Assembly (NCBI RefSeq): GCF_028551275.1
Contig: NZ_CP117025.1
Location: 1,111,501-1,175,500, forward strand
Direction: 5' to 3'
Source of the DNA: Sphingomonas hankookensis
GTDB lineage: Bacteria; Pseudomonadota; Alphaproteobacteria; Sphingomonadales; Sphingomonadaceae
DNA: 64,000 bases
The notes below the pieces were generated by a model. The model made no database searches. It saw only the letters and a list, made by a program, of their open reading frames with translations, and was not told where the DNA came from. The position numbers were made by a program, and so were the translations under genes. Below are positions 1-64,000 of this stretch, in pieces. The first letter of the stretch is position 1, and every line of letters begins with the position of its first letter.

Positions 1-1160
1 CATTCCTCCAGCGTGCGGCGGATCGCCGCGAACTCGTGGATCTGGACGATGTTGGTCAGCGTCGCCGCCACCGGCTCGACCGCGCGCGGGGCAGCGGCGG
101 CGGCGGAGGTGCTGGCGCGATCGAACACGATATCGTGCGCCTCGATCCGGTCGCCCATGCCCAGCAGCAGCGCGCGCTGGATCACATTTTCCAGCTCGCG
201 GGCATTGCCCGGCCAGTCGTGGCGGCCGAGCATCGCCAGCGCCTCGTCCGAAATCCACGGCAGCGTCGAACGCATGCCCGCATGGCGCACCACCATCGCG
301 GCAGCGAGCGCAGCGATGTCGCCCGGCCGGTCGGCCAGCGCGCGGGTGGTCAGCGGGAAGACGCTGAGGCGGTAGTAAAGATCGGCGCGGAAGCGGCCGG
401 CGGCGACTTCGTCCTGCAGGTCGCGATTGGCGCAGGCGACGACGCGGACATCGACCGCCTCGGCCTGGGTCGCGCCGATCGGCACGACTTCGCGTTCCTG
501 CAACACGCGCAGCAGCTTCGCCTGCAGCGGCAGCGGCATTTCCGCGATCTCGTCGAGCAGCAGCGTGCCGCCATGGGCCGCGCGGAAAAAGCCTTCGCCC
601 GCCGCACCCGCGCCGGTGAACGCGCCCTTCACATGGCCGAACAGCATCGCTTCGAGCATGGTTTCGGGCAGCGCCGCGCAGTTGATCGCGACGAACGGGC
701 CGTCGGCGCGGGCGCTTTCGGCGTGGATGGTGCGGGCCAGCACTTCCTTGCCGGTGCCGGTCGGGCCGTTGACCAGCACGGTGATGTCGGCGCCGGCGAC
801 GCGGCGGGCCAGCGCCTGAAGGGCCAGGCTTTCCGGATCGGCGGCGACCGCCTCGTGCCGGCCGCACAGCAGGGCTGCGGCAAAGGCATGGGCCAGTTCG
901 GTATCGGCATGCGAATAGGACAGGCGGGCCGGGCGGCCGTCCGCAAACGGCGTCGCGGCGGCGGGACCATCGGCCAGCACCAGCGTGCGCGCCGCGATCG
1001 GCGGCACTTCGCCTTCCATGACCAGGAACACGTCGTTCGGCCCCGGCTTCTGTCCGGCATTGGCCAGGGCGAAGCCCTGCGCACGCAGCGACGAAACCAG
1101 CGTGAACTTGGCGCCAAGCACGGCAGCGGATGGATAGATCGAGCGCATCGTTTCGGACAT
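1..1160 (-). CDS. Sigma-54-dependent flagellar transcription activator (FlbD/FleQ type), 3' end cut off by the window edge
   Basis: An AAA+ enhancer-binding protein that would remodel RNA polymerase-sigma-54 to open flagellar promoters. Reading the complement from ATG at 1160 gives an uninterrupted frame to position 1. The Walker A motif NGPTGTGKE, the sigma-54 contact loop GHVKGAFTGA (codons near 612-645) and the Walker B region GGTLLLDEIAEM are all present. The first ~120 residues look like a degenerate receiver: no phospho-acceptor aspartate is recognisable. The C-terminal helix-turn-helix lies beyond the left edge. It is divergent from the flagellin gene, and a TTGCCGGCAA palindrome sits about 20 bases upstream. 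Family membership is certain from GAFTGA; the flagellar role is inferred from context and from the sigma-54 promoters in this window. Confidence 0.9.
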   Translation of the reverse strand, partial: MSETMRSIYPSAAVLGAKFTLVSSLRAQGFALANAGQKPGPNDVFLVMEGEVPPIAARTLVLADGPAAATPFADGRPARLSYSHADTELAHAFAAALLCGRHEAVAADPESLALQALARRVAGADITVLVNGPTGTGKEVLARTIHAESARADGPFVAINCAALPETMLEAMLFGHVKGAFTGAGAAGEGFFRAAHGGTLLLDEIAEMPLPLQAKLLRVLQEREVVPIGATQAEAVDVRVVACANRDLQDEVAAGRFRADLYYRLSVFPLTTRALADRPGDIAALAAAMVVRHAGMRSTLPWISDEALAMLGRHDWPGNARELENVIQRALLLGMGDRIEAHDIVFDRASTSAAAAAPRAVEPVAATLTNIVQIHEFAAIRRTLEE

Positions 1161-1180
1161 TCCCCCTGAACGGCACCCTT

Positions 1181-1190
1181 TTGCCGGCAA
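1181..1190. promoter_or_regulatory. TTGCCGGCAA palindrome, candidate activator box
   Basis: A perfect 10-bp palindrome about 20 bases upstream of the sigma-54 activator start, in the divergent region shared with the flagellin gene. The half-sites CGGCAA/TTGCCG recur near 9429-9466 and 10653-10670 in other flagellar control regions. Its use as an FlbD-like site is inference. Confidence 0.35.
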
Positions 1191-1289
1191 ATGGTTAACG
1201 GCCGGTAAAATCCACCCCGATTCGGCTCTGTACTCCGCGTACGCCCTCGTGCGCGCGCGAGGGGCCGCAAAATGCCGGAACTTTTTTCC

Positions 1290-1316
1290 TTAACCCGGTC
1301 CGCTGCGTGCCGTTTC
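1290..1316 (+). promoter_or_regulatory. Candidate sigma-28 promoter of the flagellin gene
   Basis: TTAA, 15 bases, then GCCGTTTC. The enteric FliA consensus is TAAA-N15-GCCGATAA. The same GCCGTTTC with the same 15-base spacer and TAAA lies upstream of flgM on the other strand (8670-8696), which supports both calls. The implied leader to ATG 1394 is about 70 bases. Confidence 0.5.
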
Positions 1317-1393
1317 TCCGGGCAGCAGCTTCGATCCCGATCGCTTCAAGGGGGGACGCGGGGCGCTGGAAGTCAGACTGGAGGACACACCCA

Positions 1394-3385
1394 ATGACCG
1401 TTATCGGATCCAACATCGGATCGCTCCGCGCCGCCAACGCCTCGTCCGCTGCCAACGACGCCCTGAAGGCTTCGATGGAGCGCCTGTCGACCGGCAAGCG
1501 TATCAACTCGGCCAAGGACGACGCCGCCGGCCTCGCCATCGCCAGCCGCATGACCAGCCAGATCAAGACCATGGCAGTCGCCGCACGCAACGCGAACGAC
1601 GGCATCTCGATGGCGCAGACCGCCGAAGGCGCGCTGGGCGAAGTCACCAACATGCTGCAGCGCATGAAGGAACTGGCTGGGCAGGCGGCCAACGGCACGC
1701 TGGGTTCGGCGGAACGCAAGTCGCTCCAATCGGAAGTCGGTCAGCTGACCGCGCAGATCAACGACATCGCGAACAAGACCAACTTCAACGGCATCAACCT
1801 GCTCGACGGCACGGTGAAGGCCGTGACGCTGCAGACCGGTTCGCAGGCCGGCCAGACCACTTCGGTCAGCCTCACCAGCACCTCGGCCACCGCGCTCGGC
1901 CTGAACGGCTACCGTGTCGAAGGCCAGGCGACCACCGGCCGCATCAACGCCGCGTCCGTCGCGGTCGGCGACGTACAGTTCAACGGCAAGAACGCGCTCG
2001 GCACTGCCTTGACCACGGCTGACGCCGAAACGACCGCTGCCAGCATCAATGGCAACACCGGCCAGACCGGCGTGTCGGCCAAGGCATATAACACTCTGTC
2101 AGGCGGTCCGATCGCGGCGGGCGGCATCACCGCGACCGGCAGCCTGACCATCAAGGTCGGTGCGAACGCAGCCGTCGACATCACCGGCGCCAACGGCCAG
2201 GAACTGGTCGACAAGATCAACCGCGACGTGGGCGGCATCAGCGCGCAGCTCGACAGCGAAGGCAAGATCGTCCTGTCGAACGACACCGGAAAAACGATTG
2301 AAATCGCCGGTTCAGCAGCGGGCAAGGCGGGCTTCACCAACGGCACCTATGGCGGCTTCGTCGCCCTGCAGAGCTCGACCGGCGAAGCGATCGACATCAA
2401 GCGCAGCGCGACTGGCGCAGCGGCGAGCTTGACCGCGCTCGGCTTGAACGAAACCACCTCGAATGAAGGCGTAAAAGGTACCGCTGTCGGCGATACTGCA
2501 CTCTCCGTTACCGACGACGTGAAGATCAACGGCGTTGCCGTGGGTGCCTCGAACGACGCATCGGCCGCATCGAAGGCCGCCGCGATCAACGCCGTCAGCG
2601 ACAAGTCGGGTGTCACCGCAACCGCTACGACCAAGGCGACCGTTGCACTGGCAGCCGGGAAGATCGTTGCCTCCAACACCTTGGTTGTCAACGGTTCGAC
2701 GGTGACGCTTAGCGACTCGGACGGTGTTAGCGGTATGTCGATGTCGGACGTGGTGAAGAACATCAACGGTGCCGGCATCAGCGGCCTGGTCGCGTCGAGT
2801 GACGAGAAGGGCAACCTGATCCTCACCTCGTCGACCGGCAACGACATCACGCTGAAGGACGGCACCGGCGGTACCTCGGCGGGCTTGGTCATCGACATGA
2901 AGGGCGATGACGGCGGTGCCTCGACCGGCGCGATCGCCACCGGCCTGACCCTGCGTGGTCGTGTCGAGCTGAAGTCGGACACCGGTGCGGAAATCCGCGT
3001 CGAAGGTTCGGGCGGTCCGACCGGCTCGCTCGCCAAGGTCGGCCTGTCGGCCCAGGGCGGCTCGGCCGATACGGTCGGCGGCGCGCTGAACGTCTCGACC
3101 CAGGCGAATGCCGCGGTGGCGATGAACGCCATCGACAAGGCGCTCGACAAGGTCTCGGCGATCCGCGGCGACCTCGGTGCGGTGCAGAACCGTCTGCAGG
3201 TCACCGTCAACAACCTGACGACCACCTCGTCGAACCTGCAGGAAGCGCGCAGCCGCATCGAAGACACCGACTTCTCGGCGGAATCGACGGCGCTCGCCAA
3301 GGCGCAGATCCTCGGCCAGGCCTCGACCGCGATGCTGGCGCAGGCCAACCAGTCGCAGCAGGGCGTGCTGAAGCTGCTCGGCTAA
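1394..3385 (+). CDS. fliC: Flagellin, large variant (663 aa)
   Basis: Structural protein of the flagellar filament, exported by the flagellar type III system. The conserved N-terminal D0/D1 region is clear (about residues 1-140, with [20 protein letters not shown] and [20 protein letters not shown]). The matching C-terminal coiled region ends in [20 protein letters not shown]. At 663 residues it is much longer than the 270-500 typical of the class, because of a Thr/Ser/Gly/Ala-rich central domain (about 145-575) with repeated units resembling the flagellin hypervariable IN motif. ATG 1394 is chosen because GGAGG precedes it and the protein then begins in the usual flagellin way; an in-frame extension upstream has no such support. 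A strong hairpin follows at 3454. Confidence 0.95.
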
Positions 3386-3453
3386 TCGGGCTCCGCCGCC
3401 GCCGTTCCCCCTTGATGAAGGCGGCGGCGGCGGGACTCCCGGCAACGGGCCAG

Positions 3454-3482
3454 CCCCCGGTGACCATCACGGTCACCGGGGG
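3454..3482 (+). terminator. Flagellin transcription terminator
   Basis: A perfect 12-bp stem (CCCCCGGTGACC / GGTCACCGGGGG) with a 5-base loop and a short T-run, 69 bases after the flagellin stop codon. Confidence 0.8.
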
Positions 3483-3569
3483 TTTCGGCGTTCCGGAGCA
3501 CGGCCGACAGACTCTATATATAGGGGCATCGACAGACGCGCCGCGGCCTGCACGTCGCGCAACCCCGAT

Positions 3570-3619
3570 CCTCCCCGCTCCGCGGGAGGGGGACCGTCCG
3601 CAGGACGGTGGAGGGGGGC
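3570..3619. repeat. Intergenic palindromic repeat (CTCCCC / ACCGTCC-GCA-GGACGGT type)
   Basis: Two adjacent hairpins, one with a 7-bp stem and GCA loop. It resembles a repeat common in alphaproteobacterial intergenic regions. Confidence 0.6.
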
Positions 3620-3705
3620 GTCCACGAACGCCCCGGCTTCCTTCGTATCCCTGCGAAGGCGCAAATCCGGAATGCAAGGCATTGCCCGTCCGGAAAAGCC
3701 TTGTC

Positions 3706-3791
3706 CGTATCCCCGCGTAGGCGGGGATCCAGAACCTCAAACGCAACGCCGGCGTCCAAAAACCCTGGCCCCCCGCCTGCGCGGGGGTACG
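3706..3791. repeat. Paired palindromic repeat, CGTATCCCCGCG family
   Basis: Two inverted copies of the GTA-CCCCGCG-x-AGGCGGGG unit facing each other about 50 bases apart (BIME-like). The family recurs at 8768, 21989, 39462, 41168, 43487, 46701 and 54512. Confidence 0.8.
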
Positions 3792-3887
3792 TCCCAAGAG
3801 CAACGGCAACGGGCTAGCCCACTTTCCTACAACCAACCCGCTACGCTAAACTCAACGTCCCGATCCTTCCCATCCGCCAACCTCCCA

Positions 3888-3929
3888 CGTCACCCCGGGC
3901 CAGACCCGGGGTCCCGCTTCTTCTTCTCC
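3888..3929. repeat. Single palindromic repeat, CGTCACCCCGG family
   Basis: One copy of the CGTCACCCCGGGC..ACCCGGGGTCCCGC unit followed by TTCTTCTTC. Related copies lie at 31760, 33502, 48291, 59741 and 61915. Confidence 0.75.
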
Positions 3930-3975
3930 GACCATCTCCGACCCACCACCCAACGCCCAACGCAAAACGCGCACG

Positions 3976-3995
3976 AGTGTGAACTTAGTGAACTT
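3976..3995. repeat. 20-base motif with tandem GTGAACTT, identical to the copy at 62637
   Basis: The sequence AGTGTGAACTTAGTGAACTT holds GTGAACTT twice, one base apart. The same 20 bases occur at 62637-62656. Function is unknown. Confidence 0.6.
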
Positions 3996-4003
3996 TGGCC
4001 ACG

Positions 4004-4022
4004 AAAAAGGGGCCGAACCCCT
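4004..4022 (-). terminator. Terminator of the slt-flhA-fliA operon
   Basis: Read on the minus strand: AGGGG-TTCGG-CCCCT followed by a run of T, 39 bases after the fliA stop. A short stem with a UUCG-type loop and U tract fits Rho-independent termination. Confidence 0.7.
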
Positions 4023-4060
4023 GGTCCGACCCCGCTCAAGCGTTTGGAAATAAAAGAAAA

Positions 4061-4807
4061 CTACCCCGAAGCTCGCGCCAACGCCCGTTTCAGCTTCTCA
4101 TGCGCCGCCTTCTTGATCTGGCAGATGCGCGCTGCGCCGACGCCCAGCACCTGCCCGATCTCCTCGAGGTTCAGTTCCTCGACATAATAAAGCTGGATCA
4201 CCTGCGCCTCCCGCTCGGGCAGCGCGGCGATCGCGGCGATCAGCGTGCTCCGCAACTCACCCTCGGCCAGCGCCTCGAACGCGTCGGGGCCGTCGTCCAT
4301 GAACCACGGCGCCTCGTCGGTATAGACGTCGTCGATCGAATCGAACTGCACCGACTGGACATCGGCATAATCGACCCGCAGCCGCCCCAGCGGCACGCCC
4401 AGCCGGTCGGCGATCTCCGCCGGCACCGGCGCGCGGCCCAGCTCCACCGTCAGGCTCGACACCGCCTTGGCATAGTCGCGCCGCCGCTTCATCGCCCCGC
4501 GGCTGATCGTCGCCTGTCGCCTGAGTTCGTCGATCATCGCCCCGCGCAGCCGGGTGGCGAGATACTGCTCGAACGTCACCGTGCCGCGATCCTCGAACAT
4601 CGGCACCGCCTCGACCAGCGCGACGAGGCCGACCTGCACCAGGTCCTCGACATCGACCATCGTGCTCATGTGACCATGGACGTGCCACGCGATCCGGCGG
4701 ACCAGCGGCAGGTGGCGGCGGACGATCGCGTCGCCGTCGTTCGGTTTCGCATGCCGGGTATAGACCGGCGTGCTCAGCTCGGGCTGGGGGAAGAAGGGGG
4801 CGTTCAT
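4061..4807 (-). CDS. fliA: RNA polymerase sigma-28 factor, flagellar
   Basis: Directs RNA polymerase to late flagellar promoters and is held in check by FlgM. At 248 residues it has the expected length. Region 2 is visible in VDVEDLVQVGLVALVEAV and FEQYLATRLRGAMIDELR (about residues 50-95), region 3 in SSLTVELGRAPVPAEIADRL, and region 4 as the C-terminal helix-turn-helix LNLEEIGQVLGVGAARICQI. Its ATG overlaps the flhA stop in ATGA, so the two are translationally coupled. It is the last gene of the slt-flhA-fliA operon, which has a sigma-54 promoter at its head. Likely targets in this window are fliC and flgM. Confidence 0.95.
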   Translation of the reverse strand: MNAPFFPQPELSTPVYTRHAKPNDGDAIVRRHLPLVRRIAWHVHGHMSTMVDVEDLVQVGLVALVEAVPMFEDRGTVTFEQYLATRLRGAMIDELRRQATISRGAMKRRRDYAKAVSSLTVELGRAPVPAEIADRLGVPLGRLRVDYADVQSVQFDSIDDVYTDEAPWFMDDGPDAFEALAEGELRSTLIAAIAALPEREAQVIQLYYVEELNLEEIGQVLGVGAARICQIKKAAHEKLKRALARASG

Positions 4808-6903
4808 GCTGCGATGGCCTCCGGGGCGCCGATGACGGCGACGACTTCGACTGCCTTGTCCTCGGGAACTTCGAAGAAGCTCATGACGGGGGTGTCGGGC
4901 AGGTAGGACTTGATCAGCTTGCGGATCGCGACGCGGATCGACGGCTGCACGACCAGCGCGAACGGCTTGGCCTCGGCCATCAGCGGCTGCGCAGCGTTGG
5001 TCAGCGCGTCGACGATGCGACGGCCCAGATCGGGTTCGATCGCGTGGCGGCGGCTGGGATCGTTCCGCATCGCCTGGCCCAGCAGCGCCTCCAGCTGCCC
5101 CTCGAGCGTCATCACCCGCAGCGGCTCGCGCACCCCGCACAGCTTCTGGATGATGAGGGCGCCCAGTTCCGGCCGGATCAGCTCGACGATCTCGTCGGCA
5201 TCCTGCGTCCGCTGGGCGACCACGACGATCGCGGCGGCGATACGGCGGAATTCCTTGAGCGTGATATTCTCGGCCAGCAGCGCGCGCAGCACCTGCGTCA
5301 GCGTGGTGAGCGTCAGCGGGTTGGGGCACAAAGCCGCCACCAGATTGGCGGCACGGTCCTTGAGGCCGTCGAGCAGCGCCTGCACCTCGTCCGGACCCAG
5401 CAGCTCGGTCGCATTGACGGTCAGCACATGGTTCAGGTGCGTGGCGATGACGGTCCCGGCATCGACCACCAGATAGCCGGCACCCGTCGCTGCATCGGCG
5501 TCGCCCGGCTGGATCCACACCGCGTCCAATCCGAAGGTCGGGTCCTTGGCGGTTTTGCCGTTCAGCATGCCGACCGCCTGGCCCGTGTCGAGCGCCAGCA
5601 TCTCGGTCGCCGACGCCATGTCCTCGCCGACGACCACGCCGCCGATCGAGATGCGATAGGTGTAGGGGGCGAGGTTGATATCGTCGCGCACCTTCACCTG
5701 CGGCACGACGAAGCCCAGTTCCTTGGACAGCTGGCGGCGGACCCCGGTGATCCGGCTCATCAGCGGCGCGCCCTTGCGCTCGTCGACCAGCGGCACCAGG
5801 CCATAGCCGATGTCGAGCATGATGTGGCAGGTGTCGGCCACTTCCTCCCAGCAGATCTTCGACAGGTCGGCTGCTTCGGGCAGCGCCTCGACCGGCGGCG
5901 GGGGCGGGGGGGCGTTCTTGATCTTGCCCAGTTTCCACGATGCGAAGCCCGCAATGCCGGCGGCGGGCGCCAGCACGAGGAACGGCATCCCCGGCAGCAT
6001 CGCCAGCAGCCCCAGGATACCGGCGACCGGCGCCCAGGTGCGGTGCGACGCGAACTGCGTCCCGATCTGGCCGGCCAGATCCTGCGAAGACGTGGAGGTG
6101 ACGCGGGTAACGATGGCGGCGGCGGCGATCGACAGCAGCAGCGAGGGGACCTGCGCGACCAGCGCGTCGCCGATCGCGAGCAGGACATAGGTCTGCGCCG
6201 CTTCGCCGACCGCCATCTGGTGGCTGACGACGCCGAGGATCAGGCCGCCGACGATGTTGATCGCGAGGATCAGCAGGCCGGCGACCGCGTCGCCCTTCAC
6301 GAACTTCGACGAACCGTCCATCGCGCCGTAGAAATCGGCTTCGGCGCCGGTCTCGATCCGCTTGTTGCGGGCTTCGTCGGGGGTGATCAGGCCGGCGTTC
6401 AGGTCGGCGTCGATCGCCATCTGCTTGCCGGGCAGGGCGTCGAGGGTGAAGCGCGCCGAGACTTCGGACACGCGGCCCGCACCCTTGGTCACCACGATCA
6501 TGTTGATGATGATCAGGATCGAGAAGACGAAGAGGCCGACGACATAGTCGCCACCGATCAGGAACGTCCCGAACGCCTCGATGACATGGCCCGCCGCCGC
6601 TTCGCCTTCATGCCCGTGCACCAGCACGACGCGGGTCGACGCGACGTTGAGGCCCAAGCGGAACAGCGTCGCGAACAGCAGCACGGTCGGGAAGGCGGAG
6701 AAGTCGAGCGGCTTCTGCGCATTCAATGCGACCATCAACACCGCGATCGAGATCATGATGTTCATGACGAAGAAGATGTCGAGCATGAACGCCGGGATCG
6801 GCACGACCATCAGCAGGACGAGCAGCAGGATCGCGGCGGGCAGCGCCGACCCGCGCATCGCGGGCAACAGGCTCTTGGGATTGCTCAGGATCGCCTGCAT
6901 CAC
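4804..6903 (-). CDS. flhA: Flagellar type III export gate protein FlhA
   Basis: Inner-membrane component of the flagellar export gate that couples proton flow to export and docks chaperone-substrate complexes. Length 699 residues, normal for the family. The N-terminal half has about eight membrane segments and the conserved cytoplasmic stretches FRLGLNVASTRVVLVHG and GAMDGSSKFVKGDAVAG; the C-terminal cytoplasmic domain begins near residue 345. ATGA overlaps join it to slt upstream and fliA downstream. FliA right after FlhA resembles many polar flagellar loci, except that FlhF and FlhG are not seen here. Confidence 0.97.
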   Translation of the reverse strand: MMQAILSNPKSLLPAMRGSALPAAILLLVLLMVVPIPAFMLDIFFVMNIMISIAVLMVALNAQKPLDFSAFPTVLLFATLFRLGLNVASTRVVLVHGHEGEAAAGHVIEAFGTFLIGGDYVVGLFVFSILIIINMIVVTKGAGRVSEVSARFTLDALPGKQMAIDADLNAGLITPDEARNKRIETGAEADFYGAMDGSSKFVKGDAVAGLLILAINIVGGLILGVVSHQMAVGEAAQTYVLLAIGDALVAQVPSLLLSIAAAAIVTRVTSTSSQDLAGQIGTQFASHRTWAPVAGILGLLAMLPGMPFLVLAPAAGIAGFASWKLGKIKNAPPPPPPVEALPEAADLSKICWEEVADTCHIMLDIGYGLVPLVDERKGAPLMSRITGVRRQLSKELGFVVPQVKVRDDINLAPYTYRISIGGVVVGEDMASATEMLALDTGQAVGMLNGKTAKDPTFGLDAVWIQPGDADAATGAGYLVVDAGTVIATHLNHVLTVNATELLGPDEVQALLDGLKDRAANLVAALCPNPLTLTTLTQVLRALLAENITLKEFRRIAAAIVVVAQRTQDADEIVELIRPELGALIIQKLCGVREPLRVMTLEGQLEALLGQAMRNDPSRRHAIEPDLGRRIVDALTNAAQPLMAEAKPFALVVQPSIRVAIRKLIKSYLPDTPVMSFFEVPEDKAVEVVAVIGAPEAIAA

Positions 6904-7808
6904 GCGTTACCCAGATTGGCGAGGATCGAATAGGCGAGGCGCGCCGATTCAGGGGTCGGGCGGTAGAGCGAGGCCATCTGCACCTGAGGCGTCGTCGCGT
7001 CGCCGCTGCGGCTGCGCACGACGTTCAGATTGGCCAGCGTCGTCGCCAGCCACGCCTCGTCATTGCCCTGCGCCTCGTTGCCGAGGATGACGTCGCCGTC
7101 GAAGCCGTTCATCATCACCGCCGGCTGCATCCGGTTGACCGGAAAGCCGCCCATCATGTCGCCCATGTCGACGCCGCTGCCGCCGCCGGCCCTCGCGCCG
7201 CGGTCCAGCTTGGTCGCCATCTTGTCATAGATTTCGGCGAGCGAGCGCGGCTGGCCGCCGGCGCCGTAGAAGATGGTCCGGTTCGCGCGGGCGGCGGCGG
7301 GGAACATGCCGGCGGCCGAACGGTCGGGATTGCTCTGCATCGTCGTCAGGAACTGGCGCGCACCGCCCAGCCCCAGGAAATGCGCCATGTACAGGTCGGT
7401 GCCGGTGGCGGAGCGGCCCAGCGCGGTCTCCAGCGCGGCCTTGTTGTCGGCGGCATGCTCTGCGGCCATCAGCGACGATGCCTGCGGGTCGTTGCGCAGG
7501 TTCAGGATCGCGCGGCGGGCGGCCGGATCGGCGACATAGTAACGGCCGTTGCTGCCCTGGCGGATGCTGTCGGATGCCCAGCCCATGCCGTGTTCGGCGC
7601 CATGTGCCTTCACCACGCCCAGCCAGCTTTGTTCGACGAACTGGTACAGCCCGGTGGCCGACGACGTCCCGGCACGCGCATTGGCCTGCAGGCCGCTTTC
7701 GACCTGCGCCTGGCCCAGCAGGTAATTGAAATCGACACCGGTCCGCGCGCTCGCCTTCGCGATCGCGCTATGGACATAGGATCGGGCTTCTACCGGAACG
7801 ACACTCAT
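6900..7808 (-). CDS. Flagellar lytic transglycosylase (SltF-like)
   Basis: A lysozyme-like SLT-fold protein of 302 residues. The segment FNYLLGQAQVESGLQANARA carries the presumed catalytic glutamate (E37), and GLYQFVEQSWL fits the family's GLMQ-type motif. The C-terminal ~120 residues are low in recognisable domains. No obvious signal peptide is present, so export by the flagellar route, or a missed N-terminus, should be considered. It is first in the operon with flhA and fliA, 28 bases downstream of the predicted start of a sigma-54 promoter. FlgJ in this genome lacks a muramidase domain, so this enzyme is the likely opener of peptidoglycan for the rod. Confidence 0.8.
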   Translation of the reverse strand: MSVVPVEARSYVHSAIAKASARTGVDFNYLLGQAQVESGLQANARAGTSSATGLYQFVEQSWLGVVKAHGAEHGMGWASDSIRQGSNGRYYVADPAARRAILNLRNDPQASSLMAAEHAADNKAALETALGRSATGTDLYMAHFLGLGGARQFLTTMQSNPDRSAAGMFPAAARANRTIFYGAGGQPRSLAEIYDKMATKLDRGARAGGGSGVDMGDMMGGFPVNRMQPAVMMNGFDGDVILGNEAQGNDEAWLATTLANLNVVRSRSGDATTPQVQMASLYRPTPESARLAYSILANLGNA

Positions 7809-7847
7809 CGGGCTGTACTTCGCTTCCCCTGTTCAGGAGCGAGAAAA

Positions 7848-7862
7848 GCAAGCGGCGTGCCA
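7848..7862 (-). promoter_or_regulatory. Sigma-54 promoter of slt-flhA-fliA
   Basis: On the minus strand, TGGCACG-CCGC-TTGC matches the -24/-12 consensus exactly. The predicted transcript start is near 7836, leaving a 28-base leader to ATG 7808. Confidence 0.8.
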
Positions 7863-7898
7863 GTTTGGGATCGGGTGCGCAGTCAGGCTCGCCACGAG

Positions 7899-7981
7899 CG
7901 TCATCCCGGCGAAGGCTGGGATCTCCCGGTTGCAGCGCGGGACAGGAACCGCAGCAGACCCCAGCCTGCGCTGGGGTCACG
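7899..7981. repeat. Paired palindromic repeat, variant family (CGTCATCCCGGCGAAGGCTGGGAT)
   Basis: Two facing arms, CATCCCGGCGAAGGCTGGGAT and ACCCCAGCCTGCGCTGGGGT, about 35 bases apart between flgN-like and slt. A related copy lies at 29417-29498. Confidence 0.6.
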
Positions 7982-8002
7982 CTTTGGAGAGCGGGAACGA
8001 AC

Positions 8003-8341
8003 CTACCGATACGCCGCCGCAGCCATGCGCTGCGGGGTGCCGGCAATTCCCGGCCGGTAGGCCGGCAAACCGCCGCCGGCCAGCTGGTCGATCCGCCGGC
8101 GGACATTGGCCGCCATCAGGTTGACGTAGATGCGGGCGGTCTCGTTCAGCCGCTGCGCCTCGCGCGCCAGCGTCTCCAGCTCGGCGTCGAGCGGCAGGTC
8201 GTCATTGGCGGCGACCGCCTCGATCCCCTGCAATTTCATTGCGGTGGCGGTCTCCAGCGCGATGATGTCGTTGGCCTGCAACGCCGCGATCTCGGCATGC
8301 AGGCTGTCGATGATCTGGATCAGCGCATCACGCCGGTTCAT
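8003..8341 (-). CDS. FlgN-like flagellar export chaperone (112 aa)
   Basis: A small, mostly alpha-helical protein. It probably binds hook-associated proteins FlgK and FlgL before export, judged by size, helical heptads (ALIQIIDSLHAEIAALQAND; LETLAREAQRLNETARIYV) and position just downstream of flgM, the usual arrangement. Sequence conservation in FlgN is weak, so the call relies on context. It overlaps flgM by 14 bases. The arginine-rich tail ends shortly before the repeat at 7899. Confidence 0.6.
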   Translation of the reverse strand: MNRRDALIQIIDSLHAEIAALQANDIIALETATAMKLQGIEAVAANDDLPLDAELETLAREAQRLNETARIYVNLMAANVRRRIDQLAGGGLPAYRPGIAGTPQRMAAAAYR

Positions 8342-8636
8342 TGCTGTTCCAATCGAGTTTCAGGGCGATGAGCCGGTCGGCGATGGTGGCGGGCGACAGG
8401 GGGAAGCGTCCTTCGGAAATCGCCTTGCGGATCGTCGCGACGCGGTCGGTATCGACCGGCGGCGACGACGCCATCGCCTGCGCGGTGGTCCCGCCGGACA
8501 GCAGCGCCACGCCGCTCTTGGGCGCGCCCGTATCCTGCGGCGCTTGTGCCGTTTCCGTGCGTGCCTGCCCCTCGGTCCGCGCGACACCGCGCCCACCGAT
8601 CGACGTAACCAGCCTTGATCCGACAGAATCCACCAT
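8328..8636 (-). CDS. flgM: Anti-sigma-28 factor FlgM
   Basis: Binds and inhibits FliA until the hook-basal body is finished, then is exported. The C-terminal segment RVATIRKAISEGRFPLSPAT followed by IADRLIAL matches the FlgM sigma-binding helices; the N-terminal half is Thr/Gln/Ala-rich and disordered, as in the family. ATG 8636 gives 102 residues and has AAGGAC in front; a GTG at 8651 would add five residues. A sigma-28-like promoter lies at 8670-8696, fitting FliA-driven feedback expression. Confidence 0.85.
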   Translation of the reverse strand: MVDSVGSRLVTSIGGRGVARTEGQARTETAQAPQDTGAPKSGVALLSGGTTAQAMASSPPVDTDRVATIRKAISEGRFPLSPATIADRLIALKLDWNSNEPA

Positions 8637-8669
8637 GTCCCCGTCCTTCACGAACTGCTGACATGAGGA

Positions 8670-8696
8670 GAAACGGCGGCACCGGCGACTTCTTTA
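8670..8696 (-). promoter_or_regulatory. Candidate sigma-28 promoter of flgM
   Basis: On the minus strand: TAAA, 15 bases, GCCGTTTC. The -10-like octamer and spacing match the fliC candidate at 1290-1316. The predicted start is about 25 bases before the flgM ATG. Confidence 0.5.
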
Positions 8697-8767
8697 GCAA
8701 AAATTACTGGGGGGTTATTTTTTCGGATTTCATGGGGGCGGGAACGCCCACCGGTCCGCATTTGAGC

Positions 8768-8842
8768 CGTACCCCCGCGCAGGCGGGGGTCGAACGACGG
8801 CCTGCGCCTGCCGCCCTGGGCCCCCGCCTGCGCGGGGGTACG
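8768..8842. repeat. Paired palindromic repeat, GTACCCCCGCG family
   Basis: Two inverted copies of GTACCCCCGCGCAGGCGGGG with a ~30-base spacer, between flgM and the end of flgA. Confidence 0.8.
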
Positions 8843-8872
8843 ATGCGGATTGGGCAGACGTATCGGCTCAGC

Positions 8873-9403
8873 CTACCCTGTAAAACCCGGCAGCGCCGCC
8901 CGGCCCGATTCCAGCGCGATCGCCTGGATCGGCGGCCTGGCCGGATCGACCTTCACCATCAACCGACCGCCGACCGGGGCATCGCCCATCGCCACGCCGT
9001 CACGCGTGATCGAGAAGCCGGGTGCGCCGGCCTCGACCATGATCGGGTCGCCCCGGCGGATGACCGGTTCGGGCTTGGCGGCGACGACCGCGACCGGCGC
9101 TGCCGCCGGGCGTTCGGGGGCGACGCGGGTCATCCGGCGGACCGGCACATAGACTTTCCACGCCGGCGCCATGCAGCTGATGACCACCGCATCCTGCCGG
9201 TCGGACAGCCAGCCGAATTGCGGCATGGCACAGCGCGCGAGCTTCAGGCGCGGATCGACGGGCATCTGCGCGCCGCCGTCCATGCCGATGCTGGCACCGG
9301 TGAACTGCACCACCGCCTCGTCGAGCTGGGCGGTCGATTGAAAGGTCTGCGCGGTGGCAGGGACCGCGATCAGCATCGCGGCGAACAGGCTGTGGCGAAT
9401 CAT
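8873..9403 (-). CDS. flgA: Flagellar P-ring assembly chaperone FlgA
   Basis: Periplasmic chaperone for P-ring protein FlgI. 176 residues with a signal peptide (cleavage near PATA-Q, residue 18) and a C-terminal SAF-like domain (about 105-176, with EPVIRRGDPIMVEAGAPGFS and SRD/TRDGVAMGDAPVGGRL-type stretches typical of FlgA). Its start overlaps the stop of the MotB-like gene by four bases, so it is the last gene of a three-gene operon behind a sigma-54 promoter. Two CGGCAA/TTGCCG inverted repeats lie just upstream inside the preceding gene. Confidence 0.9.
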   Translation of the reverse strand: MIRHSLFAAMLIAVPATAQTFQSTAQLDEAVVQFTGASIGMDGGAQMPVDPRLKLARCAMPQFGWLSDRQDAVVISCMAPAWKVYVPVRRMTRVAPERPAAAPVAVVAAKPEPVIRRGDPIMVEAGAPGFSITRDGVAMGDAPVGGRLMVKVDPARPPIQAIALESGRAALPGFTG

Positions 9404-9966
9404 TTCGTCTCTGCTCCATCGGCAGGGGCGGCAAGCGGCGCTTGCCGGTCGGCAACGGCTTGCCGCTCACCGGCAAAGCCCAGATCGATGAATACGCCCC
9501 GCCCGCCGGTTCCCGGCGGTGCGAAGGCGATTTGCGCGGGCGTCGCCGCGCCTTCGCGCACCAGCAGCGCGGCGACGGCGCGCGCGCGGTCGGTGGCGAG
9601 GATCGCGGCGCTGCCGGTCGTCGGGTCGACGTCCTTGCCGGCTTCGGGGCCGTCGGTCCCGCCGGTCAGCGTGACGGCGATGCGCCGGTCGGCGGCGGCA
9701 CCGCGCACGAACTCGACGCTGTTGGCGCTGCCGGCGGGCAGGGCGGCCGATCCGGGCGCAAAGCCTTCGATCACCGCGCGTTCCACTGTCATCGGGATCG
9801 GTTCGGCATCGAATCCGGCGCGGATGCCGGCAGTCAGCGCGCGTTTGTCGACGGCCTGCGCCGCCTGCAGGAACACGAAGAACCCGACCAGCAGCAGCGA
9901 CAGGTCGGCCAAGGTGGTCAGCCATAGCGGGCGACCGGGGGCGGGGTCGAAACGTTGGATTCTCAT
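9400..9966 (-). CDS. Compact MotB-like (OmpA-family) protein, 188 aa
   Basis: One N-terminal membrane helix (about residues 15-37, LTTLADLSLLLVGFFVFLQA) holding an aspartate, D21, at the place of the proton-carrying aspartate of MotB. An OmpA-like segment follows (DRARAVAALLVREGAATPAQ). It is much shorter than the canonical MotB at 20956 (328 aa) and lacks most of the periplasmic linker. Its ATG overlaps the stop of the MotA-like gene (ATGA), so they form a pair; flgA follows with a similar overlap. A second, specialised stator or a flagellum-associated membrane assembly is possible. Function is inferred. Confidence 0.65.
   Translation of the reverse strand: MRIQRFDPAPGRPLWLTTLADLSLLLVGFFVFLQAAQAVDKRALTAGIRAGFDAEPIPMTVERAVIEGFAPGSAALPAGSANSVEFVRGAAADRRIAVTLTGGTDGPEAGKDVDPTTGSAAILATDRARAVAALLVREGAATPAQIAFAPPGTGGRGVFIDLGFAGERQAVADRQAPLAAPADGAETK
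9429..9466. promoter_or_regulatory. Two adjacent CGGCAA/TTGCCG inverted repeats upstream of flgA
   Basis: CGGCAAG-CGGCG-CTTGCCG followed by CGGCAA-CGGC-TTGCCG. Both are perfect inverted repeats inside the 3' end of the MotB-like gene. They are candidate FlbD-like sites, matching the pattern at 10653-10670. Confidence 0.4.
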
Positions 9967-10616
9967 TCTGCGGCCTCCCGGAATTGTGGTCGCTCCCGCC
10001 TGGCGAGCGCGACCAGAGGTGCCTCGAAACGGGCACGTTCGAATGCTTCGGCGCGACCCAGCCGGCGCAGCCGTCCGGCGATCGGCATGCCGACCAGCGC
10101 GGCCAGCACCGCGCCGTATAGGGTGGACAGCAACGCGACGGCCATCGCCTGCCCGATCGCGGTCGGATCGGTCATCGCCATGAACATCCGCACCAGGCCG
10201 ACCAGCGTACCGATCATGCCCAGCGCGGGGGCCAGTTCGGCCACCGCCGTCCACATGTCGGCGGCGGCGAGGTGCCGTTCGGCGCGTGCCTCGTTGCGGT
10301 GGCGCAGCGTCGCCGCCACGCCGTCGGGGCCGACGCCGTCGACGATCGCGGCGATGGCGTCGGCGATGTCGGGATCGGTGATCCGCGACCGGTCGAGCGT
10401 CATCACGCCATGCCGCTTGGCGATGCGGCCCAGCGCGGCAATCTGGCCCAGTCCTTCCTCGGCCGAAAAGGGCTTGCGGCCCAGCGTGCCGAGCGCGCGG
10501 ATCGCGCGGGCAAGATCGGCCGGCGGCGTGCGGATCAGCAGCGCGACGAAGGTGCCGCCGACCACGAAGGCGGCGGCGACCGGATCGGCATAGGGGGCGA
10601 ACATGGATGCGTCCAT
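9963..10616 (-). CDS. MotA/TolQ/ExbB-like proton channel protein, 217 aa
   Basis: Membrane protein of the MotA/ExbB superfamily. An N-terminal helix (PVAAAFVVGGTFVALLI), a cytoplasmic loop, and the family-typical pair of helices ELAPALGMIGTLVGLVRMF and AMAVALLSTLYGAVLAALVG (about residues 130-185) are visible. It is shorter than the canonical MotA at 20089 (287 aa). It forms a coupled pair with the MotB-like gene. The first ATG (10616) lies one base after the transcript start predicted from the sigma-54 element, so translation may be nearly leaderless or use the ATG at 10604. Whether the pair drives rotation is unknown. Confidence 0.7.
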   Translation of the reverse strand: MDASMFAPYADPVAAAFVVGGTFVALLIRTPPADLARAIRALGTLGRKPFSAEEGLGQIAALGRIAKRHGVMTLDRSRITDPDIADAIAAIVDGVGPDGVAATLRHRNEARAERHLAAADMWTAVAELAPALGMIGTLVGLVRMFMAMTDPTAIGQAMAVALLSTLYGAVLAALVGMPIAGRLRRLGRAEAFERARFEAPLVALARRERPQFREAAE

Positions 10617-10628
10617 GGCCGCTTCCCT

Positions 10629-10643
10629 GCAAACACGGTGCCA
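10629..10643 (-). promoter_or_regulatory. Sigma-54 promoter of the compact stator pair and flgA
   Basis: On the minus strand, TGGCACC-GTGT-TTGC, one mismatch to TGGCACG-N4-TTGC. The predicted start is near 10617. It is divergent from the flgB promoter about 115 bases away. Confidence 0.65.
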
Positions 10644-10652
10644 GTTTTCGTG

Positions 10653-10670
10653 CCGGCAATGGCTTGCCGG
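10653..10670. promoter_or_regulatory. CCGGCAA-TGGC-TTGCCGG inverted repeat between divergent sigma-54 promoters
   Basis: A perfect 7-bp inverted repeat with a 4-base spacer. Further half-sites (TTGCCGC, CTTGCCGG, CGGCAA) follow to 10713. The location fits an enhancer for a sigma-54 activator serving both flgB and the compact stator operon. Binding is inferred. Confidence 0.5.
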
Positions 10671-10743
10671 ATGCGGTTGCCGCTTGCCGGTCGGCGGCGG
10701 CAAAAGCGGCAATTGGACCATGGGTGGCGGGTTTCGCGAAAAC

Positions 10744-10758
10744 TGGCACGCCCTTTGC
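10744..10758 (+). promoter_or_regulatory. Sigma-54 promoter of flgBCDE
   Basis: TGGCACG-CCCT-TTGC, an exact consensus match. The predicted start near 10770 leaves a 38-base leader before flgB. Confidence 0.85.
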
Positions 10759-10807
10759 TGTGTTTCCGTGTGACGCGCATCCGGCGCGCCGATTTGGGAA
10801 CCGTCCG

Positions 10808-11158
10808 ATGGCCGACAATGCTCTGTTCGGGATACACGGCGCCGCGCTGCAGGTGCGGGCGCAGCGCATGGGTATGCTCGCATCGAACATCGCCAATGCC
10901 TCGACGCCCGGCTTCAAGGCGAAGGACGTCGACTTCCGCGCGGCGCTGGCCGGCGCGCAGCAGAGCGGCAATGTCGACCGCTCGATCGACAGCAACACGC
11001 TCTACCGCCGTCCGCTCCAGCCTTCGCTCGACGGAAACACCGTCGAACTGGTCACCGAACAGACCGCCTTCGCCGAAAACGCGGTCGCGTATCAGACGAC
11101 GCTCGCGTTCCTGAACGGCCGCATTTCCACCATCACCCGCGCGCTGAAGGGCGAGTAA
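10808..11158 (+). CDS. flgB: Flagellar proximal rod protein FlgB
   Basis: Structural rod protein at the base of the flagellar axle. 116 residues, slightly short for the family. The N-terminal axial motif ALQVRAQRMGMLASNIANAS followed by TPGFKAKDVDF is diagnostic, and the C-terminal amphipathic helix ends the protein. ATG 10808 is the start that puts the axial motif at the N-terminus; longer in-frame reading would run through the promoter. First gene of flgBCDE under a consensus sigma-54 promoter. Confidence 0.93.
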   Translation: MADNALFGIHGAALQVRAQRMGMLASNIANASTPGFKAKDVDFRAALAGAQQSGNVDRSIDSNTLYRRPLQPSLDGNTVELVTEQTAFAENAVAYQTTLAFLNGRISTITRALKGE

Positions 11159-11162
11159 ACAA

Positions 11163-11570
11163 ATGCCCCAACCCATGAGCATTTTCGAAGTCTCCGGCCG
11201 CGCCATGTCCGCGCAGCTGGTGCGGATGAACACCACCGCCTCGAACCTCGCCAATGCCGGTGCGGTCTCGAAGACTGAGGCTGGCGCCTATCGCACGATG
11301 AAGCCGGTGTTCCGCACCACTTTCGATGCCGCCAGCGGCCTCGCCACGGTCGATGCGGCGCAGGTCGTGACGGCGGGCGAGGCGCCGGCCAAGCGCCACG
11401 ATCCCGGCAACCCGCTGGCCGATGCCGAAGGCAATGTGTGGGAAGCCGCCGTCGATGAACCGCGCGAGCTGGTCGACATGCTCGATGCCGCCCGCACCTA
11501 TCAGAACAATGTCGAGGTGATGTCGACCGCCAAGTCGCTCATCACCGAAACGCTGCGCCTGGGACGCTGA
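11163..11570 (+). CDS. flgC: Flagellar proximal rod protein FlgC
   Basis: Rod protein partner of FlgB. 135 residues, as expected. The axial motif RMNTTASNLANAGAVSKTEA and the C-terminal VDMLDAARTYQNNVEVMSTA followed by KSLITETLRLGR are typical. It starts four bases after flgB. A second ATG twelve bases in (MSIFEVSG) is an alternative start. Confidence 0.95.
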   Translation: MPQPMSIFEVSGRAMSAQLVRMNTTASNLANAGAVSKTEAGAYRTMKPVFRTTFDAASGLATVDAAQVVTAGEAPAKRHDPGNPLADAEGNVWEAAVDEPRELVDMLDAARTYQNNVEVMSTAKSLITETLRLGR

Positions 11571-11572
11571 TC

Positions 11573-12247
11573 ATGACCACCACCGCCATCCAGAACATCC
11601 CGACGGTAAAGGGCGCGAACGACGCCGCGGCGAAGGCGAAACTGGGCCAGCGCTCGCTGGGCCAGGACGATTTCCTGCGGCTGATGACCGCACAGCTGCA
11701 ATATCAGGACCCGTTCAACCCGACCGACAACGGCCAGATGGTCGCGCAGATGGCGCAGATGTCGTCGCTGTCGGGCATTACCGAAATGAGTTCGACCCTG
11801 AAGACGCTGTCCGCCCGCCTGGCCGGCAGCGGTGCGAGCGACGCGGTGTCGTGGATCGGCAAGGCCGTCCTGACCGACAGCGCGACCGCCACCGCCGATA
11901 CCAAGGGCAATGTCACCGGTGCGGTCGAGCTCGATGGCGACGCCGCGCAGGTGAAGGTCGAGATTCGCGATGCCAACGGCAATCTCGCCCGTGCCGTGTC
12001 GCTGGGTGCGCAGCCTACCGGCATGGTCGATTACCAGTGGGACGGAAAGACCGAGGACGGCAGCGCCGCCGGCGCCGGCCCCTACACGATCAGCGTCGCG
12101 GCCAGCGATGCCAGCGGACAGGTGGTGAAGGCTCGCAACCTTGCCTGGGCCGGGGTCTCCTCCGTCATGCCCAATGGCGGAAAACCGATGCTGACGCTGT
12201 CCGACGGTCAGCAGGTGCTGGCCGATACCGTTCGCAAGATCGCCTGA
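11573..12247 (+). CDS. flgD: Flagellar hook assembly (capping) protein FlgD
   Basis: Caps the growing hook and guides FlgE polymerisation. 224 residues. The conserved N-terminal block LGQDDFLRLMTAQLQYQDPF followed by NPTDNGQMVAQMAQMSSL is clear, and the C-terminal FlgD tudor/Ig-like fold contains GMVDYQWDGKTEDGSAAGAG. It starts two bases after the flgC stop, inside flgBCDE. Confidence 0.95.
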   Translation: MTTTAIQNIPTVKGANDAAAKAKLGQRSLGQDDFLRLMTAQLQYQDPFNPTDNGQMVAQMAQMSSLSGITEMSSTLKTLSARLAGSGASDAVSWIGKAVLTDSATATADTKGNVTGAVELDGDAAQVKVEIRDANGNLARAVSLGAQPTGMVDYQWDGKTEDGSAAGAGPYTISVAASDASGQVVKARNLAWAGVSSVMPNGGKPMLTLSDGQQVLADTVRKIA

Positions 12248-12289
12248 AATTCCAACCCTTTCATCTGAATTTTCGCAGGAGCAAATCCC

Positions 12290-13597
12290 ATGTCCTTCTA
12301 CACTTCGCTCTCCGGTCTGAAGGCTTCGCAGGTCGACATGGCGTCGATCTCGCACAACCTCGCCAACGTCGGCACCACCGGCTTCAAGAAGAGCCGCGCC
12401 GAATTCGCCGACGTGATCGCGTCCAACCTGTCGGTCGCGCCGACGCAAATGGTCGGGTCGGGTACCGTGGTGAAGGGCAACCGCCAGCAGTTCGGCGAAG
12501 GCAACCTCGTCCAGTCGTCCTCGTCGCTCGACATCGCGATCGCCGGCGACGGCTTCTTCGCGCTGAAGCCCGATCCCACGAAGGACGGCCTGACCTTCAC
12601 CCGCAACGGCTCGCTGCGCGTCGATTCGAACCAGTTCGTCACCGATGCGCAGGGCGCGCGGCTGCAGGTCTATCCGGTCGACGGGTCGGGCAACGTCGTG
12701 TCGACCACCCGCGATTCGCTGGCCGACCTCGTGTTGTTCGAAACCTCGGGCAAGCCGACCGGCACCGAGGATGTGAAGCTCGGCCTCAACATGAACGCCC
12801 GCTCGGTCAAGCCGACGACGACCCCGTTCAACCGCTTCGATTCGACCAGCTACAACGAAGCGGTGACCACGACCGTCTATGACGGCGCCGGCAACCCGAT
12901 GACCATGACCACCTATATGGTCCGCACCACCGCGCCGCAGGCGGACCCGACCGATCTGTCGAGCACCTGGGAAGCCTATAGCTTCGTCGGCGACAAGGCG
13001 ATGGAAGTGGGCGGCACGCCTGCGACCGGCACGACCCCGGCGGTGCCGGGAACGCAGGCGGTGACGATCACCTTCGATGCCACCGGCAAGTTCACCACCC
13101 CGGTCGCGACGACCTTCGACTCGTTCATGCCGGCCAGCGGCGTGGCGCAGCAGCAGATCAAGCTGACCTTCCCGACCACCACCGTCGCGACGACCAAGCC
13201 GTTCAAGCTGGAAACGCAGCAGCAGGACGGCGTCGCCGTCGGCCGGTTGCAGGGCGTGACGATTAACGAAAAAGGTATCGTCACCGCCAGCTATTCGAAC
13301 GGCGATACCAAGGCGCTGGGCCAGGTCGCGATCGTCAACTTCTCGAACTCGGCCGGTCTGCGCCAGATGGGCAACAGCAACTGGCAGGCGACCGGCCTGT
13401 CGGGCGACCCCAGCTTCGCCAGCTCGGGCGAAAACGGCGCGGGTTCGCTGATGTCGGGCATGATCGAAGGGTCGAACGTCGACATCACCGAGGAACTGGT
13501 CAGCCTGATCGCCGCACAGCGCAACTTCCAGGCGAACTCGAAGGCGCTCGACACCTCGAACCAGATCACGCGGTCGATCCTCGATCTGCGTGCGTAA
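12290..13597 (+). CDS. flgE: Flagellar hook protein FlgE
   Basis: Forms the universal-joint hook. 435 residues with the N-terminal axial motif SISHNLANVGTTGFKKSRAE, the hook-family segment LDIAIAGDGFFALK, and the C-terminal motif NVDITEELVSLIAAQRNFQA. GCAGGAG precedes the start. A strong terminator-like hairpin set follows immediately (13601-13749), separating flgBCDE from the flgF operon. Confidence 0.96.
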   Translation: MSFYTSLSGLKASQVDMASISHNLANVGTTGFKKSRAEFADVIASNLSVAPTQMVGSGTVVKGNRQQFGEGNLVQSSSSLDIAIAGDGFFALKPDPTKDGLTFTRNGSLRVDSNQFVTDAQGARLQVYPVDGSGNVVSTTRDSLADLVLFETSGKPTGTEDVKLGLNMNARSVKPTTTPFNRFDSTSYNEAVTTTVYDGAGNPMTMTTYMVRTTAPQADPTDLSSTWEAYSFVGDKAMEVGGTPATGTTPAVPGTQAVTITFDATGKFTTPVATTFDSFMPASGVAQQQIKLTFPTTTVATTKPFKLETQQQDGVAVGRLQGVTINEKGIVTASYSNGDTKALGQVAIVNFSNSAGLRQMGNSNWQATGLSGDPSFASSGENGAGSLMSGMIEGSNVDITEELVSLIAAQRNFQANSKALDTSNQITRSILDLRA

Positions 13598-13600
13598 TAA

Positions 13601-13749
13601 GGCTGTTTGAAAACGCGCGAAAGAGCGCGTTTTGAGGCGGCACCAGCCCGCTCCCCCACCCGACCACCCATCGAGGATACCGTGTGGGTGGCCGGGTGGG
13701 GGAGCGGGCTGGTGCCGCAAAATGCGTCTCGACGCATTTTCGAACAGGC
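13601..13749. repeat. Nested inverted repeat with terminator-like hairpins between flgE and flgF
   Basis: Three nested levels. A perfect 26-bp inverted repeat (13637-13662 / 13693-13718) encloses a 7-bp one. Each outer flank carries its own hairpin: AAAACGCGC-GAAAGA-GCGCGTTTT (13610-13633) and AAAATGCGTC-TC-GACGCATTTT (13719-13740). The extreme ends GGCTGTTTG and CGAACAGGC also pair in part. It probably terminates transcription in both directions; its symmetry also resembles a small non-coding mobile element. Confidence 0.75.
13610..13633 (+). terminator. Terminator of flgBCDE
   Basis: A 9-bp perfect stem ending in a TTTT tail, 12 bases after the flgE stop codon. Confidence 0.65.
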
Positions 13750-13763
13750 ATAACCCATGAAAC

Positions 13764-13778
13764 TGGCATGACCCTTGC
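13764..13778 (+). promoter_or_regulatory. Sigma-54 promoter of the flgF operon
   Basis: TGGCATG-ACCC-TTGC, one mismatch to the -24/-12 consensus. The predicted start near 13790 leaves a 21-base leader containing GGGAGG before ATG 13811. Confidence 0.85.
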
Positions 13779-13810
13779 TGTGTAGCGAGGGTCATACTTG
13801 GGAGGTTTCG

Positions 13811-14563
13811 ATGGACCGGCTGGTCTATACCGCAATGTCGGGGTTGCGCGGCCACATGGCGTCGCAGGCGACGATCGCGAACAACATCGCGAACGCCTCG
13901 ACCATCGGGTATCGCGCGGACAAGGTCGATTTCGAACAGTTGTTGCTGAAGGGCAAGAACGGCGAACTCGAATCCCGCTCGCCCTCGTCAGAGGAAGTGC
14001 GCGACATGGACCGGCGGGCCGGCGCGATCCTCGCGACCGGCCGCCCGCTCGACATCGCGATGGAAGGCGACAGCTGGATGGCGGTGCAGGCGCTGGACGG
14101 CACCGAAGCCTATACCCGCCGCGGCGACCTGCAGGTTTCTGCCGCCGGCACGCTGGAAACCGGCGATCGCTTGCCGGTCATGGGCGCGACCGGGCCGATC
14201 ACCGTGCCGCCCTACCAGGCGATTTCCGTCACCGCCGATGGCCGGGTGATGATCGTGCCGCAGGGCGCACCCGCCGGCACGCCGGACCAGGAAATCGGCC
14301 AGATCAAGCTGGCGAGCACGGCGGGCAGCCAGACGGTCAAGGGTATCGACAATCTGCTGCACGTCCGCGGCGGCGGCGTCCTGCCCGGCGACATGACCGC
14401 CAAGGTCCGTTCGGGTTCGCTCGAACAGTCGAACGTCAACATGACGCAGGCGCTGGTCGACATGATCGAGAACCAGCGGTCGTACGAAGTGCAGGCGGGC
14501 ATGCTGAAGCAGGCGAAGGAGATGGATGAATCCTCCGCCAACCTGATGCGCGTCCAGAGTTAA
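13811..14563 (+). CDS. flgF: Flagellar proximal rod protein FlgF
   Basis: Rod protein between FlgC and FlgG. 250 residues from ATG 13811, which follows GGGAGG by six bases. The axial motif QATIANNIANASTIGYRADK, the segment LDIAMEGDSWMAVQ and the C-terminal SNVNMTQALVDMIENQRSYE identify it. First gene of flgFGHIJKL, with its own sigma-54 promoter. Confidence 0.95.
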   Translation: MDRLVYTAMSGLRGHMASQATIANNIANASTIGYRADKVDFEQLLLKGKNGELESRSPSSEEVRDMDRRAGAILATGRPLDIAMEGDSWMAVQALDGTEAYTRRGDLQVSAAGTLETGDRLPVMGATGPITVPPYQAISVTADGRVMIVPQGAPAGTPDQEIGQIKLASTAGSQTVKGIDNLLHVRGGGVLPGDMTAKVRSGSLEQSNVNMTQALVDMIENQRSYEVQAGMLKQAKEMDESSANLMRVQS

Positions 14564-14575
14564 GGAGAAGACACG

Positions 14576-15364
14576 ATGGCCAATGCCGCACTCCATATCG
14601 CCCGCACCGGGCTGGACGCGCAGGACACGCGCATGCGTGTCATCTCGAACAACCTGGCGAACGTCAACACGACCGGGTTCAAGCGCGACCGCGCCTCGTT
14701 CGAGGCGCTGAGCTACCAGATCGTGACTGCACAGGGCGCCGCCTCGACCGCGGAATCGCGCTATGCCACCGGCCTGAACCTCGGCACCGGCGTCAAGATC
14801 CAGGGCACCGCCAGCATCCAGACGCAGGGATCGCTGTCGTCGACCGGCAACACGCTCGACATGGCACTCGAAGGCGACGGCTTCTTCCAGGTGCAGCTGC
14901 CCGGCGGCCAGCTCGGCTATACCCGCGCCGGCAATTTCAGCCGCTCGCCAGAGGGCATGCTGGTCACGACCGAGGGTTATCAGGTGATGCCCGGCATCAC
15001 CCTGCCCGAGGGGGCGACCTCGATCACCATTGGCGGTGACGGCACGGTCAGCGCGACGATCCCGAACCAGACCGAAGCGACGCCGATCGGCCAGATCCAG
15101 GTGTCGACCTTCGCCAATCCGGCCGGTTTGCAGCCGATCGGCGACAATTTCCTGATCGAAACCGGTGCATCGGGTGCGGTGCAGACCGGCGTCGCCGGCC
15201 TCGATGGCCGGGCTCGCATCCGCCAGGGGATGCTGGAGGGTTCGAACGTCAACGTCGTCGAGGAACTCGTCGACATGATCGAGACGCAGCGCGCCTATGA
15301 GGTCAATTCGAAGATGATCTCGGCCACCGACGAGATGCTGAAATATGTCAACCAGAACATCTGA
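14576..15364 (+). CDS. flgG: Flagellar distal rod protein FlgG
   Basis: Main component of the distal rod crossing peptidoglycan and outer membrane. 262 residues, the family norm. MRVISNNLANVNTTGFKRDR, the segment LDMALEGDGFFQVQLPGG and the C-terminal GSNVNVVEELVDMIETQRAY are diagnostic. TTAAGGAG lies shortly before the start. Its end overlaps the start of flgH by 20 bases. Confidence 0.97.
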   Translation: MANAALHIARTGLDAQDTRMRVISNNLANVNTTGFKRDRASFEALSYQIVTAQGAASTAESRYATGLNLGTGVKIQGTASIQTQGSLSSTGNTLDMALEGDGFFQVQLPGGQLGYTRAGNFSRSPEGMLVTTEGYQVMPGITLPEGATSITIGGDGTVSATIPNQTEATPIGQIQVSTFANPAGLQPIGDNFLIETGASGAVQTGVAGLDGRARIRQGMLEGSNVNVVEELVDMIETQRAYEVNSKMISATDEMLKYVNQNI

Positions 15365-16034
15365 AGCCGTGCGCAGCCTCGCGCTCGCCGCGGTCGTGCT
15401 GGCGGCAATGCCGGCAACCGCCCGCCCCCTGTTCGGCAGGAAATTGCCGCCCGAGGATTATTCGGCATCGCGCCCCGCGCCGCCGGTGGCCACGGTCGTC
15501 GCGACCGGTGCGATCTTTCAGGCGGATCAGGGCTATGCCGCCCTGTACGAAGGCTGGCGCGCCAAGAAGGTCGGCGACCCGCTGACGATCGTGCTGGTCG
15601 AACGCACCAGCGCGTCCAAGTCGGCCGGTTCGAAGCTGGACAGCGGCGGCGGCTTCGGCATCACGCCGCCATCGGTCGGGCCGCTGTCGTTCGACCCGAA
15701 CATCGCGTCGGCATCGGGCAAGCGCAACTTCAACGGCGGCGGATCGGCCGACCAGACGAACGCGCTGTCGGGCGAACTGTCGGTGACGATCGCCGAAGTC
15801 TATCCTAACGGCACGATGCTGGTGCAGGGCCGCAAGCAGGTGACGCTCAATCGCGGGGACGAATTCGTCGCGATCAGGGGCATCGTCCGCATGGCCGATG
15901 TCGATGCCAACAACCGCGTGCCGTCGACCCGCGTCGCCGATGCCCGCATTTCCTACACCGGCAAGGGCGATGTCGCCCGCGCCAGCCGGCAGGGGTGGCT
16001 CAGCCGCTTCTTCCAGGTCGTCAGCCCGTTCTAG
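15345..16034 (+). CDS. flgH: Flagellar L-ring protein FlgH, without lipoprotein cysteine
   Basis: Outer-membrane bushing of the flagellum. 229 residues with the family segments YEGWRAKKVGDPLTIVLVER, YPNGTMLVQGRKQVTLNRGD and ISYTGKGDVARASRQGWLSR. FlgH is normally a lipoprotein, but this protein contains no cysteine; the N-terminus reads as a plain signal peptide (LALAAVVLAAMPATARP). No alternative start in the region supplies a lipobox. The ATG lies inside flgG, suggesting coupling; a downstream in-frame GTG is a possible alternative. Confidence 0.92.
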   Translation: MSTRTSEAVRSLALAAVVLAAMPATARPLFGRKLPPEDYSASRPAPPVATVVATGAIFQADQGYAALYEGWRAKKVGDPLTIVLVERTSASKSAGSKLDSGGGFGITPPSVGPLSFDPNIASASGKRNFNGGGSADQTNALSGELSVTIAEVYPNGTMLVQGRKQVTLNRGDEFVAIRGIVRMADVDANNRVPSTRVADARISYTGKGDVARASRQGWLSRFFQVVSPF

Positions 16035-16042
16035 GACAGCCC

Positions 16043-17137
16043 ATGCGCCTCCTATTCGCCATCCTCGCCGCCGCCTTCCTGATGGTCCAGCCCGCTTCGG
16101 CGGAACGGGTCAAGGACCTCGGCCGCTTCCAGGGCATCCGGTCCAACCAGCTGACCGGCTATGGCATCGTCGTCGGGCTTCCCGGCACCGGTGACGACAA
16201 TCTCGAATACACCGTACAGTCGGTGAAGGCGATCACGTCGCGCATGGGGCTGCAACTGCCGCAGGGGATCAACCCGGGGCTGAAGAATGCCGCGGTGGTG
16301 ATGATCACCGCCGAACTGCCCGCCTTCGCCAAGCCCGGCCAGCGGATCGACGTCACCGTCGCCTCGATGGGCAAGGCCAAGTCGCTACGCGGCGGTGCGC
16401 TGGTGATGACCCCGCTGATGGGTGCCGACGGGCAGATTTATGCGATGGCGCAGGGCAATCTCGCGGTCGGCGGTCTGGGTGCCGAAGGCGCCGACGGGTC
16501 GAAGATCGTAGTCAACATCCCCTCGACCGGTCGCATCCCCGACGGGGCGACGGTCGAACGCACGGTCGACACTGGCTTCGCCACCGCGCCGACGCTGACC
16601 TTCAACCTGGCGCAGGCCGACTTCACGACGGCGCAGAATGTCGCGAGCGCGATCAACCGCCGCTTCGGCGCCGGCACCGCGACCGCGATCGACGCGGTAT
16701 CGGTGGCGATGCGCGCGGCGCCGGGTGCCGATACCCGGTCGATGCTGATGAGCGAGGTCGAGAATCTTCCGGTCCAGCCGGCCGAAACGGCGGCACGCGT
16801 CATCGTCAACGCCCGTACCGGGACGATCGTCATCAGCTCTGCAGTCCGGCTGGCGCCATCCGCGGTCACGCATGGCAAGCTGACCGTGAAGATCGACGAG
16901 AACCAGCGCGTCAGCCAGCCCGCGCCGCTGAGCCAGGGTCAGACCGCGCTCGAACAGAAGAGCGGTGTGACCGTCGAGCAGGAAGTCAAGCCGATGTTCC
17001 TGCTGGCACCCGGACCGCAGCTCGCCGACGTCGTGAAGGCGATCAACGCGATCGGCGCGTCGCCGGCCGATCTGGTCGCGATCCTCGAGGCGCTCAAGGA
17101 GTCGGGTGCCCTGAAGGCCGAGCTGGTGGTCCTGTGA
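16043..17137 (+). CDS. flgI: Flagellar P-ring protein FlgI
   Basis: Forms the periplasmic P ring with help of FlgA. 364 residues, signal peptide cleaved near PASA-ER, then the highly conserved VKDLGRFQGIRSNQLTGYGI followed by VVGLPGTGDD. The C-terminus LADVVKAINAIGASPADLVA followed by ILEALKESGALKAELVVL is also typical. It overlaps flgJ by four bases. Confidence 0.97.
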   Translation: MRLLFAILAAAFLMVQPASAERVKDLGRFQGIRSNQLTGYGIVVGLPGTGDDNLEYTVQSVKAITSRMGLQLPQGINPGLKNAAVVMITAELPAFAKPGQRIDVTVASMGKAKSLRGGALVMTPLMGADGQIYAMAQGNLAVGGLGAEGADGSKIVVNIPSTGRIPDGATVERTVDTGFATAPTLTFNLAQADFTTAQNVASAINRRFGAGTATAIDAVSVAMRAAPGADTRSMLMSEVENLPVQPAETAARVIVNARTGTIVISSAVRLAPSAVTHGKLTVKIDENQRVSQPAPLSQGQTALEQKSGVTVEQEVKPMFLLAPGPQLADVVKAINAIGASPADLVAILEALKESGALKAELVVL

Positions 17138-17493
17138 GCGTGATCGGCGCGACGACCGGCATCGGGGTCGACACCAGCCGCCTGGGCACCGACAGGAACC
17201 TGAAGGCCGCAGGCGAACGGTTCGAAGCGGTCTTCACCGGCATGATGCTGAAATCCATGCGGCAGGCGAAGCTCGCCGACGGCCTGTTCGAGAACAAGGC
17301 CGGTACCCAGTTCCGCGACATGTGGGACCAGAAGCTCGCCGAGAACATGGCGGTGACGACGCCGATGGGGATCGGGAAGGCGATGACCGAGTTTCTCGCG
17401 AAGGCAAACAAGGTTACCGAGGCGGATACCGTCAATTCGACGCAAGCCGCACCGCAATCTGCCGTTAACCCCTCTGAAGGGAAGAGCGGATGA
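17134..17493 (+). CDS. flgJ: Rod-binding protein FlgJ, N-terminal domain only
   Basis: Rod cap/scaffold protein. 119 residues starting at a GTG that overlaps the flgI stop (GTGA). The conserved RFEAVFTGMMLKSMRQAKLA and GTQFRDMWDQKLAENMA stretches match the N-terminal rod-binding half of enterobacterial FlgJ. The C-terminal muramidase domain is missing, as in other alphaproteobacteria, and its job is probably done by the transglycosylase at 6900-7808. It overlaps flgK by four bases. Confidence 0.9.
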   Translation: MSVIGATTGIGVDTSRLGTDRNLKAAGERFEAVFTGMMLKSMRQAKLADGLFENKAGTQFRDMWDQKLAENMAVTTPMGIGKAMTEFLAKANKVTEADTVNSTQAAPQSAVNPSEGKSG

Positions 17494-18827
17494 GCGACCT
17501 GCTGTCGATCGGGGCGAGCGGCGTCAGGGCCTATCAGTCGGCGCTGACCACCACGTCGGATAACATCGCGAACGCCGGCACCCCCGGCTATGTGCGCCGC
17601 ACGACCACGCTCGCCGAAATCGGCGTGGGGTCGTCGGTGCAGCTGACCGGCAGCGGCGTGACCGTTGCCGGCATCGCGCGTTCCGCCGATGCCTTCCGAT
17701 CGGCGGATGTCCGCCAGACGACCTCCGACGTGTCGCGCAGCGATGGCGGCATCGTATGGATGGAACGGATCGAGGATGCGCTGGGCAGCCGCGCGCTGAC
17801 CACGCGCATGACCTCGTTCTTCAACGCCGCGACGACCCTGTCGTCCGACCCCTCGGCCGATGCACCGCGCCAGGCGATGATGGAGGAGGCCGAAAGCGTC
17901 GCTCAGTCCTTTTCCGGCACGATCAAGGCGCTGGACGATGCGGCGACCAATCTCGACGCGATGGCCGGCAACGTCGCCGAAAAGCTTTCGAACAACGCCG
18001 CCGCCCTTGCCCGCATCAACGACGGGCTGGCACGCGTCGCGCGCGGATCGGTCGGCGAGGCGCAGCTGCTCGACCAGCGCGACCGGACGCTCGACGAAAT
18101 GAGCGAGATGATCGACATCGACGTCCAGTTCGATCCGGTCGGCCGCGTCACCGTCCGCGCGGGGGCGGGGGATACCCCGCCACTGGTCCACGGCATCCAG
18201 GCATCGACCGTGCGGGTGTGGCGTGACGACGACAGCGGCGTGCCGGTCTTTGCCGCGATGCGCGACGGGAAGGAAACCGTGCTCAGCCCGCGCGGCGGAA
18301 CGACGGCCGGCATGATCGACGGTGCGCAGCGTATCAAGGAAATGCGCGCCGACGTCCGCGACCTCGCGCAGAAGTTCGTCGATGGCGTGAACGGCGCGCT
18401 GACCCAGGGCGAGGACCTCAAGGGCAATACCGGCGACGCCAACAAGATGTTCGCCATCGACGCGGATGGCCGCGTCACTCTGGCGTTCGACGATGCGAGC
18501 AGGATCGCGGCGGCACGGGTCGGCAAGGGGCCGCGCGACAGCGGCAACCTGGGCATATTGGCCGAGGCACGGCGCGCGGGTGCCTGGGAAACGCAGCTGG
18601 TCGCGTTGCAGTCGAGCAACGGGTCGGCGCTGGCCGCGCGCAAGACCGTGGCGGAGGCGCAGGGGTCGATCCGCGATTCCGCGATCGATGCCCGCGACAT
18701 GTCGGCGGGCGTCAATCTCGATCAGGAAGCGGTCAACCTGATGAAGTTCCAGCAGGCGTACCAGGCGTCCAGCCGCGTGATCCAGGTCGCGCGCGAGACG
18801 CTCGATGCGATTCTCGCGATCCGATAG
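17490..18827 (+). CDS. flgK: Flagellar hook-associated protein 1 (FlgK)
   Basis: First hook-filament junction protein. 445 residues, on the short side for FlgK. The N-terminal motif SALTTTSDNIANAGTPGYVR, the segment FFNAATTLSSDPSADAPRQA and the C-terminal GVNLDQEAVNLMKFQQAYQA followed by SSRVIQVARETLDAILAI identify it. It overlaps flgJ (ATGA) and is followed nine bases later by flgL. Confidence 0.95.
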   Translation: MSDLLSIGASGVRAYQSALTTTSDNIANAGTPGYVRRTTTLAEIGVGSSVQLTGSGVTVAGIARSADAFRSADVRQTTSDVSRSDGGIVWMERIEDALGSRALTTRMTSFFNAATTLSSDPSADAPRQAMMEEAESVAQSFSGTIKALDDAATNLDAMAGNVAEKLSNNAAALARINDGLARVARGSVGEAQLLDQRDRTLDEMSEMIDIDVQFDPVGRVTVRAGAGDTPPLVHGIQASTVRVWRDDDSGVPVFAAMRDGKETVLSPRGGTTAGMIDGAQRIKEMRADVRDLAQKFVDGVNGALTQGEDLKGNTGDANKMFAIDADGRVTLAFDDASRIAAARVGKGPRDSGNLGILAEARRAGAWETQLVALQSSNGSALAARKTVAEAQGSIRDSAIDARDMSAGVNLDQEAVNLMKFQQAYQASSRVIQVARETLDAILAIR

Positions 18828-18835
18828 GACGTAGC

Positions 18836-19957
18836 ATGCAGATCTCCACCGCCAGCTTCTATAACCGCTCCGCCGCGCAGATGTCGCGGCTGAACGCCGA
18901 TCTGAACCGCTATACGAGCGAACTGGCGACGAAGAAGCTGAACGTCGCGTCGCAGGATTCGACCGCGTGGATGATGCTGGGCGGCATCAAGAAGGACGAG
19001 GCGGACGCGACGGCCTTTCGCGCCAACATTACCCTGTCGCGCGGCTTGCTGGCACAGGCCGACACGGCGCTCGGCAATGTCGACGACCGGCTGGTCCGCG
19101 TCCGCGAACTGGCGACCCGGGCCGGCACCGAAACGCTGAACGATGCCGATCGTATGTCGATCGCGACCGAACTGGGCCAGCTGCGCGAAGGGCTGCTGGC
19201 GCTTTCCAACACGCGCGACGTGCGCGGCCATGCGATTTTCGGCGGCCTGGGCGACGTCGCCTTTGCCAAGGATGCCGACGGCGCGATCAAATATACCGGC
19301 ATCGATGCGACCGGCGCGACGGTGGTCGATGTCGAATCGACGGCGCAGATCCGCATCGGCGACGCCAGCCAGATCCAGGTCGGCATCGATGGCAGCCGCG
19401 TCTTCGGCGGCGCGACCGGCGCGACCGACATCTTCAAGCTGATCGACGACCTGAAGGCGGCGATGGAAATGCCGCTGACCGCCGCCGCCGCCGAAGCCGC
19501 CGGATCGACCGGGACGGGTGGGGCCGGCGGCACGACCGGCGGGACGGGTGGCACGGCCGGAGGTACGGGCGGCACGGCCGGAGGTACGGGCGGCACCGGT
19601 GGTACGACCGGAGGTGCCGGTACGACCGACCCCGCTACCCCCGTACCGTTCGACGCGGAGGCCGCGCGCAGCAAATATGCGCTGGCGATCAGCTCGGCAC
19701 TGAACAAGCTCGATTCGGCCGAGGCGCAGGTCACCGCCGCCCGCGCCGCCAACGGCGCCCGCGCGGCGCGGCTGGAGATCGAATCGACTCAGCTGGAAAC
19801 GGTCGGCATCGACCGCGAAGAGGCGCGCAGCTCGCTGGAGGACGTCGATATCGCGACGATGACGGTGCAGTTCCAGAAGACGCTGACGATCCTCAACGCG
19901 ACCCAGGCGACCATCTCGAAGCTCGCGAACCTGTCGCTCTTCAACTATCTGAAGTGA
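18836..19957 (+). CDS. flgL: Flagellar hook-associated protein 3 (FlgL) with Gly/Thr repeat insert
   Basis: Second junction protein, flagellin-like. 373 residues. The N-terminus (ISTASFYNRSAAQMSRLNAD) and the C-terminal flagellin-type helix (SSLEDVDIATMTVQFQKTLT) frame a variable middle. Residues ~223-265 form an almost pure Gly/Thr/Ala tract of repeated GGTGGT/AGGTGGT units encoded by 19504-19630. A similar Gly/Thr insert occurs in the unrelated efflux protein at 52957. The tract probably forms a flexible surface loop. Last gene of flgFGHIJKL. Confidence 0.92.
   Translation: MQISTASFYNRSAAQMSRLNADLNRYTSELATKKLNVASQDSTAWMMLGGIKKDEADATAFRANITLSRGLLAQADTALGNVDDRLVRVRELATRAGTETLNDADRMSIATELGQLREGLLALSNTRDVRGHAIFGGLGDVAFAKDADGAIKYTGIDATGATVVDVESTAQIRIGDASQIQVGIDGSRVFGGATGATDIFKLIDDLKAAMEMPLTAAAAEAAGSTGTGGAGGTTGGTGGTAGGTGGTAGGTGGTGGTTGGAGTTDPATPVPFDAEAARSKYALAISSALNKLDSAEAQVTAARAANGARAARLEIESTQLETVGIDREEARSSLEDVDIATMTVQFQKTLTILNATQATISKLANLSLFNYLK
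19504..19630 (+). repeat. In-frame GGCACGGCCGGAGGTACG-type tandem repeat in flgL
   Basis: Imperfect 9- and 18-base tandem units coding for Gly-Gly-Thr-Gly/Ala. Two adjacent copies of GGCACGGCCGGAGGTACGGG are identical, so replication slippage could change its length. Confidence 0.8.
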
Positions 19958-20088
19958 CCGATTTGCGCCGTGCGACCCCTGAATTCGGGCACGGTAACGA
20001 TTTCTCGACGTCTCTCGCGCAAAAGGGGTTTCGTATGACGCGCCGCGACCGGCGGGGCGCCATTTAGTAACCCAGGGGCAAGCGCCAT

Positions 20089-20952
20089 ATGTTTCCGGCC
20101 ATCGGCTTCGTCGTCCTTATCGCCATGGTGTTCGGCGGGTTCGCCTTCACCGGCGGTTCGCTCGGTCCCGTGCTGCACGCCCTGCCGCACGAAATGCTCA
20201 TCATCGGCGGTGCGGCGGTCGGCGCGCTCATCATCGGCAATTCGGGCCGTGAGCTGAAGGGCATGGGCAGCGGCTTCATGAAGGTGCTGAAGGGGCCCAA
20301 ATACAAGAAGCAGGATTATCTCGACGCGATCTTCCTGGTGTCCAAGCTGATGAAGATGCTGCGCGCCGAAGGGCCGATCGCGCTGGAACCGCATGTCGAG
20401 GACCCGAAATCGTCGTCGGTGTTCAGCGAATATCCGCGGCTGATGAAGGACCATACGCTCATCAACCTGATCGCCGACACGCTGCGCCTGATCGTCGTAT
20501 CGTCGGGCACGCTGGACGTGCACGCTGTCGAGGAGGTCATGGACAACGCCATCAAGACCCACCATCACGAGGAACAGGGCCCGCAGGCGACGCTGCAGGG
20601 GCTGGCCGACGCGCTGCCCGCACTCGGCATCGTCGCCGCCGTGCTGGGCGTGGTGAAGACGATGGGGTCGATCGACAAGCCGCCCTCGATCCTGGGCGGC
20701 ATGATCGGGTCGGCGCTGGTCGGCACCTTCCTCGGGATTCTGCTCGCTTATGGTCTGGTCGGGCCGCTGGCCGGCCGGTTGCAGCAGGTGATCGATGCCG
20801 ACGCCGCCATCTATCACACCGTCAAGCAGATCATCATCGCCTCGCTCCACGGCCATCCGCAGCCGCTGGTGATCGAAGCGGCGCGCTCGGGCATTCCGCA
20901 CCACAACCAGCCGGGGTTCGCCGAAGTCTTTGACGGCCTGCGCGGGCGTTGA
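20089..20952 (+). CDS. motA: Flagellar stator protein MotA
   Basis: Proton-conducting stator subunit of the flagellar motor. 287 residues, normal length. Four membrane helices are visible, including IGFVVLIAMVFGGFAFTGGS, LPALGIVAAVLGVVKTMGSI and GSALVGTFLGILLAYGLVGP, with the conserved cytoplasmic loop between helices two and three. motB starts three bases later. It is the full-size counterpart of the compact protein at 9963-10616. No convincing sigma-54 or sigma-28 element was found upstream. Confidence 0.96.
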   Translation: MFPAIGFVVLIAMVFGGFAFTGGSLGPVLHALPHEMLIIGGAAVGALIIGNSGRELKGMGSGFMKVLKGPKYKKQDYLDAIFLVSKLMKMLRAEGPIALEPHVEDPKSSSVFSEYPRLMKDHTLINLIADTLRLIVVSSGTLDVHAVEEVMDNAIKTHHHEEQGPQATLQGLADALPALGIVAAVLGVVKTMGSIDKPPSILGGMIGSALVGTFLGILLAYGLVGPLAGRLQQVIDADAAIYHTVKQIIIASLHGHPQPLVIEAARSGIPHHNQPGFAEVFDGLRGR

Positions 20953-20955
20953 TCC

Positions 20956-21942
20956 ATGGCGAAGGCACCGCACGGCAATAACCAGCCGCCCCCCGTCATC
21001 ATCGTCAAGAAGATCATCGCCGAGGGCCATGGCGGCCATCACGGCGGTGCATGGAAGGTCGCCTATGCCGACTTCGTGACGGCGATGATGGCGTTCTTTC
21101 TGCTGATGTGGCTGCTGGGCGCGACCACCGAGAAGCAGCGCAAGGGGCTGGCCGACTTCTTCGCACCGACCCTGGTCGAGGTGAAGGCGGGCGCCGCCGG
21201 ATCGAACGGGCTGTTCGGCGGCGAATCGATCGTCGACCAGGACAGCTATCCCCATCGCGCCGCGCAGACCGGCACCCGGTCGCTGACCATTCCCGTCGAC
21301 GCCAATGGCGGTGCGAAGGAAGGGGCGGGCGACAAGGGCCGGTTGAAGAACAAGTCCGAACTGACCCAGTCCGACAAGAAGGCGTTCGAGCGCGTGAAGC
21401 GCGAACTGGCGCGCAAGCTCGCCACCAACGGCGAGTTGCGCAAGCTGGCACGCAACGTCCGCTTCGTGCCGACGCGCGACGGGGTGCGGATCGACCTGGT
21501 CGACAATGCCGATTATTCGATGTTCGCGCTGGGCACCACGGCAATGGCGCCCGAAGCGGCCAAGCTGATGGCGTTGATCGCGCAGACGGTCCGCGACCTG
21601 CCCAACACGATCATGATCCGGGGGCATACCGATGCCGTCGCCTATGGCCGGCCGCAGGACATGAACAACTGGATGCTGTCGTCGGGCCGGGCGGAGGCGA
21701 CGCGTCGCCGCCTAGCCATGGGAGGCGTCGGCGAACGCCGCTTCGAACGGATCGAGGGCGTGGCCGACCGCGAGCCGATGATCGCCAAGGACCCGTACGA
21801 CCCGCGCAACCGCCGCGTGGCAATCACGCTCCTCTATCAGGCGACCGAAGGCTTTGGCGGCTCGCGCATGGCCAGCATCGACAGCGGCCCCGCCGACCGC
21901 GCCGACGTGCCGCGGCCGGGCCGGGAGACGCCGGCGCATTGA
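20956..21942 (+). CDS. motB: Flagellar stator protein MotB
   Basis: Peptidoglycan-anchored stator partner of MotA. 328 residues. A single helix with the conserved proton-binding aspartate is seen in WKVAYADFVTAMMAFFLLMW (D39), preceded by a histidine- and glycine-rich cytoplasmic tail. The OmpA-type peptidoglycan-binding domain occupies about 200-295, with MIRGHTDAVAYGRPQDMNNW and SSGRAEATRRRL. The proline-rich end is variable. A palindromic repeat follows. Confidence 0.96.
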   Translation: MAKAPHGNNQPPPVIIVKKIIAEGHGGHHGGAWKVAYADFVTAMMAFFLLMWLLGATTEKQRKGLADFFAPTLVEVKAGAAGSNGLFGGESIVDQDSYPHRAAQTGTRSLTIPVDANGGAKEGAGDKGRLKNKSELTQSDKKAFERVKRELARKLATNGELRKLARNVRFVPTRDGVRIDLVDNADYSMFALGTTAMAPEAAKLMALIAQTVRDLPNTIMIRGHTDAVAYGRPQDMNNWMLSSGRAEATRRRLAMGGVGERRFERIEGVADREPMIAKDPYDPRNRRVAITLLYQATEGFGGSRMASIDSGPADRADVPRPGRETPAH

Positions 21943-21988
21943 GGGGGGCGTGCCGGGACAGGAATTTCCTTTAGTAGAACCTGACCCC

Positions 21989-22075
21989 CGTACCCCGGCG
22001 CAGGCGGGGGTCCAGGAGCGTCATAAGCGACGTTTGTCGCGCTTGGCCCTGGCCCCCCGCCTGCGCGGGGGTACG
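21989..22075. repeat. Paired palindromic repeat, GTACCCCxGCG family
   Basis: Two facing copies of the GTACCCC-GCG-CAGGCGGGGGTCCAG unit. It lies between convergent motB and the TonB-dependent receptor and may serve as their bidirectional terminator. Confidence 0.8.
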
Positions 22076-22095
22076 GTCTGTATGTCGACCCGACT

Positions 22096-24858
22096 TTAGA
22101 AGAACAGCTTCCGGAACGTCAGCCGTATGACGCGACCATTGGGGTCGAGATAGCCCGGCTGGTAATTGATCGGCACCACGCCACTGGCATCGGTCACACG
22201 CTGCCGCGCATTGAACAGATTGTCGATGCCCAGGCTGATCCGCGACCCCCGCAGCCAGCGATTGTTGCGGACCAATGCGGGCTGCTGGCCCAGATCGGCG
22301 AACAGCCGCAGCCCGACCGTGGCGAGGCTGCCGAAGTTCAACCGCTGCGTCGCGCCGGCCGCACCGCCATCGACCTCGGTTCCCGACTGCCAGTTGACCA
22401 CCAGCCGCGAACCGATGCCATCGCGGGTATAGCCGCTATTGAACTGCACCTGATGGCGCGGCTGGCCACCGGTGTCGCTGATCGCCGATCCGTTGAGCAG
22501 GTCCAGCTCGGGCAGGCCCGGCCGGATCAGGATCGTGTTGGTGAGGGCGACCGTATGGTACAGGCTGGCCCAGATCCGCCCGCCGCCACCACCGCCGCCG
22601 CGTCCGCCGAAGCCTCCGCCGCCGGGACCGCCAAAGCCGCGTCCGCCACCCGGACCGCGGCCTTCACCACCCGGACCGCGGCCTTCACCACCCGGACCGC
22701 GGCCTTCGCCACCGGGGCCGCGACCTTCACCCGGCGGCGGCGGTGGCGGTGCATCGCCCGGCGGCGGCGCGCCATTGGCTTCCGCTGCTTCGCGTGCCGC
22801 ACGGCGCTGTTCCATCCGCTGCTGGCGCAGTGCCTCGAACTGGCGCGAGCGCGCGGTCGTCACCCGCTTCGAGAAATTGATGCCCCAGCGCAGCTGGCTG
22901 CTGTCGGCGCGGGCGAAGTTGATCGGACGCGTGTCTACGCTCAACAGCGTGCCACCGCGCACGAACCGGTCGGGAAACGCCGCCTGGATATCGGCGGTGA
23001 TCGCCGGGAAGCTCTGGATCGGATTGTCGATCCGGCTGTCGGTATAGTCGAACTGGAGCGAGATATCGCGCTCGGTCCACGGCTTCACGTTCAACCCCAG
23101 CTTGATGACCCGGCTGTCGCTCGACACCAGGTCGGGATTGCCGCCGGTGATGGTGGTAACGTCGACCGTCGTGCCGCTGACATAGTCGAACGTCCGGACG
23201 AAAGGCGTGGTGATGAGCGGGTTGCCCAGCTGCTGCTGCGTCGGGGCGTTCTCTTCGTGGCTGACCGACGCCAGCAGGCGGATCGCGGTGATCGGCTGCC
23301 AGTTGATGCCATAGCCGAGCGTCGTCAGCGTGCCGAAGTCCGACAGCTGCTCGACCTCCGCATTGGCGTTGAGCGACAGCCGGCCGAGCGCCGACAGCAC
23401 GTCGCGTGCGGCATTGGCGATCGGCAGGTCGATATTGGCGCGGATCGACGCGGTATCGCGGCCGAGGCTGGTCGAATTGGCGATGCCGGCACGCAGCGAA
23501 TCGCTGGTGAAGTCGGTCGTCGTCGCCGCCACCCGGATGCTGCTATTGGCGTCGCCGGCGGGCAGCGAGAAGGGGGACCCAGCGATCAGCGCGTTCAGCC
23601 CGGCCGCGCTCGACACCGATTTCGCGCGGTCGGCGGTGCGGATCAGGTTGCCCAGATCGCCGAACGGGCTGAACGCGCCGGCGGTCACCGCGCTCTGGAC
23701 GTCCGACACATCGACGCCGCGTTCGGTGCGGGTGCTGGTTTCGGTCCGGTCGTAATTGCCGTTCACCGTCCAGCGCCACCGGCCGATATCGCCGTTCAGC
23801 GCCAGCGCGGCATTGGCCGTCGTCGTCTCGGCATTGCGCATCAGCGGATCGGTATCGGCGAAGCGCCGGACGATCACGTCGCTGGCAAAGGGCGAGAAGG
23901 GCGTATTGCCCGGCAATGTCAGCGAGACGCCGGGCAGGCCCAGCAGCGATTCCGTGCGGGTATGTTCGACCCGCGTCGTGACGGTCGCGGCGACATTGCC
24001 GAAGATGCTGCGCGCATAGACGCCGTTCGCCGAAAGCCGGTCGGTTGCGCCGGTCAGGGTGCGGAACGGCGTGGTGTCGGTGATGTTCGGATTGTTCGCC
24101 CCGGCCGCAAAGCCTGCCAGCGTCGGCGTGCCCGTCGGTACTGCCGCGACGATGACCGGCGTGCCCGCCAGCGCGCTGAGTGTCGGATCGACCGGCGCGC
24201 CGCTGACCGTCGAGGTCACGTTGCCGCGCAGGTCGAAGGGTGTGCCGCTGGTGTTCGGGATGATCCCGCGTTCGCTTTCCAGCAGGTTGGACGTGGTTTC
24301 GGCCTGCAGGTTCAGGTTGAAGCGCTTGTCCTGGTCGATGCGGACCAGACCGCCCTCGACCTCGAAGTTGCTCGACCCGCCATCGGTCGGCGCGCCGCCC
24401 TGCAACTCGCCGGTATAGCTGCGGAAGCGCGGGCGCAGCACGAAGTTGATGACCTTCTGGTCCGAGCGATAGCCATATTTGAGCGCGACTTCCTCGGGCA
24501 GGATGTCGACGCGCAGGATCGCTTCGGTCGGCAGGTCGCGAATTTCCTGGAAACCGGCCGAGCGGCGGCCATTGACGAGGAACACCGGCTGGCCGCCGCG
24601 GACCGACTGCAATTGCGGAGCGAGTTCGGTGACCAGTTCGGCGACCGAGCTGACACCATAGGAGCGGATGTCGGCAGGGGAGAGCTGCAATTCGGGCTTG
24701 ATGTCGCCCGGCACCGTTCCGGGCGGCAGGCGGCCGGTGACGACGATCTCTTCCGCGTCGCTTTCGGTGTCGGTGCCGCCGGCGCCCGCCGATCCGGTCG
24801 AACCCGGATCGGCGGGCGCGGTGCCCAGCGCCAGTATCAGTAACGTCCACCGCGCCAT
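22096..24858 (-). CDS. TonB-dependent receptor with RGG-like repeat tract
   Basis: Outer-membrane beta-barrel uptake receptor; substrate unknown. About 920 residues from the ATG at 24858, which has AAGGA six bases upstream; an ATG six bases earlier is possible. The signal peptide is followed by a TonB-box-like EEIVVTG and a plug domain containing QSVRGGQPVFLVNGRRSAGF and AILRVDILPEEVALKYGYRS. A low-complexity segment near residues 689-756 has a poly-proline run, then repeats of GEGRGPGG and a glycine/arginine tract, probably an extracellular loop. The C-terminus ends RLTFRKLFF, a typical barrel ending in Phe. No regulator or metabolic neighbour reveals the ligand. Confidence 0.8.
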   Translation of the reverse strand: MARWTLLILALGTAPADPGSTGSAGAGGTDTESDAEEIVVTGRLPPGTVPGDIKPELQLSPADIRSYGVSSVAELVTELAPQLQSVRGGQPVFLVNGRRSAGFQEIRDLPTEAILRVDILPEEVALKYGYRSDQKVINFVLRPRFRSYTGELQGGAPTDGGSSNFEVEGGLVRIDQDKRFNLNLQAETTSNLLESERGIIPNTSGTPFDLRGNVTSTVSGAPVDPTLSALAGTPVIVAAVPTGTPTLAGFAAGANNPNITDTTPFRTLTGATDRLSANGVYARSIFGNVAATVTTRVEHTRTESLLGLPGVSLTLPGNTPFSPFASDVIVRRFADTDPLMRNAETTTANAALALNGDIGRWRWTVNGNYDRTETSTRTERGVDVSDVQSAVTAGAFSPFGDLGNLIRTADRAKSVSSAAGLNALIAGSPFSLPAGDANSSIRVAATTTDFTSDSLRAGIANSTSLGRDTASIRANIDLPIANAARDVLSALGRLSLNANAEVEQLSDFGTLTTLGYGINWQPITAIRLLASVSHEENAPTQQQLGNPLITTPFVRTFDYVSGTTVDVTTITGGNPDLVSSDSRVIKLGLNVKPWTERDISLQFDYTDSRIDNPIQSFPAITADIQAAFPDRFVRGGTLLSVDTRPINFARADSSQLRWGINFSKRVTTARSRQFEALRQQRMEQRRAAREAAEANGAPPPGDAPPPPPPGEGRGPGGEGRGPGGEGRGPGGEGRGPGGGRGFGGPGGGGFGGRGGGGGGGRIWASLYHTVALTNTILIRPGLPELDLLNGSAISDTGGQPRHQVQFNSGYTRDGIGSRLVVNWQSGTEVDGGAAGATQRLNFGSLATVGLRLFADLGQQPALVRNNRWLRGSRISLGIDNLFNARQRVTDASGVVPINYQPGYLDPNGRVIRLTFRKLFF
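22660..22735 (-). repeat. 18-base tandem repeat inside the TonB-dependent receptor gene
   Basis: About four near-identical copies of an 18-base unit encoding GEGRGP/GG. The sequence GGACCGCGGCCTTCACCACC is repeated exactly on the plus strand. Confidence 0.8.
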
Positions 24859-24958
24859 GCGCATTCCTTCCACACCCTGCCCGCCATCTGCGGTAACAGG
24901 GCCACTACGGTCCAAATGTCGCACAACTATCGCGGCCGGCGAAAATATCCGGGTAGAT

Positions 24959-25336
24959 TCAGCGCTTCAGCAGATAGTTCAGCCGCGCTCCGGCGATCGG
25001 GCGGTCGCGGTCGTCCTGCCATGCGATCGCCGTGACATTGGCGATGCGCCCACCCAGCCGCGTCACCTCGCCGGCGGCGAAGGTCGTCCGCTCGCGCCCG
25101 CCGCGCATATAGTCGATGGTGACGTTGATCGGCTTGATGACCGTTTGCTCTTCACCCAGCGCGGCGCGGAGCGTGGCCCATGCCGCCATTTCCAGCATCC
25201 CGCCGATCGCGCCGCCATGCAGGAAGCCGGGGCGGCCGAGCAGGTCGTGGGCGAACTCCATCGTCACCAGCGGATGGCCGCGATTATCGGTGCCGAAGGT
25301 CAGGCCGAGCAGTTCGGCATAGGGCGACACGGTCAT
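24959..25336 (-). CDS. PaaI-family hotdog-fold thioesterase (125 aa)
   Basis: Likely acyl-CoA thioesterase. The hotdog signature FLHGGAIGGMLEMAAWATLR (about residues 38-57) matches the PaaI HGG motif, and INVTIDYMRGGRERTTFAAG is the following beta-strand pair. It overlaps the upstream thioesterase gene by four bases (ATGA), so the two form an operon and may make a heteromeric or two-specificity enzyme. Substrate cannot be told from sequence. Confidence 0.85.
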   Translation of the reverse strand: MTVSPYAELLGLTFGTDNRGHPLVTMEFAHDLLGRPGFLHGGAIGGMLEMAAWATLRAALGEEQTVIKPINVTIDYMRGGRERTTFAAGEVTRLGGRIANVTAIAWQDDRDRPIAGARLNYLLKR

Positions 25337-25776
25337 GCGAACGAGTCCAGCAACATGAAGGTGCCCGCGACATGCGCCACCGGATCGTCCGGGTCGCCGT
25401 CATGGGCAATGCCGCGCACGAACGCGACCTGCCGCGCGACGCGGTAGCATTCGCCGCGCCCGACGACGGTCCGCTCTGGCGTGGCCGGGCGCAGATAATC
25501 GATCCGCAGGTCGAGCGTGGCATGGGGCAGGAACGCGCCACGCTTCAGCCACACCCCGACGCTGGTCGCCATGTCCATCAGCGTCAGGATCGGTCCCGAT
25601 GCCAGCACGCCGCGCGCCGGATCGCCGATCAGGTTGGGGCGGAACGGCAGCAGCAATTCGCACCAATCGGCGCCATGCGCCTGATATCCGATGCCCAGCC
25701 GCGTGCCATGCCCGCCGATCCGTGCGGAAAAGAAGCGGGCCGGATCGAAGCCGGGCGAAGGGGCGGGGGCAGTCAT
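25333..25776 (-). CDS. Second hotdog-fold thioesterase-like protein (147 aa)
   Basis: Related in fold to its neighbour: ASGPILTLMDMATSVGVWLK aligns with the hotdog helix, but the HGG of PaaI is replaced by ASG, so catalysis by the usual route is doubtful. LDLRIDYLRPATPERTVVGR parallels the strand pair of the next protein. ATG 25776 gives 147 residues; an ATG at 25788 adds four, and neither has a clear ribosome-binding site. First gene of the pair, divergent from the peptide operon. Confidence 0.75.
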   Translation of the reverse strand: MTAPAPSPGFDPARFFSARIGGHGTRLGIGYQAHGADWCELLLPFRPNLIGDPARGVLASGPILTLMDMATSVGVWLKRGAFLPHATLDLRIDYLRPATPERTVVGRGECYRVARQVAFVRGIAHDGDPDDPVAHVAGTFMLLDSFA

Positions 25777-25837
25777 GCTCCGGTCCATAGGGCGGAACGC
25801 GGCCGGAATGAAGCGGCCTACCATAACAGCCTTGTAA

Positions 25838-25864
25838 CTATGGCTTGGGCCGGCACGGCCATAG
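25838..25864. promoter_or_regulatory. Inverted repeat CTATGGC-N13-GCCATAG upstream of the peptide operon
   Basis: A perfect 7-bp inverted repeat with 13-base spacer, 46 bases before the small-peptide ATG and in the divergent region shared with the thioesterase pair. Candidate operator; no regulator is assigned. Confidence 0.35.
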
Positions 25865-25909
25865 GATCCCGCTCGCGGCGCACGACCGTCGCGTCACGGG
25901 GGGAAGAAC

Positions 25910-26065
25910 ATGCCGATCGTCACCATCCCACTTGCCGAGATCGTCGATCTGGGAACGCAGGTTGCGACGACCGGCGCGATCCGCGTGGCGGAGGCGTCGG
26001 GCGATCAGGTGTTCGAATATATCATCGCCGTCGCGATGCTGGTGTACGAGATGTATCCGAACTGA
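25910..26065 (+). CDS. Small peptide, 51 aa, head of an uncharacterised operon
   Basis: An open frame of 51 codons beginning MPIVTIPLAEIVDLGTQVAT and ending AMLVYEMYPN, behind a strong GGGGGGAAG ribosome-binding site seven bases before ATG. The next gene starts one base after its stop. It has no signal peptide; the C-terminal third (FEYIIAVAMLVYEMY) is hydrophobic and aromatic. Tight coupling to two unknown proteins suggests a real gene. Possible roles include a modified-peptide precursor, a small membrane-associated subunit or a regulatory peptide. I do not recognise its family. Confidence 0.6.
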   Translation: MPIVTIPLAEIVDLGTQVATTGAIRVAEASGDQVFEYIIAVAMLVYEMYPN

Positions 26066-26066
26066 G

Positions 26067-27011
26067 ATGCCGGCACCGATCGATGGACAGTTGCGCGATG
26101 CGATCGCGGCGGCGCGGGAGCGGTCGCTCGCGGTGGCGCGCGACTGGACCGACGATGCGGCGGTTCGGGCGGTAACGGCGCGCTTCGCCGATGTGACGAC
26201 GCTGGCCGAGGGAGAGGCCGCTGCGTGCGCATTGGTGCAGGATGCCGGCTGGGTCGGTGCCCTGCTCGCCCCGTGGATCGCAAGGCTGCGGGACGATCCC
26301 CTGCTTGAACCGCCGTTCAAGAGCCAGCGCGACGCATTGCGCACCGGCATGGTGCTGGTCGAGACGGCGGCTGCCAGCGTGACGATGGCGGTGATCGACC
26401 ACCTTGCCCCGGCGGCCCGCGTCATGCCCGATACCGTCGTCGTTGGCGGGCGGGTGTCGTGGACGCGCTACCTGCGCGGGGGCGAGGCCCGGCTGTGGCG
26501 ATGGCGGGCCGACGCGATCGACGATGGCTGGCACGGTGCCATCGCCGCACCGGCGCGGCCATTGGCGGTGCAGCCCCTGGCCGATGGCGCAGTGGTGCGG
26601 CTGGACGGACGGACCGACGCGATGTTGCTGGTCGAACCGGTCGGCCCCATCGTGTCGGTGACGATCACGCTGCGCCACGGTGCCGCGCCGTTCATGCGCG
26701 AATATGACCGGGCGGGCGGTGGGCTGGTGCGCGTGGCGACGCTGGACGACGCGGCGGCGCGCAGCACGATGCTGCTGACGCTGTTGCGCGAACTGGGACA
26801 GGCGGACGAAGAGGTGTTCGACGCGCTGTCGCGCGACCCCGCCTTCTTCGTGCGCTGGGACGCGATGCGCGAATGGCTGGCCTGCGATGCGCGTGCCGCC
26901 TTGCCCCGGCTGCGCGCGATGACCGACGATCCGCACCCCGACGTCCGATCAGCGGCCCAGGCGATGCTGCCGGTGGTGGAAGCGCGCATGGGGGCGGCAT
27001 GGCACGGGTGA
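26067..27011 (+). CDS. Uncharacterised protein with C-terminal helical (HEAT-like) module, 314 aa
   Basis: Not recognised. Residues ~1-105 are alpha-helical, ~115-215 are beta-rich (VVVGGRVSWTRYLRGGEARL; AMLLVEPVGPIVSVTITLRH) and could be a cupin-like or jelly-roll fold, and ~225-314 are helical with VRWDAMREWLACDARAALPR and DPHPDVRSAAQAMLPVVEA, reminiscent of HEAT repeats. The last part resembles the end of the next protein. It begins one base after the 51-aa peptide stop and overlaps the next gene by 13 bases. The same cassette is not otherwise present in this window. Confidence 0.75.
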   Translation: MPAPIDGQLRDAIAAARERSLAVARDWTDDAAVRAVTARFADVTTLAEGEAAACALVQDAGWVGALLAPWIARLRDDPLLEPPFKSQRDALRTGMVLVETAAASVTMAVIDHLAPAARVMPDTVVVGGRVSWTRYLRGGEARLWRWRADAIDDGWHGAIAAPARPLAVQPLADGAVVRLDGRTDAMLLVEPVGPIVSVTITLRHGAAPFMREYDRAGGGLVRVATLDDAAARSTMLLTLLRELGQADEEVFDALSRDPAFFVRWDAMREWLACDARAALPRLRAMTDDPHPDVRSAAQAMLPVVEARMGAAWHG

Positions 27012-27907
27012 TCGACCCGGGCAGTGGCGATGCGATCGGGCTGGACGATCTGGTCGACCTGCTCGCCACCGAACCGGTCGATGTGCGCGACGAGGAGGCG
27101 TTCGCGTCGCTTGGCCCGGCACTCGCCCGGCTCGGGCGCAACCGGACCTTCCTTGGCGAACTCGCGCTGGCCGAACTCAAACAGCGGTGCCGCGGGCAGG
27201 TCGACGGCAATGCCTATGGTGCACAGGTGTTGCTGCTGCGCCCGCCTGATGGCCGCTTCGTTCTGCGTGCGAATTTCTGGCCGGCGGCGCAGGATCGCGC
27301 GCTCCGGGCCGGCGGGCGGGGCGCCTATTTCTACGACCTGCCGCACGACCATAATTTCCCGTTCCTGACGGTCGGCTATCATGGGCCGGGCTATTGGAGC
27401 GACGATTACCGCTACGACGTCACCGCCATCGACGGCAGCATCGGCGAACCGGCGGGTCTGCGCCATGTCGGGCGCTCGCGGCTCGATCCGGGCAAGGTGC
27501 TGCTCTACCGGATGCGCGACGACGTGCATGTCCAGCTGCCGCCCGATGCCTTTTCGGTATCGCTCAACATCCTGGGCTATGACGCGGCTCAGCCCTGGCT
27601 CGACCAATATCGCTTCGACATTCGCGGCAACAGCATCGCGCAGGTGCTGACCTCGACGCCGGCGGAGGCGCTGGTGACGCTGGCCGTCGGGGCTGACCTG
27701 CCCGACGCGCTCGACCTCGCCGAGAGTTTTGCCACGCGCCACCCGTGCGACCGGATGCGGATCACCGTGCTCGACGCGCTGGTCCGGTCCGGACCCGATC
27801 CGCTGGCCGCGCTGGAGCGCGCGGCGGACGACCCGTCGCGGCGGATCGCCGGCCATGCCCGACAGCTGCTGGCACAGATCGATCCGGATCGGACGCGGTT
27901 GTCCTAA
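26999..27907 (+). CDS. Uncharacterised cupin-like protein with C-terminal helical module, 302 aa
   Basis: Function unknown. The central region contains the striking motif YDLPHDHNFPFLTVGYHGPG followed by YWSDDYRYD, and later KVLLYRMRDDVHVQLPPDAF followed by SVSLNIL. The HxH and the downstream H in VHVQL could be metal ligands of a cupin-type barrel (inference). The C-terminal ~90 residues (DRMRITVLDALVRSGPDPLA; DDPSRRIAGHARQLL) resemble the end of the preceding protein. Third gene of the peptide operon; an OmpR-type regulator follows 32 bases later on the same strand. Confidence 0.75.
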   Translation: MARVIDPGSGDAIGLDDLVDLLATEPVDVRDEEAFASLGPALARLGRNRTFLGELALAELKQRCRGQVDGNAYGAQVLLLRPPDGRFVLRANFWPAAQDRALRAGGRGAYFYDLPHDHNFPFLTVGYHGPGYWSDDYRYDVTAIDGSIGEPAGLRHVGRSRLDPGKVLLYRMRDDVHVQLPPDAFSVSLNILGYDAAQPWLDQYRFDIRGNSIAQVLTSTPAEALVTLAVGADLPDALDLAESFATRHPCDRMRITVLDALVRSGPDPLAALERAADDPSRRIAGHARQLLAQIDPDRTRLS

Positions 27908-27939
27908 GCGGCTGGCGATGGGCGGGTAGGGTGTCGTCG

Positions 27940-28593
27940 ATGCATGTCGTCGTCGCCCTTGATCCGGTTCCCGCGCTGGTCGTTCCGGCGCGTCGGCGGG
28001 GCATCGTGCTGCGCTCGCTGCCCGAGGCGCCCCATGCCCCGGTCCGGTTGGCGCGCTGGCACCGGGGGGAGGGGTGCGCGCCGGGGCGGCTGCGGACGGT
28101 ACGTGGCGGCGAACGGTCGGTGCGCGCGATGCTGCTGGTCGAGGATGCCGATGCGCTGGCCGCCGGGCTGGATGCGGGCGCCGACGATGCGGTGCTGGAA
28201 CGCGCGCACCCGGTCGAGATCGTCGCACGGATGCTGGCGCTGCTGCGCGACAGCCGCCGCGACGGGCTGCTGACCATCGGCGACCTGACTATCGACCGCG
28301 CCGCGCACCGGGTGTGGCGCGGAGGCACTAGACTGCATCTGTTGCCGCGCGAATATGCGGTGTTGCTGCATCTGGCCGAACATGCTGGCCGCGCGGTGTC
28401 GCGTACGGCGCTGTTGCGTGCGCTATGGGACCGGGATTTCGATCCCGGCACCAATGTCGTGCAGGTGCAGATGTCGCGGCTGCGCGCGAAGCTCGATGCG
28501 GCCGGTCCGCCGATGCTGCACACTGATCGCGGCCGGGGCTACCGGCTGGGGGACGTGTCGTGGCAACTATCGCCGGCCGGCGACGATCGATAG
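27940..28593 (+). CDS. OmpR-type transcription factor with degenerate receiver domain (217 aa)
   Basis: The C-terminal winged helix (about 118-207) is clear: TRLHLLPREYAVLLHLAEHA, VSRTALLRALWDRDFDPGTN and VVQVQMSRLRAKLDAAG, ending GRGYRLG. The N-terminal ~110 residues keep only the last elements of a receiver (DAGADDAVLERAHPVEIVAR). The phospho-accepting aspartate strand is not recognisable and the usual Lys-Pro is Glu-Arg, so control by phosphorylation is doubtful. ATG 27940 follows TAGGG by nine bases. No sensor kinase is adjacent. It may regulate the preceding peptide operon (inference from position). Confidence 0.85.
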   Translation: MHVVVALDPVPALVVPARRRGIVLRSLPEAPHAPVRLARWHRGEGCAPGRLRTVRGGERSVRAMLLVEDADALAAGLDAGADDAVLERAHPVEIVARMLALLRDSRRDGLLTIGDLTIDRAAHRVWRGGTRLHLLPREYAVLLHLAEHAGRAVSRTALLRALWDRDFDPGTNVVQVQMSRLRAKLDAAGPPMLHTDRGRGYRLGDVSWQLSPAGDDR

Positions 28594-28630
28594 CATAGGT
28601 CCCGAAACAAAACGGGATGAGGGGTGCCGC

Positions 28631-29404
28631 ATGACGCGGGTGACGATTTCGACGGTCGACGGCATTGCCGATGTGCGGCTGACGCGCGGCGACAGGATGA
28701 ATGCGATCGATCTGGAAATGTTCGATGCGCTGATCGACGCAATCGATACGCTGCGCGATTCATCGATGCGCTGTGTGGTGTTGTCGGGGGAGGGGCGGGC
28801 ATTTTGCGCCGGGCTGGACATGGCGAGCATGGCGGCCGGCGCGGCGGGCATCGACCTTGCGACGCGCAGCCATGGCATCGCCAATCGCGTGCAGCAGGTG
28901 GCCTGGGGCTGGCGGACGCTGCCCATGCCGGTGATCGCTGCGGTGCATGGCCTCGCCTTCGGCGGCGGGATGCAGATCATGGCCGGCGCCGATATACAGA
29001 TCGCCGCACCCGACACCCGCTTCTCGATCCTCGAAGCCAAATGGGGCCTGGTCGCCGACATGGCCGGCTTTGCGCTGTGGCGTGACGTGCGGAGCGATCT
29101 GCTCAGGGAACTGGCCTTTTCCGCGCGCGAGTTCACGGCGGAAGAGGCGGTGCGTGCCGGCTTCGTCACGCGACTGGCCGACGACCCGCACGGGGCGGCT
29201 ATAGTCCTCGCCCGCGCGATCGCCGCACGCAGCCCGGATGCGGCACGTGCGGCCAAGCGGATGGCGAACCTGGCCGACGAAGCGGATGCCGCGACGATCC
29301 TCGCTGCGGAGAGCGCCGAGCAACAGGCGCTGCTCGGCAAGCCCAATCAGGTGGAGGCGGTGCGCGCCGGCATGGAACGGCGCGCGCCATCGTTCCAGGA
29401 TTGA
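28631..29404 (+). CDS. Crotonase (enoyl-CoA hydratase/isomerase) family protein
   Basis: 257 residues with both oxyanion-hole segments, GEGRAFCAGLDMASM and HGLAFGGGMQIMAGADIQIA, so it binds acyl-CoA thioesters. Glu in TRFSILEAKWGLVADMAG is kept, but the residue after GGGM is Gln rather than the catalytic Glu of true hydratases, so an isomerase, hydrolase or other crotonase activity is possible. It stands alone between the regulator and a repeat; no fatty-acid operon surrounds it. Confidence 0.88.
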   Translation: MTRVTISTVDGIADVRLTRGDRMNAIDLEMFDALIDAIDTLRDSSMRCVVLSGEGRAFCAGLDMASMAAGAAGIDLATRSHGIANRVQQVAWGWRTLPMPVIAAVHGLAFGGGMQIMAGADIQIAAPDTRFSILEAKWGLVADMAGFALWRDVRSDLLRELAFSAREFTAEEAVRAGFVTRLADDPHGAAIVLARAIAARSPDAARAAKRMANLADEADAATILAAESAEQQALLGKPNQVEAVRAGMERRAPSFQD

Positions 29405-29416
29405 TCCGACCAAATT

Positions 29417-29498
29417 CGTCGCCCCAGCGAAGGCTGGGGCCTGGCGCGGCTCTTGTCCCGCCCATTCCCGAGAGATTCTAGCCTTCGCCGGGATGACG
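29417..29498. repeat. Paired palindromic repeat, CGTCGCCCCAGCGAAGGCTGGGG variant
   Basis: Facing arms with GCGAAGGC / GCCTTCGC cores between convergent genes. Related to 7899-7981. Confidence 0.6.
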
Positions 29499-29517
29499 TC
29501 CAGTCAGACCGGACGGT

Positions 29518-30363
29518 TCAGATGTCCTGCACCAGCCGCCCGTACAGCTCCGGCCGGCGGTCGCGGAAGAATCCGAACGCCGCACGGTGGCGCTTTACCC
29601 GGTCGAGGTCGAAGGTCGCGGTGATGACGCCCTCCTCCTCGCGGTCGAGTTCGGCAACGATGTCGCCGCGCTCATCGGTGATGAACGACGTCCCGTAGAA
29701 GGTCTGGCCATGTTCGGTGCCGACCCGGTTGGCGGCGACGACCGGCACGACGTTCGACACGGCGTGGCCGACCATCGCCCGGCGCCACAGCCGCGCGGTG
29801 TCGAGGCTGGTGTCGTGCGGTTCGCTGCCGATCGCGGTCGGGAAGAACAGGACCTGCGCCCCCATCAGCATCAGCGCGCGCGCGGTTTCCGGGTACCATT
29901 GGTCCCAGCAGATGCCGACGCCCAGCTTCGCCGGGCCGTCCCACACCTTGAACCCGGTATTGCCGGGGCGGAAATAGAATTTTTCCTCGTACCCCGGCCC
30001 GTCGGGGATGTGGCTCTTGCGATACACGCCCTGGATGCGGCCATCGGGGTCGATCATCGCCAGGCTGTTGTAATGATGATGGCCGTCCAGTTCGAAGAAG
30101 CTGGTCGGGATCGCGATCTTCAGTTCGCCGGCGAGTTCCTGCATCGCGCGCACCGCCTTGTGCTCGGCCACCGGCTTGGCGTTGGCGAACAGCCCTTCGT
30201 CTTCGATGCGGCAGAAATATTCGCCTTCGAACAGTTCGGGCGGCAGCACGACCTGCGCGCCCCTGGCCGCGGCTTCGCGGACGAGCGCCGAGACATTGGC
30301 GATGTTGCGGTCGATATCGGCGGTGAAGCCGAGCTGGAGCGCGGCAACGGTGATGTCGGTCAT
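29518..30363 (-). CDS. aguB: N-carbamoylputrescine amidase
   Basis: Converts N-carbamoylputrescine to putrescine, CO2 and ammonia. 281 residues of the nitrilase fold. The catalytic triad is visible: E43 in LPPELFEGEYF, K116 in GVYRKSHIPDGPGY and C152 in GVGICWDQWYPE. The ATG is at 30363, 8 bases after the preceding small membrane-protein gene. With agmatine deiminase two genes upstream it makes the plant-type route from agmatine to putrescine, so the three genes are an operon. Confidence 0.95.
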   Translation of the reverse strand: MTDITVAALQLGFTADIDRNIANVSALVREAAARGAQVVLPPELFEGEYFCRIEDEGLFANAKPVAEHKAVRAMQELAGELKIAIPTSFFELDGHHHYNSLAMIDPDGRIQGVYRKSHIPDGPGYEEKFYFRPGNTGFKVWDGPAKLGVGICWDQWYPETARALMLMGAQVLFFPTAIGSEPHDTSLDTARLWRRAMVGHAVSNVVPVVAANRVGTEHGQTFYGTSFITDERGDIVAELDREEEGVITATFDLDRVKRHRAAFGFFRDRRPELYGRLVQDI

Positions 30364-30371
30364 GGACGGTC

Positions 30372-30722
30372 CTAAAGCGTGACGCCGAAACGGGCGGCAA
30401 CGGGGATAATGGCCAGATACAGCAGGATCGTGACACCGCAACCGGCGACGAGCGCCCACCAGAAGCCGATGCCGTGCCGCAGCAGCGCGGGCACGATCAG
30501 GAACATGGGAAGCGAGGGCAGCACATACCAGAAGGTCGCCTCCGCATGGGTCGCCAGCCGCACCGCATCGCCCGTATCGCGCCACAGCCAGATCATGCCG
30601 AGCAGCGAGACCAGCGGCAGCGACGCGACCAGCGCCCCCGCCGCCGGACTGCGCCGGGCGATCAGCGCCACGGCGGCGACGATCAGCCCGGACAGCGCGG
30701 TGCGGAGCGCAAACGCGATCAA
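30372..30722 (-). CDS. Small four-helix membrane protein (DUF3147-like), 116 aa
   Basis: Four hydrophobic segments are visible (TALSGLIVAAVALIA; GALVASLPLVSLLGMIWLW; FWYVLPSLPMFLIVPALL; FWWALVAGCGVTILLYLAII). The pattern fits the DUF3147 family. Its ATG overlaps the agmatine deiminase stop (ATGA), and aguB follows, so it lies inside the polyamine operon. A role in transport of agmatine or putrescine is possible but nothing in the sequence proves it. Confidence 0.75.
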   Translation of the reverse strand: MIAFALRTALSGLIVAAVALIARRSPAAGALVASLPLVSLLGMIWLWRDTGDAVRLATHAEATFWYVLPSLPMFLIVPALLRHGIGFWWALVAGCGVTILLYLAIIPVAARFGVTL

Positions 30723-31687
30723 GCCGCCGGAATCTGCTGGCTGATGCAGTGGAAGCTGCCGCCGCCGGTCAGGATATGATCGGCGCGCAGGCCCACGACT
30801 TCGTGGTTCGGGAAGAGCTCGGCAAAGGCCGCGACGGCCGCATCGTCGGTCCCGGTGCCGTAGAGCGGTACGACCACCGCGGCATTGCCGATGTAGAAAT
30901 TCATGTGGCTGCCCGGAATGATCTCCTCATCCGGCGACAGCACGCGGCCGGGCGAGGGAACCAGCACCACCTCCACGCCGAACGCCTTCGCGCGGGCGGC
31001 AGCGTCCTGATAGATGCGCCAGTTCGGGTCGTTCTCCGCCGCTTCCGGGATCGCCAGCCGGTTCGGCCCGACGAAGCGGGCGAGATTGTCGACATGGCCA
31101 TCGGTATGGTCGTTGAGCAACCCGTCGCCCAGCCACAGCACCCGGTCATAGCCCAGATCCTCGCGCAGCCGCGTCTCGGCATCCGTGCGGTGGAAATCGA
31201 CATTGCGGTTGCGGTTGAGCAGGCATTGTTCGGTCGTCACGACCAGCCCGGTGCCGTCACCGTCCAGCGCGCCGCCTTCGACGATCCAGTCATGCTCGGC
31301 GACCGGCAGGCCGCGCTCGCGCGCCAGCCGCAGGCCGATATCATCGTCGCCGGGCAGGTCGTATTTGCCGCCCCAGCCATTGAAGCCGAAGCAGCGCGCG
31401 GTGCCCTCGCCATCGATGATCGGGCCGGTATCGCGCAGCCAGATATCGCCGAACGGTTCGATGATGACCTCGGCGAACGGCGCGCGCTGCCGCGCATCGT
31501 CGGCGGCTTCGATATCGGCGGCGACCAGCAGCACCTTTTCACCCCGGCCGTCGGCATGGACGGCGCGGGCAAAGGCGACGACTTCGTCGCGGGCGGGGTC
31601 GAGGTCCTCCAGCCAGAGTTCGGCATGGCTGGGATAGCCGATCCATACGGCGGCGTGGGGGGCCCATTCGGGTTTCGGCGCGGTCAT
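30719..31687 (-). CDS. aguA: Agmatine deiminase
   Basis: Hydrolyses agmatine to N-carbamoylputrescine and ammonia. 322 residues of the peptidyl-arginine deiminase fold. WAPHAAVWIGYPSHAELW at the N-terminus, DIWLRDTGPIID, GWGGKYDLPGDD and the C-terminal HILTGGGSFHCISQQIPA with catalytic C314 are typical. First gene of aguA-membrane protein-aguB. Confidence 0.96.
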   Translation of the reverse strand: MTAPKPEWAPHAAVWIGYPSHAELWLEDLDPARDEVVAFARAVHADGRGEKVLLVAADIEAADDARQRAPFAEVIIEPFGDIWLRDTGPIIDGEGTARCFGFNGWGGKYDLPGDDDIGLRLARERGLPVAEHDWIVEGGALDGDGTGLVVTTEQCLLNRNRNVDFHRTDAETRLREDLGYDRVLWLGDGLLNDHTDGHVDNLARFVGPNRLAIPEAAENDPNWRIYQDAAARAKAFGVEVVLVPSPGRVLSPDEEIIPGSHMNFYIGNAAVVVPLYGTGTDDAAVAAFAELFPNHEVVGLRADHILTGGGSFHCISQQIPAA

Positions 31688-31759
31688 GCGCGCGCAAATA
31701 CTGAATCGCGAGCGCTAGGAAAAGGGGCGGGCTCGTGCTGAGATGACACCAGTCGTTTT

Positions 31760-31788
31760 CGTTACCCCGGATCAAGTCCCGGGTGACG
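31760..31788. repeat. Single palindromic repeat, CGTTACCCCGG family
   Basis: TTACCCCGGATCAAGTCCCGGGTGACG, one copy of the CGTCACCCCGG family between aguA and the transaldolase gene (divergent). Confidence 0.65.
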
Positions 31789-31885
31789 TAGCGTGTCTCC
31801 TTGTCATCCCCGGCAAACCTTGCCCCGGCGGCGGCGATGCGCGATGGGGCGCGCATCGCCTCCATCCGCCAGGAACCCGAGTCCC

Positions 31886-32539
31886 ATGAAATTCTTCGTC
31901 GACACCGCCGATACCAACGACGTCCGCGAACTGGCCGATACCGGCCTGCTCGACGGCGTCACCACCAACCCGTCGCTGATCCACAAGTCGGGGCGCGACT
32001 TCCTCGAAGTGGTCGCCGAAATCTGCTCGATCACCCCCGGGCCGGTATCGGCCGAAGTGGTCGCGCTCGACCATGAAGGCATGATGCGCGAGGCCGAAAT
32101 CCTGCGCAAGATCGCCGACAATGTCGCGGTGAAGGTGCCGCTGACCATCGATGGCCTGAAGACCTGCAAGGCACTGACCGACGACGGCACGATGGTCAAT
32201 GTCACCCTGTGCTTCTCGGCCAACCAGGCGTTGCTGGCCGCCAAGGCCGGCGCGACCTTCGTCTCGCCCTTCGTCGGCCGTCACGACGATATCGGCTTCG
32301 ACGGCATGGGGCTGATCAGCGACATCCGTCTGATCTATGACAATTACGACTTCGGCACCGAAATCCTCGTCGCCAGCGTCCGGCATCCGATCCACGTCCT
32401 CGAATCGGCCAAGCTCGGCGCCGATGTGATGACCGCCCCGCCGTCGGTCATCCGCGCGCTGGTCAAGCATCCGCTGACCGACAAGGGCATCGAAGGCTTC
32501 ATGGCCGATTGGGCCAAGTCGGGCCAGAAGATCGGCTGA
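31886..32539 (+). CDS. tal: Transaldolase, small (TalC/fructose-6-phosphate aldolase-like) subfamily
   Basis: Pentose-phosphate pathway C3-unit transfer between sugar phosphates. 217 residues, the size of the small subfamily. [34 protein letters not shown], the Schiff-base lysine K83 in VAVKVPLT and [20 protein letters not shown] followed by [12 protein letters not shown] are diagnostic. ATG 31886 gives the canonical MKFF start. xerC follows 43 bases downstream. Confidence 0.95.
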
Positions 32540-32582
32540 TCCGGGTTCGACAGCGGCTGCGGCATGGCGCTATCATTCGGCC

Positions 32583-33464
32583 ATGACGCAGCCGCTGCCG
32601 CTGGCTTTCGCCACCCATCTCGCCCGCGACCGTCGCCGATCGACGCATACCGTCCGGGCCTATGCCGCGACCGCCGAACGGCTGATCGCCTTCCTGCAGG
32701 GGCATTGGGGCGGGGCGGTTGATGCCGCCGCGCTGCATCACCTCACCGCCGCCGACCTGCGCGCCTTCCTCGCCCATCGCCGCGAGCAGGGCTTGGGTAA
32801 TGCCGCCGCTGCGCGCGAATTGTCGGCGGTGCGGGCCTTCATCGCTTTTACCGGGGGCGAAGCACCGCCGCTGCGTGGTCCCCGCGTCGCGAAGAACGTT
32901 CCCCGCCCGATTTCGCCCGACGACGCCGTCGCGCTGGCTGAAGAAGTAGCCGATGCTGCCGCCGAGCCATGGATCGGCGCGCGCGATTGGGCGATCCTGC
33001 TGCTGCTCTACGGTGCCGGCCTGCGCATCGGCGAGGCGCTGTCGCTGACCGGTTGCGTGCTGCCGCTCGGCGAGACGCTGGTCGTGACCGGCAAGCGCGA
33101 CAAGACGCGCATGGTGCCGCTGCTGCCGCCGGTCCGTGCGGCGGTAGAGGCTTATGTCGCGCAGCAACCATGGGGCACCGCGCGCGATGCGCCGCTGTTC
33201 CGGGGGGCGAAGGGCGGCCCGCTTGACGCAGGCGTGGTGCGCAAGGCGGTGCGCACCGCGCGCGTCGCGCTGGGGTTGGGCGACCGCACCAGTCCCCACG
33301 CGCTGCGCCACAGCTTCGCGACGCATCTGCTAGGGCGCGGCGCGGACCTGCGCTCGCTGCAGGCGTTGCTGGGCCATGCCAGCCTGTCGTCGACGCAGAT
33401 TTATACGGCGGTCGATGCCGCGCATTTGCTGGACGTGTACCGGAATGCGCATCCGCGTGGGTAG
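32583..33464 (+). CDS. xerC: Site-specific tyrosine recombinase XerC
   Basis: Resolves chromosome dimers at dif with XerD. 293 residues. The catalytic residues are all present: R148 (LYGAGLRIGEAL), K171 (VTGKRDK), H239 and R242 (SPHALRHSFATHLL), H265 (LLGHASLSS) and nucleophile Y274 (TQIYT). An N-terminal SAM-like binding domain covers about 1-100. No phage or integron context surrounds it, so the housekeeping role is favoured over an integrase. Confidence 0.9.
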   Translation: MTQPLPLAFATHLARDRRRSTHTVRAYAATAERLIAFLQGHWGGAVDAAALHHLTAADLRAFLAHRREQGLGNAAAARELSAVRAFIAFTGGEAPPLRGPRVAKNVPRPISPDDAVALAEEVADAAAEPWIGARDWAILLLLYGAGLRIGEALSLTGCVLPLGETLVVTGKRDKTRMVPLLPPVRAAVEAYVAQQPWGTARDAPLFRGAKGGPLDAGVVRKAVRTARVALGLGDRTSPHALRHSFATHLLGRGADLRSLQALLGHASLSSTQIYTAVDAAHLLDVYRNAHPRG

Positions 33465-33501
33465 GGCGGTGCGGGAAACCTGACGTCTGACCCATTCTCA
33501 A

Positions 33502-33586
33502 CGTCACCCCGGACTTGATCCGGGGTCCCGCTTCTTCTTCGAGCCGCCGCAACAAAGCGGGAGCCCGGGTCAAGCCCGGGGTGACG
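33502..33586. repeat. Paired palindromic repeat, CGTCACCCCGG family
   Basis: Facing copies CGTCACCCCGGACTTGATCC and its inverse, with TTCTTCTTC between, separating convergent xerC and atpC. Confidence 0.8.
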
Positions 33587-33628
33587 AAGGGGGGCAATGT
33601 GTCCCTCGACCGCTAGCCCAAAACACGA

Positions 33629-33660
33629 ACGCCGCGCCGAACCTCGGTCCGACGCGGCGT
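33629..33660 (-). terminator. Terminator of the atp operon
   Basis: ACGCCGCG and CGCGGCGT form a perfect 8-bp stem with further inner pairing. On the minus strand it is followed by TCGTGTTTTG. It lies 28 bases after the atpC stop. Confidence 0.7.
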
Positions 33661-33687
33661 CCGCCTTAACCCGATACCGGAAAGCCG

Positions 33688-33939
33688 TTACCCGGCCTGT
33701 TCGGCGAGGATCGTCAGCCCCTTGGCGGTCACCTCCGCAAAGCCGCCACGGATCGCGATGCGTTCCGCCTCGCCCTTTTCGGAGCGCTGGATCAGGACGT
33801 CGCCGTCACGGATCGTCGACATGAACGGGGCATGGCCCTCCAGCACGCCGAAGTCGCCTTCGGTGCCCGGTACGGTGACCATATAGACCGATTCCGACCG
33901 CACCAGCTTTTCGGGGGTCACGAGTTCGAAGTGCAGCAT
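33688..33939 (-). CDS. atpC: ATP synthase F1 epsilon subunit
   Basis: Rotating-stalk subunit that also inhibits ATP hydrolysis. Only 83 residues: the N-terminal beta-sandwich ([40 protein letters not shown]) is complete but the C-terminal helical hairpin of the ~130-residue form is absent, a length common in alphaproteobacteria. Last gene of the operon, separated from atpD by a 107-base repeat. Confidence 0.93.
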
Positions 33940-33950
33940 AGTTAGAACCT

Positions 33951-34057
33951 CACTCCCTCTCCCCTTCAGGGGAGAGGGCAGGGGAGAGGGGGTTTCGGCC
34001 GAGAGGTTCCGACTGCCCCTCTCCCCGACCCTCTCCCCGCAAGCGGGGAGAGGGAGA
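33951..34057. repeat. CTCTCCCC-rich paired repeat between atpC and atpD
   Basis: Facing CCCTCTCCCC..GGGGAGAGGG hairpins. The same type lies between atpG and atpA (37010-37111). Transcribed inside the operon, they may affect mRNA stability or relative expression. Confidence 0.75.
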
Positions 34058-34062
34058 TCGAA

Positions 34063-36118
<2,056 letters not shown>

Positions 36119-36122
<4 letters not shown>

Positions 36123-36997
36123 AGCGCTTCGGCGCCCGAGATGATCTCGACCAGTTCGGTCGTGATCGCGGCCTGGCGGGTGCGGTTATATTCGATGGTC
36201 AGGCGGTTGATGAGGTCGCCCGCATTGCGCGTGGCATTGTCCATGGCCGTCATCTTCGACCCCTGCTCCGACGCCGCATTCTCGCGGATCGCGCGATAGA
36301 TCTGCACCGCGATGTTGGTCGGCAGCAGGCTGTCGAGAATTGCTTCCTCGCTCGGCTCATATTCGACCACCGCGTCGGCGGCCGGCGCCTTGGTCGCGTC
36401 GGGAATCTTGACCGGGATCAGCTGCTGCTCGGTCGGCTCCTGCGTCAGTACCGTCTTGAACGTGGCGTAGAACAGGTGCGCGACGTCGAACTCGCCCGCT
36501 TCGTAGCGGCGGATCAGGTCGTCGGCATAGCCCTTCGCATCGGCGAAGGTCAGCTTGCCCAGATCGCCCGGCTCGACCGCATGGACGAACCCGTCGCGGA
36601 ACTGGCGGGCCAGCACCGCGCGACCCTTGCGACCGATGGTCAGGAACTTGACGGTCTTGCCCTCGGCCTGCAGCTCGAGCGCACGACGACGGGCGAGACG
36701 GGCGATGTTCGAATTGAACGCGCCGGCCAGCCCCTTGTCCGACGTCGCGACGACGAACAGGTGAACCTGATCGCGGCCGGTGCCGGCGAGCAGCGGCGAG
36801 CTGCCCTCGGTGATCTGCGCGGTGCTCGCCAGGCTGGCGACGACCTGTTCGACCCGCTGGGCATAGGGGCGACCGGCCTCGGCCGCCTCCTGCGCACGGC
36901 GCAGCTTGGCGGCGGCGACCATCTTCATCGCCTTGGTGATCTTCTGCGTCGACTTCACCGAGCCGATGCGCAGTTTCAGGGCCTTGAGACTAGCCAT
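36119..36997 (-). CDS. atpG: ATP synthase F1 gamma subunit
   Basis: Central rotating shaft. 292 residues. MASLKALKLRIGSVKSTQKI followed by TKAMKMVAAAKLRRAQ at the N-terminus and KMTAMDNATRNAGDLINRLT followed by IEYNRTRQAAITTELVEIIS at the C-terminus are invariant family features. Separated from atpA by a 102-base repeat-bearing gap. Confidence 0.98.
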
Positions 36998-37009
36998 TTG
37001 TCTTCCCTA

Positions 37010-37111
37010 CTCCCTCTCCCCGCCTGCGGGGAGAGGGTCGGGGAGAGGGGGCTGTCGCAACGACGGTCCCGCTCGCCCCTCTCCCAACCCTCTCCCCTGG
37101 AGGGGAGAGGG
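37010..37111. repeat. CTCTCCCC-rich paired repeat between atpA and atpG
   Basis: Facing CCCTCTCCCCGCCTGCGGGG-type hairpins inside the atp operon, like 33951-34057. Confidence 0.75.
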
Positions 37112-37119
37112 CCTGATGG

Positions 37120-39227
<2,108 letters not shown>

Positions 39228-39461
39228 GCGCGCGTCCTTGTCAGGGGTCAACTTCAAAATCCCATGCATGAAAGGGGGCCGCCATTCCAACCGCCGTCGC
39301 GACCGATGTCGCGCCGCTGACCGGCCCATGCGCCCCCGATGGGTCGTGGGGCCGCTAGCATCGGTGTCACGATTTCGCAAGCTTTGTGGGAGGTCGGTTC
39401 GCTCAATCCGATTCGAACCCAAGCTGAACGGGGAATGACATGTCCCGATTTCGGGTCAGCT
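39228..39461. other. Upstream region of the atp operon
   Basis: About 230 bases between atpH and the repeat at 39462. No gene is supported. It should contain the atp operon promoter, but no clear -35/-10 pair could be picked out. Confidence 0.5.
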
Positions 39462-39541
39462 CGTATCCCCGCGCAGGCGGGGATCCAGAGCCGCGACCGG
39501 CAGCGCTTGTAACGCTGGACCCCCGCCTACGCGGGGGTACG
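39462..39541. repeat. Paired palindromic repeat, CGTATCCCCGCG family
   Basis: CGTATCCCCGCGCAGGCGGG and inverse CCCCGCCTACGCGGGGGTAC, about 40 bases apart, between atpH and the protease gene end. Confidence 0.8.
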
Positions 39542-39558
39542 GTAATGCCCGGAGAAGG

Positions 39559-41100
39559 TTACTTCGCCGCCGTGCAGCGATACACCAGCCGTTCGTTCAC
39601 CTGCGCGGGCAACGCCGTCCGAATCGCCGATTGCTGCGTCGCCAGCGCGGCGCGTCCGCCGGTGTCGGCGGCGCAGGCCTTTTGCTGTACCTGTCCGCGC
39701 AGCGTCCGCGCCCGCTCCATCGCGTCGGCCGACAACAGGTAACGGCTGTTGGTATAGCTGCCGCTGACCGGATCGAAGCGCAGAACCGACACCGTCGCAT
39801 CCTCGTTCGGCACGAGAATCCGTTCCCAGCCGCCGCCCGGGGCCTCGGCATATTGGGTGCGGCCGTTCATGCACCCGTCCGCCCGCCAATCGAAGCGGAC
39901 GGTTTCGACTGGCGGCTGGATGATCCGGCTGCGTTCGGGCACCAGCGCGCATTGCAGCGCGCCCGACAGCGGCGTCGCACGGGTCGCGGCGGTGCTGCCC
40001 GATTCGTCGGCGGGGGCAACCGATTCGGGATCGAAATCGGGCCGCAGCACGAACGTCGCGACCGCCGCGACGAAGAACACCCCGCCCGCGATCGCCGCCA
40101 GCCGCGCCTGCCGCTTCTGCTTCTTCAGCCGCCGCGTTGCCAGCATCCCGGCATAGCCGGCTGCCAGCACCGACAGCGCCAGCAGTACGGCGGCGATGGC
40201 GATCATGTTCTCGCGAGTCTCGGCATTGTCGGCGCGGGCCTTTTCCAGCGCGGCTTCGCGGTCGTCGCGGGCGCGTTCGGCGGCGGCACGGGCGCGCTCG
40301 CGATCCTCGATGCTCTGCCGTTCGGCATCGGCTCGGTCGCGCGCATCGGCATCGGCCAGCGTCAGGCAGGGGGTGGTGATGGTCGAGACGGGCTGGCTCG
40401 CCTCGCGCAGGAACGCGATTAGTTCGGCGTCCGCAATGGCGAAGGCGAAGCTCGCGTCACCCTCTTCGCCGCGGGTCAGCGCAGAATTGACGCCCAGCAC
40501 CCGGCCGCACCGGTCGAGCAGCGGCCCGCCAGAATTGCCGCGCGCGATGCTGGCGGTGTGGACCAGCACGGCGGTCCCCTCCAGCGTGCGGTTGCCCGAC
40601 ATCACGCCCTGCGAGCGCACCGGCGCGGTCGGCGTTACGAAATCATCCGCTGACCGGGCGGTGGCGAGATCGACATTCCCCGGATAGCCGAGCGCGATCA
40701 GCGGATCGCTCTCGCCCAGCGGCCCGGTATAAAGGGTGAGCGGGGGCAGGCGCACGCCGCCGACCTCGATCAGCGCCAGGTCGCGCGACTTGTCGATGCG
40801 CAGCACGCGGCCCTCGAACGACTTGTCGCCCTCCGACGGGACCACGCCGACGACCGCTTCGCCGGGATAGCGTTCCAGCAGTTCGACGACATGCGCGTTG
40901 GTGACGATCCGGCCGGGCGCGATGGCGAAGCCGGTGCCGTGTTCGACATCGACCATTTCGCCATCGACGGTCGCGATCACCACGACCCGCACGACGCCGC
41001 GCGCCGCCGCCGACACATCGTCGGCGTGGGCCGGTGCGGTGAACACCAGCAACGCGGCCAGCGCCGCCAGCCAGCAGGTCAGCAATCGCATGATCGGCAT
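39559..41100 (-). CDS. Membrane-anchored trypsin-like serine protease with coiled coil
   Basis: A 513-residue protein with a signal peptide (cleavage near APAHA-DD, residue 26) and a trypsin-like domain (about 28-255). The triad residues are H70 (IVTNAHVVELL), D107 (SRDLALIEV) and S190 (ARGNSGGPLLD). Residues ~265-320 are a charged Arg/Glu/Asp/Ala coiled coil, then two membrane helices (about 322-342 and 355-375). The cysteine-containing C-terminal domain (about 395-513) is unrecognised. No PDZ domain is seen, so it is not a standard DegP. ATG 41100 is preferred for the preceding GGGAAAG; ATG 41115 is possible. Substrates unknown. Confidence 0.82.
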   Translation of the reverse strand: MPIMRLLTCWLAALAALLVFTAPAHADDVSAAARGVVRVVVIATVDGEMVDVEHGTGFAIAPGRIVTNAHVVELLERYPGEAVVGVVPSEGDKSFEGRVLRIDKSRDLALIEVGGVRLPPLTLYTGPLGESDPLIALGYPGNVDLATARSADDFVTPTAPVRSQGVMSGNRTLEGTAVLVHTASIARGNSGGPLLDRCGRVLGVNSALTRGEEGDASFAFAIADAELIAFLREASQPVSTITTPCLTLADADARDRADAERQSIEDRERARAAAERARDDREAALEKARADNAETRENMIAIAAVLLALSVLAAGYAGMLATRRLKKQKRQARLAAIAGGVFFVAAVATFVLRPDFDPESVAPADESGSTAATRATPLSGALQCALVPERSRIIQPPVETVRFDWRADGCMNGRTQYAEAPGGGWERILVPNEDATVSVLRFDPVSGSYTNSRYLLSADAMERARTLRGQVQQKACAADTGGRAALATQQSAIRTALPAQVNERLVYRCTAAK

Positions 41101-41167
41101 CCCGTCTTTCCCCATGACGCCGCCGTTTCGGCGAAAGTAGGGCGCGGGGCAAGGGGGGGCTCGTTTC

Positions 41168-41247
41168 CGTATCCCCGCGCAGGCGGGGATCCAGAGTAAC
41201 AAAGCGTGACGTGAGTGGCTCTGGACCCCCGCCTGCGCGGGGGCACG
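41168..41247. repeat. Paired palindromic repeat, CGTATCCCCGCG family
   Basis: Two facing copies between the protease start region and the priA stop. Confidence 0.8.
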
Positions 41248-41261
41248 GATCACGCAGGAAG

Positions 41262-43427
41262 CTACACGAAACTATACGGATCGACGTCCACCGCCACCCG
41301 CACCTTCGTCCCCCATTCGACCCCGTCCAGCCAGTCGCGGATCACGTCCTGCACGTCGAGGCTGCGGGTGGCATGCACCAGCAGGCGGAAGCGGTGCCGC
41401 CCGCGCAGCATGGCGAGCGGCGCGGGGGCGGGGCCATAGACGTGACACCCCTCCACCTGCGGTGCGGCGCGGCCGATCGCGCGGGCGGTCGCCTCCGCCG
41501 CGCCCTTGTCCTCCGACGACACGATGATCGCGGCATAGCGGCCGAAGGGGGGCACGCCCGCCTCCTCGCGCGCTTCGGTCTCTGCGGCATAGAAGCTGTC
41601 GGCATCGCCCGAGATCAACGCCTGCATCACCGGCGCGCCCGGCTGCGTCGTCTGGATATAGACATGGCCGGGCTTGGTCCCGCGCCCCGCCCGACCCGCC
41701 ACCTGCGCGATCTGCTGGAACGTCCGCTCCGACGCGCGCAGGTCGCCGCCCTGCAGCCCCAGATCGGCGTCGATCACCCCGACACAGGTCAGGTTGGGAA
41801 AATGATAACCCTTGGTCACCAGCTGCGTGCCGACGACGATGTCGATGTCACCCGCCTCCATCCGGCCCACGAACTCCGCCGCCTTGGCCGGGGACCAGAT
41901 GGTGTCGGAGGTGACGATGGCGATCTTCGCGGTCGGCCACAGCGCCGCCGCCTCGTCCGCGATCCGCTCGACGCCGGGACCGCACGCGACCAGCGCGTCC
42001 TCCGCCTGGCATTCGGGGCAGGCGCGCGGCGTCGGAATGACATGCCCGCAATGATGGCACGACAGCCGGTGGATCAGCCGGTGCTCGACCATCCACGCCG
42101 TGCAATTGGGACATTGGAAGCGATGCCCGCACGAGCGGCACAAGGTCAGCGGCGCATAGCCGCGCCGGTTGAGGAACAGCAGCGCCTGTTCGTGTCGGCC
42201 CAGCGTCTCGTCGATCGCCTTGACCAAAGGTGCCGCGATCCAGCGACCGCGTTCGGGCGGTTGCTCGATCAGGTCGATCGCCTCGATCGTCGGCAGTTGC
42301 GCCTTGCCATAGCGACCGGGCAGCTTCACCTCGGTATAGCGGCCCTGCACCACCTGTTGCCGCGTCTCGATCGCCGGCGTGGCGCTGGCAAGGATCACCG
42401 GGCATTTCTCGAACAGCCCGCGCATCACCGCCACGTCGCGGGCGTGATAATGCACCCCTTCTTCCTGTTTGAAGCTCGTCTCGTGCGCTTCGTCGACGAC
42501 GATCAGCCCGAGATTGGCATAGGGCAGGAACAGCGCCGAACGCGCGCCGACCACGACCTTCGCCTGTCCGCTGGCGATGGAGCGCCACGCCCGGCGCCGC
42601 TGGGTCGAGCGCAGGTCGCTGTGCCACGGCACCGGCTCGCAGCCGAAGCGCGCGGTGAAGCGCTTGAGGAACGGTTCGGTCAGCGCGATTTCGGGGAGCA
42701 GCACCAGCACCTGCCGATCCTGCCGGATCGCCGCCGCGACTGCTTCGAAATACACTTCGGTCTTGCCCGATCCGGTGACGCCGTCGAGCAGGAAGGGGTG
42801 GAAGGCGTGCGCATCGACCGCCCCGGTCAGCCGGTCGGCGGCCGCCTGCTGGTCGTCGGAAAGTGCCGGCTGGTGATGGTCGGGGTCGGGGGTCGGATAG
42901 GGCTGGTCGATATCGACCGACACCGCCTCGATCGCGCCGAGCTTGACCAGCCCCCGAATCACCGCGTCGGACACATCGGCGATGGCAGCCAGTTCGCGCA
43001 CCAGCCCGCGCCGCTCGCCGATCCGCTCCAGCGCCTGTTCGCGTTGTGCCGTCATGCGGTCGGGCACCACGCCGGTCGCACGATATTCGATGGCGAGCTT
43101 CGCCCCCTCCAGCGCCGAGGTGGAGGCAAGGCACATGCGCAGCACCGATGCCGGCGCGGCGAGATAATAGCCCGCCGTCCACTCCACCAACCGGCGAAGC
43201 GGCGCCGCGATCGGCGGCACGTCGGCGGCCGCCAGCAGCGGGCGCAGCCGGTTGTCGCCGACCTCTTCCGCCGCCAGCCGCTCGGCATCCCACACCACGC
43301 CCAGCAACTGCCGGGGGCCGAGCGGGGCGGTGACGATCGAGCCGGGTTCGACGGTCATGCCATGCGGCACGCGGTAGTCGAGCGGCCCGAGTGCAGCGTT
43401 GAGCAGGAGGACGCGGGCGCGGGACAT
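41262..43427 (-). CDS. priA: Primosomal replication-restart helicase PriA
   Basis: Restarts stalled replication forks. 721 residues from ATG 43427. Walker A GVTGSGKTEVYFEAVAA, the DEAH box LIVVDEAHETSFKQEEG and SALFLPYANLGL mark the helicase core. Eight zinc-binding cysteines are visible in LTLCRSCGHRFQCPNC and HRLSCHHCGHVIPTPRACPE. A longer in-frame reading to 43520 runs into a repeat and lacks a ribosome-binding site. Confidence 0.96.
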   Translation of the reverse strand: MSRARVLLLNAALGPLDYRVPHGMTVEPGSIVTAPLGPRQLLGVVWDAERLAAEEVGDNRLRPLLAAADVPPIAAPLRRLVEWTAGYYLAAPASVLRMCLASTSALEGAKLAIEYRATGVVPDRMTAQREQALERIGERRGLVRELAAIADVSDAVIRGLVKLGAIEAVSVDIDQPYPTPDPDHHQPALSDDQQAAADRLTGAVDAHAFHPFLLDGVTGSGKTEVYFEAVAAAIRQDRQVLVLLPEIALTEPFLKRFTARFGCEPVPWHSDLRSTQRRRAWRSIASGQAKVVVGARSALFLPYANLGLIVVDEAHETSFKQEEGVHYHARDVAVMRGLFEKCPVILASATPAIETRQQVVQGRYTEVKLPGRYGKAQLPTIEAIDLIEQPPERGRWIAAPLVKAIDETLGRHEQALLFLNRRGYAPLTLCRSCGHRFQCPNCTAWMVEHRLIHRLSCHHCGHVIPTPRACPECQAEDALVACGPGVERIADEAAALWPTAKIAIVTSDTIWSPAKAAEFVGRMEAGDIDIVVGTQLVTKGYHFPNLTCVGVIDADLGLQGGDLRASERTFQQIAQVAGRAGRGTKPGHVYIQTTQPGAPVMQALISGDADSFYAAETEAREEAGVPPFGRYAAIIVSSEDKGAAEATARAIGRAAPQVEGCHVYGPAPAPLAMLRGRHRFRLLVHATRSLDVQDVIRDWLDGVEWGTKVRVAVDVDPYSFV

Positions 43428-43486
43428 GGACAGGTAGATAGGCGCGCGGCGGCGAATGGGGAACCATCGCCGGACCGTAAAGAGAA

Positions 43487-43574
43487 CGTGCCCCCGCGAA
43501 GGCGGGGGCCCAGAGCCCAACCGAGCCGAAGCCTCGTGGCCATAACCCTGGACCCCCGCCTGCGCGGGGGTACG
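43487..43574. repeat. Paired palindromic repeat, GTGCCCCCGCG family
   Basis: Facing GCCCCCGCGAAGGCGGGGGC and CCCCCGCCTGCGCGGGGGTA arms between priA and the receptor gene. Confidence 0.8.
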
Positions 43575-43592
43575 GATCGTTGTTGCCAGGCC

Positions 43593-45725
43593 TTACAGCG
43601 CCAGTCGCGCCGTCACCCGGATATCGCGCCCGGCCAGCGGAGCGAAGTCCTTGAGGAAGCTGGCATGCCGCCGCGCCTCGACGTCGAAGATATTGTTCGC
43701 CGACACCATCAGCGTCGTCTTGCTGTCGCGCCCGAACGGCCGCAGCGAGACCGAGGCGTTGACCATCGTATAGGCCGGCGTCACCGTCTCCAGCTCGGCG
43801 ACACGGTCCTGCGCGGTCACATGCTCGACCTCGCCGCGCACCTGCACCAGCCGGCCCTGCGCCTCGACACCGCCCAGCACGCGCAGCGGCGGGATGCGCG
43901 GGGCGGGGCCGCGATCGACGATCGTCGCGCGGGTATAATCGGCCAGGCCGTCGATATTGATCGCCGTCTCGCCGAAGGTCGCGACGCGCGCCGATGCCTC
44001 CGCCTCGAACCCCCACAGCCGCGCATCCGCCTGCGAATATTGGAACACCGGCAGGTGATCTTCCTCCTCGCCGGTCGGGTTCTCGTAGATGAAGTTGCGG
44101 AACCAGTTGTGATAGGCCGACAACCCGAAGCTGTAGCCGTCGCCCGACCCCTTCAGCGTCGCTTCCAGCCCGTCGCTGATTTCCTTGGCAAAGCCCGGGT
44201 TGCCGATTTCGAACGCCTGCGTGCCGGCATGCGGGCCGTTGGCGAACAGTTCCTCGGCCGAGGGCGCACGTTCGGTATGGCTGGCGTTCAGGCCGAAACG
44301 GACATTGTCCGCCAGCCCGACACTGGCGCCGAGCGAGCCGGAAAAGCTGTTGAAGCGGCGGCGGATATTGTCGTTGCCGAGATCGATATCGGCCGCGGCG
44401 CGGGCGACCGAATATTCATAGCGCCCGCCCGCTTCGGCACGGAACGCGCCTAGGTCGAACGACTGGAGCGTGAACAGGCCGAATTGCTGCGTCTCGCTTT
44501 TGGGAATGAATTTCTCTTCGCCGATGATGTTCAGGTCGCGGATATACATCTGCCCGCCGAACGCGCCGCGCCATGCGCCGCGTGCCGCCTGCACCGCCTC
44601 GACACGCGCTTCCAGCCCGCGATTGTAGAAGCTGGTGCCGATCTCGCCGGTATCCTCGATCTCGTCATGGCGGTAATCGGCGATGCCGCCGCGCACGCGC
44701 AGCTTTTCGATGAAGCCGTCGCCGGTATTCACCTCGGCGCGCATGTCGGCGCGGGTCTGGCGGACGTGCAGCGTCACCTGCTCGTGGCCGTGACCCTCTT
44801 CCTCGCCCCCTTCTTCGCCTTCATGGTCGTGGTCATGCTCGGCGACGTCGAACCGCTCGGGCACGCCGTAGCGATTGTCGAGATGGCTGACCGAGAAGCC
44901 GAGATTGCCGGTATCGGTCACGATCGCGGCACCGCCGGCCACTTCCCACATCCGCGACTGCGAATTGGGCAGCCGCCCGCGCAGGTCGGCCAGCTCGCGC
45001 ACCTCCGCCTCGTCGCTCGCCGCCGCCTGCGCCCGCAACGGGCGCGACAACAGGTAGCCGCCGGTGCGCAGGTCGTCGGTCTTGCCATAGGTGCCGTCGA
45101 GGTGGAACACGACCTTGTCGGTCACCGGCACGTCGACCGCCGCCGACGCATTGCGCTCGTTCGCGGCGGAGCCATAGGTGGCGATCGCGTCGACATGGAT
45201 CGGTTCGTCGGGCACCCGGCGCGGGATGCGGCTGTCGATGACGTTGACCACGCCGCCGATCGCCGACGACCCGAACAGCAGCGCCGAGGGGCCACGCAGC
45301 ACTTCGATCCGGTCGGCGGTCAGCGGATTGATCGCGACGGCGTGGTCGACCGAGGTGTTGGACACGTCGAAGCTGCCGATGCCGTCGGTCAGCACGCGCA
45401 CGCGCTCGCCCTGCAGGCCGCGCAGCACCGGGCGCGACGCGTTGGGGCCGAAGCTGGTCGCCGATACGCCGGGCTGGCGGGCCAGCGTCTCACCGATGGT
45501 CGGGCGCAGTTCGCGGGTCAGATTCTCGCCGCTCAGCACGCTGGTGCCCGACAGGATATCGGCCTGGTTGCGCTGATAGGGGGCAGTGATGATGATCTCG
45601 GGCGGGGCCTCGCTATGATAGCCGTCGGTCGTCGTCGCGGTGCCCTGCGCGGTCGTGCTCTGGGCAAAGGCGGCGGCGGGCAGGGCCAGGGCGGTGGTCG
45701 ACAGCCACAGGGCGGGACGGAACAT
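43593..45725 (-). CDS. TonB-dependent receptor with His-rich loop (ZnuD-like, probable zinc uptake)
   Basis: 710 residues; signal peptide cleaved near AAAFA-QS. The plug domain has IGETLARQPGVSATSFGPNA followed by SRPVLRGLQGERVRVLTDGI and LTADRIEVLRGPSALLFGSS. The barrel ends DIRVTARLAL. Residues ~288-310 (EHDHDHEGEEGGEEEGHGHE) form a metal-binding-type His/Glu loop, as in ZnuD zinc receptors. ATG 45725 gives a clean signal peptide. Divergent from an IclR-type regulator. The upstream sequence GTAATATGATACAACATAC could be a Zur-type operator but its symmetry is partial. Confidence 0.83.
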   Translation of the reverse strand: MFRPALWLSTTALALPAAAFAQSTTAQGTATTTDGYHSEAPPEIIITAPYQRNQADILSGTSVLSGENLTRELRPTIGETLARQPGVSATSFGPNASRPVLRGLQGERVRVLTDGIGSFDVSNTSVDHAVAINPLTADRIEVLRGPSALLFGSSAIGGVVNVIDSRIPRRVPDEPIHVDAIATYGSAANERNASAAVDVPVTDKVVFHLDGTYGKTDDLRTGGYLLSRPLRAQAAASDEAEVRELADLRGRLPNSQSRMWEVAGGAAIVTDTGNLGFSVSHLDNRYGVPERFDVAEHDHDHEGEEGGEEEGHGHEQVTLHVRQTRADMRAEVNTGDGFIEKLRVRGGIADYRHDEIEDTGEIGTSFYNRGLEARVEAVQAARGAWRGAFGGQMYIRDLNIIGEEKFIPKSETQQFGLFTLQSFDLGAFRAEAGGRYEYSVARAAADIDLGNDNIRRRFNSFSGSLGASVGLADNVRFGLNASHTERAPSAEELFANGPHAGTQAFEIGNPGFAKEISDGLEATLKGSGDGYSFGLSAYHNWFRNFIYENPTGEEEDHLPVFQYSQADARLWGFEAEASARVATFGETAINIDGLADYTRATIVDRGPAPRIPPLRVLGGVEAQGRLVQVRGEVEHVTAQDRVAELETVTPAYTMVNASVSLRPFGRDSKTTLMVSANNIFDVEARRHASFLKDFAPLAGRDIRVTARLAL

Positions 45726-45761
45726 TGCGAAGCACTCCAGTTTATCGAGACTCGATCCGGT

Positions 45762-45780
45762 AGCGTAATATGATACAACA
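45762..45780. promoter_or_regulatory. Candidate metal-regulator (Zur-like) operator
   Basis: AT-rich, partly palindromic GTAATATGATACAACATAC about 37 bases upstream of the ZnuD-like receptor, in otherwise GC-rich DNA. About half of positions match its reverse complement, so this is weak. Confidence 0.25.
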
Positions 45781-45865
45781 TACCACGACTTTGTGCATCG
45801 CAGCGGTGATGGCGTCGCGCACCCTCGGGTTGCGTACCCTTTCGTTTCCGGCAAAGGTCCGCGCC

Positions 45866-46681
45866 ATGACGAGCAAGACCGCCGCGACGCCCGCCGACAC
45901 CGCCGATGCCGAAGCCGCCGACGACCGCCGCTACCGCGCGCCCGCGCTGGAAAAGGGGCTCGACATCCTCGAACTGCTGGCCGGGGTGACGACCCCGCTG
46001 ACGCTGACGCAGATCGTGCAGCGCTTGGGCCGATCGCATGGTGAGCTGTTCCGCATGGTGCAGGTGCTGGAATATCGCGGCTATCTGACGACCGAGGCGG
46101 GCGGGGACGGCTATACGCTCAGCGACCGATTGTTCTCGCTCGGCATGAACCAGCCGCGCACCCGCTATCTGATCGAGGTCGCGCTGCCCGAGATGCGGCA
46201 GCTGGCGCAGGAAACCGGCCAATCGTGCCATGTCGCGGTGCACACCATGGGCGACATGGCGGTCATCGCGCGGATGGAATCGGCCGACCAGCTCGGCTTC
46301 TCGGTCCGGGTCGGCTATCGCCGGCCGCTGTTGCAGGCGGCGTCGGGCGTCGTGCTCTACGCCTTCCAGCCCGACGATGTGCGCGCGCGGTGGGAAGCGA
46401 TGCTCGACCCCAGGCCGACGCCCGAGGCGCTGGCGACCTTCCGCACCCATGCCGAGGAAGTCCGCGCCGCCGGGATCGAGCGCACCCCCAGCCGCTTCGT
46501 CAGCGGCGTGACCGACCTGTCGGCGCCGATCCTGCGCGGCGGCGTCGCGGCGGCGGCGCTGACCATGCCCTATCTGTCGAAACTGGGCGAGGCCGACACG
46601 ACCGACGCGGCGGCGGCGGCGGTACAGGCGGCCGCAGCACGGATTTCGGAACAACTGGTCGACGATGACCATCATCCCTGA
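45866..46681 (+). CDS. IclR-family transcriptional regulator
   Basis: 271 residues. The N-terminal winged helix (YRAPALEKGLDILELLAGVT; LTLTQIVQRLGRSHGELFRM; YRGYLTTEAGGDGYTLSDRL) and the effector domain (LPEMRQLAQETGQSCHVAVH; GDMAVIARMESADQLGFSVR) are both clear. ATG 45866 follows AAAGG; earlier in-frame ATGs at 45770 and beyond read through the divergent control region. IclR proteins usually control catabolic genes, and fuconate dehydratase lies next downstream, so that is the likely target. Confidence 0.88.
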   Translation: MTSKTAATPADTADAEAADDRRYRAPALEKGLDILELLAGVTTPLTLTQIVQRLGRSHGELFRMVQVLEYRGYLTTEAGGDGYTLSDRLFSLGMNQPRTRYLIEVALPEMRQLAQETGQSCHVAVHTMGDMAVIARMESADQLGFSVRVGYRRPLLQAASGVVLYAFQPDDVRARWEAMLDPRPTPEALATFRTHAEEVRAAGIERTPSRFVSGVTDLSAPILRGGVAAAALTMPYLSKLGEADTTDAAAAAVQAAAARISEQLVDDDHHP

Positions 46682-46885
46682 AGGGCGCCGACAACCGTTC
46701 CGTACCCCCGCGCAGGCGGGGGTCCAGAGCCGAGCAGAACAACAGGTTGCGTTTGCCGCCCTGGACCCCCGCCTGCGCGGGGGTACGGTCGGGCATAGGG
46801 CTATTCTCGCGGGCCAAGCCGTGACTCCTGGCTGCACGGGGGTACGGTGTTTGACGTGTGCCTCCCCGCCCACCACGCTTTCCAG
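46682..46885. repeat. Paired palindromic repeat 46701-46787 plus degenerate half-copy near 46821-46846
   Basis: GTACCCCCGCGCAGGCGGGG and its inverse face each other (46701-46787), followed by a decayed unit CTCCTGGCTGCACGGGGGTA. The rest of the gap to 46885 holds nothing recognisable. Confidence 0.75.
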
Positions 46886-46914
46886 TTGCATGAAAAACTA
46901 CGTTCAAATATGAA
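46886..46914 (+). promoter_or_regulatory. Candidate sigma-70 promoter of fuconate dehydratase
   Basis: TTGCAT, 17 bases, TATGAA in a locally AT-rich stretch, 78 bases before ATG 46992. Good spacing and fair matches to both hexamers. Confidence 0.5.
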
Positions 46915-46991
46915 AACACTTCGGCGTCGGGGATGACGACCGGAACGGGGCGGATCGAACATTCACGGGCGGCGCCCCATGGGGGCTGCGT

Positions 46992-48275
46992 ATGACGATC
47001 ATCACCCGGCTATCGGTCCACGACATCCGGTTTCCGACCTCTGCCTTTCTCGACGGCTCCGACGCGATGAATCCGGAGCCGGACTACTCGGCGGCCTATT
47101 GCATCCTCGAAACCGACACGCCGGGGCTGGAGGGGCACGGCCTGACCTTCACCATCGGGCGCGGCAACGACCTGTGCTGCGCGGCGATCGCGACGCTGGC
47201 GCCGTTGATCGAGGGGTTGGCGCTCGACGATATTCGCAAAGACGGTGCCGGCTTCTGGCGACGGATCACCGGCGACAGCCAGCTGCGCTGGGTCGGCCCG
47301 GAAAAGGGGATCATCCACCTCGCCACCGGCGCGGTCGTCAATGCGGTGTGGGATTTGCTGGCCAAGGCGGCGGGCCTGCCTTTGTGGGACTATATCGGGT
47401 CGATGACCCCGGCCGAGATCGTCGGGCTGATCGACTTCCGCTACATGACCGACTGCATCGCCCCCGACGAAGCGGTCGCGCTGCTGGAGGAACGCGCGAT
47501 CGGCAAGGCGGAACGGCGGGCGACGCTGCTGGCGGAGGGTTATCCCGCCTATACCACCTCGCCCGGCTGGCTCGGCTATTCCGATGAAAAGCTGGTCCGC
47601 CTGTGCAAGGAAGCGGTCGCCGAGGGCTTCACCCACATCAAGCTGAAGGTCGGCGGCGATCCCGCCAACGATCGCCGCCGCGTGGCGCTGGCCCGCGAGA
47701 CGGTCGGGGCGGACATCGACCTGATGATCGACGCCAATCAGGTCTGGGAAGTGTCGGAGGCGATCGCCCGCGTCAACGACCTCGCCTTCGCCAAGCCCCG
47801 CTTCATCGAGGAGCCAACTTCACCCGACGATGTCGAGGGGCATCGCGCGATCCGCGAGGGGGTGAAGCCGGTGCAGGTCGCCACCGGCGAGATGTGCCAG
47901 AACCGCATCGTCTTCAAACAGTTCATCATGCGCCACGCATTGGACGTGGTGCAGATCGACGCCTGTCGCCTGGGCGGCGTGAACGAGGTGCTGGCGGTGC
48001 TGCTGATGGCCGCGCGCTTCAACCTCGCCGTGTGGCCGCATGCCGGGGGCGTGGGGCTGTGCGAATATGTCCAGCACCTCTCGATGATCGACTATCTGTG
48101 CTTTTCGGGCGTGAAGCACGACCGCGCCGCCGAGTTCGTCGATCACCTGCACGAACATTTCCTCGACCCCTGCGTGGTCGAAAACGGCGCCTATCGCGCG
48201 CCGACGCGGCCGGGCTATTCGATCGAGATGAAGCCGGAATCGATGGCAGCGCATCGCTGGACGGGTTCGCGCTGA
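46992..48275 (+). CDS. fucD: L-fuconate dehydratase (enolase superfamily)
   Basis: Dehydrates L-fuconate to 2-keto-3-deoxy-L-fuconate. 427 residues. Catalytic features of the superfamily are present: K217/K219 in HIKLKVGG, metal ligands D248 (MIDANQ), E274 (RFIEEPTSPDD) and E300 (VATGEMCQN), and the WPHAGGVGLCEYVQHLSMID stretch typical of fuconate dehydratases (ENOSF1 group). The rest of the fucose pathway is not in this window, so it may work with genes elsewhere. Preceded by an IclR regulator. Confidence 0.9.
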   Translation: MTIITRLSVHDIRFPTSAFLDGSDAMNPEPDYSAAYCILETDTPGLEGHGLTFTIGRGNDLCCAAIATLAPLIEGLALDDIRKDGAGFWRRITGDSQLRWVGPEKGIIHLATGAVVNAVWDLLAKAAGLPLWDYIGSMTPAEIVGLIDFRYMTDCIAPDEAVALLEERAIGKAERRATLLAEGYPAYTTSPGWLGYSDEKLVRLCKEAVAEGFTHIKLKVGGDPANDRRRVALARETVGADIDLMIDANQVWEVSEAIARVNDLAFAKPRFIEEPTSPDDVEGHRAIREGVKPVQVATGEMCQNRIVFKQFIMRHALDVVQIDACRLGGVNEVLAVLLMAARFNLAVWPHAGGVGLCEYVQHLSMIDYLCFSGVKHDRAAEFVDHLHEHFLDPCVVENGAYRAPTRPGYSIEMKPESMAAHRWTGSR

Positions 48276-48290
48276 CCTCAAGTCGTTCGC

Positions 48291-48374
48291 CGTCACCCCG
48301 GCCTTGAGCCGGGGTCCCGATTCTTCTTCTGCTAGGGGTGAAAAGCGGGATCCCGGGTCAGGCCCGGGGTGACG
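48291..48374. repeat. Paired palindromic repeat, CGTCACCCCGG family
   Basis: CGTCACCCCGGCCTTGAGCC and its inverse face each other with TTCTTCTTC between, 15 bases after fucD. Confidence 0.8.
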
Positions 48375-48393
48375 GTGGAGAGCGACACGCTTC

Positions 48394-48555
48394 TGTCGCA
48401 AATCGCGCTTCGTTGCCTGTCCGCGACAAATTGCGACAACCTTCGCATTGCGCCATTCGACGTGGCGCGTATGAAATCGCATCTGAAACTTTCGGATGTG
48501 GCGATGGTTGTGCGTCGGCGCATCCGCGCCGCTTTCCTGTCGCAAAGGTTGTCGC
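48394..48555. promoter_or_regulatory. GCGACAA / TTGTCGC repeated boxes upstream of the RND efflux operon
   Basis: TGTCGCAA (48394), GCGACAA-AT-TGCGACAA (48423-48438) and TGTCGCAAAGGTTGTCGC (48538-48555) repeat one heptamer in both orientations. No repressor gene is adjacent; a distant regulator is likely. Function is inferred from pattern and position. Confidence 0.35.
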
Positions 48556-48556
48556 C

Positions 48557-49765
48557 TTGATCCGATCCGCGTCGCCGCGCGTCCGCCCGTTCCTGTTGCT
48601 GCCCGTCCTGATCGCGCTGTCTGCCTGCGGCGGTGGAGAGGAAAAGGCGACGAAGAACGGCCGCGGCAACCAGGGACCGGCACAGGTCGGCTTCGTCGTG
48701 GTGCAACCCACCAGCGTCGCCCAGACCGCCGATCTCGCCGCGCGGGTCGTCGCGTTCCAGCAGTCGGAGGTCCGTCCGCAGGTCGCCGGGCTGATCCGCA
48801 AACGCTATTTCACCGAAGGCGCGTTGGTCCGTGCCGGACAGACGCTCTACCAGATCGATCCGCGCCTCTATCGTGCGCAGGCCAATGAAGCGGTCGCCAA
48901 CCTCAACAGCGCCCGCGCCAATGCCGAGGCGACCCGCGTCCGCGCCGAACGCTACCGCCCGCTGGCGGAGATCGAGGCGGTCAGCCGCCAGGACTATACC
49001 GACGCCGCCGCGCAGGCGCGTCAGGCCGCCGCCGCCGTCGAACAGAGCCGGGCGCAGTTGGAGACGGCGCGCGTGAACCTGTCCTTCACCAACGTCCCCG
49101 CACCGATCACCGGACGGATCGGGCGCAGCTATTTCACCGAAGGCGCGCTGGTCACCACCAACCAGGCCGATCCGCTGGCGGTGATCCAGCGGCTCGACCC
49201 GATCTTCGTCGATATCCAGCAATCTGCCGCCGACCTCCTTGCGCTGCGTCGCGAGCTGGCCAGCGGCGGGGTGGTCCCGGCATCGGCCGCTGTCCGCCTG
49301 AAACTGGAGGACGGCAGCGACTTCGGCCAGACCGGCACGGTCCAGTTCGCCGAGGTGATGGTCAATGCCCAGACCGGCACGGTGACGCTGCGCGCCCGCT
49401 TCCCCAATCCCCAGGGCATCTTGCTGCCCGGCATGTTCGTCCGCGCGCAATTCGCGCAAGCGATCGACCAGCGCGCGATCCTCGTGCCCCAACAGGCGGT
49501 GAAGCGCGATCCCAAGGGGCAGGCGACCGTCTTCGTCGTCGGCCCGAACGATACCGCCGTGCAAAAGACGGTGCAGGCCGACCGCACCCAGGGCGAATTC
49601 TGGGTCGTGACCGGTGGCCTCAACCCCGGCGACAAGGTGATTACGCAGGGGACCGCGAACCTGCGCCCTAACGCGAAGGTCCGGCCGGTCCCGGCCAATA
49701 CCCCGCAACGCGTTCAACCCAAGCCGCAGGGCGACAAGGCTGCCACGTCACAGAAGGCGGGATAA
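48557..49765 (+). CDS. RND efflux periplasmic adaptor lipoprotein
   Basis: Membrane-fusion protein joining inner-membrane pump and outer-membrane channel. The only sensible start is TTG 48557, nine bases after AAAGG; no in-frame ATG or GTG lies between it and the repeat upstream. It gives 402 residues with a lipobox (LIALSACGGG, C24). The lipoyl/coiled-coil hairpin (EVRPQVAGLIRKRYFTEGAL; GQTLYQIDPRLYRAQANEAV) and GRIGRSYFTEGALVTTNQAD are typical of the AcrA/MexA family. The pump gene follows after three bases. Confidence 0.93.
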   Translation: MIRSASPRVRPFLLLPVLIALSACGGGEEKATKNGRGNQGPAQVGFVVVQPTSVAQTADLAARVVAFQQSEVRPQVAGLIRKRYFTEGALVRAGQTLYQIDPRLYRAQANEAVANLNSARANAEATRVRAERYRPLAEIEAVSRQDYTDAAAQARQAAAAVEQSRAQLETARVNLSFTNVPAPITGRIGRSYFTEGALVTTNQADPLAVIQRLDPIFVDIQQSAADLLALRRELASGGVVPASAAVRLKLEDGSDFGQTGTVQFAEVMVNAQTGTVTLRARFPNPQGILLPGMFVRAQFAQAIDQRAILVPQQAVKRDPKGQATVFVVGPNDTAVQKTVQADRTQGEFWVVTGGLNPGDKVITQGTANLRPNAKVRPVPANTPQRVQPKPQGDKAATSQKAG

Positions 49766-49768
49766 GCC

Positions 49769-52700
49769 ATGTCACGTATCTTCATCGACCGCCCGATCTT
49801 CGCATGGGTGATCGCGATCATCGTGATGCTGGGCGGGCTGGGCGCGATCCTGTCGCTGCCGATCGCCCAATATCCTGACGTCGCCCCGCCACAGGTCAAT
49901 ATCCGCGCGACCTATCCCGGTGCGAATGCGGAAACGATCCAGAACTCGGTCACCCAGATCATCGAACAGCAGCTGACCGGCATCGATGGCCTGCTCTATT
50001 TCAGCTCGCAAAGCAGCTCGCGCGGGCAGGTGACGATCAGCGCGACCTTCGACAAGGGCGTCGATCCCGATATCGCGCAGGTGCAGGTGCAGAACCAGGT
50101 GCAGCAGGCCCTGTCGCGCCTGCCGCAACAGGTCCAGCAGCAGGGTATCCGCGTCACCAAGTCGAACCCCGACTTCCTGATGATCGTCGGCATTTTCGAC
50201 GAAACCGACCAGCGCACCAATGGCGACGTGTCGGACTATATGGAGGCGAACCTCGTCGAGCCGCTGGCGCGGATCAACGGCGTCGGCGAAACCAACGTGT
50301 TCGGATCGCAATATGCGATGCGCATCTGGCTCGACCCGGCGAAGCTCGCCTCCTTCTCGCTGATGCCCGGCGATGTCATCACCGCGATCCAGAACCAGAA
50401 TACCGAAGTCGCCGCGGGCGAACTGGGCGGCCAGCCGTCCGGCCCCGAACAGCAGTTGAACGCCACCGTCACCGCCCAGTCGCGGCTCCAGACCCCGGCG
50501 CAGTTTCAGGCGATCATCCTGAAGACGTTGCCCGACGGCTCGACCGTGCGGCTCGCCGATGTCGCGCGCATCGAACTGGGCCAGGAAAACTACGCGGCGT
50601 TGAGCCGGGTCAACGCCCATCCCGGCGCCGGCCTCGCCATCAGCCTCGCGCCCGGCGCCGACGCGCTGGAGACCGCCGAGCTGGTCAAGGCGGAGGTCGA
50701 ACGCCAATCGGCCAAATTTCCCGCCGGGCTGACCTTCGCCTATGCCAACGACACCACCGCCTTCATCAAGCTGTCGATCGAGGAAGTGGTCAAGACGCTG
50801 GTCGAGGCGGTCATCCTCGTCGTCATCGTCATGTTCGTGTTCCTGCAGAGCTGGCGCGCGACGCTGATTCCGACGATCGCGGTGCCCGTCGTGCTGCTCG
50901 GCACCTTCGGCATCTTCTATCTCTTCGGCTTTTCGATCAACACGCTGACGCTGTTCGGACTGGTGCTCGCCATCGGCCTGCTGGTCGACGACGCGATCGT
51001 CGTGGTCGAGAATGTCGAGCGCCTGCTCGAAGAAAATCCCGACATGTCGCCGCGCGATGCGACGATTCAGTCGATGGAGGAAATCCAGGTCGCACTGGTC
51101 GCGATCGGCATCGTGCTGTCGGCGGTGTTCCTGCCGATGGCGTTCTTCGGCGGGTCGACCGGGGTCATCTATCGCCAGTTTTCGGTGACGATCGTCGCCG
51201 CGATGGTACTGTCGGTGCTGGTCGCGCTGATCCTGTCGCCGGCGCTGACCGCGACCCTGCTCAAGCAGAAGAAGCGCGGCGAGGACGGCAGCCTCGAGGG
51301 CGGCTGGCTGGAACGCAAATTCCCGCGCGTCGCACATTTCGGCGAACGGCTCCGCGTCGGCTTCAACACCCGGTTCGACCGGGGCGTGGCGAAGTATGAA
51401 CGCGGCGTCGTCCATGTCATCGACCGCAAATGGCTCTATCTGCTACTCTATGCGGCGGTGCTCGCCATCCTCGCGCTCCTCTTCTTCCGCCTGCCGACCA
51501 GCTTCCTGCCGACCGAGGATCAGGGGGCGGCGACCGTCCGGTTCCAGCTGCCCGCCGGGTCGACGCGCAGCCGGACCGAAGAGGTGCAGCGCGCGGTCGA
51601 GAAATATCTGCTGACCTATGAGAAGGACAATATCCGCACCATCCTGACCGTCGCCGGCGGCGGCGGCGGCAGTTCGGGGCAGAATACCGGGCAGGGGTTC
51701 ATCAACTTCACCGACTGGGCGGAACGCAAGGGCAAGGAAAACAGCGCCGACGCGATCGTCGCGCGCGCCTCCGCCGCGTTCGGCGGCTTGCGCGATGCGC
51801 AGGTCTTCGCGCTGCTGCCTCCCGCGGTGCGCGGCCTGGGACAGGCGAACGGCTTCACCATGGAGCTGCAGAACGCCAGCGGCATGACCACCGCCGAATT
51901 TGCCGAAGCGCGCGACAAGCTGCTGGCCGCCGCCAATGCCGATCCGATGCTGACCGGGGTGCGCCTGTCCGAACTGCCCGACATCGCGACGCTGAACGTC
52001 GATATCGACCAGCAGCGGCTCTCCACGCTCGGCCTGACGCAGGGCGATGTGAACAACACGTTGTCGACCGCCTGGGGCGGCCGCTACGTCAACGACTTCA
52101 TCGATCGCGGCCGGGTGAAGCGCGTGTTCGTTCAGGGCGACGCGCCCTATCGCAGCGAACCGACCGACCTCAGCCAATGGTTCGTGCGCGGATCGAACGG
52201 GCAGATGGTGCCCTTCTCCTCCTTCTCGCGCACCGGCTGGACCGTCGCCCCGACCACCCTGTCGCGCTTTCAGGGCCTGCCCTCGTTCGAATTTCAGGGG
52301 CAGGCGGCACCCGGCGTCAGCTCGGGCGAGGCGATGGAGCGCATCGCCGAACTCGCTGGCCAGATTCCGGGCACCAGCGTCGCCTGGGCCGGGCTGTCGT
52401 TTCAGGAGCGGCTGTCGTCGGGGCAGGCGCCGATCCTCTACGGCCTGTCGATCCTCGTCGTGTTCCTCTGCCTCGCCGCACTGTATGAAAGCTGGTCGAT
52501 CCCGATCGCGGTGCTGCTGGTCATCCCGCTCGGGCTGATCGGGGCGATCGCCTTCGTCACGCTGCGTGGGCTGGAGAACGACGTCTATCTCCAGATCGGG
52601 TTGCTGACGACGATGGGCCTCGCCGCCAAGAACGCGATCCTGATGATCGAATTCGCCGAACAGGCGGAAAAGAAGGGCGCGCGCGTCATCGATGCCGCGC

Positions 52701-52960
52701 TGGAGGCAGCGCGCATCCGCCTGCGCCCGATCCTGATGACGTCGCTCGCCTTCATCTTCGGCGTGCTGCCGCTCGCCATCTCGACCGGGGCGGGGGCCAA
52801 CAGCCGCATCGCCATCGGCACGGCGGTGATCGGCGGCATGTTCACCGCGACGGTGCTGGCGATCTTCTACATCCCGCTGTTCTTCGTGATGGTCCGGCGC
52901 GGGGTGCGCGACGGTCTCGCCAGGCTGCGTCACAAGCCACAAAAGGAGGCCGAGGCATGA
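49769..52960 (+). CDS. RND (HAE1) multidrug efflux pump, AcrB/MexB type
   Basis: Inner-membrane proton/drug antiporter of 1063 residues. The first helix begins FIDRPIFAWVIAIIVMLGGL. The proton-relay aspartates D407 and D408 are in LAIGLLVDDAIVVVENVERL. The docking and porter domains and the second set of helices (LLTTMGLAAKNAILMIEFAE; ILMTSLAFIFGVLPLAISTG) are complete. A poly-glycine stretch GGGGGSSGQ is in the second porter domain. Overlaps the outer-membrane gene by four bases. Substrates unknown. Confidence 0.96.
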   Translation: MSRIFIDRPIFAWVIAIIVMLGGLGAILSLPIAQYPDVAPPQVNIRATYPGANAETIQNSVTQIIEQQLTGIDGLLYFSSQSSSRGQVTISATFDKGVDPDIAQVQVQNQVQQALSRLPQQVQQQGIRVTKSNPDFLMIVGIFDETDQRTNGDVSDYMEANLVEPLARINGVGETNVFGSQYAMRIWLDPAKLASFSLMPGDVITAIQNQNTEVAAGELGGQPSGPEQQLNATVTAQSRLQTPAQFQAIILKTLPDGSTVRLADVARIELGQENYAALSRVNAHPGAGLAISLAPGADALETAELVKAEVERQSAKFPAGLTFAYANDTTAFIKLSIEEVVKTLVEAVILVVIVMFVFLQSWRATLIPTIAVPVVLLGTFGIFYLFGFSINTLTLFGLVLAIGLLVDDAIVVVENVERLLEENPDMSPRDATIQSMEEIQVALVAIGIVLSAVFLPMAFFGGSTGVIYRQFSVTIVAAMVLSVLVALILSPALTATLLKQKKRGEDGSLEGGWLERKFPRVAHFGERLRVGFNTRFDRGVAKYERGVVHVIDRKWLYLLLYAAVLAILALLFFRLPTSFLPTEDQGAATVRFQLPAGSTRSRTEEVQRAVEKYLLTYEKDNIRTILTVAGGGGGSSGQNTGQGFINFTDWAERKGKENSADAIVARASAAFGGLRDAQVFALLPPAVRGLGQANGFTMELQNASGMTTAEFAEARDKLLAAANADPMLTGVRLSELPDIATLNVDIDQQRLSTLGLTQGDVNNTLSTAWGGRYVNDFIDRGRVKRVFVQGDAPYRSEPTDLSQWFVRGSNGQMVPFSSFSRTGWTVAPTTLSRFQGLPSFEFQGQAAPGVSSGEAMERIAELAGQIPGTSVAWAGLSFQERLSSGQAPILYGLSILVVFLCLAALYESWSIPIAVLLVIPLGLIGAIAFVTLRGLENDVYLQIGLLTTMGLAAKNAILMIEFAEQAEKKGARVIDAALEAARIRLRPILMTSLAFIFGVLPLAISTGAGANSRIAIGTAVIGGMFTATVLAIFYIPLFFVMVRRGVRDGLARLRHKPQKEAEA

Positions 52961-54510
52961 AGCGGCTGACCATCCCGCTCGCCGCATTGCTCGCCGGCTG
53001 TTCGATGACCCCGGCCTATGAACGGCCGACCGCGGTCGTGCCGCCGTCATGGCCGGTCGGCGACGCCTATCTGCGGCAAAGCGAGGCGAGCCTGCCCTCG
53101 CTGACCTTCGAACAGGTCTTCACCGCGCCGGGGCTGCGGACCCTCGTCCAGCAGGCGCTCGCCAACAACCGTGATCTGCGCATCGCCGCCGCCAATATCC
53201 GCGCGGCCCGCGCGCAATATCGCATCCAGCGCGCGGACCTGTTGCCGCAGGTCGATGCGTCGGCCCGTTACAGCTATCGCGGCACCGGCGACGGTGCGTC
53301 GACCATCGCCGTGCCGGGCACCGGGACGGGTGGCGGCGGTACGGGCACCGGGACCGGACAGCCGGGAACCGGCACCGGCGGGACCGGGGGCACCGGCGGT
53401 ACGGTCGTCACCAGCGGTCGGTCGCCCAGCAGCTTCTCGCTCGACCTCGGCGCGACCGCGTTCGAACTCGACCTGTTCGGCCGCATCCGCTCGCTGACCG
53501 AGGCGGAGCAGAACCGCTATTTCTCGACCGAAGCCGGTGCGCGCGCCACGCGCCTGACCTTGGTCGGCGACATTGCCGAAGCATGGGCGACCTATGGCGC
53601 CGACCGCAGCCTGATGGCGGTGGCGGAGGCGACGGCGGCCAGCGCGCGGCGCAGCGTCACGCTGACCCGCGCCCGGCTGCAGGGCGGAATCGCCCCGCGC
53701 ACCGACGTGCGCCAGGCCGAACAGATCCTCGCCACCGCCGAAAGTGACCTCGCCGAACAGCGCACGCAACTGGCGCAGGACATCAACGCGCTGCAACTGC
53801 TGGTCGGTGCGCCGATCGATCCCCGGCTGCTGCCCGCCTCGATCGATGTCGCGCTGCCGACCATCGCGAACCTGCCGGCGGGAATCGACTCCTCGATCCT
53901 GCTGCGCCGTCCCGACGTGGTGCAGGCGGAATATGAGCTGCTGGCGGCCAATGCCGATATCGGCGCGGCACGCGCGGCGCTGTTCCCGCGCCTGTCGCTG
54001 ACCGGGCTGGTGGGGTTCGCCAGCGACGCGCTGCGCACGCTCTTCACCGGCGGCGCGTTCAACTATTCGGTCGCGCCCTCGCTCAGCTATCCGATCTTCC
54101 GCGCCGGCGCCGGCCGGGCAGGGGTCGAGTTCAGCAAGGCGCAGCGCGACGCGCTGCTCGCCACCTATGAACGCACCATCCAGTCGGCGTTCCGCGACGT
54201 CGCCGACGCGCTCGCGCGGCAGGGGACCATCGCCGACCAGACCCGCGCCGAACAGGCCAATCTGGTCGCCGCGCAGGACACGTTCCGCCTGACCGAGGCC
54301 AGATACCGGGGCGGCATCGACACCTTCCTCACCAGCCTCGACGCGCAGCGCAGCTATTACAGCGCGCAACGCCGCCTCGTCGCGACGCAGCTGGTCGCGG
54401 CGACCAACCGCGTGACGCTGTACCGTTCGCTGGGCGGCGATTCGCTGCTGGAGGCGGGGCCAAACGGCCCGGTGCCGGTGACTCCCGCGACGTCCGCCCA
54501 AATGCGTTGA
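52957..54510 (+). CDS. Outer-membrane efflux lipoprotein (NodT/OprM family) with Gly/Thr insert
   Basis: Outer-membrane channel of the tripartite pump. 517 residues, lipobox LAALLAGCSM (C15). The two OEP repeats are clear (LVQQALANNRDLRIAAANIR; PDVVQAEYELLAANADIGAA). Residues ~118-151 are an unusual Gly/Thr-rich insert of GTGTG/GGTGG type between the first helices and the barrel strand, probably in an extracellular loop. The same sort of insert is found in FlgL at 18836. Last gene of the efflux operon. Confidence 0.93.
   Translation: MKRLTIPLAALLAGCSMTPAYERPTAVVPPSWPVGDAYLRQSEASLPSLTFEQVFTAPGLRTLVQQALANNRDLRIAAANIRAARAQYRIQRADLLPQVDASARYSYRGTGDGASTIAVPGTGTGGGGTGTGTGQPGTGTGGTGGTGGTVVTSGRSPSSFSLDLGATAFELDLFGRIRSLTEAEQNRYFSTEAGARATRLTLVGDIAEAWATYGADRSLMAVAEATAASARRSVTLTRARLQGGIAPRTDVRQAEQILATAESDLAEQRTQLAQDINALQLLVGAPIDPRLLPASIDVALPTIANLPAGIDSSILLRRPDVVQAEYELLAANADIGAARAALFPRLSLTGLVGFASDALRTLFTGGAFNYSVAPSLSYPIFRAGAGRAGVEFSKAQRDALLATYERTIQSAFRDVADALARQGTIADQTRAEQANLVAAQDTFRLTEARYRGGIDTFLTSLDAQRSYYSAQRRLVATQLVAATNRVTLYRSLGGDSLLEAGPNGPVPVTPATSAQMR
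53310..53410 (+). repeat. In-frame GGCACCGGxACGGG-type low-complexity repeat in the efflux channel gene
   Basis: Imperfect 6- and 9-base GGNACN units coding Gly-Thr. Much like 19504-19630 but shorter and more decayed. Confidence 0.7.
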
Positions 54511-54511
54511 C

Positions 54512-54596
54512 CGTACCCCCGCGTAGGCGGGGGTCCAGGGTCTAGAACGCAACGTCTGTTTGCGGGGCTCTGGACCCCCGCCTGCGCGGGGGTACG
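54512..54596. repeat. Paired palindromic repeat, GTACCCCCGCG family
   Basis: Facing copies immediately after the efflux operon stop, between convergent genes; probable terminator region. Confidence 0.8.
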
Positions 54597-54612
54597 AGGT
54601 GGGCAGCTAACT

Positions 54613-55056
54613 TTAAGCCGCCGCCCCCCACCCCGCCGGCTCATCATCATTCGCCGCCTTCCGCGCCACCCGCACCCGCCGCGTCCGCCGCCCCCGCGAC
54701 CGGGGCAGCACCCGCGCCACCCACAGCTTGAGCGACGCCCCCCGCACGGCGCCTGCCACCGCCAACGCCGCCAGCATCGCATCGAGATAGGCGGCGACAT
54801 CGACCGCCATCAGCACCCCGGCCAGCTCGGGCGACCCCATCGCCGATACGATAATCATGTCGCCGCCCATCCAGACGATGGTCCCCGCCGCCGCCGACAG
54901 CATCGCGAACAGCAGCCAATGCCCCGGCGTCAGCGACGCGAACCGCCGCGCCACCGGCAGCACCAGCAGTCCGGCCAGCACCCGCGCCACCGGCAGCTCC
55001 GGCCACAACCGCAGCACGACGATACAGGCGACGAAGGTAGCAGCGACGATCGGCAT
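54613..55056 (-). CDS. Small integral membrane protein, 147 aa
   Basis: Unrecognised. Several hydrophobic segments (MPIVAATFVACIVVLRLW; HWLLFAMLSAAAGTIVWMGG; MLAALAVAGAVRGASLKLWV) are followed by a basic tail RVLPRSRGRRTRRVRVARKA, giving a positively charged cytoplasmic end. GGAGGGGAAAC precedes ATG 55056. The next gene upstream on the strand is a lipoprotein starting at 55822, and they may or may not be co-transcribed. Confidence 0.7.
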   Translation of the reverse strand: MPIVAATFVACIVVLRLWPELPVARVLAGLLVLPVARRFASLTPGHWLLFAMLSAAAGTIVWMGGDMIIVSAMGSPELAGVLMAVDVAAYLDAMLAALAVAGAVRGASLKLWVARVLPRSRGRRTRRVRVARKAANDDEPAGWGAAA

Positions 55057-55105
55057 ATGTTTCCCCTCCGCAACGACATGGGGAGCCGACCACCGGCCGT
55101 AAAGA

Positions 55106-55822
55106 TCAGCCGCCGTCGACGATCAGGTCGACCGACGTACCCCGCCCCTCGGGTGACAGGAACACGGCATAGGCGGCATTGCCGCGCGTACCGCCCAGCA
55201 CGTGCTGGCCGCCCTCGGCCTGATGCTCCGCCGAATAGCCGCCCTTCCTGGCGCGGGTGTAATACCAGTCGACCATGCGATCGACCGGCTGGGCGATGGT
55301 GAAGCTGACCACCCGCATCCGGCAGCCATCGGCATCGGTGCCGGCCGCTTCGGACAGCCGCGCATCGGGGTGGAGGGCAAAGGCGGCTGGCAGGCGGTTG
55401 GCCCAGGCGGCGCTATAGGCGACCTTCGCCGCGCATTGCCGGTTGCCGGCCTTCTGCACCGCGGCCAGTTCCCCCAGCGTCAGCGCCTCGCGCCCGCCCT
55501 TGCACGACGGACAGGCGCCGGGCTTCGGCGCGGATTGCAGCGATTCGGCCTGCGCCCCGCTGCCCGACGCGACATCGGCGGCCGGGGCGGCGGCGCTGTA
55601 CGGCTTGTCGGCCGGACGCACCGCGCCATTGCCCGATTGCCCGGTCAGGCTGGGGTCGACCATGATCTGGTCCTGCAACGCCGCGGTCACCGCCGGATCG
55701 CCGGCATTGCCGCGCAGCAGTTCGGCGTCGAGCGTGTCGACATTGTTCGCGGGCGCATCGCCGCCCCTGTTGCACGCACTCAGCAGCGCCAGCGGCAACA
55801 GCATGGAAACAGGACGAATCAT
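55106..55822 (-). CDS. Putative lipoprotein, 238 aa
   Basis: Unrecognised envelope protein. Lipobox PLALLSACNRG (C17). The middle has GACPSCKGGREALTLGELAA with a CxxC pair, and the end (MVDWYYTRARKGGYSAEHQA; NAAYAVFLSPEGRGTSVDLI) looks like a small alpha/beta fold. Asp/Ala/Gly-rich disordered segment at ~20-90. No functional clue beyond export. Confidence 0.75.
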   Translation of the reverse strand: MIRPVSMLLPLALLSACNRGGDAPANNVDTLDAELLRGNAGDPAVTAALQDQIMVDPSLTGQSGNGAVRPADKPYSAAAPAADVASGSGAQAESLQSAPKPGACPSCKGGREALTLGELAAVQKAGNRQCAAKVAYSAAWANRLPAAFALHPDARLSEAAGTDADGCRMRVVSFTIAQPVDRMVDWYYTRARKGGYSAEHQAEGGQHVLGGTRGNAAYAVFLSPEGRGTSVDLIVDGG

Positions 55823-55946
55823 CGGCGACGCACTCCGCGGGGTCAGGGCCGCCGGACGCTACGCCCGCGCGGTTAAGATTCCATCGTAACCGAAAATCAC
55901 CCCGCCGCCATTGCCGTGGGCGTCATGCGGGGCCATGTGCTGTCCC

Positions 55947-56168
55947 ATGTTGAACATCGTCTCGATCCTGATCGGTCTCGTCGCGCTGGTGATCGCCATC
56001 CCCGCGCTCATCCCCGTCGTCTCGCTGATGAACTGGATCGCCTTTCCGATCGCGCTGGTCGGGTTCGTGGTCGGGCTGCTGTCGTCGAAGAATACCGGCC
56101 GCAACCTCAACCTCGTGATCCTGATCGTGGCGGGTCTCCGCCTGTTCCTGACCGGCGGCCTGATCTAA
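55947..56168 (+). CDS. Small two-to-three-helix membrane protein, 73 aa
   Basis: MLNIVSILIGLVALVIAIPA, then LIPVVSLMNWIAFPIALVGF and NLNLVILIVAGLRLFLTGGL, i.e. mostly membrane helices. Many alphaproteobacteria carry similar tiny genes. ATG 55947 is chosen because the upstream in-frame codons are hydrophilic and lack a ribosome-binding site. Function unknown. Confidence 0.6.
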   Translation: MLNIVSILIGLVALVIAIPALIPVVSLMNWIAFPIALVGFVVGLLSSKNTGRNLNLVILIVAGLRLFLTGGLI

Positions 56169-56173
56169 TCTCG

Positions 56174-57076
56174 ATGGACGAGGGGGTGGACCGGCGCGGG
56201 CTGGCGTTCGGCGTCGGCGCCTATGCGCTGTGGGGGCTGTTGCCGCTCTATTTCCGGCTGCTGGGGCCGATAGACGCGGGGGAGATCGTGGCGCAGCGCG
56301 TGCTGTGGTCGGCGCTGCTCGTCGCGGTCATCGTCGTCGCGGTCGGGCGCGGCGCCCAGTTGCGCGCGGCCTTTGCCGATCGCCGCGCGCTCGCCAACCT
56401 CGTCGCCAGTGCGGCATTCATCGCGATCAACTGGCTGGTCTATGTCTGGGCGGTGCTCCACGGCGAAGTGCTCGCCGCCAGCCTCGCCTATTTCCTGAAC
56501 CCGCTGCTCAACGTGCTGCTGGGCGTCGTTCTGCTCGGCGAACGCATGAACCGGACGCAAGGCGCGGCGGTGGCGTTGGCCGGGGCAGGGGTGGCGCTGT
56601 TCGCCTTCGGATCGTCGTGGATCGCGCTCGGCATCAGCCTCAGCCTCGCGATCAGCTTCGCGCTCTATGGCCTGATCCGCAAGACGGTATCGGTCGGCGC
56701 GCTCGAAGGGCTAATGGTGGAGACCACGCTGTTGGCACCCGTCGCGCTCGGTTATCTGCTGTTGCTCAGCACCACCCAGCCGCTGGCATTCGATCAGGGC
56801 GCGGGCATGGCCGCATTGTTGGTCGTTGCCGGAGCAGTCACCACCGCGCCGCTGCTGCTCTTTTCCGCCGCCGCGCGCCGGTTGCGGCTGGCGACGATGG
56901 GAATGCTGCAGTTCCTTGCGCCCTCGCTGCAGTTCCTGATCGCCATCTTCGTGTTCGGCGAAACGCTGACGCCGGTGCGCATGGGCTGTTTCGCGCTGAT
57001 CTGGGCCGGCCTTGCCGTCTATGTCGTCGGCGGGCGCAGGCCGGGGCGGCGCGATGCCACCCCGACCCGGGCCTGA
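56174..57076 (+). CDS. rarD: EamA/RarD-type transporter (10 membrane helices)
   Basis: 300 residues with ten hydrophobic segments and RarD-specific stretches: GVGAYALWGLLPLYFRLLGP, EIVAQRVLWSALLV, LIAINWLVYVWAVLHGEVLA-type core and ASLAYFLNPLLNVLLGVVLL. The second half repeats the EamA fold. RarD is linked to chloramphenicol sensitivity in E. coli; substrate here is unknown. Starts five bases after the small membrane gene. Confidence 0.92.
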   Translation: MDEGVDRRGLAFGVGAYALWGLLPLYFRLLGPIDAGEIVAQRVLWSALLVAVIVVAVGRGAQLRAAFADRRALANLVASAAFIAINWLVYVWAVLHGEVLAASLAYFLNPLLNVLLGVVLLGERMNRTQGAAVALAGAGVALFAFGSSWIALGISLSLAISFALYGLIRKTVSVGALEGLMVETTLLAPVALGYLLLLSTTQPLAFDQGAGMAALLVVAGAVTTAPLLLFSAAARRLRLATMGMLQFLAPSLQFLIAIFVFGETLTPVRMGCFALIWAGLAVYVVGGRRPGRRDATPTRA

Positions 57077-57080
57077 AGGC

Positions 57081-57647
57081 TTAGCGGCAGACCACCTGCC
57101 CGCGATCGACCGAGCGGCCGAGCAGCGCACCCGCACCGCCGCCGATCAACGTGCCCAGCAGGCTCGACTGGCCGCCGGCAATGACATTGCCCAGCACGCC
57201 GCCACCCAGGCCACCGATGATGAGTCCAGTGGTGCCGTCGCTGCGGCGGCAATAATAGCGATTGTCCTGCCCGCGATAGATGCGGTCGTTCCGGGTCAGC
57301 CGGCGCGGCTGGTAATAGCGGCCGTCGCGATAGTAACGGTCGGCCCAATAGCGGTTCTGGCCCGGTTCGAACCGGTTGTAGTTATAGTTGCGATAGGCGC
57401 GCCAGTCGCGCTGGTCGCGACGCAGGTCGCGCCGGGCATCGTTCACGTCGCGGCGGTATTCGCGCTCGGCACGGCGCACGTCGCGGGGGCTGTCGGCATT
57501 GCGCAGGTCGCGGCGATAGTCGCGGCGGGCGTCGCGCACTTCGTCGCGATATTCCTGGCGCGGGGTCTGCGCCATCGCGGGGGCGGCGGCGATCGTCGGC
57601 AGGGTCACGGCCGCAACCATCGCGGCGAGGATCGGAGTACGCATCAT
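57081..57647 (-). CDS. Secreted Arg/Tyr-rich protein with glycine zipper, 188 aa
   Basis: Signal peptide (cleavage near PAMA-QT), then a highly charged Arg/Asp/Tyr region (YRDEVRDARRDYRRDLRNAD; EYRRDVNDARRDLRRDQRDW) resembling RcnB-type periplasmic proteins, then a C-terminal glycine-zipper segment (TGLIIGGLGGGVLGNVIAGG; LGTLIGGGAGALLGR) that could insert into the outer membrane. Two adjacent ATGs are possible starts behind AGGAG. Role in envelope maintenance is inferred. Confidence 0.75.
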   Translation of the reverse strand: MMRTPILAAMVAAVTLPTIAAAPAMAQTPRQEYRDEVRDARRDYRRDLRNADSPRDVRRAEREYRRDVNDARRDLRRDQRDWRAYRNYNYNRFEPGQNRYWADRYYRDGRYYQPRRLTRNDRIYRGQDNRYYCRRSDGTTGLIIGGLGGGVLGNVIAGGQSSLLGTLIGGGAGALLGRSVDRGQVVCR

Positions 57648-57736
57648 TCTACTCCTGTCCAGAGGATGGGCGGTAGAACGACGCGACCTCGATCGCGGTT
57701 GCGTGAACGGAAAACTACTTCCCGTTCATTTTCACG

Positions 57737-58561
57737 TCAGGCGTATTGCTGACCAGGATAGGCGAACAACAGGTCCGAGTCCTCGCTCGCCTGCAACTGC
57801 ACTTCACCTTCGAAGGTCAGGCAGTCGCCGGCGGTCCATTTCGTACCGTCGGCCGTTCCATTGCCGGTAACGGGAACGAACCAGCCCTTTACGCCTGCCG
57901 GAACTTTGACGCTGCGGTCGCCACCGGTCCAGCGTTCCAGCACGAACTTCGGCCCGTTGACCAGGATCGCGCGGTTCTCCGCGATCTGGCCCGGCGCTTC
58001 CGGCGCCACGAACGGCCGCGCGTCCGACACCGCGACGCCATCCTCCAGATGCAGCTCGCGCGGGCGGCCATAATCGTACAACCGGTACGTCGTTTCCGAA
58101 TTCTGCTGGATCTCGATCAGCGTGATGCCGGCGCCGATCGCATGGACCGTGCCCGACTTGGCATAGAAGAAATCGCCGGCCTTCACCGGCTTCCAGTCCA
58201 GCTTCTGCTCGATCGACCCGTCGAGCGCCGCATCGCGCAGCTGCTCGGCGGTCATCGGTTCGAGGGTGCCGAGCGCAATGGTCGAATCGGGCTCGGCCGC
58301 CAGCAGCGTCCAGCACTCGTCCTTGCCGCGCGGCAGGCCGCGGGCCTGCGCCTGGCGGTCGTCGGGATGGACCTGCACCGACAGTTTTTCCGAGGTGAAG
58401 AGATATTTCACCAGCAGGTCGGGGGTGTCGTCGCCCGGCGTCTTGTACCAGATCTCGCCGACCGGATCGGCATCGGCCGGCTGATCGGCGAAACCGAAGC
58501 CGAGGGAATGGCGGCCCCACGGCTTTTCGACGCGGTGCATTTCGAGCTTGGTGACGGGCAT
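57737..58561 (-). CDS. manA: Mannose-6-phosphate isomerase, class I
   Basis: Interconverts mannose-6-phosphate and fructose-6-phosphate, feeding exopolysaccharide precursors. 274 residues, the short bacterial form. Zinc ligands are visible in LSVQVHPDD (Gln and His), KDECW (Glu) and GTVHAIGAGITLIEIQQNSE (His), followed by TTYRLYDYGR. A second cupin-like C-terminal half follows. Divergent from bamD. Confidence 0.93.
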   Translation of the reverse strand: MPVTKLEMHRVEKPWGRHSLGFGFADQPADADPVGEIWYKTPGDDTPDLLVKYLFTSEKLSVQVHPDDRQAQARGLPRGKDECWTLLAAEPDSTIALGTLEPMTAEQLRDAALDGSIEQKLDWKPVKAGDFFYAKSGTVHAIGAGITLIEIQQNSETTYRLYDYGRPRELHLEDGVAVSDARPFVAPEAPGQIAENRAILVNGPKFVLERWTGGDRSVKVPAGVKGWFVPVTGNGTADGTKWTAGDCLTFEGEVQLQASEDSDLLFAYPGQQYA

Positions 58562-58655
58562 GGGATCGCTCCGGATCGTCGTTGAACGGGTCCGCGTGCT
58601 CATGCGCGAAAGGGACTGTTCGCGCTACCCCTGTGGCAGTAGAAGCATCGCCAAT

Positions 58656-59621
58656 ATGCGTACCGTATCGACCCGCGCGTCTGCGCTCATCCTCGTCGCC
58701 ATCGCCGGTCTCGGCCTGTCCGCCTGCGCCCGTGGCGGCGGCGGCGCGGGCCGCGACCTGCCCTATGTCGCGCGCGACGTGGGCACGCTCTACACCGCCG
58801 CGAAGGACCGGCTCGACCGCCATCAGTACAAGGTCGCGGCGGCATTGTTCGACGAGGTCGAGCGCCAGCACCCCTATTCGGTCTGGGCCCGCCGGGCGCA
58901 GCTGATGGGCGCGTTCAGCTATTATCTGGACGCCGACTATACGAAGGCGATCGCCGGTGCGCAGCGTTTCCTGTCGGTCCATCCCGGCAACCGCGACGCG
59001 CCTTATGCCTATTATCTGATTGCGCTGAGCTATTACGAGCAGATCAGCGACGTGACCCGCGACCAGAAGATCACGATGCAGGCGATGGACGCGCTGGGCG
59101 AACTCTCGCGCCGCTATCCCAATACGCCCTATGCCGCCGATGCCCGGCTGAAGCTCGATCTGGTGCGCGATCACTTGGCCGGCAAGGAAATGGAGATCGG
59201 CCGCTTCTATCAGCAGCGCGGGCAATGGCTGGCGGCGTCGATGCGCTTCCGCTCGGTCGTCGATCAGTATCAGACGACCACCCACGCACCCGAGGCGCTG
59301 ATGCGCCTGACCGAAACCTATCTGGCGCTGGGCGTGCCGGCAGAGGCGAAGAAGTCGGCCGCCGTGCTCGGCGCCAACTATCCGGGCACCGACTGGTATC
59401 AGCGCGCCTATGACCTGATCAACGACAAGACGCCCCCGCCGCCCAAGCCGATCCCGGTCAAATACGCCCCGCCGCCCCCGCCGCCGACCGGCACGGTGAC
59501 GGTCGAACCGGGCGACGACCCCACGCCCGCCCCGCAGACTCCGCCGGCAGTAACCCCGTCGCCGACCGGCCCGACGACCGGCGGCACGAATACGGGTGCG
59601 GGCACCCCGTCGGGGAACTGA
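58656..59621 (+). CDS. bamD: Outer-membrane assembly lipoprotein BamD
   Basis: Essential part of the Bam complex that folds outer-membrane proteins. 321 residues. Lipobox AGLGLSACAR (C24). TPR-like repeats with YKVAAALFDEVERQHPYSVW, YYLDADYTKAIAGAQRFLSV and PYAYYLIALSYYEQISDVTR are the BamD hallmark. The C-terminus is extended by a proline/threonine-rich tail (about 255-321), longer than in enterobacteria. recN follows. Confidence 0.95.
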   Translation: MRTVSTRASALILVAIAGLGLSACARGGGGAGRDLPYVARDVGTLYTAAKDRLDRHQYKVAAALFDEVERQHPYSVWARRAQLMGAFSYYLDADYTKAIAGAQRFLSVHPGNRDAPYAYYLIALSYYEQISDVTRDQKITMQAMDALGELSRRYPNTPYAADARLKLDLVRDHLAGKEMEIGRFYQQRGQWLAASMRFRSVVDQYQTTTHAPEALMRLTETYLALGVPAEAKKSAAVLGANYPGTDWYQRAYDLINDKTPPPPKPIPVKYAPPPPPPTGTVTVEPGDDPTPAPQTPPAVTPSPTGPTTGGTNTGAGTPSGN

Positions 59622-59629
59622 CTCGACTC

Positions 59630-59725
59630 CGTCACTCCCGCGCAGGCGGGAGTCCATAAACGCTATCGTCGCGACTCCGGCCGAAACGCCAGCGGCAATG
59701 GATTCCCGCCTTCGCGGGAATGACG
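59630..59725. repeat. Paired palindromic repeat, CGTCACTCCCGCG variant
   Basis: TCACTCCCGCGCAGGCGGGA and its inverse ATTCCCGCCTTCGCGGGAAT between bamD and recN. Confidence 0.7.
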
Positions 59726-59740
59726 AACAGCTACCACGAT

Positions 59741-59827
59741 CGTCACCCCGGGCTTGACCCGGGGTCCCGCTTCTTCTTCTTCGCCGACCAGCAAAAAGCA
59801 GGACCCCGGATCAAGTCCGGAGAGACG
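59741..59827. repeat. Paired palindromic repeat, CGTCACCCCGG family
   Basis: CGTCACCCCGGGCTTGACCC and ACCCCGGATCAAGTCCGGAG face each other with TTCTTCTTC between, upstream of recN. Confidence 0.75.
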
Positions 59828-59925
59828 AAGAAGGACCACGGATCGAACCCCGCCCCCAACCGTTCGCCCCGCATGCCGCACATAGCCATTTGTTCTTGCG
59901 CTGTTCCGCGGCTATGGAGGGCGCG

Positions 59926-61590
59926 ATGCTGACGGCGCTTTCCATCCGTGACGTGGTGCTGATCGAGGCGCTCGACCTCGATTTCGCCGCTGGCCTGGGC
60001 GTGTTGACCGGGGAGACCGGCGCGGGAAAATCGATCCTGCTCGACGCGCTCGGCCTGGCACTGGGCGCCCGGGGCGACACCGCGCTCGTCCGCCATGGCG
60101 CGAAACAGGCGGCGGTCACCGCGATCTTCGCTGCGCCCGTTCCCGATGGCCCGGTCGCCCGGCTGTTCGACGATAACGGCCTCGACCTCGAACCCGGCGA
60201 ACCGCTCATCATCCGCCGCATCGTAAAGGCCGATGGCGGCAGCCGCGGCTTCGTCAACGACCAGCCCGCCTCGGCCGGCCTCCTGCGCGACCTCGCCCCG
60301 CATCTCGTCGAAATCCACGGCCAGCACGACGATCGCGGCCTGCTCAACCCGCGCGGCCACCGCGCGCTGCTCGACGGCTTCGGCCGGATCGACACCGCAA
60401 CCCTCACGCGCGCCTATCGCGACTGGCGCGATGCCGAAGCGGCGCTGGGCGCGGCGCTGGCCGAGATCGAGGTGGCACAGCGCGACCGCGAATGGCTCGA
60501 ACATGCCGTCGCCGAACTGACCGCGCTCCGCCCCGAACCGGGCGAGGAGGAAACCCTCGCCGAACGCCGCCGCTCGATGCAGCGCGCCGAAAAGGTCGCG
60601 GGCGACCTGACCCAGGTCGAGGAACGGCTCGACGGCCCCAACGGCGCGCTGTCCGCGCTGCGCCAGGCCGCCCGCGCCCTCGAACGCATTGCCGAGGCGC
60701 ATCCCGCGCTCACCGAATCGCTCGCCGCCGTCGACCGCGCGCTGGTCGAGGCGGAGGCGGCCGAGGTCGCGCTGCGCGAAGCGAGCGATGCGCTCGCCTT
60801 CGACGCCGGCGCGCTGGAGGACGACGAATCCCGCCTGTTCGCGCTGCGGGCGATGGCGCGTAAGCACCGCGTCCAGCCCGACGACCTCGCGACCCTCGCC
60901 GAGGAGCTCGTCGGCCGCCTCGCCCTGCTCGAATCGGGCGAAGCCGGTCTCGGCAAGCTGGAGGCCGCGGTCACCAAGGCGCGCGCCGCCTATCAGAAGG
61001 AAGCCGACCGCATCCACGCCGCCCGCCTCGACGCGGCGGCGCGCCTCGATGCGGCGGTGGCCGGCGAACTCGCCCCCCTGAAACTCGACGCCGCCCGCTT
61101 CCGCACCGTCGTCGCCGAACTGGACGACGGACAATGGTCGTCCTCTGGCCGCGACCGGGTGGAGTTCGAGATTTCGACCAACCCCGGCGCACCCTTCGCG
61201 CCGCTCGCCAAGATCGCGTCGGGCGGCGAACTGTCGCGCTTCATCTTGGCGCTGAAGGTCGCGCTCGCCGAAGAGGGCGGGGCGGCGACGATGATCTTCG
61301 ACGAGATCGATCGCGGCGTCGGCGGCGCGGTCGCCTCGGCGATCGGCGACCGCCTCCACCGCCTGTCGCGCGCCACGCAATTGCTGGTCGTCACCCACAG
61401 CCCGCAGGTCGCGGCACGCGGCGACCGCCACCTGCTGATCGCCAAGCGCCACGACGGCATCGTCACCCGCACCGGCGTCCGGCCGCTGTCGAGCGACGAA
61501 CGCCGCGAGGAAATCGCGCGGATGCTCTCGGGCGCCGAAATCACCGACGAGGCGCGCGCCCAGGCCCGGCGGCTGATCGAGCCGGCATGA
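59926..61590 (+). CDS. recN: DNA repair protein RecN
   Basis: SMC-like ATPase in double-strand break repair. 554 residues. Walker A GVLTGETGAGKSILLDALG, EIHGQHDDRGLLNPRGHRAL, ABC signature KIASGGELSRFILALKVA and Walker B TMIFDEIDRGVGGAVASAIG are present, with a central Ala/Glu/Arg coiled coil. ATG 59926 follows GGAGG; a longer reading to 59890 lacks support. Overlaps the next gene by four bases. Confidence 0.96.
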   Translation: MLTALSIRDVVLIEALDLDFAAGLGVLTGETGAGKSILLDALGLALGARGDTALVRHGAKQAAVTAIFAAPVPDGPVARLFDDNGLDLEPGEPLIIRRIVKADGGSRGFVNDQPASAGLLRDLAPHLVEIHGQHDDRGLLNPRGHRALLDGFGRIDTATLTRAYRDWRDAEAALGAALAEIEVAQRDREWLEHAVAELTALRPEPGEEETLAERRRSMQRAEKVAGDLTQVEERLDGPNGALSALRQAARALERIAEAHPALTESLAAVDRALVEAEAAEVALREASDALAFDAGALEDDESRLFALRAMARKHRVQPDDLATLAEELVGRLALLESGEAGLGKLEAAVTKARAAYQKEADRIHAARLDAAARLDAAVAGELAPLKLDAARFRTVVAELDDGQWSSSGRDRVEFEISTNPGAPFAPLAKIASGGELSRFILALKVALAEEGGAATMIFDEIDRGVGGAVASAIGDRLHRLSRATQLLVVTHSPQVAARGDRHLLIAKRHDGIVTRTGVRPLSSDERREEIARMLSGAEITDEARAQARRLIEPA

Positions 61591-61931
61591 CGCAGCCGCC
61601 ACGCACGCCCGATGGCCGCTATATCGTGGTCGACGGCGTGCTGTGGCGCGCCACCCGTCCCGACCTGTCCAACACCGAGCGCGAACGCCTCGTCCACGCC
61701 CTGATGGACGCCCGCCGCGCGGTGGGCGTGGCCAAGCGCGCCGGCGACGACGCAGCGGTGGCGACGGCCCGCAAGGCGGTCGATGCGGCGAAGATCGCGC
61801 TTGGCGAACGCGGCCCGGTCTGGTGGGCCGACGGCGCGCCGGACTATAACCGGCACAAGGTCGAGAACACCCCCTATGCCGCCTGGTGGGCGGTGCGGCA
61901 GCCATCCCTCCCAACGTCACCCCGGACTTGA
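61587..61931 (+). CDS. Small conserved-looking protein coupled to recN, 114 aa
   Basis: Starts inside the recN stop (ATGA). The sequence RYIVVDGVLWRATRPDLSNT followed by ERERLVHALMDARRAVG is a helical unit; GPVWWADGAPDYNRHKVENT followed by PYAAWWAV is Trp-rich. I do not recognise the domain. The last residues (PSLPTSPRT) and the stop codon come from the palindromic repeat at 61915, so the true ancestral C-terminus may have been different. Confidence 0.7.
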   Translation: MTQPPRTPDGRYIVVDGVLWRATRPDLSNTERERLVHALMDARRAVGVAKRAGDDAAVATARKAVDAAKIALGERGPVWWADGAPDYNRHKVENTPYAAWWAVRQPSLPTSPRT

Positions 61932-61984
61932 TCCGGGGTCCCGCTTCTTCTTCTACCTGGACCCCGGATCAAGTCCGGTGCGAC
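61915..61984. repeat. Paired palindromic repeat, CGTCACCCCGG family, overlapping a gene end
   Basis: CGTCACCCCGGACTTGATCC and ACCCCGGATCAAGTCCGGTG face each other. The first 17 bases encode the end of the 114-aa protein. Confidence 0.75.
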
Positions 61985-62006
61985 AGTAACGCGAGAAACC
62001 GCGAAC

Positions 62007-62366
62007 CTACTCCCGCCGCGCGTTCCAGTTGAACAGGAACCGGCGATGCTCGGCCCATGTCTGCCCCTCGACCATCCCGCCACGCAGGCAGCCGCTGCTG
62101 TGATACGGCCCGACGCCGTCGCTGGTCCGGAAACTGACGCAGGTCCGCCCGCGATCGGTCTTCCACCGGCCGCCCTCGATGTCGCTGTCATAGAAACGGC
62201 CGGTGACCGACCCGTCCGCCGCCAGGTGCAGCTCCATCGTCTTTACATAGGGTTTGGTGGGATCGTTGCTCAGGTCAACCTGCCACCTGCCTTCCAGTGG
62301 GTTGACCGGTTCGGCAGCGGCCAGCGGTGCGGTGATCAGTATCGCGGAAAGCAGCATTCGGCGCAT
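62007..62366 (-). CDS. Small secreted protein, 119 aa
   Basis: Signal peptide MRRMLLSAILITAPLAAAEP, then a beta-rich domain NPLEGRWQVDLSNDPTKPYV, GSVTGRFYDSDIEGGRWKTD and GVGPYHSSGCLRGGMVEGQT, resembling small lipocalin-like or DUF2147-type proteins. GGAGGAACGCC precedes ATG 62366. Function unknown. Confidence 0.72.
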   Translation of the reverse strand: MRRMLLSAILITAPLAAAEPVNPLEGRWQVDLSNDPTKPYVKTMELHLAADGSVTGRFYDSDIEGGRWKTDRGRTCVSFRTSDGVGPYHSSGCLRGGMVEGQTWAEHRRFLFNWNARRE

Positions 62367-62703
62367 GGCGTTCCTCCATGGAAACGGGTCTACCGCAAGC
62401 GAACCGGACGGTGTCCCGGCGCAGGTCAGGATCTCCTCATGATAGCATGAGACGCGAACCGCACGAGGCCCGGTCTTCGGAGGCCAATTTCTATCCAGAA
62501 GGTCATCGGCGCAGCCGGTCCGCACCCGCCAATCCCCCGCTTTCCTACAGGGAGTCGGCCTGTCAATATCGCTCCGCTCTTTGACAAGTGGACCGCTATT
62601 GCGCGGCAATTGCAAATTTTGCGCGAAACCGTGGTTAGTGTGAACTTAGTGAACTTATTTGGGAAAACCGTTTGTTTTCAATGGTGCGACACCGGCAAAG
62701 CCA
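62367..62703. other. Intergenic region without a supported gene
   Basis: A 337-base stretch with locally lower GC near 62600-62680. It contains the second copy of the 20-base GTGAACTT motif (62637) and no convincing open frame, tRNA or promoter pair. Confidence 0.6.
62637..62656. repeat. 20-base motif with tandem GTGAACTT, identical to the copy at 3976
   Basis: AGTGTGAACTTAGTGAACTT again, followed here by ATTTGGG. See 3976-3995. Confidence 0.6.
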
Positions 62704-62767
62704 GCGTCGAGGTCGATCGTGCCCCCGGCACGATCTGCGGACTGCGGGGCAGTCCGCACCTCGACGC
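62704..62767. ncRNA. Predicted three-way-junction structure (structured RNA or repeat element)
   Basis: An outer 9-bp stem (GCGTCGAGG / CCTCGACGC) encloses two perfect hairpins: GATCGTGCC-CCC-GGCACGATC (9 bp) and TGCGGACTGC-GGG-GCAGTCCGCA (10 bp). Only two bases at the junction are left unpaired. It is in the 3' region of the glycosylase gene on the minus strand. Either a structured RNA, a terminator complex or a palindromic repeat; expression is unknown. Confidence 0.4.
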
Positions 62768-62801
62768 TCGTCGGACGGCGCTTCTCGCGCCGCCGGCCGG
62801 A

Positions 62802-62819
62802 CGCGCCTCACCCGGCGCG
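62802..62819 (-). terminator. Hairpin after the glycosylase gene
   Basis: CGCGCC-TCACCC-GGCGCG directly after the stop codon of the glycosylase gene on the minus strand. No U tract, so the assignment is weak. Confidence 0.4.
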
Positions 62820-63464
62820 TCAGATCGCGCTGTTCTTCGCCGCCTTCGTCTCCGGATCGAACATATAATGGTGCCACGCGAACACCGTCGCCGCGCTGCG
62901 GTGCGGGCGCCACCCCTCCGCCAGCTCGCGGATCTGCTTCTCGCTCGGCCGCTCGGGCAGGCCCAGGATGCGCCCGATCTCGACCTGCACCGCCAGGTCG
63001 CCCGCCGGCCAGACGTCCAGCCGCCCCTCGGCGAAGAGCAGGTAGATTTCGGCCGACCACCGCCCGATCCCCTTCACCCGCACCAGCTGCGCGATCGCTT
63101 CCTCGTCATCGTCGGGCAGGTTGGCAAGGTCGAGTCGCCCGCTCAGCACCTCGTCGGCAAGACTGCGGGCATAGCCGCTCTTCTGCCGCGACAGCCCGGC
63201 GGCGCGCAGTTCCTCGTCGGTCTTGGTCGCGATTCGCGCGGGATCGCTGGCATCGCCCAGCAACGCCTCCAGCTTCTTCCACACCGCATCCGCCGCCTTG
63301 TAGCTGACCTGCTGCCCGACGATGGTCCTCAGCAGCGTCACATAGCCCCGCTCGCGGATGCGCGGTTCGGGATAGCCGGCATAGGCCAGCGCCGCCGCGA
63401 ACGCCGGCTCGCGCTCGGCCAGCGCATCCAGCGAGGTGCGCAGCTGTTCGGCGGAAAGTCCCAT
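62820..63464 (-). CDS. AlkA-type DNA-3-methyladenine glycosylase
   Basis: Removes alkylated bases from DNA. 214 residues of the HhH-GPD superfamily. The N-terminal helix LRTIVGQQVSYKAADAVWKK, the hairpin VRVKGIGRWSAEIYLLFAEG (about 128-147) and the GPD region DVWPAGDLAVQ with presumed catalytic D156 are clear. It lacks the N-terminal beta domain of E. coli AlkA, so it is the short form. ATG 63464 gives this length; a longer frame reads into the ferredoxin gene. Divergent from fdx. Confidence 0.9.
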   Translation of the reverse strand: MGLSAEQLRTSLDALAEREPAFAAALAYAGYPEPRIRERGYVTLLRTIVGQQVSYKAADAVWKKLEALLGDASDPARIATKTDEELRAAGLSRQKSGYARSLADEVLSGRLDLANLPDDDEEAIAQLVRVKGIGRWSAEIYLLFAEGRLDVWPAGDLAVQVEIGRILGLPERPSEKQIRELAEGWRPHRSAATVFAWHHYMFDPETKAAKNSAI

Positions 63465-63524
63465 GGCCGGTCCTTGAAAAGCGCCGGTCGCCCCGGCATG
63501 GGGCGGCGGACAGGAGAAGATTCG

Positions 63525-63842
63525 ATGCCAACGATTACCGTCGTCGACCGTGCCGGGAAAGAACGAACCGTGGACGCGGAGGTCGGGCTGTCCGTCATGG
63601 AAGTGCTCAAGATCAACGGCTTCGACGACATCCTCGCTTTGTGCGGCGGCTGCTGTTCGTGCGCGACCTGCCACGTCCATGTCGACGCCGCCTATCTCGA
63701 CCGCCTGCCGCCGGTGAGCGAAGACGAGGACGACCTGCTCGATGCGGTCGAGGATCGGGATGCGACCTCGCGGCTGTCGTGCCAGTTGCCAGTGAGTGAG
63801 GCGCTGGAAGGGATGAGGGTCACCATTGGGGCCGAGGATTGA
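63525..63842 (+). CDS. [2Fe-2S] ferredoxin, adrenodoxin type
   Basis: Small electron carrier of 105 residues. The cluster motif C-x5-C-x2-C is in ALCGGCCSCATCHVHV and the fourth cysteine in RLSCQLPVSEAL. The spacing fits the adrenodoxin/putidaredoxin group that feeds cytochromes P450 or Fe-S assembly. CAGGAGA precedes ATG 63525. No P450 or reductase is adjacent. Confidence 0.93.
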   Translation: MPTITVVDRAGKERTVDAEVGLSVMEVLKINGFDDILALCGGCCSCATCHVHVDAAYLDRLPPVSEDEDDLLDAVEDRDATSRLSCQLPVSEALEGMRVTIGAED

Positions 63843-63874
63843 AGACGAAGCAGCGATAGCTGGTTCGCATCAAT

Positions 63875-63931
63875 GCCGGCACGGCCGGCGGGGCAACGCC
63901 CCGACCGACGGCATGGGCTTTGCCCATGCCG
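63875..63931. repeat. Three consecutive hairpins downstream of the ferredoxin gene
   Basis: GCCGGC-ACG-GCCGGC, GGGGC-AAC-GCCCC and CGGCATGGGC-TTT-GCCCATGCCG follow one another, each with a 3-base loop. Probable terminator or repeat element. Sequence from here to 64000 holds no supported gene. Confidence 0.6.
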
Positions 63932-64000
63932 CGCCCCGTATGCGGAGAGGCGTTCTCGATACGGGCTCTCGACAAGCTCGATCCCTACTCGAACCGAACG

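Follow-up and report, generated by a model that had tools for sequence, protein, structure and literature searches.

Introduction

Thiol dioxygenases of the CDO and 3-mercaptopropionate dioxygenase type are cupin proteins with three metal ligands and a Ser-His-Tyr outer sphere. In the N-terminal cysteine oxidases (ADO/PCO), this outer sphere is replaced by X-Asp-Leu (PMC10966181). A short precursor, an iron oxygenase and a partner protein occur together in the MNIO (DUF692) RiPP systems such as the pbs cluster, which also contains a cupin-like hydroxylase, PbsQ (PMC12257519). Here we describe a three-gene cassette from a window of 64,000 nucleotides of the Sphingomonas hankookensis genome (contig NZ_CP117025.1, positions 1,111,501 to 1,175,500), in which a gene for a 51-residue peptide is followed by two larger genes, ORF2 and ORF3. 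It was not described in the literature searched on this theme, a set of titles and beginnings of abstracts with subscription papers mostly outside its coverage.

ORF3 resembles the CDO and 3-mercaptopropionate dioxygenases in its predicted cupin fold, and its His-Asp-His motif, a third histidine, W94 and an S-x-S segment align with theirs (six of 11 CDO_I loci were used for this alignment, the other five, which gave a wrong frame or gene, being left out). It differs from them in having Ser-Asn-Leu in place of Ser-His-Tyr, in an insertion before the His-Asp-His motif and extra C-terminal HEAT-like helices, in the lack of a Pfam CDO_I match, and in its linkage to a peptide gene and a predicted pseudoenzyme. 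Compared with ADO and the plant cysteine oxidases, ORF3 is of the Ser-Asn-Leu rather than the X-Asp-Leu type, the Asp of those enzymes corresponding to an invariant Asn; moreover, they oxidise an N-terminal cysteine, whereas the peptide of the window contains no cysteine. The likeness to the MNIO systems lies in the layout, with a short gene, which would encode the precursor, beside a predicted oxygenase in all 80 homologous loci scored, although both large proteins are here predicted cupins with HEAT-like tails.

Gene layout of the cassette

The first-pass annotation had described, at 25910-27907, a 51-residue frame and two further genes following without gaps, and then a regulator gene, and this layout was borne out (Table 1). 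A single base separates the stop codon of the peptide gene from the ATG of ORF2, and the end of ORF2 extends 13 nt into ORF3, as it also does in 62 of 78 homologous loci; the start of ORF2 likewise lies within a few bases of the short-frame stop in many of them. The downstream gene encodes an OmpR-type DNA-binding domain. What had been called a very strong ribosome-binding site is actually the G-rich GGGGGGAAG, and the match to the Shine-Dalgarno consensus is only 3-5 nt in 49 of 58 relatives with a picked start, a count that does not include the copy in the window. In the record of S. hankookensis strain CN3, found in the genome-collection scan, peptide, ORF2, ORF3 and regulator are 100% identical to those of the window. 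The three-gene cassette is real and conserved.

Table 1. Features of the cassette and its 3' neighbour (positions in the window)
Feature	Position	Strand	Basis or remark
G-rich ribosome-binding site GGGGGGAAG of the peptide gene	25898..25906	+	sequence
51-residue peptide gene, candidate precursor	25910..26065 (including stop)	+	reading frame, pN/pS, upstream homologues
N-terminal half of the peptide, more conserved, leader-like	25910..25999	+	invariant L14, near-invariant T16 and G22
Hydrophobic C-terminal tail FEYIIAVAMLVY, candidate core	26012..26047	+	alignment, hydrophobicity scan
ORF2, 314 aa	26067..27011	+	predicted cupin-fold pseudoenzyme with C-terminal HEAT-like helices; candidate partner protein
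ORF3, 302 aa	26999..27907	+	predicted thiol-dioxygenase-fold oxygenase with C-terminal HEAT-like helices
Dioxygenase (cupin) domain of ORF3, residues 8-219	27020..27655	+	aligned range of the predicted model
His-Asp-His of ORF3, H116-D117-H118	27344..27352	+	H116 and H118 aligned with two thiol-dioxygenase metal ligands
H177 of ORF3	27527..27529	+	counterpart of the third metal ligand in the alignment
HEAT-like helices of ORF3, residues 221-300	27659..27898	+	model; Pfam HEAT_2 E 0.00057, below cut-off
OmpR-type regulator	27940..28593	+	Pfam Trans_reg_C E 3.9e-22

The short frame is coding and accompanies the large genes

Substitutions among eight close loci favour coding: pN/pS, pooled over pairs, is 0.12 in the peptide frame, against 3.2 and 18.8 when the two remaining forward frames are read, and the variable sites of the peptide frame are distributed 7/2/25 over first, second and third codon positions. 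On these values a spurious short frame was rejected; the 51 codons are coding and under strong purifying selection.

A scan of a species-level genome collection yielded 390 loci with an ORF3 relative, and the best 80 of these 390 were scored. A homologous short frame was present upstream of the large genes in 80 of 80, positioned just upstream of ORF2, so that no locus in this sample had the large genes alone. A peptide profile seeded with six peptides recovered 62 of them at the first pass and 70 once iterated, and the frames of the remaining 10 were recovered by stop-to-stop reading. A frame at the ORF2 position was called in 78 of the 80, and the other two (L045 and L053) have ORF2 tblastn matches. 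Sixteen further regions, chosen by hand and containing 17 cassettes, gave a peptide-profile match in 14 (weakest 0.069, in L162; 0.028 in L163; the peptide of L170 is identical to that of L074), and in L158, L159 and the second L156 cassette reading by eye revealed a short frame that has a ribosome-binding site and ends in a hydrophobic tail. Seven more loci (L108-L111, L147, L149 and L150) had no profile match, yet each contains a short frame whose C-terminal tail is hydrophobic, which is weaker evidence, the frames having been selected for hydrophobicity. Distant loci, two of them from outside the class, carry such a frame. One-by-one inspection passed over L092-L107, L112 and L125-L143.

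Within 121 genomes of the genus, the peptide was matched in 33, ORF3 in 36 and both in 31. The genomes with a peptide match only are G749, where the contig ends, and G755, where the match (E 0.004) is probably due to chance; of those with an ORF3 match only, G020, G744, G760 and G770 contain diverged peptides, and the match in G785 is weak and confined to the HEAT part. A protein search returned 10 relatives of the peptide and at least 1767 of ORF3, such a search being less sensitive for a query as short as a 51-mer. In the loci examined, the peptide gene keeps the company of both large genes.

An alignment of the 80 peptides, with starts chosen by preference for a length near 51 and the N-termini of the relatives accordingly approximate, shows an invariant Leu at L14, with T16 in 76 of 80 and G22 in 78 of 80, within the N-terminal pattern I-D-x-x-x-I/L-P-E/D-L-x-T-x-V-A/G-x-x-G-A/S. 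In every one of the 80 peptides, hydrophobicity over 11 residues peaks in the C-terminal half. The hydrophobic stretch there is short and aliphatic, about 10-15 residues long, and varies widely among clades, as in FEYIIAVAMLVYE of the window, VGGPVCIAALLAVAYMLS of L071 (Sphingosinicella) and DDTIVVIATIVYESSPPGG of L073 (Alteraurantiacibacter). Mean identity is 41% in the leader-like part and 31% in the candidate core. Cysteine occurs in 16 of the 80 peptides.

ORF3 is a predicted oxygenase and ORF2 a predicted pseudoenzyme

Both large proteins had been regarded as unassignable, and in one respect this still holds, as Pfam and NCBIfam gave no confident family for either; by predicted fold, however, they can be assigned. 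ORF3 was confidently modelled as a thiol-dioxygenase cupin followed by HEAT-like helices (predicted model, Foldseek and VIA). Sequence searches of the PDB with ORF3 alone and with an ORF3 profile found only weak, unrelated-looking matches, PHROGs contained no match for ORF3 or the peptide, and CDO_I (PF05995) was not among the 20 Pfam families matched by 56 ORF3 members at E values up to 1.

The first-pass annotation had also pointed to a conserved-looking segment, HDHNFPFLTVGYHGPGYWSD, with possible cupin-type metal ligands. Seven of its residues (H116, H118, F120, T124, G129, G131 and Y132) proved invariant in 56 diverse sequences, and H116, H118 and H177, which align with the metal ligands of the cupin dioxygenases, are present in 56 of 56. 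From this alignment, ORF3 may be expected to bind iron. At the outer-sphere positions, S188 is found in 54 of the 56 sequences, N190 in all and L192 in 32, the rest having M, I or V. A correspondence of Gln76 to the active-site Gln of mercaptopropionate dioxygenase was considered and dropped, since that Gln aligns with a neighbouring residue.

Among the matches listed, 13 of the 15 ORF3 homologues named by NCBI, UniRef or nr carry the name 'transposase' in at least one source. We rejected this identity, as ORF3 matches no Pfam or NCBIfam transposase family and its predicted fold is that of a cupin; the name is likely a propagated misannotation.

ORF2 is a remote paralogue of ORF3 with a predicted cupin fold, lacking the histidine pair; in PHROGs it has two weak matches (E 0.15 and 0.23). 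The earlier suggestion that both large proteins are metalloenzymes can therefore be kept, as a prediction, for ORF3, but not for ORF2, a degenerate paralogue without the metal histidines.

Neighbouring genes and tandem cassettes

A relative of the regulator lies directly 3' of ORF3 in 60 of the 80 loci. The N-terminal half of the regulator in the window (27940-28593) fits receiver domains poorly, the best NCBIfam stretch beginning at residue 63, and it is possibly an atypical response regulator that acts without phosphorylation. Two genes upstream of the cassette, which we take to be thioesterase-like, are shared by the window, L074, L086 and L151-L155, and their recurrence in several genomes, belonging to more than one genus, suggests vertical inheritance.

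Tandem double cassettes were found in L144, L145 and L146, from genus genomes that are near relatives, and in L156, from another genus. Each pair carries two different peptides, and exporter genes (an ABC exporter, an HlyD-type protein, a MacB-type ATPase and FtsX permeases) adjoin all four. Pfam confirmed the exporter genes for L146 and the ATPase for L144, those of L145 and L156 being recognised by ABC signatures and frame reading; the exporter of L146, the one tested, contained no peptidase domain by Pfam. Within about 5 kb of the 80 scored loci, some of which are cut by contig ends, no ABC signature was present, and of the remaining regions with a single cassette that were scanned, L110 and L171 have one each, 3-5 kb away. 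This distribution makes export likely for the product of the tandem kind, and the product of the cassette in the window may be exported as well. Sigma-factor genes occur upstream of the tandem cassettes in L146 (by Pfam) and L145 (by resemblance).

The double-glycine peptides exported by ABC transporters offer a further likeness: EVGG precedes the hydrophobic tail in some clades, and ABC, HlyD and MacB/FtsX genes stand at the tandem cassettes. In contrast to those systems, the 80 single cassettes have no ABC signature and the peptide of the window has no double glycine.

A candidate peptide-maturation system

On balance, we lean towards the view that the trio is a RiPP-like peptide-maturation system, in which the peptide would be bound by its N-terminal half to ORF2, the predicted pseudo-oxygenase, and oxidised by ORF3 on its hydrophobic C-terminal tail. 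The peptide would be the substrate that ORF3 modifies, its N-terminal half would act as a leader and ORF2 would serve as the recognition subunit. This reading is favoured because the peptide is constantly found beside one predicted oxygenase and one apparently inactive paralogue, because exporter genes accompany the duplicated sets, and because the changes in the active site fall on positions that also distinguish the polypeptide-acting branch of the family. Ordinary thiol dioxygenation is probably not the chemistry involved, given the cysteine-free peptide of the window and the Ser-Asn-Leu outer sphere, and as most of the peptides lack cysteine, oxidation of a peptide cysteine was rejected as the general function. 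A modified-peptide pathway, as the first-pass annotation had proposed, is thus the best-supported reading, and the observations named beforehand as speaking against it (large-gene homologues without a short frame, or substitutions unfavourable to coding) did not appear in the loci scored; the exporters, however, were found only beside the tandem cassettes of other genomes, and no protease gene came to notice, short of a systematic search.

The trio could be explained in a few other ways. First, rather than being a substrate, the peptide could belong permanently to an ORF2-ORF3 oxidase, as its small subunit or membrane tether, the molecule acted on being a different one. The one-to-one linkage in the scored loci, the strong purifying selection, the C-terminal location of the hydrophobic stretch in all 80 peptides and the lack of ABC signatures at the single cassettes would all suit such a role, but we think it rather unlikely considering that the stretch is short and differs widely between clades, and that the tandem cassettes have two different peptides beside exporter genes. 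Second, ORF3 could be a small-molecule thiol dioxygenase, consistent with its fold and three histidines, and the short frame an upstream regulator of operon translation, as its stop so near the ORF2 start in many loci might suggest. We find this improbable, since the amino acids of the peptide are conserved from genus to genus, conservation is lower at the C-terminus, the part on which an arrest peptide would depend, and ORF3 does not keep Ser-His-Tyr and has no CDO_I match. Finally, a small hydrophobic toxin neutralised by ORF2 and ORF3, in a toxin-antitoxin or bacteriocin-immunity unit, agrees with the size of the peptide, its tail and the exporter genes at tandem units but is very improbable, as PADLOC gave no match for the cassette and the common, presumably thioesterase-like neighbours point to vertical inheritance. 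None of these alternatives accounts jointly for the exporters, the pseudoenzyme and the variable tail.

Peptide maturation could be extended to a broader proposal, which we advance tentatively and with some doubt, of a new class of natural products among ribosomal peptides. A peptide-acting branch of the cysteine-dioxygenase fold, assembled as a heterodimer of an active and an inactive subunit with HEAT tails, would here carry out oxygen chemistry on mostly cysteine-free aliphatic tails in sphingomonads and some distant proteobacteria. If so, a thiol-oxidising fold would have been redirected to ribosomal peptides that mostly lack cysteine, an unusual route to a modified peptide. The peptide gene is easily overlooked, as searches return few relatives and the oxygenase is often named 'transposase', and the cassette offers a small, three-gene target for reconstitution.

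Distribution and variant arrangements

With the source genome included in every count, ORF3 matches were found in nine of 61 relatives, 36 of 121 genus genomes and 106 of 298 family genomes, which represent 46 of 96 genera and include some weak or partial matches, few in number. The class sample contained three in 289, all within the family, and the phylum sample 15 in 398, two of them (G457 and G625) outside the class. Five genomes of one genus (G799, G883, G942, G990 and G1027) have one in-frame stop in the ORF3 match. The record of L018 is titled Bacillus sp. 2B10, and with proteins 76-86% identical to those of Sphingomonas it is probably mislabelled.

Sequence reading of two Sphingosinicella loci (L069 2481-3646 and L077 2607-3775) places a sigma-factor-like gene and a small membrane-protein-like gene before the cassette, in contrast to Sphingomonas, where the regulator comes after ORF3. 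In a distant branch (L110 9060-9404 and L149 2656-3063), ORF3 is followed by a small protein, hydrophobic and 114-135 aa long, that has no Pfam match and could serve in export or immunity.
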